Below are positions 1 through 35,965 of a stretch of 35,965 bases of DNA, piece by piece. Made by a program: the position numbers and the translations under genes. How positions within the stretch are numbered: position 1 is the first letter of the stretch; every line of letters begins with the position of its first letter. The notes under the pieces were generated by a model, which ran no database searches, was not told the origin of the DNA, and worked only from the letters and a program-made list of their open reading frames with translations. The stretch is from assembly GCA_000993025.1 (NCBI GenBank), contig LBVJ01000003.1:1-35965 (forward strand), written 5' to 3'. The DNA comes from Candidatus Woesebacteria bacterium GW2011_GWA1_38_8 (GTDB lineage Bacteria; Patescibacteriota; Microgenomatia; UBA8517).

Positions 1-35
1 GTAAAAATATTTTTTGACTTTATTTTTGTTTTCAT
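1..35 (-). CDS. rpmI: Start of ribosomal protein bL35 gene (partial, runs off left edge)
   Basis: An ATG on the minus strand opens a frame that reaches the window edge and begins MKTKIKSKNIF, a basic N-terminus like that of ribosomal protein L35. It lies 43 bases downstream of infC in the same direction, where rpmI sits in most bacteria (thrS-infC-rpmI-rplT). Only 11 codons are visible, so the call rests mainly on position; a short chance frame cannot be excluded. Confidence 0.5.
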   Translation of the reverse strand, partial: MKTKIKSKNIF

Positions 36-78
36 AACAATTTTGCTATTAAGCTATTTAACAATTGAATAGTGTATT

Positions 79-648
79 TTATCCCTCTTTTGGAGATTCT
101 TCAACAACCTTCTTTTTAACAACAGCTTTTGGGGAAATAACCATCATCAAATTCCTGCCCAAAAACTTAGGTTGCATGTCGATCCCAACACGTTCTCCAA
201 AACTCTTAGTAATCTTTGCAAGAAGATCGTATCCGAATTGCTTGCTGCCCAATTGCCTTCTTGTGAATTGCACTACTAAACGGACCTTGTCTTTATCTTC
301 CAAAAATTCCGTTACCCTTGCTAATCGGGTATTATAGTCATGTTCTCCGATAAAGGGAGAGAATCTTACTTCTTTTGTGTCTCCGCCTTTAACACCCCTT
401 TTTTCTTTTCTTGCCTTTTTTTCGATTTCGTATTTAAATTTACCCAGATCTACTATTTTTGCGACCGGAGGTTTTGCATTTGGCGCTACTTCTACAAGTG
501 TCAACCCTTCTTCGAGTGCTTTTTGTATAGCCTGATGTGTAGGAACAACACCCATCTGTTTCCCGTCTGAAGACACTACACGAAGCTCCGGAGCTTTTAT
601 CTGATGATTGATACGGTAATTAATTGTTTGTGGTTGCGCTCTTCTCAA
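79..648 (-). CDS. infC: Translation initiation factor IF-3
   Basis: IF-3 binds the 30S subunit, prevents premature 50S joining and helps select the initiator tRNA and start codon. The 189-residue product has the usual two domains: the N-domain (about 1-75, with NYRINHQI near the start and VEVAPNAKPPVAKI near 51-65) and the C-domain (about 90-175, with RLVVQFTRRQ). A lysine-rich tail follows. The start codon is TTG: the frame upstream is closed by a stop 24 bases before it, and the next ATG would remove conserved N-domain sequence. No Shine-Dalgarno sequence precedes it. Non-ATG starts are known for infC in other bacteria, where they allow autoregulation by IF-3; the same may apply here by inference. 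It lies downstream of thrS and a REP-like repeat, and upstream of rpmI. Confidence 0.96.
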   Translation of the reverse strand: MRRAQPQTINYRINHQIKAPELRVVSSDGKQMGVVPTHQAIQKALEEGLTLVEVAPNAKPPVAKIVDLGKFKYEIEKKARKEKRGVKGGDTKEVRFSPFIGEHDYNTRLARVTEFLEDKDKVRLVVQFTRRQLGSKQFGYDLLAKITKSFGERVGIDMQPKFLGRNLMMVISPKAVVKKKVVEESPKEG

Positions 649-729
649 TTTGACTTGATTACTATTTTACAGACTTCATTATTGTTTGCAATAGCATTTT
701 AATTTTAATTTATACATTTCGCACACCCG

Positions 730-768
730 TTTACACACCCGTCGGGTGAACAAGCTTCACACCTGCCG
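730..768. repeat. REP-like palindromic repeat, copy A
   Basis: A 39-base sequence identical to the one at 5121-5159. It contains the near-palindrome CACCCGTCGGGTG, then GAACAAGCTTC, then CACACCTGCCG. It begins two bases beyond the thrS stop codon, between thrS and infC. An inverted related copy lies at 23464-23494. Because copy B adjoins the transposase gene at 5169-5837, these are probably the repeats that this transposase family acts on. Confidence 0.8.
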
Positions 769-769
769 G

Positions 770-2557
770 TTAGTTTATCGTTTTACGATCAATTTCTTCT
801 TTAATGTTTTTAATAAATTCTTCTAATTTCATTGAACCATAATCTTTACCTGATCTGCCTCTTTCGGAAACAGTGCCGTCTTTAACCTCCCGTTCACCAA
901 CAATTAACATATATGCCACTTTTTCCTTTTGCGCATCGCGGATTTTGGCACCCAGTGTTTCACTTCTGTCATCAAGTTCAACGCGGATGCTTTCGGTTTT
1001 TAACTTATCGACTACAGTCTTTGCATAACCCAATTGTTTATCGGTTATCGGCAGTACTTTCACCTGAACAGGTGTCAGCCATGTAGGAAAATTTCCGGCA
1101 TAATGTTCGATAAGAAGACCGATAAATCTTTCGTAACTTCCAAAAAGCGCGCGATGGAGCATGTATGGCGTCTCTTTTTCTCCCCTATCATTTGTATATT
1201 CTATTCCAAATTTTGCCGGTAAGTTAAAATCAAATTGAAGAGTTGAACATTGCCAAAGTCTTCCCAATGCATCTTTTATCTTAAAATCAAGCTTTGGGCC
1301 ATAAAATGCAGCCTCACCCTTTTCTTCTGTGAAATTAAGTTTACACTTATTAGCAACTTTTCTAAGAACTTTTTCTGTAAAATCCCACCCTGTGTCGTCT
1401 CCTGCATACTTGGTTTTATTATCCGGATCACGCAATGATAAAAATACCTGTACTTTGTCCATTTCAAAACCAAATGACTTATAAATATAAATAATAAAAT
1501 CAATTACCCTTTCGAGCTCTTCCTCAACTTGGTCCTTACGGCAAATAATGTGCGCATCATCTTGCGTAAACCCTCTTACTCTAATAAGTCCGGAAAGCTC
1601 GCCTTTTTTTTCGTATCTATATACAGTTCCACACTCCGCCCACCTAAGTGGCAGGTCGCGATATGATTTTGGGGTGGCGCTATATATTTGTAGATGAAAT
1701 GGACAATTCATCGGTTTGAGATAGTATTCTTCAGATACATCAACCTTCTTACCCTGCTGTTTTTCTTCCAATGCTTGTCCTGCTTCAAGTGGAGGATACA
1801 TGCTTGAATTGTAAAAATTAAGATGCCCTGAAGTTTTCCAGAGTTCGCTGTTTCCGATATGTGGCGTTCGGACCAGTCCATAACCATTTTTTAAATGTTC
1901 CTTATACCAAAAATCCTCGATCTCACGCCACAATATAGCTCCTTTCGGATGCCATAAAGGAAGTCCCAAACCCACTCTTTCGTCAATGTGGAAAAGATCC
2001 AATTCTTTACCTAATTTTCTATGATCCCTTTTTTTAGCTTCTTCAATGTTTTTTAAATATTCATCCAGCTCCTTTTGTGAAAAAAATGCTGTACCGTAAA
2101 TACGTGTAAGCATTTTATTTTTTTCATTGCCTCTCCAATAGGCTCCGGCAACCGATAATAGTTTAAAATACTTCAATTCCTTTTGGGGATTTTCAATATG
2201 CCCGCCTTTGCAAAGATCAATGAAGTTACCTGATTTATAAAGAGTTATCTTTTCACCCGATTTTGAATGCTCTTCGATAAGTTCTTTTTTATATGGATTG
2301 TTCTTGTACTGTTCTATGGCTTCACTGTTGCTGGTTTCAAGTTTTTCAAACATCCCCCACGATTTTACGATTTCCCTCATTCTCTCTTCAATTTTTGGCA
2401 AGTCGTCTTCGGAAATTTTCAGTTCATCAAAATCGTAGTAAAATCCGTCTTCTGTGGGGGGTCCGAGTGTCGGTTTAGCATTTGGAAATAATTCCAATAC
2501 AGCTGCCGCCATCAGATGGCTGGTAGAATGTCTTAAGTTTTCAAGTTTTATATCCAT
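770..2557 (-). CDS. thrS: Threonyl-tRNA synthetase without TGS domain
   Basis: Class II synthetase that charges tRNA-Thr. The 595-residue protein starts directly in the editing domain: the HxxxH motif is at H10/H14, and C116 and H120 (CKGGH) complete the site that clears mischarged Ser-tRNA. The catalytic core follows, with the zinc ligands C285, H336 and H468, motif 2 (RWAECGTVYRYE, about 305-316) and motif 3 near 465-485. The anticodon-binding domain fills about 495-590. E. coli ThrRS has 642 residues; the N-terminal TGS domain is missing here. A stop lies two codons upstream of the ATG, so no in-frame extension exists. A T-box-like leader precedes the gene, suggesting induction by uncharged tRNA-Thr. 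infC and rpmI follow. Confidence 0.97.
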   Translation of the reverse strand: MDIKLENLRHSTSHLMAAAVLELFPNAKPTLGPPTEDGFYYDFDELKISEDDLPKIEERMREIVKSWGMFEKLETSNSEAIEQYKNNPYKKELIEEHSKSGEKITLYKSGNFIDLCKGGHIENPQKELKYFKLLSVAGAYWRGNEKNKMLTRIYGTAFFSQKELDEYLKNIEEAKKRDHRKLGKELDLFHIDERVGLGLPLWHPKGAILWREIEDFWYKEHLKNGYGLVRTPHIGNSELWKTSGHLNFYNSSMYPPLEAGQALEEKQQGKKVDVSEEYYLKPMNCPFHLQIYSATPKSYRDLPLRWAECGTVYRYEKKGELSGLIRVRGFTQDDAHIICRKDQVEEELERVIDFIIYIYKSFGFEMDKVQVFLSLRDPDNKTKYAGDDTGWDFTEKVLRKVANKCKLNFTEEKGEAAFYGPKLDFKIKDALGRLWQCSTLQFDFNLPAKFGIEYTNDRGEKETPYMLHRALFGSYERFIGLLIEHYAGNFPTWLTPVQVKVLPITDKQLGYAKTVVDKLKTESIRVELDDRSETLGAKIRDAQKEKVAYMLIVGEREVKDGTVSERGRSGKDYGSMKLEEFIKNIKEEIDRKTIN

Positions 2558-2581
2558 AGGTTAAATTTAGCACACATATAA

Positions 2582-2760
2582 AACAAAAACGCGCCCTTCT
2601 TTTGCAGGATTCCGACTTTAGGTCGGAAGGTTCCATCCCGCTTCCATTTAGGCGCTTAATTCATTAATTCTTCACTTTACAGTTGGTGAGTCCGTATGCA
2701 ATCGCAAAGAACTTATGTACAAATGTAGTTTATCACAATTAAACTGAAGGATACAAGAGT
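2582..2760 (-). promoter_or_regulatory. T-box-like leader of thrS (tRNA-sensing)
   Basis: Read on the minus strand, the thrS leader holds a canonical-looking T-box antiterminator: helix GCGGGA/UCCUGC (2636-2641 with 2604-2609), the 7-base bulge UGGAACC (2629-2635) that would pair with the tRNA acceptor end, and the upper helix UUCCGAC/GUCGGAA closing a 5-base loop (2610-2628). A GC stem (2650-2655 with 2591-2596) followed by a U-rich run (2582-2590) looks like the terminator. An alternative GGAAG/CUUCC pairing would break both antiterminator helices. The upstream part (about 2665-2760) must be a short stem I; it contains ACU and ACC triplets that could be the Thr specifier, but I cannot fix which. 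The antiterminator geometry is seen directly; tRNA sensing is inferred. Confidence 0.72.
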
Positions 2761-2818
2761 GCGGATATGACACTATTTACTTGCTTGTCCTAAATTTTTC
2801 TACCTTTTCTTTTATCAC

Positions 2819-4630
2819 TTACCCTTTCAACCCTCTCTTCATTCTTTTCTCTTCCAGTTCATCTAAGATTACTTTTCTGATTCTAACCGATTTCGGAGTG
2901 ACCTCAACAAGCTCCGAGTCATCAATATATTCCAAACTTTCCTCCAAACTCATTATTTTGGGTGTATTGAAATGTTCCGATGTTCCATCTCCCTTCGATC
3001 TCATATTAGAAAGTTGTTTCTCTTTGCAGACGTTAACTCTAATATCTTCTTCTCTGGAATTTCTTCCCACGACTTGTCCTTTATAAACTTTTTCTGCCGG
3101 ACCATAAAAAAGCTGTCCTCTGTCCTGAATATTTACCAGTCCGTAGAGTTTTGTTTCCCCCGTTTCATGGGCAACGAGAGATCCCCAATCTCTTGTTCTT
3201 TGATATCCGTCATCCGGGAGAAAATCGTAAAAGGAGGTATTAATGATTCCCAAACCTTTTGTATCGGTAATGAATTCAGACCGGTATCCGATTAATTCCT
3301 TTGTAGCAATTGTAAATTCAAGATGAGTAATCCCTTCGTGAGATTGCATATTTGTGAGTTTGGCGTGACGAATACCCATTTTTTCCATAACAGCACCGCT
3401 ATATTCATCCGGTGTTTCAATCTCAACCAGTTCATATGGAGTTAAAGTTTTTCCGTCGATATTTTTATTAATAACATGCGGTCTTGATACTTGAAATTCA
3501 AAACCTTCCCTTCTCATCCTCTCAATAAGAATAGCCAAATGCAGTTCTCCTCTTCCCGATACGGTCCATGTTCCGTCAGGATTGTCCGAAACTTGAAGTG
3601 CAACATCTGTTTCCACCTCTTTATAAAGTCTTGCTCTGATCTGACTTGAGGTTTTAAATTCTCCTTCCTTGCCCCCAAAAGGAGAATTGTTAATCATAAA
3701 GACCATCTTTACTGTTGGTTCCTCGATATCAAGAAGAGGTAGAGCTATCGGGTTTTGGGGATCGGCAATTGTTTCTCCTATCGTTACATCGGTTATTCCC
3801 GATACCGCAACAATGTCTCCGGCTGACGCTTCTTTAACGTATTCTTTTTCCAATCCGGTAAAAGTTGCTATTGAAGTTATACGGCAGATCTTTATTTCTC
3901 CGCCTCGATTTATATGAGCAACATTTTGTCCATCAACAATTTTACCGCTATAAATTTTTCCGATAGCTATCCTGCCTTTATAATCGTCCCGGCCAAGAGT
4001 TGACACCCTCATCTGAAGCGGTTTATCAGAATTGGCTTTTGGGTCGGGTACATATTTTAATATTTCCTCAAATACAGGAGCAATGTCCTGCAAAACAGCC
4101 AGATCAGGTTCATATCCTGCTTTACCATCGCGACCTGAGGCATAAAGAACAGGAAAATATGCAGTGTCTTCACTAGCTCCTAATTCGATAAAAAGGTCAA
4201 ATGTTTTATTGACAACGTAAGATGGGCGGGCGTCTTTTTTGTCGATTTTGTTAACGACAACAATAATTTTTAACCCCATTTTCAAAGCTTGCTTCAAAAC
4301 AAACCTCGTTTGAGGCATTGGACCTTCTTTGGCATCAACTAATAGAAGTGCGCCATCAGCCATGGAAAGGACCCTCTCAACCTCTCCACCGAAATCCGCA
4401 TGACCGGGGGTGTCGATAATATTAATTTTTGTATCTTTGTAAATTATTGAGGCGTTTTTGGAAAATATTGTGATTCCTCTTTCTCTTTCCAGCTCATTTG
4501 AATCAAGGATCTGTTTCGTATCGGTAAGATCTTTATTAAGATGAGTATTTGATTGACGCAGAAGCGCATCCACCAGAGTGGTTTTTCCATGGTCAACGTG
4601 GGCAATGATTGCAACATTTTTTATCTTCAT
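2819..4630 (-). CDS. typA: Translational GTPase TypA/BipA
   Basis: Ribosome-binding GTPase of the elongation-factor family, linked in other bacteria to 50S assembly and stress or low-temperature growth. The 603 residues match the usual length. The G domain shows G1 AHVDHGKTT (10-18), the RGITI switch I region (51-55), G3 DTPGH (73-77) and G4 NKID (127-130). EF-G-like domains and the TypA-specific C-terminal region follow, including GYRSEFITDTKG and YKGQVVGRNSREEDI. The protein ends in a basic tail. It sits upstream of the T-box leader and thrS on the same strand, with about 190 bases between. A terminator at 4661-4692 separates it from the tRNA-Ala transcript upstream. Confidence 0.97.
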   Translation of the reverse strand: MKIKNVAIIAHVDHGKTTLVDALLRQSNTHLNKDLTDTKQILDSNELERERGITIFSKNASIIYKDTKINIIDTPGHADFGGEVERVLSMADGALLLVDAKEGPMPQTRFVLKQALKMGLKIIVVVNKIDKKDARPSYVVNKTFDLFIELGASEDTAYFPVLYASGRDGKAGYEPDLAVLQDIAPVFEEILKYVPDPKANSDKPLQMRVSTLGRDDYKGRIAIGKIYSGKIVDGQNVAHINRGGEIKICRITSIATFTGLEKEYVKEASAGDIVAVSGITDVTIGETIADPQNPIALPLLDIEEPTVKMVFMINNSPFGGKEGEFKTSSQIRARLYKEVETDVALQVSDNPDGTWTVSGRGELHLAILIERMRREGFEFQVSRPHVINKNIDGKTLTPYELVEIETPDEYSGAVMEKMGIRHAKLTNMQSHEGITHLEFTIATKELIGYRSEFITDTKGLGIINTSFYDFLPDDGYQRTRDWGSLVAHETGETKLYGLVNIQDRGQLFYGPAEKVYKGQVVGRNSREEDIRVNVCKEKQLSNMRSKGDGTSEHFNTPKIMSLEESLEYIDDSELVEVTPKSVRIRKVILDELEEKRMKRGLKG

Positions 4631-4660
4631 AACACAAACAATAAATAGAAATTTATACCA

Positions 4661-4692
4661 AAATAAAAAGCCGAGTCTGTCTCGGCTTTATA
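4661..4692 (-). terminator. Rho-independent terminator before typA
   Basis: Perfect stem AAAGCCGAG/CTCGGCTTT (4667-4675 with 4681-4689), loop of five bases, followed on the minus strand by a T-rich run (4661-4669). It would end the minus-strand transcript that carries tRNA-Ala and the small membrane protein before typA starts. Confidence 0.8.
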
Positions 4693-4756
4693 CTGCCTGT
4701 ACATTCTACATTTTTTTTAGTGGATTAACAAGAAATATAGTAAATATTTCAGAAGG

Positions 4757-4978
4757 TCATCGCATCAGAATACTTCTTCTTGAAAGTTGTATCTGGGTTT
4801 CAGTTACTATGTCGGCGATCCATTTACCGACTACTGGCAATCCTCCCAAGATATGTAGCAATATCACTAATAGGGTGGAAATTAGAACAAACCCTATTGT
4901 TACTCCAAATGCCCACCCCATACCTGACACAAACCCGTCTCTTAATTTTGGATGCAGATCGGAAATTATCTTTTTCAT
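4757..4978 (-). CDS. Small membrane protein (DUF5665-like)
   Basis: The 73-residue product starts MKKIISDLHPKLRDGF, has one hydrophobic segment (about 20-45, GWAFGVTIGFVLISTLLVIL), then GGLPVVGKWIADIV and a polar tail with TQIQL. This LRDGF ... GLPVVG ... TQ layout resembles DUF5665 proteins as I remember them. The frame stays open for 22 further codons upstream, but that part is the reverse of tRNA-Ala, so the start at 4978 is preferred. It lies ten bases downstream of tRNA-Ala on the same strand, so both may share a transcript that ends at the 4661-4692 terminator. No function is known. Confidence 0.7.
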   Translation of the reverse strand: MKKIISDLHPKLRDGFVSGMGWAFGVTIGFVLISTLLVILLHILGGLPVVGKWIADIVTETQIQLSRRSILMR

Positions 4979-4987
4979 TTTTTTAAG

Positions 4988-5058
4988 TGGACCTAGGGAG
5001 AATCGAACTCCCGTCCTGTGACTGCCAGCCACATGTCCTACCATTGAACGACAGGCCC
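4988..5058 (-). tRNA. tRNA-Ala (GGC)
   Basis: Full cloverleaf. Acceptor GGGCCTG pairs with TAGGTCC and includes the G3-U70 pair that marks alanine tRNAs. The anticodon loop is CTGGCAG (anticodon GGC). The CCA end is not encoded. Confidence 0.93.
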
Positions 5059-5120
5059 ATTTCCATTCCTAAAAGAATTTTACTTGATTATATTGAATAA
5101 TAAAAGTATTTACAAAAACA

Positions 5121-5159
5121 TTTACACACCCGTCGGGTGAACAAGCTTCACACCTGCCG
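5121..5159. repeat. REP-like palindromic repeat, copy B (next to transposase)
   Basis: 39 bases identical to copy A at 730-768, in the same orientation. It ends nine bases beyond the stop codon of the transposase gene (5169). Centre CACCCGTCGGGTG can fold as a short hairpin. Confidence 0.82.
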
Positions 5160-5168
5160 CCACTTGCA

Positions 5169-5837
5169 CTATTCCAATATCAAATGTTCAATTCGTTTTA
5201 ATTCTCTTTGGTAATTTGCACGATTTTCAACAAACAGTTTATATTTTTCTTTTGAACCTGATAAATTTAATATCAAGTCGGTATTAATTAAATTGAATTT
5301 ATTAGGTGATAAATATTCTCTGAAGGAGTTGTAGGGATAAGATATAAGCTTTGGAAATTCAATTATATATGCGGTAACAGGATTAAGATGTATATATCTG
5401 CTTATGTGTAATAACTCATTATCTGTTGAAATGTATTTTGCCTTAAAAGGAGACAAAAATACTGTACCCAGTCGATCATACTTAACATTATAAAATCTTG
5501 CATAACTATTTTGGAAGTTGGATATGTAAGTTTTAACCCCGTTATCTGTTAATTGTTTAAGAATTAAATGATAGTGATTTGGCATAAAGGCATATGCAAG
5601 AATATCGACATAAGGATCGTCTTTGGGAATATTTTTCATATACTTCAGTTTGTCTTCAATGTTTAATCGCTGAAGAAATGAATAACGCATTGTTTGAGGA
5701 TATTTATAAAAATTTAGAATATTTAAAACTCTTGAAAGATCTTTAAGATTGCTAAAAAGATTAAATCCAGCAATAGATTTATTAAACACATGATAATGCT
5801 TACCAGTAGCCAGAACATCCTTTCTTTTATTAGACAT
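5169..5837 (-). CDS. REP-associated tyrosine transposase (Y1/HUH, IS200-like)
   Basis: Single-strand DNA transposase of the IS200/IS605-like HUH superfamily, REP-associated (RAYT) branch. The metal-binding HUH motif is HYH at 88-90 within AFMPNHYHLIL. The catalytic tyrosine is Y112 or Y116 (SYARFYN). The GTVFLSPFKAKYI and YIHLNPVTA segments (about 124-155) are typical of RAYT proteins. The length, 222 residues, is normal and the frame is intact. REP-like repeats flank it: copy B nine bases after the stop and a diverged copy about 55 bases before the start. No TnpB partner is present. RAYT proteins are thought to be domesticated and to spread REP sequences; activity here is inferred only. Confidence 0.9.
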   Translation of the reverse strand: MSNKRKDVLATGKHYHVFNKSIAGFNLFSNLKDLSRVLNILNFYKYPQTMRYSFLQRLNIEDKLKYMKNIPKDDPYVDILAYAFMPNHYHLILKQLTDNGVKTYISNFQNSYARFYNVKYDRLGTVFLSPFKAKYISTDNELLHISRYIHLNPVTAYIIEFPKLISYPYNSFREYLSPNKFNLINTDLILNLSGSKEKYKLFVENRANYQRELKRIEHLILE

Positions 5838-5892
5838 ACATAGAATACCGTATTTTCAGTATATTAAAGTTATGATGAGGTGTCTATCTGGT

Positions 5893-5913
5893 ACACCCGA
5901 TGGGTGTGAAGCT
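5893..5913. repeat. Diverged REP-like repeat upstream of the transposase
   Basis: Contains ACACCCGATGGGTGTGAAGC, a variant of the CACCCGTCGGGTG palindrome followed by the GTGAAGC segment seen in the other copies (in inverted order). With copy B it brackets the transposase gene. Confidence 0.6.
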
Positions 5914-5954
5914 ATTTTTGAAACATTGTTTGGTAACCCTGAATTTGCTGAGGG

Positions 5955-6028
5955 TGGACGCTGAGGGGCTCGAACCCCCGACCTCTTTCACGTCAAGAAA
6001 GCGCTCTAGCCAACTGAGCTAAGCGTCC
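5955..6028 (-). tRNA. tRNA-Val (GAC)
   Basis: Full cloverleaf. Acceptor GGACGCT/AGCGTCC, D stem GCTC/GAGC, anticodon stem CTTTC/GAAAG with loop TTGACGT (anticodon GAC). Discriminator A; CCA not encoded. Confidence 0.92.
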
Positions 6029-6123
6029 TAGTAACACTTCTTTAATCCATATTGAACTTACCAACCAACAATATTCTACCTAAGAAATTAACATATTACA
6101 ATAAAACACTAATAACAAATGTT

Positions 6124-6309
6124 TTATAAAGACGGTACTTCAATTATTTGTGTCAGCTTTCCTATTCTATTGTTTAAATAGTCTAATTTATTTGGTTCCA
6201 AACAGAGTCCCGTAACAGGATCGCGTTTCACTCTGCTCCTTTCCAATGCAAGCCGATCTCTTTCTTCTCTGGGTGATTCCATTTCACCTTTTTGAACTTT
6301 TCTTTCCAT
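6124..6309 (-). CDS. Small charged protein of unknown function behind an attenuator-like leader
   Basis: A 61-residue highly charged protein, starting MERKVQKGEMESPREE and containing RVKRDPVTGLCLEPNKLDYLNNRIGKLTQII. It has no membrane segment and one cysteine. I do not recognise the family. The start at 6309 is chosen because AGGGGG sits eight bases before the ATG; the GTG at 6318 would directly follow that motif with no spacing. It has one of the few good Shine-Dalgarno sequences in this window, and its leader can form mutually exclusive hairpins (6331-6441), so expression is probably controlled after transcription starts. The next gene upstream on the same strand ends at 6490. Confidence 0.6.
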   Translation of the reverse strand: MERKVQKGEMESPREERDRLALERSRVKRDPVTGLCLEPNKLDYLNNRIGKLTQIIEVPSL

Positions 6310-6330
6310 ATTACTCACCCCCTTTAGGGA

Positions 6331-6441
6331 ACTAAAAAACCTCTCGTGATGAGAGGTTGTATCTTTAATTTATTTACTTTTAGTGATCTATTTAACCCAT
6401 GAGTTCTCTCATCACGTTAAGTCAGTCCTGCTATGAGGACC
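6331..6441 (-). promoter_or_regulatory. Candidate attenuator leader with terminator and antiterminator
   Basis: On the minus strand a terminator hairpin AACCTCTC/GAGAGGTT (6338-6358, loop ATCAC) is followed by a T run just before the Shine-Dalgarno sequence of the 61-residue gene. About 50 bases upstream lies CGTGATGAGAG (6406-6416), exactly complementary over 11 bases to the terminator's 5' arm plus loop (6345-6355). The same upstream segment can instead fold locally as UUAAC...AUGAG-AGAA-CUCAU...GUUAA. A further hairpin GGTCCT/AGGACT (about 6424-6441) precedes it. These are the parts of a switch with terminator, antiterminator and anti-antiterminator states. I do not recognise a known riboswitch class. 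Confidence 0.65.
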
Positions 6442-6489
6442 TCCGTAATAATGATGGGAGATAATGTATACATATTAAGACAACGTTAT

Positions 6490-7131
6490 TTATCCCGCAG
6501 ATCTAGTCAAGTAATGATCGGCGGAAAGTAAGAATTTACTTCCATGCTTTTTATATTTGGACCAATAATTCTTTTTTTCAGCTCTTTTGTTGGCTGTGCC
6601 CATCCAAAGCGTTGCGTCCTCGACCTTGCTTCTGAAGGACCTGATAAATTCGACGATCCTTTCAAAGAAAAATACATGATAGACCCCGGGTTCTGCTCCT
6701 GAGACTTGCATTGCAGCCACAGAGATTTCCTTAGAAAGGTTTTGGGTTGACTGTGCCAGAAGCAACACTTCATCTGTTAACACTTTTAACTGCATCCGAA
6801 GCTCGTTTGTTCTTTTTTGGATAAGCACTCTTTCTTCCTGAAAAAGTCTTCTTTCAAAGGCAACCTGTGTTATAAGTTTATTGTTTTCCTCGTTCTTTTT
6901 TTTCAATTGAGGATTAAATTCGGCGGTAGTTCCTGGATAAAGCTCTCCCGATTGACCTCTGGTTGATTGAGGGCCGAAAAGCTGATCCATAAAATCCTGC
7001 GGCATTTTTGCAAAAAGGTCCTGTTTTAAAGAGTCTGCAGCAGATGAGCCTATGTCCTTAAATGTCTCGACGACATTGTTTGACTTTTGACCACGACTCT
7101 TACCTTGATTTTTATTCCCTAGATTTTTCAT
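6490..7131 (-). CDS. Conserved hypothetical protein with central coiled coil
   Basis: 213 residues with no signal peptide or membrane segment. The N-terminus is low complexity and basic (NLGNKNQGKSRGQKSNN). A segment with FAKMPQDFMDQLFGP follows (about 42-56). Residues 75-135 form a likely coiled coil (KKKNEENNKLITQVAFERRLFQEE and following). The C-terminal part, with YHVFFFERIVEFIRSFRSKVEDATLW, looks folded. I recall this layout from Microgenomates genomes (possibly DUF5660), but cannot verify the family. A -10-like TATTAT lies five bases before the ATG, suggesting a leaderless mRNA. Confidence 0.75.
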   Translation of the reverse strand: MKNLGNKNQGKSRGQKSNNVVETFKDIGSSAADSLKQDLFAKMPQDFMDQLFGPQSTRGQSGELYPGTTAEFNPQLKKKNEENNKLITQVAFERRLFQEERVLIQKRTNELRMQLKVLTDEVLLLAQSTQNLSKEISVAAMQVSGAEPGVYHVFFFERIVEFIRSFRSKVEDATLWMGTANKRAEKKNYWSKYKKHGSKFLLSADHYLTRSAG

Positions 7132-7202
7132 ACCCTATAATATATATTAGTATAGCAATTCTACAACAAAATCTAAAAAAAATCAATCTTAATACTATGA
7201 AA

Positions 7203-8084
7203 TTACAGGAGAGTTAAGAGGAAATCAAGTGCTTTTCTGCGAAGTAGGATTGTTTTGATCAGCCTTTTTTGGTCGGGTGAATTAAGATTTTCCTGAATCT
7301 TCGGATCGGATGAACTGGCTCTAACCGCGTCTTCAATTTCGCTTTCTTTGATTTCAAGATTCTCTACAGAAGATATTTTTTCCAGTATTAGTTCGACTCT
7401 GATCGCGCTTTCGGACTGCTTAGCATACTCGTCCCGCAGGCTTTGGGGATTTTTTCCTATTGATGACAGGTAACCATCCAGCGTAAGTCCGAGTTTCTCT
7501 ATTCTTGCTAGTAATTGTGATAGCCTTGAATTAACTTCTTCATCGATGAGTATTTTAGGAATGGTTAGATCTGTCGTGCTTAAAAGAAAGTCAACTATCT
7601 TTTGTTCCTTTTCTTCTCTTGTTGGCTCTTTTTCTTTTTCTTTTTCGTCAATTTTGTCCGGTGTCCATATTTTTGAGGAGTTCAACAGTCCCTTTAATTG
7701 GGTTTTATAATCTCCCAGATCAAAAGGAACGATTTCGCACATCAACGCTCTGACCTGCCAATCTTGATCATCTTCGGAGGAAATAAGTTCGAACTTTGGG
7801 TATATCGAAGGTTTTATTTTTTCTTCCTTTAAAACATCAGAAAGCATTATTGGAAGAATTCCCATAAGAGTTTTTTCAACAATTTTTTCTCTTGGAACAT
7901 TCTCTTTTACTTTATCGATTGGAGCGTTCCCCTTCCTGAATCCCGGTACCTCGACATCTTTTCCCATTTCCTCGAGGGCTTTGCTTTGGTTTTCGGAGAT
8001 CAATTCCTTTGGAATTGTAAAGGTGATTTGTATCGTTCCATCGCTTTCTCTTGCAACAGTGTAGTTTTTATTTTGATTATCCAT
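7203..8084 (-). CDS. tig: Trigger factor lacking the PPIase domain
   Basis: Ribosome-associated chaperone for nascent chains. The N-terminal ribosome-binding domain shows the signature GFRKGNAPI (48-56). About residue 135 the sequence goes straight into a charged linker (KEKEKEPTREEKEQK) and the C-terminal chaperone arms (about 155-293). The FKBP-type PPIase domain normally between them is absent, so the protein has 293 residues instead of about 430. PPIase activity is dispensable in E. coli, and short versions occur in reduced genomes. TACAAT lies eight bases before the ATG and no Shine-Dalgarno sequence is seen, again suggesting a leaderless transcript. Confidence 0.88.
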   Translation of the reverse strand: MDNQNKNYTVARESDGTIQITFTIPKELISENQSKALEEMGKDVEVPGFRKGNAPIDKVKENVPREKIVEKTLMGILPIMLSDVLKEEKIKPSIYPKFELISSEDDQDWQVRALMCEIVPFDLGDYKTQLKGLLNSSKIWTPDKIDEKEKEKEPTREEKEQKIVDFLLSTTDLTIPKILIDEEVNSRLSQLLARIEKLGLTLDGYLSSIGKNPQSLRDEYAKQSESAIRVELILEKISSVENLEIKESEIEDAVRASSSDPKIQENLNSPDQKRLIKTILLRRKALDFLLTLL

Positions 8085-8223
8085 GAATTTGTATTGTATA
8101 TTAGAAATTAGTAATTAGAAATTAGAAATATGAAGCTATCCGCCTTTATGTTGTGTTCTGAAGCTGGTATTTGAAAATCGCTGACTTTTACCAAGCTGCG
8201 GATTAAATTTCCCAGCGCCAAAA

Positions 8224-8331
8224 ATGCTGGTATTAGGGATGGAGGGAGTAAAAACAGGTTTGTTTTTGATTGTTTTTTTTGTCTTTATTTTGGTAGCCAT
8301 AGGTCTAATTATTATCCGAAAGTTTATTTAA
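8224..8331 (+). CDS. Possible 35-residue membrane peptide
   Basis: A short plus-strand frame starting MLVLGMEGVKTG, followed by about 18 hydrophobic residues (LFLIVFFVFILVAIGLIII) and ending RKFI. The single-span, positive-end layout is typical of small membrane proteins. It overlaps the 3' end of the convergent holin-like gene by 27 bases. It has no clear Shine-Dalgarno sequence before the first ATG, though GGAGGG lies inside the frame. It may be a chance frame in AT-rich DNA. Confidence 0.3.
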   Translation: MLVLGMEGVKTGLFLIVFFVFILVAIGLIIIRKFI

Positions 8332-8646
8332 AAACATCGAGACGAAAGTCAATACGACGGATGCGATAATAGCGGTTAGGAAACTGTTGATGTGGAAGCC
8401 GCTGACAATAAAACTTACACTCCAAAGTAACAGGACATTGATAAGAAATGCAGTAATACCTAAAGTTACTATAGAAAGGGGTAGAAATAATATCTGGAGA
8501 ACGGGTTTTATAAATGTGTTTACGATACCAATGACAATCGCCGTGACTATGGCAGCAAAAAGACTATCGAATTCAAACCCTTTGACCAAATATGAAACTA
8601 CAATAAGTGCAAAAACATTGACCGTGAGTCTTAAAATAAGCTTCAT
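8305..8646 (-). CDS. Phage holin family 4-like membrane protein (COG1950 type)
   Basis: 113 residues with four hydrophobic segments: about 1-21 (MKLILRLTVNVFALIVVSYL), 27-50, 53-78 (LQILFLPLSIVTLGITAFLI) and 83-107. The NTFIKPVLQILFLPLSIVTLG stretch is the hallmark of small membrane proteins annotated phage holin family 4_2/YvlD-like. These are chromosomal and not evidence of a prophage. The frame could extend 13 codons upstream, but that DNA carries TTGACA (8677-8682) and TAAATT (8655-8660), a promoter ending eight bases before the ATG at 8646, so the shorter start is chosen. Function unknown. Confidence 0.82.
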   Translation of the reverse strand: MKLILRLTVNVFALIVVSYLVKGFEFDSLFAAIVTAIVIGIVNTFIKPVLQILFLPLSIVTLGITAFLINVLLLWSVSFIVSGFHINSFLTAIIASVVLTFVSMFLNKLSDNN

Positions 8647-8654
8647 TAATATAT

Positions 8655-8682
8655 AATTTATACGAAAGTAGTGTTTTGTCAA
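8655..8682 (-). promoter_or_regulatory. Promoter of holin-like gene, near-leaderless
   Basis: On the minus strand, consensus -35 TTGACA (8677-8682), a 16-base spacer and -10 TAAATT (8655-8660). The expected start site is within about two bases of the ATG at 8646. Confidence 0.6.
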
Positions 8683-8713
8683 CATCTACATAGTATCTAC
8701 ATCGCCCGCTGGT

Positions 8714-9802
8714 TTAATAAACCGTTGAGTTGGTGTAAAACCCAATGTTTTGTTCAATCGCTTCATTCCATGCCGGATTCATGTTATGGTCAGCACCTGA
8801 ATGTTTTATATAGACAACATTTTTATTAAGGGTTTTTAACGTATCATTCAAAGTATCACTCCAATTTGCGGGGACGGCATCGTCTGATGTTCCCTGATGC
8901 AGCTGGATGGGAGCGGATATTTTATCGTAATAGTTCGTCAAAGAGTATTTTTCGACATCGTACAATGCCTCAAACTTGGATAGTTCGGTTCTGATAAATT
9001 TTCCGCGGTCTTCCGATTCGTCGGTATAATAAAGGACCGAATATGGGAAAGGCTTAGATACGGGTGCCCAAAGAACTGTCGGGAAATTTTTACCTGTGAT
9101 TTCCAGAATGGTAAGCGCAATCTGACCACCATTGGAATGCCCCCAAATATTAATGGTTGAATAGTTTAATAATTTAGCAGTTAAATGTTCGTCGATTATA
9201 ACTTTGTTTACAAAAAACTGATCACGGTTATTTTTCATTTCCTCGATTGATTTAAGCAGTGACAGTACTGTTACATATGTTTGGAAACGGGATTCAAAGA
9301 TATTTTCCGCTTCCCTATCTGATTTGGCATACCCCAGAAAATCAGGGGCAATCGTAATAAAACCGTTTTCGGCAAAGTAATTGGCCGCGTTTTTGGTTCC
9401 CATTCCGGACACATATATTTTTTGATTCACAAATCCTCTTATCATGAGAATGACAGGGTATGATCCATTTTGAATACCAGTTTTGGGGATATTGATCACT
9501 CCTGTAGTGGTTTTTATGATCTTATTGTCTAATCCGGGAACAAAATGAAACAGGAAAAGATATGAAATATATTTTTCTTGTTCGGATAATATATCGGATA
9601 TTTCCAGCGTTCCTGCCGGAATATCGGTTTTTGATAGACTTTCTATGGAATATTTTTCCAACGGTTTTTCTACATCTTTATTTTTAACAAAAATAACCGA
9701 GTCCTTCGGTTTGTTAATAATATAAGCTGTAATATATCCTGCTAGAAACGTCAGCTCTACTATTAAAATTACGACTAGGAATGAGATTCTTTTTGTTTTC
9801 AT
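8714..9802 (-). CDS. Membrane-anchored alpha/beta hydrolase (prolyl-oligopeptidase-like)
   Basis: Serine hydrolase expected on the outer face of the membrane. Residues 7-29 form a signal anchor. The fold shows the nucleophile elbow GHSNGG (S223), an acid candidate at D307/D308 (GTSDDAVP) and the histidine H339 (SGADHNM), in the normal order. The sequence before the elbow (YPVILMIRGF, GFITIAPDFLGYAKSD) matches the dipeptidyl/acyl-peptidase or DLH-like hydrolases. The substrate may be a peptide or ester and cannot be read from sequence. The gene is monocistronic by appearance and divergent from metK; the space between holds the SAM riboswitch of metK. Confidence 0.88.
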   Translation of the reverse strand: MKTKRISFLVVILIVELTFLAGYITAYIINKPKDSVIFVKNKDVEKPLEKYSIESLSKTDIPAGTLEISDILSEQEKYISYLFLFHFVPGLDNKIIKTTTGVINIPKTGIQNGSYPVILMIRGFVNQKIYVSGMGTKNAANYFAENGFITIAPDFLGYAKSDREAENIFESRFQTYVTVLSLLKSIEEMKNNRDQFFVNKVIIDEHLTAKLLNYSTINIWGHSNGGQIALTILEITGKNFPTVLWAPVSKPFPYSVLYYTDESEDRGKFIRTELSKFEALYDVEKYSLTNYYDKISAPIQLHQGTSDDAVPANWSDTLNDTLKTLNKNVVYIKHSGADHNMNPAWNEAIEQNIGFYTNSTVY

Positions 9803-9859
9803 TTGAATTATTTGTTACTTGTTGTCTGTTGCTTATTGCCTGCTTTCGTTTCCTGCCAC

Positions 9860-9889
9860 TTGACACTCAAATTATTATCTTTATATTAT
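9860..9889 (+). promoter_or_regulatory. metK promoter
   Basis: TTGACA (9860-9865), 18-base spacer, TATTAT (9884-9889). The predicted transcript begins just before the first helix of the SAM riboswitch at 9903. Confidence 0.7.
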
Positions 9890-9897
9890 ATTACAGT

Positions 9898-10002
9898 TTA
9901 GAGTATCTTGAGTGCGGGTAAGGTTCTAGCCTGATGATCCGCCGGCAACCCCGATAAATTCCTTTCGGATGGTGCCAAATCTAGCTTACAAGAGAAAGAT
10001 AC
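9898..10002 (+). promoter_or_regulatory. SAM-I-clan riboswitch of metK
   Basis: Helix P1 is GTATCTT (9903-9909) with AAGATAC (9996-10002). Inside are the conserved parts of the SAM-I/SAM-IV clan: a kink-turn-like arm with CTGATGATCC, the core CCGGCAACC (about 9942-9950), a P3 hairpin CCGA/TCGG, and GGTGCCAAAT. CTAG in the P2 loop can pair with CTAG after P3 as the pseudoknot. SAM binding would stabilise P1 and so free the 5' arm of the terminator that follows. Motif and position before the SAM synthetase gene agree; the exact subclass is uncertain because P4 is short or missing. Confidence 0.9.
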
Positions 10003-10013
10003 AAGGAAATTTC

Positions 10014-10044
10014 AAACTCTTTCTTTTGTGAAAGAGTTTTTTTT
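10014..10044 (+). terminator. Riboswitch-controlled terminator ending at the metK start codon
   Basis: Perfect 10-bp stem AAACTCTTTC/GAAAGAGTTT (10014-10023 with 10030-10039) and a run of eight Ts that ends at base 10044; ATG of metK is 10045-10047. The antiterminator would pair GAAAGA (9994-9999, overlapping the 3' strand of P1) with TCTTTC (10018-10023). This gives a standard SAM off-switch. Confidence 0.88.
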
Positions 10045-11106
10045 ATGAAAAACCTGAAATATGAGACATATACCGTCGAGAGCGTAACCTCGGGACATCC
10101 CGATAAGATTTGCGATCAGGTGTCGGATGCAATATTGGACGCATGTTTAATTCAGGATCCAAAGAGCCGTGTAGCAATGGAATGTATGGGTGCGCACGGC
10201 GCATTTTATATCGGAGGGGAATTAACAACCAGTGCTGACATTAATCCGGTAAAAATTGCGAAAAATGTATATAACCAAATTGGTTACACTGATAAACTAA
10301 AAGTAACAACAAATATTGTTAGACAAAGCGCCGATATTTCACAGGGGGTCGATACCGGCGGGGCTGGTGATCAGGGAATCATGTACGGGTTTGCCACAGA
10401 TGAAACAGAAAGCTATTTACCCTTGGGAGTATATTTGGTGCACAGGTTGACAAAGGGCTTGGAGGATCTGAGAAGAACGGGGGAAATTAAATGGCTTCGG
10501 CCGGATGGCAAGGCGCAGGTTACAATAAATGGAAATAATGTTACTGAAGTACTGGTTTCCTGTCAGCACAGTGAAGAAGTCGAAAGTGGTGAAATTGAAA
10601 GTACACTGACAAAACTTTTAATAGATCCGTTAATCAACAAGTATGGCGACAATTATGGAATATTGGTTAATCCAACAGGAAGATTTGTAAACGGCGGTTT
10701 TTATGCAGACACAGGTTTAACCGGAAGGAAGATAATGGTCGATTCATACGGCGGCATATATCCCCACGGCGGCGGAGCGTTTTCAGGAAAAGATCCAACT
10801 AAGGTCGATAGATCGGGAGCATATATGGCACGATATGCAGCCAAAAATATGGTTTATAAGGGTTTGGGAAAAAGATGTTTGGTAGCCGTTTCCTATGCAA
10901 TCGGAAAAGCCGATCCATTAATGATTTATGCACTTAATGAGAAAGATGAGGATCTGTCCGAATATGCAAGAAAGCATTTCGATTTCCGCCCCCTTTCCAT
11001 AATTGAAGAGTTAAATCTAAGACAACCGATATACAGAGACACCGCTTCGTACGGACACTTCGGTCGTGATGGGTTCCCGTGGGAAAAATTGGAAGAAGGG
11101 GTTTAA
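10045..11106 (+). CDS. metK: S-adenosylmethionine synthetase
   Basis: Makes SAM from methionine and ATP in the cytoplasm. Signature segments appear in order: GHPDKICDQ (about 17-25), GAHGAFYIGGE, GDQGIMYGFATDE, and the glycine-rich GGAFSGKDPTKVDRSGAY. The C-terminus (YGHFGRDGFPWEKLE) is the usual one, so the gene is complete although 353 residues is shorter than the common 380-400. The start at 10045 is needed to keep the conserved N-terminus. It follows the terminator T run with no space for a Shine-Dalgarno sequence; an AAGGA lies about 37 bases upstream, too far unless the hairpin brings it close. SAM-dependent methyltransferases elsewhere in the window are possible users of the product. 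Confidence 0.97.
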   Translation: MKNLKYETYTVESVTSGHPDKICDQVSDAILDACLIQDPKSRVAMECMGAHGAFYIGGELTTSADINPVKIAKNVYNQIGYTDKLKVTTNIVRQSADISQGVDTGGAGDQGIMYGFATDETESYLPLGVYLVHRLTKGLEDLRRTGEIKWLRPDGKAQVTINGNNVTEVLVSCQHSEEVESGEIESTLTKLLIDPLINKYGDNYGILVNPTGRFVNGGFYADTGLTGRKIMVDSYGGIYPHGGGAFSGKDPTKVDRSGAYMARYAAKNMVYKGLGKRCLVAVSYAIGKADPLMIYALNEKDEDLSEYARKHFDFRPLSIIEELNLRQPIYRDTASYGHFGRDGFPWEKLEEGV

Positions 11107-11140
11107 GAAATATCGTGGCTAAATCATTAAGCAATTCAAC

Positions 11141-11168
11141 TTACAATACTTGATACTTTTTCTATAAT
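11141..11168 (+). promoter_or_regulatory. Promoter of the 191-residue secreted protein gene
   Basis: TTACAA (11141-11146), 16-base spacer and a perfect TATAAT (11163-11168). The predicted start leaves about 7-8 bases before the ATG at 11183. Confidence 0.6.
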
Positions 11169-11182
11169 ATCCGATACTGAAT

Positions 11183-11758
11183 ATGATGAAAAGATTTATA
11201 CCTTTATTGCTACTTGCGGGAGTAATGATCGTCGCTTACTATTTTATTTTTTCAAATGAAGAGTGGAATGATGAAGGTTCATTGTCTAAAGGATTTTTAT
11301 CCGAAGAACAAAAATACCTCGAGAGTTTGACTGAAAAAGAAATTCAAAAACAAGTGTTTTATACAATGCCTCTGGAAGTTTTAAAACCCCAATTTGGGGG
11401 TAAAGTATTTTGCGCGAGTGAGATATTTGGGTTTAACGTTGATCCGGAGGATTTGATATTAGATGTGTATTTGTGGGGTTATTGTGAAGAATATTATATC
11501 AAAGGTGAAACGATCACTTTGGGAACGGGTGTTTCAGAACCAATAAAATTGGCTTTTAAGAACGATGGGAAAAGACTAACGTTTGATTCGGTAATTACTC
11601 CTAAAGACGGCGACGAATACGAAAACTCAATTAGAGTTATTTTTCCTGAGGAACATGTCAAGCAAGCTCTGGAAGGTGTGGACACAAAACAGATGGTCCC
11701 TTCCCCAAAAACACAAGCCGATAATTATTATACCGGAAAGCTTGAGGTGTATTTTTAG
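11183..11758 (+). CDS. Membrane-anchored extracytoplasmic protein of unknown function
   Basis: 191 residues. Residues 4-23 (RFIPLLLLAGVMIVAYYFIF) form a signal anchor; the rest is soluble and acidic and should lie outside the membrane. Two cysteines (FCASE and GYCEEYY) might form a disulfide. The middle has beta-rich segments such as VFYTMPLEVLKPQFGGKVFCASEIFGF. I do not recognise the family. A second ATG directly follows the first. It has its own promoter, downstream of metK, and converges with the small-protein operon behind the NRAMP-like gene. Confidence 0.72.
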   Translation: MMKRFIPLLLLAGVMIVAYYFIFSNEEWNDEGSLSKGFLSEEQKYLESLTEKEIQKQVFYTMPLEVLKPQFGGKVFCASEIFGFNVDPEDLILDVYLWGYCEEYYIKGETITLGTGVSEPIKLAFKNDGKRLTFDSVITPKDGDEYENSIRVIFPEEHVKQALEGVDTKQMVPSPKTQADNYYTGKLEVYF

Positions 11759-11763
11759 GCAAG

Positions 11764-12018
11764 TTATTTAGTCTTTTTTAGAACCTTGCTTTTCACCAAC
11801 TTTACCTTTTTTTCTGTTTTAACTTTTGCGGACTTTACATTTTTAAGAACTTTTCCCAACTCTTCCTCTCCCATTTCCTCTACATCTTTTAAAATATTTC
11901 CAAGTTTTTGTCTTGCCTTTTTGTTGGATAGTAAATACGCTGTGCCTCCTGCGATGGCTGCTCCAAGAGCACCCGCAATTCCTCCTCTAATTAATCTCTG
12001 TTTAGTCTTTTTCTTCAT
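11764..12018 (-). CDS. Small basic YtxH-like membrane protein
   Basis: 84 residues. A glycine-rich hydrophobic segment near the start (GGIAGALGAAIAGGTAYLLS, about 11-30) is followed by a lysine-rich tail that is probably helical (KARQKLGNILKDVEEMGEEELGK). This resembles YtxH-type stress proteins in layout only. The ATG at 12018 is preferred to the GTG at 12030 because GGTGAG lies seven bases before it. It overlaps the end of the upstream gene by 17 bases, so translation is probably coupled. Last gene of the operon that starts with the NRAMP-like transporter. Confidence 0.65.
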   Translation of the reverse strand: MKKKTKQRLIRGGIAGALGAAIAGGTAYLLSNKKARQKLGNILKDVEEMGEEELGKVLKNVKSAKVKTEKKVKLVKSKVLKKTK

Positions 12019-12289
12019 ATATTTTCTCACCCTCTTTCTTGACAGTAAATTTCTTGTTATATTTTCTACCGTAATTTTTAACTTTATTTAATAGTTCCTC
12101 GATAAAGCTAAGTATCCTGAGTTTAATTTCCTCTTGAGTTAGAGAGAGATTGTCGATTCTCAGTTCGATCTTTGTGAGAATTCGCTTAAATATATTTAAG
12201 ACTTGAATGAGAAGCGCTAAAAATATTACAAGACATCCTGTAACCATGACCAATGAAATTATAAGAATGGTATTGAGTCCGTTTTCCAT
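12002..12289 (-). CDS. Small single-span membrane protein
   Basis: 95 residues. One strong transmembrane segment (about 7-33, TILIISLVMVTGCLVIFLAL) is followed by an amphipathic, probably coiled, charged region (ILTKIELRIDNLSLTQEEIKL) and a basic end. No family recognised. It starts two bases after the stop of the NRAMP-like gene and overlaps the following small protein, so the three form one operon. Confidence 0.65.
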   Translation of the reverse strand: MENGLNTILIISLVMVTGCLVIFLALLIQVLNIFKRILTKIELRIDNLSLTQEEIKLRILSFIEELLNKVKNYGRKYNKKFTVKKEGEKIYEEKD

Positions 12290-12291
12290 AT

Positions 12292-13695
12292 TTAAAACTT
12301 AAATATATATTTTACTATTGTAAATATACTAAACCCTCCGTAGAAAAGTGTTGCAATTATCATTATAGCGCGTCTGAGAGTCGAGGGCGCCATCATTTTT
12401 GGCAGCAATTTTACGTTTAGTATATATATCATAATTGCATAAACAAACATAGTGGCCGCATTCATTACAGCCCCAGTAATGACAAGATTAAGGGGTTCCG
12501 TAAAACCCGCCATAAAGACGGCACAGCCTCCTAGTATCTGAAGCCATAAAAATATATAAAAGAGTTTTGACAAGCTTTCGATACGGAACTTTTTGGGGGA
12601 AAAGATAACAAGATTTTCGGAAAGGATCCTGCTTGTAGAAGCATAGACTGAAAACTGCGTACCAAAAAGCATTAAGGAAGCAATAAGCAAAAAAGCAGTT
12701 CCTATGGCTGTGGTCGTATGCGCTGAGATGTAGGAGCTTTCCTGAAAGAGGAAGTTTATGCCGTTTTCTATACCCTCTTTTTTATAAGTAGTGATATATG
12801 ATAATAAACTTAACATCAGCATTGTGACTGCTCCGGTGATCCAAAAGACGATTGCGTGCTCGAGATTGATTCTCCTCCACCATAAATTGAAGACACTGAT
12901 ATTTTCGGTCGTATTTTTTGGAAGTCCACCTTCGAGTTTCATCTCCTCTTTATGACTTGAGAAGAGACTGCTTATTTTTCCTGTATGTACCCCCATACCG
13001 AACCCTTTTTCTTTAATGTAGTAGGACTGGGATAGGTTTAGATTACCTCCCGCTCCTGCATACGCCAATGCCCCGAGAAAAGTTGCAAACGATAGTCCTG
13101 CCGGAAAAAACCAGAATCCGTCACCCATCCCAATAAGGCCTTTTGTTAAAGCAAGATAGTCAACAGGTTTTGCCAAAAACAAAGCCAGTATAAGCACAAA
13201 AGGTATACCGATAAGGATTATAGTTTTTTGGAAGACCTCCTGCGTTTTATAAAGATATTTTCCAAGTGATAAAATTATTCCGATAAGGATCAGGAAAAAC
13301 ATAGGCAGATATTTGTTATAGGTAATTCCGAATGCAAAAGAGAATAGCTTTGCAGATGAGGCAACCAAACCCGGCCATACCCAAGGAATGAATGTAGTTA
13401 ACATAAACCATAAAGGCGCAAATTTTTTAAATATCCGTGATAGTCCCACAAATACACTTTCGCCGGTCGCAAGCGTGTATCTCTCGATCTCCATATTTAA
13501 GAAAAATTGCAGGGTTATACCGATAACGGCTCCCCAGATTATCCCCAATCCGTAGTTGGCTGACAAATATGGCCACAGAATAAGTTCGCCGCTGCCAAGC
13601 CCCAGTCCAAGAAGAATAAAACTTGGACCGATCATTTTTCTAAGAGGTGGGGGGTGTGGAAGGTCTTTGTTAAGATTTGGAATATTTCTTTCCAT
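12292..13695 (-). CDS. NRAMP-like transporter with altered ion-site motifs
   Basis: 467-residue membrane protein with about eleven hydrophobic segments. The opening GPSFILLGLGLGSGELILWPYL aligns with the first helix of NRAMP/MntH metal transporters, but the metal-binding DPGN motif is replaced by a GSGE-type sequence. The helix-6 MPH motif is also absent; the corresponding place reads LAYAGAGGNLNLSQSYY. NRAMP relatives with changed sites exist, some carrying magnesium, so manganese or iron should not be assumed. Alternative: a distant APC-fold symporter. First gene of an operon with two small membrane proteins downstream; the pairing may reflect accessory roles, but nothing shows it. Confidence 0.8.
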   Translation of the reverse strand: MERNIPNLNKDLPHPPPLRKMIGPSFILLGLGLGSGELILWPYLSANYGLGIIWGAVIGITLQFFLNMEIERYTLATGESVFVGLSRIFKKFAPLWFMLTTFIPWVWPGLVASSAKLFSFAFGITYNKYLPMFFLILIGIILSLGKYLYKTQEVFQKTIILIGIPFVLILALFLAKPVDYLALTKGLIGMGDGFWFFPAGLSFATFLGALAYAGAGGNLNLSQSYYIKEKGFGMGVHTGKISSLFSSHKEEMKLEGGLPKNTTENISVFNLWWRRINLEHAIVFWITGAVTMLMLSLLSYITTYKKEGIENGINFLFQESSYISAHTTTAIGTAFLLIASLMLFGTQFSVYASTSRILSENLVIFSPKKFRIESLSKLFYIFLWLQILGGCAVFMAGFTEPLNLVITGAVMNAATMFVYAIMIYILNVKLLPKMMAPSTLRRAIMIIATLFYGGFSIFTIVKYIFKF

Positions 13696-14096
13696 CTAAT
13701 AAATAATAAATAAGCGATAAACAGGAAGCAATAAGCAAAGCTTGAGATTTCATCAAAAGCAATAAACACCTGATGATAGGCATTAAACAGAAAATGAAAA
13801 TTAGTTGAGGGGAATTAGAAATTAGTAATAGAAAATTGAGAATTGAAAATAAGAAATTTTGCGTTAACCATTTTCCAATATCTTTAAGTGTTTTCAAAAA
13901 ATCTGTCAATTTAACCAAGCAACCACCCCCTTGACTTCGGTTTATATTCGGTATACAAATTAAATAAAATAATCCGAATAGTCCGAATAATGCCAATCTA
14001 CGAATAAGTGCAAATACTGAATACTGAATACTTACACCAACGTATTTGTATATATTCGCGGCATTCGAATCATCCGCAATATTTGCATCATTTAAT
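13696..14096. other. AT-rich intergenic stretch with degenerate repeats
   Basis: About 400 bases between the NRAMP-like gene and the small protein at 14097. It holds ATTAG-type low-complexity DNA (around 13800-13860) and a CGAAT-rich segment (13972-14080) whose first 26 bases recur, with one mismatch, at 15902-15927. Long open frames here are low complexity and I do not count them as genes. Confidence 0.6.
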
Positions 14097-14357
14097 ATGA
14101 TTACAAAAATAGATGTACCTATCAGTGCCACATTAATTTACGACAGCACCACCCGTCGGGTTATGCCAAAATCCATAGTCTGGAATGGACGGATATATAA
14201 AATTATAAAAGTTGGCTTACATCATACGTATAGAACCGGAAGAGTCCTTTTCCATGTGTTTAGTGCCGTCTCCGACACCCTTTTCTTCCGCTTGGTCCTT
14301 AATACCGAAACCCTGCACTGGAGACTGGAAGAGATTGGAGATGGGGAAAGTGGTTAG
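14097..14357 (+). CDS. Small conserved protein, possible Y-polymerase partner (DUF6504-like)
   Basis: 86 residues starting MITKIDVPISATLIYD. The body contains PKSIVWNGRIYKIIKVGLHH, then TGRVLFHVFSAVSDTLFFRL and ends LNTETLHWRLEEIGDG. The pattern W-x-G-R-x-Y ... F-x-L-x-x-(x)-T-x-x-W-x-L looks like small DUF6504-type proteins that I recall next to ImuB/DinB polymerases; this is from memory. The start is set at this ATG because the 17 codons upstream fall in the CGAAT-rich repeat. It is followed by a Y-family polymerase on the same strand, 277 bases on, which fits a DNA damage role. Confidence 0.65.
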   Translation: MITKIDVPISATLIYDSTTRRVMPKSIVWNGRIYKIIKVGLHHTYRTGRVLFHVFSAVSDTLFFRLVLNTETLHWRLEEIGDGESG

Positions 14358-14389
14358 TATACGGGTATATCTTATATGAGGATAACAAT

Positions 14390-14554
14390 CTATTGCCCCG
14401 GCTTTCTTTCTCTCTGAAGATGTGATTCGCGCCAGTTATAATTTCTTGTTGCGGTGGTATTCGGATGCTCTTTAGTTAATTGGGGTGGCGGTGTGGTTTT
14501 AATATGTATTGTTTTAACCACACGACCACTTCTTTTTTGAAATTCGCATTTCAT
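14390..14554 (-). CDS. Possible 54-residue protein with a cysteine cluster at its start
   Basis: A minus-strand frame between the two repair-type genes. From the ATG it reads MKCEFQKRSGRVVKT, then IHIKTTPPPQLTKEHPNTTA and a basic end RESHLQREREKPGQ-like. The open frame continues upstream without a start and adds CKQCLD, giving C-x2-C-x4-C just before and after the ATG, like a small zinc-binding motif. No Shine-Dalgarno sequence. It could be an old gene that lost its start, or chance. Confidence 0.28.
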   Translation of the reverse strand: MKCEFQKRSGRVVKTIHIKTTPPPQLTKEHPNTTATRNYNWRESHLQRERKPGQ

Positions 14555-14634
14555 ATCTAAACATTGTTTACATCTTTTTGATGTTGTATATCAAGAGGTA
14601 AAAATATGATCTGACCCTGCGCCCTGAAACTTAT

Positions 14635-15939
14635 ATGAAAACATATTACGACAAGTTTACTTTACAATTTAACACGGCCTCCTCGTCGGTTATGCACATC
14701 GACCTTAATTCCTGTTTCGCATCGGTCGAGCAGCAGGCAAACCCCTTTTTGAGAGGAAAACCCATTGCTGTTGCTGCATACACGACACCTTCGGGATGCA
14801 TCGTTGCCCCCTCGGTTGAAGCAAAAGGATTGGGAATAAAAGTCGGAATGAGGGTAAAAGAAGGAAAACTGCTTTGTAAGAACTTGGTTATTTTGTCGCC
14901 CGACCCGTGGAAATACAGGTGTGTACATTTGAAATTGAAGAAACTTTTGGATAATTATTCAAGCGAAGTTACCCCAAAATCGATTGATGAATTTGTGGTG
15001 GACTTTGGAAAAGCATCTTGCAGGGGTTCCCCCTTAAAGGATTTCGCTTTGGAAATAAAGAAGCGTATAAAAGAAAGTGTTGGCGATTGGCTGACGGTCT
15101 CGATCGGCATTGCCCCTAACAGATTTTTGGCAAAACTTGCCTCAAATCTTCACAAACCCGACGGACTGGATGAGATAAACAGCAAGAATTATCTGGACTG
15201 TTTTTTTAGACTTAAACTTGTCGATCTGCCTTACATAAAACTTATAAACGCCATGCGTTTAAATAGCGTTGGGATTTATACTGTGGAGGATTTTTATAAC
15301 GCTCCCCTTTGGAAATTAAAATCCGCTTTTCAATCGATAAACAGTTACTATTGGTACCTTCGTCTCCATGGATACGAGATCGATGACATTGTTTTTGCAA
15401 GACGCTCGTACGGAAATTCTTACGCTTTGCCGAAAGCTTTTACCGACCTTTCCGATCTCTCGCCCATTATTTCCAAATTGACGGAAAAAACCAGCTTCCG
15501 TCTTCGCCGTGCCGGATATATCGCAGGCGGAGTTCATCTGGCTATTTTTTATAAAAACGGCTCTTTCTGGCATAAGGGAGTAAGTCTTTCTGAAAAGCTT
15601 TTTGAATCAAGGGATATTTATAAAAAAATGATTCGGCTTTTTCAGTTTTCTCCCCATAAATTGCCCGTTGGTAATATTTTTATTTCCGTTTACGATCTTA
15701 AGAAAAATACCGATCTTCAGCTTAATATTTTTGAAGACGTTCTCAGAAAGAAGAAATTATCAGAAGCTGTTGACCGCGTGAACGAAAGATGGGGAGATTT
15801 CATTATTACTCCTGCAAGAATGCAAATGGGGTCTAAAGAGATGGTTCCGGACCGCATTGCGTTTGGCGGTGTGAAGGAACTGGAAGAATTTACAATAAAT
15901 GATCCGAATAGTCCGAATAATACCAATGCATTTGAATAA
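14635..15939 (+). CDS. dinB: Y-family DNA polymerase (Pol IV-like)
   Basis: Translesion polymerase that copies damaged template with low fidelity. Palm motifs are intact: HIDLNSCFASVEQ (21-33, catalytic D23), SIDEFVVDFG (about 116-125, D118/E119) and SIGIAPNRFLAKLAS. The helix-hairpin and little-finger regions follow. LQLNIFED at about 361-368 resembles a beta-clamp-binding peptide. The last 13 residues (NDPNSPNNTNAFE) are encoded by a repeat also found at 13972, so the native C-terminus was probably shorter. The N-terminus has about 19 residues before the first motif and no Shine-Dalgarno sequence; a later start such as M20 is possible. TTGAT(N7)ATCAA at 14578-14594 upstream could be an operator. 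Confidence 0.93.
   Translation: MKTYYDKFTLQFNTASSSVMHIDLNSCFASVEQQANPFLRGKPIAVAAYTTPSGCIVAPSVEAKGLGIKVGMRVKEGKLLCKNLVILSPDPWKYRCVHLKLKKLLDNYSSEVTPKSIDEFVVDFGKASCRGSPLKDFALEIKKRIKESVGDWLTVSIGIAPNRFLAKLASNLHKPDGLDEINSKNYLDCFFRLKLVDLPYIKLINAMRLNSVGIYTVEDFYNAPLWKLKSAFQSINSYYWYLRLHGYEIDDIVFARRSYGNSYALPKAFTDLSDLSPIISKLTEKTSFRLRRAGYIAGGVHLAIFYKNGSFWHKGVSLSEKLFESRDIYKKMIRLFQFSPHKLPVGNIFISVYDLKKNTDLQLNIFEDVLRKKKLSEAVDRVNERWGDFIITPARMQMGSKEMVPDRIAFGGVKELEEFTINDPNSPNNTNAFE
15902..15927. repeat. CGAAT-rich repeat shared with 13972-13997
   Basis: 26 bases matching 13972-13997 with one mismatch (ATCCGAATAGTCCGAATAAT then RCCAAT). The copies bracket the DUF6504-like/dinB pair. The right copy lies inside the end of the dinB frame. 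Confidence 0.7.
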
Positions 15940-16058
15940 ATGCGAATACAATGATCAAACAAATGAGGTATTGGGATTTATTTATAGATTGTGATTATTT
16001 GTTCCGGGCACTTTGGCTAGGCTCAGTGTGAATGACGCGAAGGATTCTGATCATTTAA

Positions 16059-16607
16059 CTAGAAATTAATGATTACCACATCTCCCGCTTCTATACCATA
16101 TTTATCCGTGTATCCCGCGTTGATCTCAAGAACGTAATTAATTTGTTCTTTTGGGGTATATTTTGGTAACTGGTTCAAAGGCGTATTTTTTTCCGGAAAT
16201 GGGACGTTTTCGTCAATATCAATTATCGTATTTTCATTGATCCAGATAATATCTAACGGAAAATTCATATCCTTCATCCAAAAAAAAGGTGTTTGAGGTT
16301 TTTCAAAAATAAAAAGCATTCCGGAATCTGCCTCAAGATTTTCCCTGAATGATAAACCCTTCTGCCTTAATGAGTCCGTATTTGCTAACTCTGCTGTTAC
16401 GGTCCTATCGCCAATTTGGATTTCTACTAATTTATCCTGATCGTTTTGAGATGTTGGGGTACTTATCTGGGAGTTAAATTGACCCGATCTTCGATTGATT
16501 TTGGAATAGTTGTATACAGTAATAATCCCGAAAAATAACACTATAAATAAAAGAAAAAGCAAATGGTTTAAAGTAAGAGGTGACCCCTTTTTTTTAGAGT
16601 GCAACAT
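16059..16607 (-). CDS. DUF192 family protein, membrane-anchored
   Basis: 182 residues. One transmembrane anchor (about 14-34) with positive residues before it is followed by a linker and a DUF192 domain (about 62-182). The domain hallmarks are visible: TVTAELANTDSLRQKGLSFRE, then GMLFIFEKPQTPFFWMKDM, FPLDIIWI, and the terminal INAGYTDKYGIEAGDVV. The domain is found in bacteria and archaea and has no proven activity. The gene overlaps the preceding one by 14 bases and is the last of a three-gene operon. Confidence 0.9.
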   Translation of the reverse strand: MLHSKKKGSPLTLNHLLFLLFIVLFFGIITVYNYSKINRRSGQFNSQISTPTSQNDQDKLVEIQIGDRTVTAELANTDSLRQKGLSFRENLEADSGMLFIFEKPQTPFFWMKDMNFPLDIIWINENTIIDIDENVPFPEKNTPLNQLPKYTPKEQINYVLEINAGYTDKYGIEAGDVVIINF

Positions 16608-16869
16608 TTATCTCTTCTTCGATTAAATCGAATTCGCTATCGATGTTATCAAGTTCGGTCTTTTCCAAATCCTCTTTTATAGAATCGATAGATGTGTCAC
16701 TGGATTGACTTTTGATCAATGTTATTTCAGGGTCATCTTTTAATAACTTTTTAACAACAATCTCTCTGCTAAAGATATTTGGAAAAAGAAGTAATACTAT
16801 AAGAACAAGAAGTCCTGCCGAAAGGACAAAGATGATCATTTTCTTGTCGGTAAATATATTATTATTCAT
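16594..16869 (-). CDS. Small single-span acidic membrane protein
   Basis: 91 residues. Short positive N-terminus, one transmembrane segment (about 10-32, KMIIFVLSAGLLVLIVLLLF), then a very acidic tail (EEDLEKTELDNIDSEFDLIEEE-like, net negative). No family recognised. Middle gene of an operon: six bases after the coiled-coil protein, 14-base overlap with the DUF192 gene. Confidence 0.6.
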   Translation of the reverse strand: MNNNIFTDKKMIIFVLSAGLLVLIVLLLFPNIFSREIVVKKLLKDDPEITLIKSQSSDTSIDSIKEDLEKTELDNIDSEFDLIEEEINVAL

Positions 16870-16875
16870 GCTTTT

Positions 16876-17499
16876 TTAAATGGCTCCGGGTGTCACTGTA
16901 GGGGCTTGATACTTGACACCTCCTGTCAGCCCCTCAAGGTTTCCGATAACCTTGACGAGCAACTTGTGAACTGCAACAAGATTCATTTTTATATCGTTAA
17001 TATTTTCTCTTAATATCTCAAATGACTCTTTTGGATCAGATGAAGCAATTACCGTTTGGAACATCTCATCGGAAGAGGTAAGAACAGCTTTGGTATCGGC
17101 AAGTAATGTTTTCGCCGCATTAACATCGGATATGACCAATGTAAGGTCTTTATCCGTTTCGTTATCAACAACCGCTATCCGGGCTTCGATCCTGGTAACC
17201 AACACGCTCAATCTATCAACCAAAGCCCACATGCGATCGGACATTTTATTATAATAGTTCGTTACAAGACCCCGCTTTTGTTGGGAAAGCATTCCTTCCC
17301 CCGTAGCAGTTCTTTGTTTTGTTCTTGCTTGTACGGTTTCTTGAATTTTGGTGAGAGCATCCTGACGGGATTCAAGTTTTTGTTGAACTTTAGTACTGGT
17401 CTGGTTCCTGACGGATGATCCGTTAGAAGCAGCTATAACTTTAGTTATGGGGAGAATTAAGAAAATACAAAACGAAATTATAAAAAGATACCTTTTCAT
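16876..17499 (-). CDS. Secreted helical protein
   Basis: About 207 residues. Signal peptide MKRYLFIISFCIFLILPITKVIAA, then a mostly helical, Lys/Glu/Thr-rich body (about 25-195) with coiled-coil-like runs such as KVQQKLESRQDALTKIQETV and a proline end. No family recognised. The longer start at 17508 is unlikely because its ATG overlaps a -10 box (CATAAT, 17507-17512) paired with a consensus TTGACA; the start at 17499 or 17502 leaves four to seven bases after the -10, a leaderless arrangement. First gene of the operon ending with DUF192. Confidence 0.72.
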   Translation of the reverse strand: MKRYLFIISFCIFLILPITKVIAASNGSSVRNQTSTKVQQKLESRQDALTKIQETVQARTKQRTATGEGMLSQQKRGLVTNYYNKMSDRMWALVDRLSVLVTRIEARIAVVDNETDKDLTLVISDVNAAKTLLADTKAVLTSSDEMFQTVIASSDPKESFEILRENINDIKMNLVAVHKLLVKVIGNLEGLTGGVKYQAPTVTPGAI

Positions 17500-17506
17500 C
17501 ATATCC

Positions 17507-17536
17507 ATTATGATGATATAACAATTTTCTTGTCAA
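17507..17536 (-). promoter_or_regulatory. Promoter of the 17499-16059 operon, leaderless type
   Basis: Minus-strand TTGACA (17531-17536), 18-base spacer, CATAAT (17507-17512). The -10 box overlaps the first possible ATG, so translation must begin at 17502 or 17499. Confidence 0.65.
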
Positions 17537-17728
17537 GAGGTACTTTTTACCAGAAGAATGAATTGAAAATGATGTATAGAGTGACGGTGCTTATGAAAAA
17601 AGTTAGTAAGGGATAAAGATAAAGTAGAATATAACTGTTTTCTTTGTTGTAGTTTTTATGTATATCGATATTTTCTGTTTTGGCCGTTTGCATATCACTT
17701 ATTATTATATTCAAAAATTATCACATAA

Positions 17729-17889
17729 GGGAAGAGGATTTGTGTGCAAAGATTTCTTCATTTCTTGGCGCTATCAAAGACTTGACTGGCACGAGTTTAC
17801 GAGTGCGGGGAAGAGGATTTGTGTGCAAAGATTTCTTCATTTCTTGGCGCTATCAAAGACTTGACCGGCACGAGTTTACGAGTGCGGGG
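17729..17889. repeat. 79-bp tandem repeats that carry the 3' end of tRNA-Leu
   Basis: Two head-to-tail copies with a period of exactly 79 bases (17729-17807 and 17808-17886), differing at one base (17786 T versus 17865 C). Each begins with GGGAAGAGGATTTG; the same bases start the next unit at 17887 inside the T arm/acceptor of tRNA-Leu. The array therefore lies directly downstream of the tRNA and repeats its 3' end. Open frames across this array are artefacts of the repetition. 17519-17728 holds nothing else I can identify. Confidence 0.85.
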
Positions 17890-17965
17890 AAGAGGATTTG
17901 AACCTCCACTTCCTTGAGGAAACAGGATCCTAAATCCTGCGCGTCTACCGTTCCGCCATCCCCGC
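17883..17965 (-). tRNA. tRNA-Leu (UAG)
   Basis: Class II tRNA with a long variable arm (TTTCCTCAAGGAAG). Acceptor GCGGGGA/TTCCCCGC, anticodon loop TTTAGGA (anticodon TAG). TATAAT lies eight bases before the 5' end on the minus strand. The 3' end is copied twice downstream in the 79-bp repeats. Confidence 0.93.
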
Positions 17966-18021
17966 ATACGAATATTATATAATTTTTCCGCTGTAAAAAG
18001 GAGGTTCCGTATGGTATCTCT

Positions 18022-18058
18022 AAAAAAAAAGAGAGGTACCGACTGGTTCCTCTCTTTT
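18022..18058 (-). terminator. Terminator after the methyltransferase gene
   Basis: Stem GAGAGG/CCTCTC with a 12-base loop that has its own GG/CC pairs, followed on the minus strand by nine Ts (18022-18030). It also has a weaker T run on the plus side. It would end the minus-strand transcript from 18903. Confidence 0.75.
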
Positions 18059-18147
18059 CGAAAATCCTAACGTCATTATCAACAAAAGTTGTAATAACCT
18101 CAGAATGTAAAAGTAGTATAGTATAATACTATAAGTCTGTCAAGTAG

Positions 18148-18903
18148 TTATGTAATTTTCCTTGCCAGTATGAATGTAGAGGGACCAAAATAGACTCGTG
18201 AAAATAATTTTTGCAGTACTGTCTCAATACTCAGAAGCACATCAAATGGGATATGGGATTTTAAATATTTATTTCTTATATTTGATACAGATCTTGTTTC
18301 AACGACACTAAAACCAATGTTTTCCAGATACTCGATAATATATGCAGGGTGATAGTTATTAAACGATATGGAATTTTTTTTAATTGATTTGACACTTCTG
18401 ATATCCTTAGGAAAAATATCATAAAAAGCGGTAAAGTTTCCTTTGAGAATTTCTTTAAAGATCGATTTCAGATGTATTTTGTTGGCGAATTCGAGAATAA
18501 GATAGCCTTTTGGTTTAAGTAATTTATGAATTATTTGAAAAGAGTCTTCTACATTCTTGATATGATGGAGTACGCGGACCATAATAATGACATCAAATTT
18601 TTCAGGCCTAAATTTTTCAGGGAGAACTGAAATCGACGATTGAAGAAAGGTAATGTTTTTTGCACGCAAGGTCTTTTTTGCGATCGAAATAAGTTTTGCG
18701 GATGAATCTGAAAGATATACTTTTTTTGCTCTGTAAATATATGAAGGAACCAGTCGTCCGTAACCTCCGCCGATCTCAAGCAGGTATTTAATTTTTTTAA
18801 TACTGGAAAAAAAACCGGAGAGTGCGATCAGTTCGGCTTTATGTTCATACTCCCTACCCTGCCAATAAGCGGGGTAGTCAAATTTGTCGTAGTGTGATGA
18901 CAT
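18148..18903 (-). CDS. Class I SAM-dependent methyltransferase
   Basis: 251 residues with a Rossmann methyltransferase domain in the first 150. Motif I is LLEIGGGYGRLVPSY (about 41-55), the acidic residue that binds the ribose lies in VYLSDSS, and post-I/II segments include FDVIIMVRVLHHIKN. The C-terminal 90 residues (YHPAYIIEYLENIGF, then YFGPSTFILARK) are typical of methyltransferases acting on small molecules or lipid/sugar precursors. The substrate is unknown. The promoter is TTGACA-17-TAAGCT upstream; the terminator is downstream, so the gene is probably transcribed alone. Envelope genes lie on both sides. Confidence 0.87.
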   Translation of the reverse strand: MSSHYDKFDYPAYWQGREYEHKAELIALSGFFSSIKKIKYLLEIGGGYGRLVPSYIYRAKKVYLSDSSAKLISIAKKTLRAKNITFLQSSISVLPEKFRPEKFDVIIMVRVLHHIKNVEDSFQIIHKLLKPKGYLILEFANKIHLKSIFKEILKGNFTAFYDIFPKDIRSVKSIKKNSISFNNYHPAYIIEYLENIGFSVVETRSVSNIRNKYLKSHIPFDVLLSIETVLQKLFSRVYFGPSTFILARKIT

Positions 18904-18919
18904 TATTTGAGCAAAACGT

Positions 18920-18948
18920 AGCTTAGTCTAAATACCGATAATTGTCAA
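18920..18948 (-). promoter_or_regulatory. Promoter of the methyltransferase gene
   Basis: TTGACA (18943-18948 on the minus strand), 17-base spacer, weak -10 TAAGCT (18920-18925), 16 bases before the ATG. Confidence 0.5.
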
Positions 18949-18950
18949 AA

Positions 18951-19547
18951 TTATTCCAATTCTTCCATGAATTGATTAACGGCGGCTGCCCAGCTGCCGT
19001 CGGAAAGTGGAGTGTATTTTTTCATGATCTCATCGGGTGTATTATAACCCTTGTCAATATAATCATTTTTGAGTCCCTCTGTTACAGTTTTGATTGCGTC
19101 TTCGTATGATGGGAAACCCATTGTCCCGCGGCTATGAATTCCCCACCCCCAACAGTTAAATGTATTTTCAGGGATGAATCTGCAAAGATTTGATTCCTGA
19201 CGGGCGATTGCTGTGATCAGACGAAAATCAACATTGTGCTCATCTGCGAGATTGACGATATAGTATGAATATGGCTCAAGAGGTGAATTATATTTTTGGA
19301 AATAATCCTTGAGAATATCTCCGCGGGCATCAGATGAAATTAAATTTATTGAGGTTGAAGAAAGTGTATTTGGGTAAGCCGCATAAATTTGAACATTGGG
19401 TAAAGTATTCCGATCAACATTGCCGCTTTCCTGTTTATCAAGTGTCAGGAGTGTTATAAGCGACATTGCAATGATAACCGGAGTTAAAGTAAAAAATAGA
19501 AATATCGAAAGAAGTGTGACCACAAGTTTATTATTAATCACTGACAT
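18951..19547 (-). CDS. Exported lysozyme-like/glucosaminidase-type protein
   Basis: 198 residues. An N-terminal anchor or signal (about 8-36) is followed by a linker and a lysozyme-like domain (about 92-198). LADEHNVDFRLITAIARQESNLCRF carries the candidate catalytic Glu in RQESN. NCWGWGIHSRGTMGFPSYEDAI follows; two cysteines (SNLC, FNC) may pair. The WAAAVNQFMEELE end fits a complete domain. The likely role is cleaving or remodelling peptidoglycan outside the cell; bond specificity cannot be read. TATAAT lies ten bases before the ATG. Confidence 0.8.
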   Translation of the reverse strand: MSVINNKLVVTLLSIFLFFTLTPVIIAMSLITLLTLDKQESGNVDRNTLPNVQIYAAYPNTLSSTSINLISSDARGDILKDYFQKYNSPLEPYSYYIVNLADEHNVDFRLITAIARQESNLCRFIPENTFNCWGWGIHSRGTMGFPSYEDAIKTVTEGLKNDYIDKGYNTPDEIMKKYTPLSDGSWAAAVNQFMEELE

Positions 19548-19693
19548 ACTAAACTATATTATATCAAAATATATGACAAAGAATTAGAAGTTATAAAAAA
19601 TCGGTGGCTAATTACCGATAATAATTAATAATAGAATATAACTTAACATATATTTCCCAATATTCATTTAGCCCAACTGTTATCATATTTATA

Positions 19694-20764
19694 ATGTTTG
19701 AAAATAATCGGTTTACATTAAAATTTATTCTTTTAACACTTTCACTTATAAGTATCAGCCTATTGATAAAAAAAGAAGAGCATTTAATATCACAATCCCG
19801 GAAAAATTCGGATAAAGCCGTTCAAAAAACTGTCAATGATCGTAGTTTTACTAAAACCATAGAAGAAGACGGTCAGGCTATTTTGTTTGTAGGGGACATA
19901 ATGCTTGACCGGAATGTTGAAGTGTTTATAAACCAAAAAGGTGTTAATTATCCCTTTTCAGAAATTAAGGATGAAATTACCGGTTATGACATTGCCATTG
20001 GAAATTTGGAGGGACCGATCGTTTATAAACCCATTGAATTTGCACGCGAATCGTTGATGTTTAATTTTATACCGGAGGCGGCGGATGCTCTTTATTGGGC
20101 GGGTTTTGATATATTGACGTTATCAAATAATCATACACAAAATCGAGGAGCGCAGGGTTTGACGGAAACAAAAGAATTATTAATAAAAGCCGGTGTAGAT
20201 TATGTCGGGGATCCGATTACTTGCACTGATGAAACTGTTTTAAAAAAAGATAGAGTGGTTTTTGCGGCTTTTAATAAAACTTTCCCGCAAAATTGTTCCG
20301 ATGACAAAGTGTCTGAAATGATCAAAAAAGTTAGATCGGTAAATCCAAACGATTTTTTTGTTGCAATATTACATTGGGGAAATGAATATCAGCCTTTAAA
20401 TTCTTCTACCCAAAAGACTTTAGCCCATATCGTTATTGATTCGGGAGCCGATTTGGTGATCGGACACCACCCTCACGTTGTCCAGAACATAGAAATTTAT
20501 AAAAATAAAGCAATTTTTTATTCACTCGGCAATTTTATATTTGATCAATATTTTTCCAAAGAAACACAGGAAGGATTGGCGGTAGGTGTAGAAATATTCA
20601 AAAACCGTGTTGCGTATCGGCTGATAGCTATTCAAAGCCATAACAGTCAGCCGTTTTTAATGCCTGATGATGAAAAGATCAGGTTTTTGGATATATTGTC
20701 TGAAAAAAGCGATGCAGTTATCAAAGAAGGAATTGTAAGTGGCGCGTTTACTTTGGAAAAATGA
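19694..20764 (+). CDS. CapA/PgsA-like metallophosphatase
   Basis: 356 residues. N-terminal anchor (about 8-26), then a calcineurin-like fold of the CapA family. Metal-site motifs are FVGDIMLDRNVE, GNLEGPI, SNNHTQNRGAQGL, LHWGNEYQ and GHHPHVVQNIE, in the normal order, with FYSLGNFIFDQ after them. In Bacillus the family takes part in poly-gamma-glutamate capsule formation, but most bacterial members have unknown substrates, and no capBC genes are present here. It is expected outside the membrane. The stop codon abuts the stop of the convergent gene with no base between. Confidence 0.9.
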   Translation: MFENNRFTLKFILLTLSLISISLLIKKEEHLISQSRKNSDKAVQKTVNDRSFTKTIEEDGQAILFVGDIMLDRNVEVFINQKGVNYPFSEIKDEITGYDIAIGNLEGPIVYKPIEFARESLMFNFIPEAADALYWAGFDILTLSNNHTQNRGAQGLTETKELLIKAGVDYVGDPITCTDETVLKKDRVVFAAFNKTFPQNCSDDKVSEMIKKVRSVNPNDFFVAILHWGNEYQPLNSSTQKTLAHIVIDSGADLVIGHHPHVVQNIEIYKNKAIFYSLGNFIFDQYFSKETQEGLAVGVEIFKNRVAYRLIAIQSHNSQPFLMPDDEKIRFLDILSEKSDAVIKEGIVSGAFTLEK

Positions 20765-21754
20765 TTAATCGGTTTCAAAATATGAACCTTGACATTGCGC
20801 AACCGAAAAATCTCCGTCACCGGAAACCGATTCGCAGTCGCTTCCGTTCGGAGTAAGACTGCAAGATAGATTAATCCCGTCAAATGTACCCCCACTCCAC
20901 CTTGTAAGCATTGCGGTAAGGTCGGGGGTTTTGAATTTACATACCCCGTCTCTTCCTTCGAGGGCGCTGTAAATTGTATTTTGCTGATCAATTGTTTCCT
21001 GAGATGTTCCCGAAGGAAAGGTTAGGCTTATGTCTTGTGTCCGGATGTAAAACAGGCACAGCGAATTTTCCAGTCCTCTGATCTCCATATACGAAGTAGT
21101 TTTTTGGGTAACCCCAAGAATGTTAAAAGTATCTATACTCGTAAGTTTTGACGGTTTGCAGTCGGCGGATGCTTGAATGAAGCATTGATCGTTGTCTTTG
21201 CAATCTAGAGAAGCGAGAGGGATCGGTGTTGAAGCAGTTGTAGGAGTGTTTATGGACGTCTCGGGAGTTGGTAAAGGCTCTTCTATCGGAGTGGGAGACT
21301 CAGTGGGGGTGGAATTATTTTCAGTTTCAGGTGCCATTTGTTTGAAATACCTTGTGTATGCAAAATAGCCACCAACAGATAGAAGAATTAATATTAAAAG
21401 AAGTATCAATAACGAAGGAGCTTTATTGTTTCTTGGAGATACCGTGCTGACAGTGTCCAAAAACGGGTCGGAGAATTTGTTGGTATCGGACAAACTTTGT
21501 GAAGCAGGATCTTGAACAGTGTTTGTTTCAGGGATAAACGAAGCGGAGTTTTCAATTATCTCTGTATTGTTTGGCACTTCTGATGGAGCATTTATTTCTT
21601 TTGCCCGAAGAAGCGGTATTCCGGCGGCGGCAAAGCCTGCGTAAACATCTTCTCTTTTCCAACCGGCTGAAAGAAGGTTGTTTACGATCTTGTCGTTATC
21701 AAGACCACCACCCTTTTCTTTTTTAATATGTTCAACCAACTGGTCATTGATCAT
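20765..21754 (-). CDS. Single-span membrane protein with CPR-type N-terminal domain and Cys-rich outer domain
   Basis: 329 residues in four parts. A small helical N-terminal module (1-50, with LVEHIKKEKGGGLDNDKIVNNLL and AGWKREDVYAGF), often seen in CPR membrane proteins, lies in the cytoplasm. A polar linker leads to a transmembrane helix (about 113-135). A Pro/Thr-rich stalk follows (TPTESPTPIEEPLPTPETS). The outer domain (about 185-329) has eight cysteines, probably disulfide bonded, so it may work outside. Function unknown. TATAAT is 19 bases before the ATG. It converges on the CapA-like gene, stop against stop. Confidence 0.75.
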   Translation of the reverse strand: MINDQLVEHIKKEKGGGLDNDKIVNNLLSAGWKREDVYAGFAAAGIPLLRAKEINAPSEVPNNTEIIENSASFIPETNTVQDPASQSLSDTNKFSDPFLDTVSTVSPRNNKAPSLLILLLILILLSVGGYFAYTRYFKQMAPETENNSTPTESPTPIEEPLPTPETSINTPTTASTPIPLASLDCKDNDQCFIQASADCKPSKLTSIDTFNILGVTQKTTSYMEIRGLENSLCLFYIRTQDISLTFPSGTSQETIDQQNTIYSALEGRDGVCKFKTPDLTAMLTRWSGGTFDGINLSCSLTPNGSDCESVSGDGDFSVAQCQGSYFETD

Positions 21755-21897
21755 ATGCCTGCAGTCTAACCCTATTATACACTTTTAACAGTAACCGTTT
21801 CAGTAAAGCGCACATATACGCATAATTTGAAATATAGCTTAAACCACCGAAGTTCCCGAGCGCCATCGAACGCTGTAAGGTGAATGAACGAAGTGAG

Positions 21898-21969
21898 TGA
21901 GCCGCACAGGATTCGAACCTGTAACCGTTACCTTAAGAGGGTACTGCTCTACCATTGAGCTAGCGGCCC
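21898..21969 (-). tRNA. tRNA-Lys (CUU)
   Basis: Full cloverleaf. Acceptor GGGCCGC/GCGGCTC, D stem GCTC/GAGC, anticodon loop CTCTTAA (anticodon CTT), T arm ACAGG/CCTGT. The first pair of the anticodon stem is a G-A mismatch. Its first about 20 bases are repeated at 22052-22070. Confidence 0.9.
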
Positions 21970-21993
21970 ATGAACAAAGTGAATGGGAAGTTA

Positions 21994-22070
21994 GTATCAA
22001 TGGCCAAGCTTCATCTTTAAAGATGTGATCCGATTGTATCGGATCAGCTTACCATTGAGCTAGCGGCCCG
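21994..22070 (-). pseudogene. tRNA-Lys 5' fragment fused to a structured element
   Basis: On the minus strand, bases 22070-22052 repeat the first 19-20 bases of tRNA-Lys (GGGCCGCTAGCTCAATGGTA). The sequence then departs and forms an 8-bp hairpin GATCCGAT/ATCGGATC, a second hairpin CATCTTT/AAAGATG, and a closing helix CAATGG/CCATTG with AGCT/AGCT. The result is a three-way junction and not a cloverleaf: no anticodon arm, T arm or 3' acceptor strand is present. Confidence 0.6.
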
Positions 22071-22129
22071 GCAATGAATCGCTGGATCATTGATCAATTT
22101 CTGATATCTGTTTTCTGTTTACTGCAGTA

Positions 22130-23374
22130 TTATATCTTTCTATACAAAATTATTCCAATTTTCCCCGGTTCGATATCTGTAAATATCGGTGAATCGATTT
22201 CCAGCTTTCTTTCTTTTCCTTTTTCGTTCGCCTCGCGTGTTTTTCCTTGTATCCAAATAGACTGACCTGTATTTTTAACGATCCCGACTGCATAGGTTTT
22301 ATTGTTTTTTTTGATAAATTCGGGAGCGATTTCAAAAATAATATCTGCCTCTGTAATTTGAATGGGAGAACCTTTAATTTTTAGGACTTTTTGGGTCTCC
22401 TCGAAAAATCCATAGTAATGTTCGTTATTATCCATCCATGAAAAAATGTCAAAAGGCGGACTTGAATAGTTCAGAATAAAAGGGGTAAATGCAACAATAT
22501 TATTATTGGCAAGATATATTTCATACAATTTTTGATAATACCCGTTTAATATTTCGGGGTCCAAATAATCAGATTCTTTTTCTGTTCTATGAGCCCAACC
22601 CGTTTCTGTAATAAATACAGGCAAGTTTTTACTGACACCAATCCTTTTGAGAAGAGAAAGTTCCCATTCATAGGTTTTTATGCTTTTTTGGCCGGTGTTG
22701 GTGGGTGGAGCAGAAAAATCGGGGTTGGGATATGAATGCGATACCCATCCGTCCAATTTTTCAAATATCTTCGGATATTTTAATGTTAACTGTTTTAAAA
22801 ACTTCTCCTCGCTTAAATGACTTTTGTTATCAGGAGCAGAAGCGTCAAGTCCTCCCATCATAACGAAGTAGTCGGGAGAAGAAAGTTTAAGTCTTTTGGA
22901 AATGTTTGTGACGAATTCACCATATTCCGTGGGGTCAACCTCTCCACCCCACTCAGTTGCATGGTTGGGCTCGTTGCCAATTATAATATACCGGTTTTTT
23001 ACAACCCAATTAAGGGATTCGAAAAAATTTACCCAGCTTGAAATATCGTCGGGGTCGGGTTTTGTCCAATTTCCTTCATCCTGTGTTGTGGCGATCCTCA
23101 CTAGTGGTATCAAATGTTGCCTTCTCAGCTTATCAAACACATTCTGCCAGCGGTTTATATCTCTTTCATCCTCGCGTATGACAAATGTTACATATCCCCA
23201 GTCCCCGCCTGAGGAATTTAAAAGTCTTGCAGCATCCTCGATATCGTTCTCATCTGTGATATGAATACCGAATTTGTTGTTATCGACAGAAGTGGGGGTT
23301 TCGATGGCGTTTACGGTTTTAATTGGAATGACTAAGGATGCCAAAAATGCAAAGACAATTAATATTTTCCTCAT
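22130..23374 (-). CDS. Secreted glycoside hydrolase, clan GH-A type
   Basis: 414 residues with signal peptide MRKILIVFAFLASLVIPIKTVNA. A TIM-barrel hydrolase follows: IIIGNEPNH (E135, acid/base candidate) and VFITETGW (E257, nucleophile candidate) are the two strand-end glutamates of clan A. VSHSYPNP matches strand 6. The last 90 residues form a beta-rich extra domain. Family 5, 39 or a close relative is possible; substrate unknown. An in-frame start 14 codons upstream is rejected because TATAAT (23381-23386) lies there, six bases before the ATG at 23374, so the mRNA is probably leaderless. Confidence 0.86.
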   Translation of the reverse strand: MRKILIVFAFLASLVIPIKTVNAIETPTSVDNNKFGIHITDENDIEDAARLLNSSGGDWGYVTFVIREDERDINRWQNVFDKLRRQHLIPLVRIATTQDEGNWTKPDPDDISSWVNFFESLNWVVKNRYIIIGNEPNHATEWGGEVDPTEYGEFVTNISKRLKLSSPDYFVMMGGLDASAPDNKSHLSEEKFLKQLTLKYPKIFEKLDGWVSHSYPNPDFSAPPTNTGQKSIKTYEWELSLLKRIGVSKNLPVFITETGWAHRTEKESDYLDPEILNGYYQKLYEIYLANNNIVAFTPFILNYSSPPFDIFSWMDNNEHYYGFFEETQKVLKIKGSPIQITEADIIFEIAPEFIKKNNKTYAVGIVKNTGQSIWIQGKTREANEKGKERKLEIDSPIFTDIEPGKIGIILYRKI

Positions 23375-23771
23375 ATATACATTATATAAAAAAGATGCGG
23401 TTATGTATGGAGACATTTTATTGGTTTATATCGAAACCTACAATTACTACATGAATATGATAGGGTGTGAAGCTTGTTCACCCGTCGGGTGTGTTAGCTA
23501 GACACCTGACGGTTTATAAGACTAATCGGCTTCCTGTGGCTTGTTGTGGAGACTGTCCGATTTTACTAAGATCTCTGTCTACTAGGTTACTTGGACTTGA
23601 GGAGATAAACTTCTTCTCCACACTATGTAAAAAAACCTCGCTATATTGAACCCTGAGTCTGTCGAAGGATGAGCAAAAGTTATTTCATTTCGAACGAAAA
23701 AATATTGGTTTATGTAGAAGCAGTTAAAATATTGCGAGCAGGTTCTTTCAAATTACAGTAAAAACAGTTTT
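23375..23771. other. Intergenic stretch with a REP-like copy and paired inverted repeats
   Basis: About 400 bases without a convincing gene. It holds the leaderless promoter of the hydrolase gene, an inverted REP-like copy (23464-23494), an inverted repeat TGTGGAGA/TCTCCACA (23545-23552 with 23615-23622) enclosing GTCC/GGAC, and one copy of the dispersed motif CTGAG-x-CTGTCGAAGG (23653-23669). Confidence 0.6.
23464..23494. repeat. REP-like palindromic repeat, inverted copy C
   Basis: Reverse complement shares the core of copies A and B: CACCCG-x-CGGGTG followed by AACAAGCTTCACACC. The flank GCTAGACACCTGACGG resembles the second half (CACACCTGCCGG) of the other copies. Confidence 0.75.
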
Positions 23772-24869
23772 TTATTTTTGAGGTTTGATTATCTCTGCAA
23801 TTGGAGATTGAGTATCTCTAATATTGCCCACTTCATCGACGCCAGCTATTGCAGCTTTCATGAAGGGTGAATTTGCAGGAAGAACACCTAATTTATATAG
23901 TTCCTGATTGTTATAAATTATTTGTGATCCTTTCAAATGACCTGATCGCATTTTTTCATGCTCTTGATTTTTTTGACTGAGCTCTTTTGCACCATACTCT
24001 GCATGATCAAGGTCAGCAACTTTTGCACCCATTTGTGATTTTTTAGAGTTGAAATGCCACCACTCATCTTCATATGGTTCAAATCCTACATTTGTCATAA
24101 TGTTGTAGAGCAATCTGCGGTTTAACATGGCTTCATTCTCATCAAGGTTCAATTCTTTTTGAGAAGATAGTTTTTCATAATATGACAATGATGCTTCACT
24201 TCCTCCATAATCAAAGCTGGTACCAAAGTTAAGAACTTGCATGTTTTGTTCGATCAACGAAATCCTTTTCATTTCAAGTTGATATACTTTTTCCCAGTCA
24301 CTCAAGCCATATCGAGAGATTTCTACATCAATTTCCCTTATCTCTTGTTCAATATTGTCTGGTAATTTAAAAATAGCCACATCGACAGCCCCGCCAGTGT
24401 TGTGGGGGGAAGGGCGATCTGGCTCTGTTGACGGTATAGAAACAAATTTTTGCGTTTCTTCTGATAATTTTTCATCACTCCAATCAGGGTGTTGATTTTT
24501 AAGCTCATCAATATAGACATCGTATAAGGATTGTTGTACTTGTAGTGTTCGATATGTGTCAAAAGCTATCAAATGCATTCCCTTTGGGAGTAAACTTTGG
24601 GCAAGTTTAAGTTGATCAGCAACTTCCTTTCGAACGAACATTGTAACCAAACTTCCTTCGAGTGACCCGCTGGAGTATGGGGAATCGGATTTTTCGCCAT
24701 AATAAATCGAGTGAGTGTAAACTTCACTGTTCTCAGAAAAAGGACCTAAAGGAACAAGAGGTTCTCCATTTTCGTTAATAGGTATCTCTTTCCATCCAGT
24801 GAGTGGTGGTAGTTCTGTTGGAATGGCTTGTTGCGTTAAATGCGTTGCCTTTTCTTTTTCAGTATCCAT
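23772..24869 (-). CDS. VanX-like D-Ala-D-Ala dipeptidase (peptidase family M15)
   Basis: Zinc dipeptidase expected in the cytoplasm (no signal peptide, 365 residues). The M15D motifs are present: R107 in DTYRTLQVQQSLYD, the zinc ligands H156 and D163 in SPHNTGGAVDVAI, and E269-x-x-H272 in EWWHF (catalytic Glu and third ligand). The N-terminal 50 residues and the last 80, with QEHEKMRSGHLKGSQIIYNN, are extensions beyond the about 200-residue VanX core. An insertion lies between the two zinc motifs (165-215). In vancomycin resistance VanX removes D-Ala-D-Ala; in other bacteria DdpX recycles it. Two ligase-like genes lie just beyond the tRNA-Arg, divergently oriented. Confidence 0.87.
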   Translation of the reverse strand: MDTEKEKATHLTQQAIPTELPPLTGWKEIPINENGEPLVPLGPFSENSEVYTHSIYYGEKSDSPYSSGSLEGSLVTMFVRKEVADQLKLAQSLLPKGMHLIAFDTYRTLQVQQSLYDVYIDELKNQHPDWSDEKLSEETQKFVSIPSTEPDRPSPHNTGGAVDVAIFKLPDNIEQEIREIDVEISRYGLSDWEKVYQLEMKRISLIEQNMQVLNFGTSFDYGGSEASLSYYEKLSSQKELNLDENEAMLNRRLLYNIMTNVGFEPYEDEWWHFNSKKSQMGAKVADLDHAEYGAKELSQKNQEHEKMRSGHLKGSQIIYNNQELYKLGVLPANSPFMKAAIAGVDEVGNIRDTQSPIAEIIKPQK

Positions 24870-24910
24870 AGTAAGACACTTTGTCTGTCTCTTATATATC
24901 AGAAAATCTG

Positions 24911-24983
24911 TGACCCAGGGTGGAGTCGAACCACCAACCTTTTCCTTAGAAGGGAACTGCTCTATCCATTGAGCTACTGGGCC
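24911..24983 (-). tRNA. tRNA-Arg (UCU)
   Basis: Full cloverleaf. Acceptor GGCCCAG/CTGGGTC, D stem GCTC/GAGC, anticodon loop CTTCTAA (anticodon TCT), T arm GGTGG/CCACC. It sits between the dipeptidase gene and the ligase-like genes. Confidence 0.92.
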
Positions 24984-25020
24984 AACTGGTATATTTTACC
25001 AAAATTTTGAAATTTATGTA

Positions 25021-25049
25021 TTGACACATTAAAACTATTTATATAATTT
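25021..25049 (+). promoter_or_regulatory. Promoter of the ligase-like gene pair
   Basis: Perfect TTGACA (25021-25026) and TATAAT (25042-25047, 15-base spacer) or TAATTT (25044-25049, 17-base spacer). The leader before the ATG at 25064 would be about ten bases, without a Shine-Dalgarno sequence. Confidence 0.72.
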
Positions 25050-25063
25050 GATTACGAAGTTAA

Positions 25064-26140
25064 ATGAATGGAATTAATAATACTGCCGTTGCTGATCAAA
25101 AGAACGGTTACGATCTCCCAAAGACTGTTGGAATAATATTTAGCGATGTTAAGCGTGAGTACTTTCCGACCGAAGAAGCATATATCACTGAAAAAGATGC
25201 CGAAAAAGATGCAGAAGTAATCGCTTCATATTTAGAAAAAATGAATATTAAACCCTTGCTTTATCCCGGAAACGCGGTTTTATCTGAAAGACTAAGAAAG
25301 GATAAGCCGGAAATGGTCATCAATCTAGTCGATTCTGTGAAAGGATACGAGTATTTAAGCTCATCCATTCCGGGAATTTTAGAAATTTTGGATATCCCAT
25401 ATACCGGTGCAGATATTTTGGGAAAATCGCTCGATACGAACAAGTTTTTAGTGAAGAAACTCCTTCAGCAAAACGGTATTCCTATTCCCGATTATCAATT
25501 ATTCAGTAATTACAACGACCATCTGGATCCGTCACTCCGCTTTCCCTTGATTTCAAAACTGAATGAAATTCATGGAGGTGTTGAAATAACAAAAGACTGT
25601 ATTTCGGAAAATGAAAAACATCTTCGGGACAGAATTAAATATTTAGTTACTACTTATAAACAATCCGTACTCGTTGAAGAATTCATTGTCGGAAGAGAGG
25701 TAACGGCAATACTGCTAGAAGGAATTAACAAGAAGGTTTATATTGCCGAAAAGGTCTTTAATAAAGAAGAAGATAAATACAAGTTTACTACATTTGAGGA
25801 TCAATGGGAGTCTCATGGGAAGACCCCCTTTTATTATGAGAAATATGACGATCCGATACTTCGGGAATATGTTAAAAAGGCATTCGATGTTTCCAGGATG
25901 TACGATTATGGAAAATTTGACATTAGGATCGATCAGTCCGGGAGATATTTTTTCGTTGATGCAAACTGCAATCCAGCGTTTGGTCCTAAGGAACTTGATG
26001 TTGCCATATCAAGCATACTTGACCTGTATGGTGTCTCCTTCATTGAAATATTAAAAAGACTGATGGTCAACACAATGAATGACGCAATAGGCAAGGAACT
26101 TATCCCCTATCCGCAACCTGAATATAATAGCATTCACTAG
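25064..26140 (+). CDS. D-Ala-D-Ala-ligase-like ATP-grasp enzyme, paralogue 1
   Basis: 358 residues of the ATP-grasp fold that joins an acid to an amine with ATP. LEILDIPYTGADILGKSLDTNKFLVKKLL (about 105-133) is the Ddl-type hinge, and LVEEFIVGREVTAILLEG the central ATP-binding part. FDIRIDQSGRYFFVDANCNP carries the metal-binding D/N residues. Differences from true Ddl: the glycine-rich GEDG loop is missing (INLVDSVKGYEYLSS instead) and the usual EINP reads DANCNP. Substrate may therefore not be D-Ala-D-Ala. The next gene is a paralogue, about 55-60% identical by eye. The N-terminal about 20 residues are extra. Confidence 0.82.
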   Translation: MNGINNTAVADQKNGYDLPKTVGIIFSDVKREYFPTEEAYITEKDAEKDAEVIASYLEKMNIKPLLYPGNAVLSERLRKDKPEMVINLVDSVKGYEYLSSSIPGILEILDIPYTGADILGKSLDTNKFLVKKLLQQNGIPIPDYQLFSNYNDHLDPSLRFPLISKLNEIHGGVEITKDCISENEKHLRDRIKYLVTTYKQSVLVEEFIVGREVTAILLEGINKKVYIAEKVFNKEEDKYKFTTFEDQWESHGKTPFYYEKYDDPILREYVKKAFDVSRMYDYGKFDIRIDQSGRYFFVDANCNPAFGPKELDVAISSILDLYGVSFIEILKRLMVNTMNDAIGKELIPYPQPEYNSIH

Positions 26141-26202
26141 ACAGTATTTTTAAATATATTGACAATTTGGTAAATCACCTGTAGTTTTTACTATTAACTG
26201 AA

Positions 26203-27201
26203 GTGAATAATAATTATCATCTCCCCAGAAAAGTAGGAATTTTGTATAGCGACGTTAAAAGAAAATATTTTCCTACCAAAATGCAATATATAACTGAAAG
26301 AGGTGCGTATTCCGATGCCAAAATAATGGCAGGTTATCTGAAAAGAATGGGTATAAGTGTTGCATTGTACCCCGGCAATTCAAAACTTCCATTTCTTCTT
26401 AAAAAAGGAAAACCGGATATGGTAATTAACCTTGTGGATTCTTTTAAAGGGAACGAATTTTTAGCATCGGCGGTCTTAGGTGTATTGGAAATGCTTGAGA
26501 TTCCCTATACAGGTGCGGGACTTTTGGGGCAGTCGCTGAATTACAACAAGTTTTTAATAAAAAAGATATTTATCCAAAATGGAATTCCTGTTCCCAATTA
26601 TCAGCTTTTTAACACATCAAGAGAACCGATAAATTCAACACTTAGATTCCCGCTGATCACAAAGCTAAACGAGATTCACGGTAGTGTTGAAATTACTGAT
26701 GATTCCGTCGTTGAATCGGAAGGCGATTTAAGGAAAAGATTAAAGTATTTAATTGGTACATATCAGCAGTCTGTTCTTGTTGAAGAATATATCGTCGGAA
26801 CTGAAGTTACGGCAGTTCTTTTGGAGGGGTTTAAGAAGAAAGTATATTTAGGTGAGATCGTTATAAATGACGAATCCGACGGGAAATATAAATTTAAAAA
26901 ATTTGAATATGAATGGCTCGAAAAATATGAGGGGGTCATTAAATATCAAAAATATCAGGATAAGGTACTTTGCGAATATGTTAAGAAAGCATTCCAAATT
27001 CTTGATATGAGCGATTATGGCAGATTTGATATAAGGATCGATTCATCCGGGAGATACTTTTTTTTGGATGCAAATACCAATCCGCAACTGGGGCCTTATA
27101 ACCACGACTCCCCTGTCGGAATAGTTCTTAACATGTACGGAGTTAATTTTTCCGAAATACTTAGAAGGATCTTACTAAATACTACGAAGCAGTGGAGTTG
27201 A
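26203..27201 (+). CDS. D-Ala-D-Ala-ligase-like ATP-grasp enzyme, paralogue 2
   Basis: 332 residues starting at a GTG, colinear with paralogue 1 from its residue 18 onward. Shared blocks: YSDVKRKYFPT, PDMVINLVDSFKGNEFL, LEMLEIPYTGAGLLGQSL, FPLITKLNEIHG, VLVEEYIVGTEVTAVLLEG and DIRIDSSGRYFFLDANTNP. The same departures from Ddl are present (no GEDG loop, DANTNP for EINP). The two genes lie 62 bases apart in one direction, a recent-looking tandem duplication that has since diverged; both appear intact. Two different substrates or a heterodimer are possible. Confidence 0.8.
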   Translation: MNNNYHLPRKVGILYSDVKRKYFPTKMQYITERGAYSDAKIMAGYLKRMGISVALYPGNSKLPFLLKKGKPDMVINLVDSFKGNEFLASAVLGVLEMLEIPYTGAGLLGQSLNYNKFLIKKIFIQNGIPVPNYQLFNTSREPINSTLRFPLITKLNEIHGSVEITDDSVVESEGDLRKRLKYLIGTYQQSVLVEEYIVGTEVTAVLLEGFKKKVYLGEIVINDESDGKYKFKKFEYEWLEKYEGVIKYQKYQDKVLCEYVKKAFQILDMSDYGRFDIRIDSSGRYFFLDANTNPQLGPYNHDSPVGIVLNMYGVNFSEILRRILLNTTKQWS

Positions 27202-27234
27202 TTTTATATAACATAGATTATTTTTAGTATCTTG

Positions 27235-27306
<72 letters not shown>

Positions 27307-27311
27307 ATAAT

Positions 27312-27329
27312 GTGCTGAGAGCAGGAGTC
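27312..27329 (-). pseudogene. Fragment of the tRNA-Phe 3' end
   Basis: 18 bases identical to the 3' end of tRNA-Phe (27425-27442), lying 113 bases downstream of it on the minus strand. No other tRNA arm is present. Confidence 0.65.
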
Positions 27330-27425
27330 CCTTCGATTTCACACTGGGTAAACTTCTCCTCCTGACCTTTTCTTTCTTTAGTTATATTTTGAAAATATAA
27401 ACTGCTTTAATCACATTTGATGTGG

Positions 27426-27498
27426 TGCTGAGAGCAGGAGTCGAACCCGCATCTGACGCTCTTCAGGCGCCCGCCGTGACCACCTTGGCTATCTCAGC
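27426..27498 (-). tRNA. tRNA-Phe (GAA)
   Basis: Full cloverleaf. Acceptor GCTGAGA/TCTCAGC, anticodon loop CTGAAGA (anticodon GAA) on stem GGCGC/GCGTC, T arm GCGGG/CCTGC. A 3'-end copy lies downstream and a degraded 5'-like copy upstream (27535-27556). Confidence 0.92.
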
Positions 27499-27534
27499 TA
27501 GTAATTAATGGCTATCATCCATTAGCATTTTATC

Positions 27535-27556
27535 ACCCCCTTGGCTACCTAAGCTC
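27535..27556 (-). pseudogene. Degraded copy of a tRNA 5' half
   Basis: The minus strand reads GAGCTTAGGTAGCCAAGG then GGGTGAT, close to the tRNA-Phe 5' half (GCTGAGATAGCCAAGGTGGTCA). No matching 3' half. Confidence 0.45.
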
Positions 27557-27651
27557 GAATAAAATAAGAACAAAGATAGACTCGTTTACATATATAGTTT
27601 GGAAACAACTATATAAATTATCCCGGTAAACATAAGTATTATACCAAAAAA

Positions 27652-27670
27652 GTGGTCGCTGAGGGATTCG
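27652..27670 (-). pseudogene. Fragment of the tRNA-Val (UAC) 3' end
   Basis: 19 bases identical to the 3' end of tRNA-Val at 27723-27741, offset by 71 bases downstream on the minus strand. It is followed by an unrelated palindromic sequence (CCACGC/GCGTGG). Confidence 0.65.
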
Positions 27671-27723
27671 TCCACGCTTAGCGTGGTGCCACTTCCTCCG
27701 ACCCTCTCTACAATTTATTGTGG

Positions 27724-27797
27724 TGGTCGCTGAGGGATTCGAACCCCCGACCTTCTCGATGTAAACGAGACGCTCTAACCAACTGAGCCAAGCGACC
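27724..27797 (-). tRNA. tRNA-Val (UAC)
   Basis: Full cloverleaf. Acceptor GGTCGCT/AGCGACC, D stem GCTC/GAGC, anticodon stem TCTCG/CGAGA with loop TTTACAT (anticodon TAC). Confidence 0.93.
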
Positions 27798-27908
27798 ATT
27801 TTTGCAGTAATCAGTGCGCGGGATGGTTCGGCGTGTTCACCATAAACATCCCTTATCTTCATTTTAAATTCAGCAAATTCAATAGTTTACACTGAGCTTG
27901 CCGAAGTG

Positions 27909-27990
27909 TGCGCGGGACAGGACTTGAACCTGCATGGATTTCTCCATACGCTCCTTAGGCGTACGCGTATACCAATTCCGCCACCCGCGC
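27909..27990 (-). tRNA. tRNA-Leu (AAG)
   Basis: Class II tRNA. Acceptor GCGCGGG/CCCGCGC, anticodon stem TACGC/GCGTA with loop CTAAGGA (anticodon AAG), variable arm TGGAGAAATCCA. A34 at the wobble position is uncommon for bacterial leucine tRNAs. Confidence 0.9.
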
Positions 27991-28004
27991 GAAATTTATT
28001 TATG

Positions 28005-28088
28005 TGCCGAGAGCGGGACTTGAACCCGCACGCTCGCGAGAGCACACGCCCCTGAAGCGTGCCTGTCTGCCAATTTCAGCACCTCGGC
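28005..28088 (-). tRNA. tRNA-Leu (CAG)
   Basis: Class II tRNA. Acceptor GCCGAGG/TCTCGGC, anticodon stem CACGC/GCGTG with loop TTCAGGG (anticodon CAG), variable arm TGCTCTCGCGAGCG. It is 14 bases from tRNA-Leu (AAG). Confidence 0.93.
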
Positions 28089-28115
28089 ATATATATAAAA
28101 ACACTGATGCTACGC

Positions 28116-28157
28116 GCCTACCTGCGCAGGTAAGTCTGCCAATTTCGCCACAAGGGC
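28116..28157 (-). pseudogene. 5' half of a leucine-type tRNA
   Basis: The minus strand reads GCCCTTGTGGCGAAATTGGC and AGAC, the acceptor 5' strand and D arm of a Leu-type tRNA, then a palindrome TACCTGCGCAGGTA. No anticodon arm, T arm or complementary acceptor strand. It lies just upstream of tRNA-Leu (CAG). Confidence 0.6.
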
Positions 28158-28229
28158 TATCCGTGATCCTATAAAGGGAATTATACTAAAGAAGAGCAAT
28201 TTTATAAATAACCTTGAAAGAATATCATT

Positions 28230-29318
28230 TTAAATGAACCTTATCTGCATTCCATCAACAGCATAAGCAGATAAAGAAACTTCCTGTCCCGGAAATCTTG
28301 CTCCACTCCCCCACACCCTTGCATAGGTCTTATTTTCGGAAAAGTTCGACCCCAATGACCCAAGAATTTCGAGAAGTTTAGTCCCGTGCTTTGCAACATA
28401 TGGGTTATTCGTATTTGGTTCTTCATTGTCTTTTACAAGATAGACGGTGATGAAATTCAGTTTTTGCCATATAAGACCCCGCAATTTATCAAGATTGAGA
28501 CCTGTTTCGGCACTGATGAAAATAGTGTCCAGCGATAAGTGATCGGTGTTCGGTTTATCAACGGATAAGTCGGATTTATTGATAACGGAGATTGAGGGAA
28601 TGTAGACACGGTTGCGGGAAAGGGAATCAAAAAGATTTTCCATTGTGATCTTTTCTTTGATGGTAACATCTGCGTTTTTTATTCCCATCTCCATTACAAT
28701 TTCCTTAACTGTTTCTTTGTCAATTGATTGCCTGATATTTGAGTGAATTTCCAATCCGCCTTGGAGTTTTTTATCAATTTTTATATCGGGTTTCTTTTTG
28801 TCGATCCTTATACCATTTTTTTCAAGAGCATTCTTAATTCTTTCTATCGCATTTTCTTTTCCGACCTCTGTAATGATCACCAATAGATCGCATCCGCGGA
28901 CAACCGATAAAACTTCTTTGCCTCTACCTCTTCCAACCTCAGCTCCTTCAATAAGACCGGGAACATCAAGAATCTGTATCTTGGCGTTCCTGAAATTCAT
29001 CATACCGGGGATGACGGAAACCGTAGTGAAAGAATACGGTGCGACCTTACTCTGGGCATTTGTTAATGCATTTAATAATGTGGATTTACCGACAGACGGT
29101 GGTCCGACTAGAACAATTGTGGCATCACCCTGGTGTTTTACAGAGTATCCGACACGGCCCCCTCCGCCTTTTGCCCTGACTTGTGAATCCAAAACTTTAT
29201 CTTTAAGACGTGAGAGTCGTGCGCGGAGAATTCCAATATGACGTTCGGTTCCCTTATGATAAGGAGTTTCTCTGATCTCTTTTTCAATATCCTCTATTTG
29301 TTTTTGGAAATCCGACAT
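28230..29318 (-). CDS. DRG-type GTPase with TGS domain
   Basis: 362 residues. A helical N-terminus leads to AKGGGGRVGYSVKHQGDATIV, a DRG hallmark, then G1 GPPSVGKST (about 72-80), YSFTTVSVIPGMMNFRNAKIQILDVPGLIEGA (G2/G3) and GRGRGKEVLSVVRGCDLLVI. G4 is NKSD near 255. A TGS domain closes the protein (about 290-362, YARVWGSGARFPGQEVS). DRG proteins are best known in archaea and eukaryotes, where they bind ribosomes; related forms occur in CPR bacteria. Obg is the usual bacterial relative, but the insertion between G3 and G4 (about 150-235) and the TGS fit DRG better. The gene is divergent from the nested tRNA locus. Confidence 0.88.
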   Translation of the reverse strand: MSDFQKQIEDIEKEIRETPYHKGTERHIGILRARLSRLKDKVLDSQVRAKGGGGRVGYSVKHQGDATIVLVGPPSVGKSTLLNALTNAQSKVAPYSFTTVSVIPGMMNFRNAKIQILDVPGLIEGAEVGRGRGKEVLSVVRGCDLLVIITEVGKENAIERIKNALEKNGIRIDKKKPDIKIDKKLQGGLEIHSNIRQSIDKETVKEIVMEMGIKNADVTIKEKITMENLFDSLSRNRVYIPSISVINKSDLSVDKPNTDHLSLDTIFISAETGLNLDKLRGLIWQKLNFITVYLVKDNEEPNTNNPYVAKHGTKLLEILGSLGSNFSENKTYARVWGSGARFPGQEVSLSAYAVDGMQIRFI

Positions 29319-29455
29319 TTGAGGTATAATTATACTTGTTTACTCTGAGCATGTCGAAGGGCGCCTGTAGCCTAACGGATAAGAACCTGCTGTGCAGAAC
29401 CTTGCTGTTCATTAACATTTACAGTAGAGCACCTGTCTTCGTAATCGAAGATTTG

Positions 29456-29550
29456 GATAAATTTGCGTCTGTAGCTCAACGGATAGAGCACCTGTCTTCG
29501 GAACAGGGAATGAGGGTTCGATTCCCCCCAGACGCACTAGCAAATTTATC
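29456..29550. repeat. 11-bp inverted repeat around tRNA-Arg (UCG)
   Basis: GATAAATTTGC (29456-29466) and its exact complement GCAAATTTATC (29540-29550) flank the tRNA; the left arm includes the first two bases of the tRNA. In a precursor it could extend or compete with the acceptor stem. Confidence 0.75.
29465..29536 (+). tRNA. tRNA-Arg (UCG)
   Basis: Full cloverleaf. Acceptor GCGTCTG/CAGACGC, D stem GCTC/GAGC, anticodon stem CCTGT/ACAGG with loop CTTCGGA (anticodon TCG). It lies inside a broken tRNA. Confidence 0.93.
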
Positions 29551-29638
29551 TTATTACATTGTAGAAGTTCGAGTCCTCCCAGGCGCACTAACTACTATCT
29601 ACTATCTACTAACTTCCTACGAGTAGTATTATTAAAGT

Positions 29639-32221
29639 ATGGATATTACCGATACCGAAACGGTTTGGTGGAATAAGGTAAAAGAAGAAGTATTGCAATT
29701 GTTGTCTTCTAAAGAAAACGGACTTTCTTCGGATGAAGTGAAGGCAAGGTTAAAAATATATGGAGAAAATACTATTTCAAAAGGAAATAAAAACAATGCT
29801 TTAAACATTCTTCTCTCACAATTTAAAAACTGGCTTACTCTCATTCTTATTTTTGCGGCAATTGTATCCTTTGCACGGGGAGAGCACATTGACTCGGTCG
29901 TGATATTATCGTTGGTGATCTTATCCTCATTTTTTGGATTTGTTCAGGAATATAAGGCAGAAAAGACACTTCTTAAACTGAAAAAACTTATTAAACACAA
30001 GGCATCCGTTTACAGGGACGGCAGGATAGTTCAGGTCGACAGCGCTCAAATTGTTCCGGGAGATATTGTTGAACTAGTGATCGGTGATATTGTCCCTGCT
30101 GATATTCGGCTTATTGGCTCCGAGGAGCTCCTGTTAAATGAATCGGTTTTAACAGGTGAATCTATGCCGGTTGAAAAAGATCATGAAGCCGTAATAGGAA
30201 AAGATGTGATGATCTCGGATATGAAGAATATGGTGTTTATGGGAACATCGGTATTTCAGGGAAATGGGATCGGGGTCGTGACTGCAACGGGGCTTAAGAC
30301 CCAATTCGGAAAAATTGCCGAATCGGTTAAGTCGCCTGAGACAAAAACAGAGTTTCAATCCCAGATTGATAACTTCAGCAAATTCTTGTTTAAGGTGATC
30401 GTTTTGATGACGGTCTTTATTTTTGTTTCCAACGTAGCACTTGATAAAGGTGTATCGGACTCGTTTCTGTTTGCGATCGCACTCGCAGTCGGAATCGCTC
30501 CGGAAATGCTTCCTGCAATAATTACCGTTACTCTTTCCCAAGGCGCCATGAGAATGGCAAAGAAAAAAGTTGTCGTAAAAAGACTTTCTTCCGTTGAAGA
30601 TTTTGGAAATATCGATACCCTTTGTATGGATAAAACCGGAACAATAACGAAAGGAATATTTTCCCTTCATGATTATATTGATGCGGGTGACACAAGAGAC
30701 GATCAACTTTTAATTTACGCTCTTATTTGTACAAGCGGAATATCACAACACTCCGAAGGTGGTTCAAACCCGACCGACATAGCTATTTGGCAAAGCGCAA
30801 TGTCTCAAAAGTTCCGGAAAAAAGTAAAGGGATACAAGATACTAGATGAGAATGAATTTGATTATGACAGAAAAAGAATGAGCGTTCTTGCAAAAATGGA
30901 TGAGGGAAATTTATTAATTTCAAAAGGCGCACCGGAAGCAATATTGGATGTGACTAAGTATATAACAATAAGTAATAAGCAGAGATCGGTTGTTTTCAAC
31001 ACTAAGAAAAAAGCAGAAATACTTGAGAAAGTTAGAGGGTATGAATCTCGGGGTTATAGAGTTATTGCCGTAGCAATGAAGGAATTTAACGAAAGCGATG
31101 CTTTTCCCGAAGACGAGAAGAATATGATATTTATGGGACTACTTCTGTTTAAGGATCCGATAAAAGAGACAACAGTCTCTGCGATAAAGCGGTTTTTGGA
31201 TCTTGGAATTAATCTGAAAGTTATAAGCGGAGACAGTGAAACGGTAACAAAAAGCATATCGAGGGAAGCCGGTATTGTTTTCAATGATGATCAGGTGGTA
31301 ACAGGCGAAATGCTTAAAGATGTAAACGACGCAGATTTTATGGAATATTCGAGAAGCGGAGTCGTTTTTGCACGATTAACACCCGACCAAAAGTACAGAA
31401 TCATAAGATCATTAAACTACGAAGGTCACATAGTCGGATTTTTGGGAGACGGAGTGAATGACGTGCCTGCATTGAAAGAGGCAGATGTAGGAATTACGGT
31501 TGAAGGTGGGTCGGATATTGCCAAGGAGGCAAGTGATATTATCCTTTTGGAAAAGGATCTCAAGGTGTTGGTTGATGGCATTGAGGCAGGCAGAAAAACG
31601 TACGGAAACGTTATGAAATATATTCTAAACACGATCTCCGCAAATTATGGAAATATGTTCACTGTTGCGATTTCATCTCTGTTTTTGAAGTTCATTCCTT
31701 TACTTCCCTCTCAAATACTATTGAATAATTTCATATCTGACATTCCTTTGTTTGCTGTCGCAACCGACAATGTCGATTCTGGGTTTATGAAAAAACCGAA
31801 TAAATGGAATTTAGGATACATCAAAAATTTTATGATCACATATGGTTTTGTAAGTGGTTTTGTAAGTACATTTTTTGACATGCTTTTGATCTTACCCATG
31901 GTCTATGTTTTTAAGGTGAATACGGAAGTTTTCAGAACGGCATGGTTTGTGGAGTCATCGATTTCCGAAATGCTTGTTACGTTTGTCATCCGGACAAAAT
32001 TGCCGTTTTATAAGAGCCGTCCGAGCAATTGGCTTTTGGGGTTAAGCGGTATTTCAATAGTTATTGTAATCCTAATGTCGGTTCTTGAAATTGGGGTTTT
32101 TGATTTTGTCCGTCTCCCCTACTTTGTCTGGGTTTTGATATTTTTTGACCTCATCGCCTACTTTTTTGTAACCGAAATCGTAAAGAAGAGGTTTTTTAGA
32201 AGATTTGAGAGTGGAAAATAG
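29639..32221 (+). CDS. P-type ATPase, MgtA-like
   Basis: 860-residue ion-pumping ATPase. Actuator loop LTGES (171-175), phosphorylation site DKTGT (D331), nucleotide-binding KGAPE near 430, and hinge GDGVNDVPAL near 603-612 are intact; ten membrane segments are expected. Helix 4 reads AVGIAPEMLPAIITV: PEMLP is typical of MgtA-type magnesium importers (P3B), whereas calcium pumps have PEGL. Magnesium uptake is therefore likely; calcium or another cation remains possible. TATTAT lies six bases before the ATG and no Shine-Dalgarno sequence is seen; a CTACTAT tandem run precedes it (29591-29610). No riboswitch is visible. The gene is followed by tRNA-Leu. Confidence 0.93.
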   Translation: MDITDTETVWWNKVKEEVLQLLSSKENGLSSDEVKARLKIYGENTISKGNKNNALNILLSQFKNWLTLILIFAAIVSFARGEHIDSVVILSLVILSSFFGFVQEYKAEKTLLKLKKLIKHKASVYRDGRIVQVDSAQIVPGDIVELVIGDIVPADIRLIGSEELLLNESVLTGESMPVEKDHEAVIGKDVMISDMKNMVFMGTSVFQGNGIGVVTATGLKTQFGKIAESVKSPETKTEFQSQIDNFSKFLFKVIVLMTVFIFVSNVALDKGVSDSFLFAIALAVGIAPEMLPAIITVTLSQGAMRMAKKKVVVKRLSSVEDFGNIDTLCMDKTGTITKGIFSLHDYIDAGDTRDDQLLIYALICTSGISQHSEGGSNPTDIAIWQSAMSQKFRKKVKGYKILDENEFDYDRKRMSVLAKMDEGNLLISKGAPEAILDVTKYITISNKQRSVVFNTKKKAEILEKVRGYESRGYRVIAVAMKEFNESDAFPEDEKNMIFMGLLLFKDPIKETTVSAIKRFLDLGINLKVISGDSETVTKSISREAGIVFNDDQVVTGEMLKDVNDADFMEYSRSGVVFARLTPDQKYRIIRSLNYEGHIVGFLGDGVNDVPALKEADVGITVEGGSDIAKEASDIILLEKDLKVLVDGIEAGRKTYGNVMKYILNTISANYGNMFTVAISSLFLKFIPLLPSQILLNNFISDIPLFAVATDNVDSGFMKKPNKWNLGYIKNFMITYGFVSGFVSTFFDMLLILPMVYVFKVNTEVFRTAWFVESSISEMLVTFVIRTKLPFYKSRPSNWLLGLSGISIVIVILMSVLEIGVFDFVRLPYFVWVLIFFDLIAYFFVTEIVKKRFFRRFESGK

Positions 32222-32240
32222 CACATTTTTATAGTTTCCG

Positions 32241-32270
32241 TTTCAATTAAATCTCATTTTCTAGTATAAT
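32241..32270 (+). promoter_or_regulatory. Promoter of tRNA-Leu/tRNA-Pro
   Basis: TTTCAA (32241-32246), 18-base spacer, perfect TATAAT (32265-32270), 38 bases before tRNA-Leu (UAA). Confidence 0.6.
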
Positions 32271-32308
32271 ACCGGATACTCTAAAAATTCATATTAAGAA
32301 AATTATTT

Positions 32309-32393
32309 GCCGAGGTGGCGGAATGGTAGACGCAAGGGCCTTAAGAGCCCTCGAACCATTAGGTTCGTGGAGGTTCGAGTCCTCTCCTCGGCA
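32309..32393 (+). tRNA. tRNA-Leu (UAA)
   Basis: Class II tRNA. Acceptor GCCGAGG/TCCTCGGC, anticodon stem AGGGC/GCCCT with loop CTTAAGA (anticodon TAA), long variable arm CGAACCATTAGGTTCG. Confidence 0.94.
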
Positions 32394-32453
32394 CACTTCG
32401 CTTTGTTCAGGGTTAACTCTGATGGTGTAAGTTTACGCCGAAACGAAGTGAGG

Positions 32454-32526
32454 CGGAGTGTGGCTCAGTTGGTAGAGCGCCTCGTTTGGGACGAGGAGAT
32501 CCCCGGTTCGAGTCCGGGCACTCCGA
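32454..32526 (+). tRNA. tRNA-Pro (UGG)
   Basis: Acceptor CGGAGTG/CACTCCG, with C1-G72 as expected for proline. Anticodon stem CCTCG/CGAGG with loop TTTGGGA (anticodon TGG). Confidence 0.94.
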
Positions 32527-32531
32527 CACTT

Positions 32532-32592
32532 CACTGCGTTCAGTGTAAACTTTTTCACTGCGTTCAGTGTAAACTTTTTCACTGGGTGTAAA
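32532..32592 (+). repeat. 24-bp tandem palindromic repeat
   Basis: CACTGCGTTCAGTG plus TAAACTTTTT repeats with a period of 24 bases (32532, 32556), and a third partial unit starts at 32580 (CACTGGGTGTAAA). Each unit can fold as CACTG/CAGTG followed by a T run, so it may also act as a tandem terminator after tRNA-Pro. Confidence 0.75.
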
Positions 32593-32596
32593 TACT

Positions 32597-32851
32597 ATGA
32601 CGTGCTATCTGTACATACTGCTTTGTAATGACAAGTCATATTACACTGGAATAACTTGGAATCTTAAAAAGCGAATAAGGCAACATAATCAACACGTTAA
32701 AACTCCGTTACAAAATAGTAAAATTCCTGTAAAATTGGTATACTGGGAACGTTTTGTAGATAGAATTTCAGCAGCAAGAAGAGAAAAAGAGATTAAAGGT
32801 TGGAGAAGAGAAAAAAAGGAAGTCCTAATAAACAGTTTACGAGATAAATAA
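32597..32851 (+). CDS. GIY-YIG nuclease domain protein (UPF0213-like)
   Basis: 84 residues forming just the GIY-YIG domain. YLYILLCNDKSYYTGITWNLKKRIRQHN holds the paired tyrosine motifs (GIY is replaced by YLY, YIG by YTG) and the conserved Arg. AARREKEIKGWRREKK holds the catalytic Glu. Small stand-alone proteins of this kind are common in CPR and are related to UPF0213/YhbQ; some act on DNA. It is not clearly a homing endonuclease, since no target-binding domain is attached. It lies between tRNA genes, which is a usual insertion neighbourhood, but no intron is seen. Confidence 0.87.
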   Translation: MTCYLYILLCNDKSYYTGITWNLKKRIRQHNQHVKTPLQNSKIPVKLVYWERFVDRISAARREKEIKGWRREKKEVLINSLRDK

Positions 32852-32889
32852 TTAAATACTGTTCACACTGAGGAGTGCAACGACGAAGT

Positions 32890-32960
32890 GCGGGTATAGT
32901 TGAAAGGCTCAACGCGTCCCTTCCAAGGATGAGATAGGGGTTCAATTCCCCTTACCCGCT
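32890..32960 (+). tRNA. tRNA-Gly (UCC)
   Basis: Acceptor GCGGGTA/TACCCGC, D stem GTTG/CAAC, anticodon stem CGTCC/GGATG with loop CTTCCAA (anticodon TCC), discriminator U. Confidence 0.92.
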
Positions 32961-33089
32961 CAATAGCGAAATGGTTTTGTGTTTTCTCCAATTTTCCTCA
33001 ATAAATCAACATTATCCCGAGTTCTAGCCAATATTTTTAACGTTTTATTTTTAGCTTGGAAAAATCTTAACTGAATACCGGAGTCGGAC

Positions 33090-34208
33090 CTACAAATAGA
33101 TATGCGATTTTCTGATTCTAGTTCTCACAAAAAGTATTACAGGATAGAAGAGCATAAATAATCCGAGAATTAGAAATATATATTTAGGTTGTTTTTCAAA
33201 AGTGAAGCTTGCAAATGCCAATGATAAGCCCATTAATCTCCCAACGGATAAAACGATTTCTCTTCCTGGTATAGCCTTTCTCAAATCAGCATGAGAATCT
33301 ACCACAAAAGCTGTCGAAACGTTCCAAAAAATTGGTAATAGAATTTGCAAAATACTAGTTAAAATTACCCATAATATAAGGCTGTTGGTTGAAATTGGAA
33401 ACAAAAAAGTTGTTACGGCTATGGCGATAGTAATGGGATAAAGAAAAACGGTTCTTTTACGAATTCTGTCTGAAAGTTTGCCTAAAAGATAGTTGGCAAT
33501 AATACTAATTACAGATAGATAAGATAAATATATACCGAATGGCAGCGGTTCTTTTATGAAAAACAAGGTGTAGATTGGAATTATTCCAAATGGCAGAGCC
33601 TCCCAAAGCCCTTCTAGTAGAAGAAAAATCCTTGTTGTCTTAATTTCATTAAGTGATTCTTTAATCGAATAAGCTAACTTAAAGTCTTTTTGAAAGCTGA
33701 CGAGCCTGTAACAAACCATAAATAAAAGAATGGAAATTGCCCATATGAATAATATGCTGATTTGTGCTAAATACCCTGCCATTAAAGGAGCAAATATGCT
33801 CACTAATGAAGGAAGAATAAACATGAGAGCAGAACTACTTCCAGTTTTATCCTTTGGCGTTAATTCAAAATGAGCGATATTGTAAAACACAAAAAAGAAA
33901 AATAGAGACATTCCGTTTATAAATTGGCCTATGTAAAAGGGAGTAAGTGACCGAAGGTTGATGATTAGCAATATATAAACGATTGACGTTACTAGTGCCA
34001 TTCTCCATGATAGTTTTGCAGAAAGACTCCTCAACCCAAGCAATAATAGGATTTGTCCTACAAAAAATACCATTTTACCCAACATCATTTGATTTAGAGA
34101 TAGTCCTTGTCCAAAAAAGTATGTGGGAAGTATTGATGTACTAAATGATCCGAATAGTAAAAATACTGTATAAAACGAAATTAGATTGTAGTAAGGAGAT
34201 TTGTGCAT
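33090..34208 (-). CDS. Major facilitator superfamily permease
   Basis: 372 residues with about eleven or twelve transmembrane segments. The second half contains YLLGKLSDRIRKRTVFLYP, an MFS loop-2/3-like motif (G-K-L-S-D-R), and the first half shows a diverged version. FVVDSHADLRKAIPGREIVLS is another cytoplasmic loop. The size is at the short end for the family. Substrate unknown. A palindrome CACAA-A-TTGTG lies 35-45 bases before the start (34245-34255) and may be an operator. The gene is divergent from the HD-domain gene. Confidence 0.85.
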   Translation of the reverse strand: MHKSPYYNLISFYTVFLLFGSFSTSILPTYFFGQGLSLNQMMLGKMVFFVGQILLLLGLRSLSAKLSWRMALVTSIVYILLIINLRSLTPFYIGQFINGMSLFFFFVFYNIAHFELTPKDKTGSSSALMFILPSLVSIFAPLMAGYLAQISILFIWAISILLFMVCYRLVSFQKDFKLAYSIKESLNEIKTTRIFLLLEGLWEALPFGIIPIYTLFFIKEPLPFGIYLSYLSVISIIANYLLGKLSDRIRKRTVFLYPITIAIAVTTFLFPISTNSLILWVILTSILQILLPIFWNVSTAFVVDSHADLRKAIPGREIVLSVGRLMGLSLAFASFTFEKQPKYIFLILGLFMLFYPVILFVRTRIRKSHIYL

Positions 34209-34462
34209 ATATTTTTATTGGCGGTCTCTGCGGCTAAGGTGGATCACAAATTGTGCCATCAGCTCCCTAAAAAGGTACGTTCACCGCAAAGATCATTCGG
34301 TACCCAAATGTTAGCATATTTTTCGATCTTTGCATTGTTTTCCAAACACTTCTAAAAACAGAAATGAATTTATTTTCTCGAGATAGTCTTTGAATACGTT
34401 TAGTTGTAAAATAACATCAGCTGTTACGTAATAGCGAAGAATTATTTTTACCGCTGTTGCAA

Positions 34463-35149
34463 ATGACATATCAGAATGTTCGAGTAGATAACATATCTCG
34501 AGTAACATCAAAATCACTCAGGGATAAAGTATTTTTGGCTTCATTTCCTGAATATTACGATTTAGTCTCGGTGACTGAAAATGGTCCATGGCATAGCAAT
34601 CAAAATGTTTTAGATCACGTTATTGGTGTTTATGCCGGACTTGAGAAGGTATTAAGATTTAATGATTTGAAGATAGGTCAAAAAGATACATTGAAAAGGT
34701 ATCTGTCGGGTGTCGTCGGTAATCAAACGAGACAAAATATTCTTAAAGTAGCAACTTTGCTTCATGATATTGCCAAAAGCGACACGTTAGTTAAATCGCC
34801 GGATGGAACAGCTTGGTGTCCGGGCCATGAGCTAATTGCAGCCGGAAGAGTAAAAAACTTTGCAGAAAGATTTCATTTAGATACCAAGTCGGAATCATAT
34901 GTGGAAAGAATGGTTAGATATCACGGTTTTATTTCAGAAATACTAAATTTAATTATTGCAAATCAGGATAATGAAAAATACCTTCGCATATTTAAAGAGA
35001 CAGTTAAAGATATTGCCATTGAGTTAATTCTGTTAATGCAAGCAGATTTACAAGGCTGTGACTTAGAAAAAAGCGATAGAAAAGGATACAATGACAGAAT
35101 TGCCCTCTTAGATTGGATGTTGAAAACGTTACTTAAAGAAGTAAATTAA
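34463..35149 (+). CDS. HD-domain phosphohydrolase
   Basis: 228 residues. The metal-binding HD pattern is clear: H52 (NVLDHVIGV), H101-D102 (ATLLHDIAKSD), H122 (CPGHELIAAGRV), H154 (VRYHGFI) and a later Asp in LMQADLQGCD. This matches the HD superfamily that hydrolyses phosphate esters of nucleotides or the 2',3'-cyclic phosphates of RNA (tRNA nucleotidyltransferase-like HD). No attached domain shows the substrate. The ATG at 34463 is used; a TTG six bases earlier is possible. The N-terminal 40 residues (MTYQNVRVDNISRVT) are not conserved to my eye. Confidence 0.86.
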   Translation: MTYQNVRVDNISRVTSKSLRDKVFLASFPEYYDLVSVTENGPWHSNQNVLDHVIGVYAGLEKVLRFNDLKIGQKDTLKRYLSGVVGNQTRQNILKVATLLHDIAKSDTLVKSPDGTAWCPGHELIAAGRVKNFAERFHLDTKSESYVERMVRYHGFISEILNLIIANQDNEKYLRIFKETVKDIAIELILLMQADLQGCDLEKSDRKGYNDRIALLDWMLKTLLKEVN

Positions 35150-35181
35150 GTCTGTCTATTAAGTTTAAGTTTGTTTGAAGT

Positions 35182-35965
35182 TTACTTTTTCGCTCCGACG
35201 GTGATGATGACGTCGTAATCAGAGGAGTCTTCAAGAGTTTCACTTTCTTCTTCAACTTCATATGTATCGGAAATTGCCTCTGCAATATCGGTATAGACCT
35301 GTTTCGGCACATCTTCCTTGAAAGATATGACAGTTTTTTCATAGTCGTAACTGCTTGCGTTTCCTGTTACGATATTATCGAATTCGAAATCGGTTATGAG
35401 GTCCTTAACAGCCCCTGCTTCACCAGGTATTCCCGAGCCGTTCAGTATCTGTAAAGTAAGCTCTGCATAATCAACTTCTTCCTTTTCGGGAACTGCTGTT
35501 GGTTCAACCACCGGCTCCTCAATTTCTTCTACCTGTCCGGGTTCCTGCTCGATAACCACAGTTTTATCACCGGCAATATTTTTCTGGTAGTAATAAACCC
35601 CTCCGGCAATTACCGCTCCCAAAGAAAGGATAATAAGAAATATCAAAAATATCCTGAAAAAACCAGCACCCTTTTTCTTTTCAGGAACTTCTTTTTCGTC
35701 ATAATTCTCGATCCATTTATTTACTTCTTCCTGAGAAGTTTTAACGGGTTCCTGAGAAGTGTCAGCAGTAGTTTGAGCGGGTTGCTCGATTGTTTTGCTG
35801 GTATCATCCATAGTACTTTCTTTGGTATTATCCTTTTCCTTTGAGTCTAAAAGACTAAAAGATGTAATTCCGCTTGCAGGAATTGTATCCTTTTCATTTG
35901 CATTTGCCAAGTCTGACTTAGGTTTATCTTCCTTATCAGAAGATGGCAGATCAATTTTTGTGTCG
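35182..35965 (-). CDS. LytR_C-domain membrane protein (5' end outside window)
   Basis: The frame is still open at the right edge, so the N-terminus is missing; an in-frame TTG at 35908-35910 is not convincing because the preceding codons (SSDKEDKPKSD) continue the same charged style. Visible parts: a long acidic, Ser/Thr/Gln-rich cytoplasmic region, a transmembrane helix (GFFRIFLIFLIILSLGAVIAG), a Glu/Pro-rich stalk, and a LytR C-terminal domain (LTLQILNGSGIPGEAGAVKDLI, then GNASSYDYEKTVISF). The domain occurs in LytR-CpsA-Psr proteins and alone in CPR. Role unknown, probably at the cell wall. Confidence 0.83.
   Translation of the reverse strand, partial: DTKIDLPSSDKEDKPKSDLANANEKDTIPASGITSFSLLDSKEKDNTKESTMDDTSKTIEQPAQTTADTSQEPVKTSQEEVNKWIENYDEKEVPEKKKGAGFFRIFLIFLIILSLGAVIAGGVYYYQKNIAGDKTVVIEQEPGQVEEIEEPVVEPTAVPEKEEVDYAELTLQILNGSGIPGEAGAVKDLITDFEFDNIVTGNASSYDYEKTVISFKEDVPKQVYTDIAEAISDTYEVEEESETLEDSSDYDVIITVGAKK

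Follow-up and report, generated by a model that had tools for sequence, protein, structure and literature searches.

The element upstream of the gene for a 61-aa protein, on the minus strand of the window (the whole stretch of 35,965 nt analyzed here, positions 1–35,965 of contig LBVJ01000003.1 from Candidatus Woesebacteria bacterium GW2011_GWA1_38_8), is very probably a ribosome-mediated (leader-peptide) transcription attenuator. Most likely, the translation speed of an Ile/Leu-rich peptide decides whether the 61-aa gene is transcribed. The RNA-folding and peptide-content steps of this mechanism are supported by comparison with related leaders; translation, the start site, and a starvation response in the window's organism are steps that we infer. 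CPR bacteria have genomes of about 1 Mb, are mostly uncultured, and possess few recognized regulators, so little is known of their gene regulation. Leader-peptide attenuation is already known as a mechanism, and its breadth in the CPR is the new part. The features of the window are collected in Table 1.

Table 1. Positions of the attenuator parts and of neighboring features in the window
Feature	Position	Strand	Description and basis
DUF5660 gene	6490-7131	minus	213 aa; directly upstream; Pfam PF18904, E=4.6e-31
Candidate promoter	6510-6483	minus	TTGACT-N16-TAACGT; 8/12, weak; overlaps DUF5660 end
Leader peptide ORF	6473-6417	minus	MYTLSPIIITEVLIAGLT, then stop; 18 codons; Ile4 Leu3 Thr3; no Shine-Dalgarno
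Segment 1	6461-6451	minus	UCUC.CAUCAU; 5′ arm within leader ORF; partner of segment 3 unless covered by ribosome; MFE structure
Apical hairpin	6441-6424	minus	GGUCCU..AGGACU within leader ORF; MFE structure; CCUC..GAGG equivalents in relatives
Segment 3 (switch segment)	6416-6406	minus	CGUGAUGAGAG; immediately 3′ of leader stop; off state with segment 1, on state with segment 4
Segment 4	6355-6345	minus	CUCUCAUCACG; terminator 5′ arm plus loop; antiterminator partner of segment 3
Intrinsic terminator	6358-6334	minus	AACCUCUC-AUCAC-GAGAGGUU and U-run; consensus scan match at 6358-6338
Shine-Dalgarno of 61-codon gene	6325-6314	minus	AAAGGGGGUGAG; strong; BLASTN match to G063 (L007) extends through region
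Regulated gene, 61-aa protein	6309-6124	minus	61 codons; ORF; no Pfam match
Candidate promoter of tRNA gene	6101-6073	minus	TTGTAA-N17-TAGAAT; promoter scan
tRNA gene	6028-5955	minus	anticodon GAC (Val) by eye; Rfam tRNA, 62.8 bits; downstream of 61-aa gene, same strand
IS200/REP-type transposase-like gene	5837-5169	minus	Y1_Tnp, E=2.3e-6
SAM riboswitch	9900-10005	plus	RF00162, 52.6 bits
S-adenosylmethionine synthase-like ORF	10045-11106	plus	directly 3′ of SAM riboswitch

Two exclusive folds of the leader

Read directly on the minus strand, segments 3 and 4 are complementary at 11/11 positions. Segment 4 takes in the greater part of the 5′ arm of the terminator, together with the loop AUCAC and the initial base of the 3′ arm. 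The terminator and the antiterminator are mutually exclusive in the window copy. Folding gave segment 1 as the alternative partner of segment 3, with the apical hairpin enclosed. An earlier sequence-only reading had proposed that an 11-base segment pairs with the terminator 5′ arm plus loop or folds into its own hairpin, and both the complementarity and the folding agree with this. That reading had also placed a strong Shine-Dalgarno sequence right after the terminator, where AAAGGGGGUGAG indeed precedes the 61-codon ORF. Its range, 6310-6441, does hold an attenuator but cuts off the essential 5′ part, as the element starts at ~6473.

The leader was more stable than expected (MFE z = -4.1), and equal stability was reached by 0/200 shuffles. 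When the growing transcript was folded, the 1:3 hairpin appeared once segment 3 was made and left the terminator free. Blocking of the 5′ side led to loss of the terminator with a switch score of 0.93, and none of 300 dinucleotide shuffles performed as well.

Simulated ribosome stalling

Stalls were simulated by blocking everything up to 10 nt past the A-site codon, with equilibrium folding. The in silico probability of the terminator in the window copy was 0.99 without a ribosome, 0.64–0.86 for stalls at codons 2–6, 0.05–0.10 at I7–I8, 0.27–0.46 at codons 9–12, and 0.06 at L13, and it was again 0.99 from codon 17 through the stop codon. With footprints between 10 and 16 nt, this dip stayed in place to within about one codon, and 0/300 shuffled upstream regions switched as well as the window. 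As the stall-sensitive codons are Ile7-Ile8 and Leu13, the best guess from this model is that the window copy senses Ile limitation or a general branched-chain limitation, with some uncertainty about the amino acid because Thr is also over-represented in the peptide (3/17).

Among the related leaders described below, 20/25 family members switched in silico (1/75 shuffled controls), as did 44/78 other leaders (5/234 controls). The remaining 5/25 family leaders did not switch in the equilibrium model. L186 and L216, for example, have convincing peptides, yet they were terminated at all simulated stalls. The model is therefore incomplete, and kinetics must matter for such leaders.

The proposed mechanism is as follows. 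Translation of the leader peptide would accompany transcription of the leader by RNA polymerase. With charged Ile (and Leu) tRNAs, the ribosome would reach the stop codon, cover or release segment 3, and thus let the terminator form. If translation does not occur, the 1:3 hairpin would leave the terminator free and the 61-aa gene would be off. A ribosome stalled near codons 7–8 or 13 by an uncharged tRNA would cover segment 1, so that segment 3 would pair with segment 4. This pairing would take up the terminator 5′ arm and loop, and transcription would continue into the 61-aa gene, whose product may be beneficial in starvation.

Related leaders and covariation of the antiterminator

In a BLASTN search, the window leader matched related leaders of other genera; over the leader, identity to G001:C1, from Candidatus Woesebacteria bacterium GW2011_GWA1_39_21 of the same genus, was 78%. 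Fourteen leaders were aligned (A1) and used for a covariance model (R1) that contains the antiterminator pairs only. Members of R1 were present in 27/50 family genomes, 88/374 class genomes (E≤5e-4), and 14/380 phylum genomes (E≤1e-3); the wider-phylum matches near E=1e-4, of which a part was checked, contain some likely false positives (L049, L058). Within the window's own genome, other matches appeared only from E=0.08 upward and looked like coding sequence or noise, and the leader had no match in phage records. A MAFFT alignment that covered the promoter region (A2) was too poor to serve as the basis of a second model.

In the 14-leader alignment, the antiterminator 3:4 was paired in 94% of cells (slid controls, 33–71%), with 3 pairs changed on both sides, and its covariation score was reached by 0/500 column shuffles. 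An alignment-free swap test within the family gave -15.2 kcal/mol for pairing with a leader's own terminator arm/loop, compared to -12.4 kcal/mol with those of other members (p<5e-5). The 1:3 helix was paired in 82% of cells (slid controls, 53–67%), which is not above column shuffles (81%). The terminator stem was nearly invariant. The exclusive conformations suggested by the sequence-only reading are thus backed by the covariation of the antiterminator and by relatives in many genera.

The Rfam scan, at gathering and permissive thresholds, returned only chance-level matches, such as Phe_leader with 18.9 bits (cut-off 55, E 1.1). The T-box covariance model and the known riboswitch families of Rfam did not match the window leader. 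The scan works on this genome, because it detected the SAM riboswitch at 9900-10005. The observation that the upstream part matches no known riboswitch therefore holds, with no Rfam family at cut-off. The sequence-only reading would have been abandoned if homologues lacked the leader, if its pairs did not covary, or if Rfam placed it in a known class; homologous leaders exist, the antiterminator covaries, and Rfam assigns no class.

These results bear on two alternatives. A metabolite riboswitch or T-box, in which the RNA itself would bind a ligand or tRNA and so choose between 1:3 and 3:4, would have the same terminator/antiterminator logic and conserved pairing. We consider it highly improbable, given that neither the window nor 40 related loci matched Rfam, that the conserved parts are the pairing arms, ORF, and promoter, that the alignments show no conserved core of unpaired bases, and that the reading frame is preserved despite in-frame insertions (L032, L036). 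Autoregulation, or binding of another protein to the leader, would suit the small, charged 61-aa product. It is hardly credible, as the 61-aa protein was found only here and homologous leaders stand before unrelated genes in other genera; this diversity of downstream genes excludes autoregulation by one protein family as the general mechanism.

A conserved leader ORF and its start

The sensor that the sequence-only reading overlooked is the 18-codon leader ORF, which contains segment 1 and ends with its stop codon just 5′ of the switch segment. In the members generally, segment 1 lies in the 5′ part of a short ORF whose stop codon usually just precedes segment 3; further peptides of this kind are MKINSLIVVSFFLLIEG (L024) and MTIISLILVNFVLFIEG (L027), each followed by a stop codon. 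The leader frame was open over 15 codons in 24/25 family members, where shuffles expect 11.8 (p=6e-8). Ile made up 16% of the leader residues, compared to 8.5% in the window genes and 4–5% in the other two frames. Two leaders (L032 and L036) carry in-frame insertions within the ORF that keep the reading frame. Both insertions have CAAGCTTTGCTTA in common, beside a GC-rich inverted repeat, and look like a small repeat element that enters coding leaders without breaking the frame.

A Shine-Dalgarno-like motif was present in 0/104 leaders. A promoter with at least 10/12 consensus bases, 7–13 nt 5′ of the ATG, was found in 19/25 family leaders (0.9% of shuffled controls), and 16 of the 25 had at least 11/12 matches. 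Promoter figures outside the family are biased upward, because the leader ATG was there picked partly by promoter score. With no Shine-Dalgarno and a promoter just 5′ of the ATG, the leader mRNAs of most relatives are probably leaderless or nearly so, as judged from start sites predicted from promoters.

The candidate promoter in the window, with 8/12 matches, is at background level and absent from the output of the consensus promoter scan, though its position fits the relatives (7–13 nt from the -10 end to the ATG). The stop codon of the DUF5660 gene lies 16 nt 5′ of the leader start codon, and ribosomes finishing DUF5660 could reinitiate at the leader ORF. The same reinitiation may apply to other copies directly behind DUF5660 (L035, L043, and L050).

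Peptide composition follows the downstream gene

The genes downstream of the class members were identified with NCBIfam. Leaders of leuA (7 leaders) contained 35–47% Leu (MRQNLLLNLDFLLLGEI, MKNLFLLNLFLLLPGEF, MRNLTLSSLDLLLQRRFLMV, MNKRILLLNLVLLLKE, MCKFTLLNLNELLLLGEAF, MTGISLLNPDLSLLLKV, and MNSKSLLLLNLSLLLNKGPLMVWEKRS), those of ilvB and ilvD 27–37% Ile+Val (MIKNNLIILSVIVLAIVQGYSWEVIKARIKK, MTARHGNEINILSIIVLVIGQGKMREA, and MINSSFSIIVLNLIVPLWGLKVERT), and those of ilvE and ileS 25–33% Ile (MKSISLIQIVNLIVNGA and MKIFSLIQIVNLIIEA). The three leaders of a serB-serA fusion had 23–26% Ser (MNPRVDVNNNFSPSNSSLSMSAGRIVDS, MNPRVDFYNNYSPCSSSSPISGRLMNSG, and MNSRVDVNNNFSPSSSSDLNFGRFMVL), and the two CysK/CBS leaders each had CCC (MIKGIYLTVNENCCCTSR and MNINIIKSCCCTSLDRGGIF). 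Single leaders of pheA (MSKQSFQTFYFWFYFTDLKFGGIVLFKK, 26% Phe), thrS (MQIRQTNNTTNNTSDMCWGMR, 20% Thr), and asnB (MKQFKNNNTNNNNWLRREMF, 37% Asn) followed the same pattern. For ileS (L028) and thrS (L194), at least one small ORF lies between the terminator and the synthetase gene. A simple screen upstream of the 30 best asnB genes revealed no Asn-rich leader, which leaves the Asn case with one example.

Over 20 leaders in 8 gene groups, the mean cognate fraction was 0.31, compared to 0.125 ± 0.026 after relabelling (0/100,000), a figure that is descriptive because leaders within one gene group are not mutually independent. The argument is the agreement between peptide and gene across the eight groups. 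A peptide content that, in relatives, goes with the amino acid of the gene behind it, together with a conserved ORF free of Shine-Dalgarno sequences, points to a translating ribosome as the sensor. The sensors proposed earlier, namely a new RNA switch, a protein-binding attenuator, or autoregulation by the 61-aa protein, are not borne out by these leaders.

The leader peptide could instead sense a ribosome-binding compound or act through a nascent-chain effect (cf. erm, vga, and tna leaders) rather than respond to uncharged tRNA. Many of the leader peptides are short and hydrophobic, and DUF6025, GCS2-like, and unannotated downstream genes are not classical biosynthetic ones. We regard such sensing as very unlikely, since the composition tracks the downstream gene's amino acid in the eight groups and resistance-type genes did not turn up behind the leaders. 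A branched-chain bias is not obvious in several of the family leaders that lie behind DUF5660 (MNLMSHYLFRALPAWKRI and similar), which counts against the attenuator as read here.

Some individual loci are worth describing. At L061 (G305:C3:22629-22709), an asparagine synthase gene lies behind the Asn-rich leader MKQFKNNNTNNNNWLRREMF with its terminator, and a second Asn-rich short ORF, MTWFNNNMANNNSPP followed by a stop codon, begins immediately after that terminator; these are possibly two attenuators in tandem. At L177, L191, and L198, leader peptides with Ser and Asn runs precede the fused phosphoserine phosphatase/phosphoglycerate dehydrogenase gene (SerB-SerA), and an aminotransferase-like ORF comes after this gene. 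Elsewhere in the class, two more leader types recur in other families before unannotated proteins: MKRSFLFQ.I..NLLMEA-stop (L159 and L160) and M...VLF.IIL.F..L.-stop (L169, L185, L197, and L200).

Comparison with known attenuators

At the sequence level, the family has the defining features of classical amino-acid attenuators. The trp, leu, ilv, phe, and his leaders of Proteobacteria (Rfam Phe_leader RF01859 and similar) likewise combine an ORF with regulatory codons, an exclusive antiterminator/terminator pair, and an intrinsic terminator, and the leuA, ilv, and pheA peptides found here are of the same kind. The window family differs from them in sequence, in the lack of a Shine-Dalgarno sequence, in the promoter ~10 nt upstream in most copies, in the compact three-segment layout, and in its additional occurrence before Ser, Cys, Asn, Thr, and unannotated genes.

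In the trpL attenuator of Sinorhizobium meliloti, the transcript begins at the ATG of the leader ORF (PMC7298713). This leaderless arrangement is the one proposed for most relatives here. The trpL system is Trp-specific and alphaproteobacterial, with no sequence relation shown to the window family. In Actinobacteria, runs of Ile/Val/Leu or Cys codons, similar to those found here, occur before ilvB, cys/cbs, and leuA (PMC1262725). The actinobacterial cys leaders lack terminators and leuA has a LEU pseudoknot (PMC1262725), whereas every leader here has an intrinsic terminator for which a segment where the leader ORF ends is the pairing partner. In Staphylococcus aureus, the branched-chain amino acid genes (ilv) are reported to be under a leucine-rich attenuator peptide (PMC5794164), in a Firmicutes system that, unlike the window family, is combined with CodY. 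Among open-access papers, no report of leader-peptide attenuation in Patescibacteria/CPR was found.

The occurrence of attenuators before Leu, Ile, Ser, Cys, Phe, and Asn genes shows that this mechanism is widespread in a poorly known group; about one in four sampled class genomes contains this compact RNA family, for which Rfam has no entry. As a prediction, the leader peptide names the sensed amino acid and thereby suggests when uncharacterized downstream genes switch on. How leaderless ORFs are translated could be tested on the many natural examples of leaderless attenuation in this family. For the Microgenomates (CPR), the chances appear evenly balanced that leaderless attenuators of this common design are a major control of amino-acid genes, including those for Ser, Cys, Asn, and Thr, and of unannotated genes, and, jointly with this, that the 61-aa protein is the product of a new starvation-induced gene whose leader is translated leaderless or by reinitiation from DUF5660.

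The regulated gene and its locus

No homologue of the 61-aa protein was found in 56 relatives, and a search of 300 class genomes gave only two weak matches (E=0.002 and 0.03). In our reading of the sequences, the better of these resembles a RelE-type toxin. The upstream DUF5660 protein is 74% identical to that of GW2011_GWA1_39_21 (G001), and DUF5660 is carried by 46/50 family genomes. Many family attenuators are immediate downstream neighbors of DUF5660 or lie no more than a few kb away. In G001, an M20 peptidase gene follows DUF5660 immediately, with no attenuator between them, and the M20 gene had no match above the cut-off in the window's genome.

The window attenuator could therefore be a relic, once functional, that has lost its M20 dipeptidase gene and now precedes a 61-aa ORF that is non-functional or a very young gene. 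Such a history would fit the arrangement in G001, the weak window promoter, and the lack of homologues of the 61-aa protein. We consider it unlikely, because every part of the switch is intact, from the start and stop codons to the complementarity of the loop and the strong Shine-Dalgarno sequence, because the window copy switches in silico as well as its relatives, and because its leader is so similar to G001:C1. A functional leader-peptide attenuator is the reading that we prefer.

The genes behind DUF5660 vary by genus (an M20 peptidase preceded by variable small ORFs, GCS2-like and DUF6025 proteins, and large proteins lacking annotation) and are often under a leader-peptide attenuator; the region looks like a variable locus of amino-acid or peptide metabolism. 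In the window, the transposase-like gene and the tRNA gene occupy the place of the relatives' M20 peptidase, and it is possible that a transposase-like insertion replaced this peptidase in the window's genome. Elsewhere in the window, the SAM riboswitch at 9900-10005 adds another RNA-based control to this small genome.
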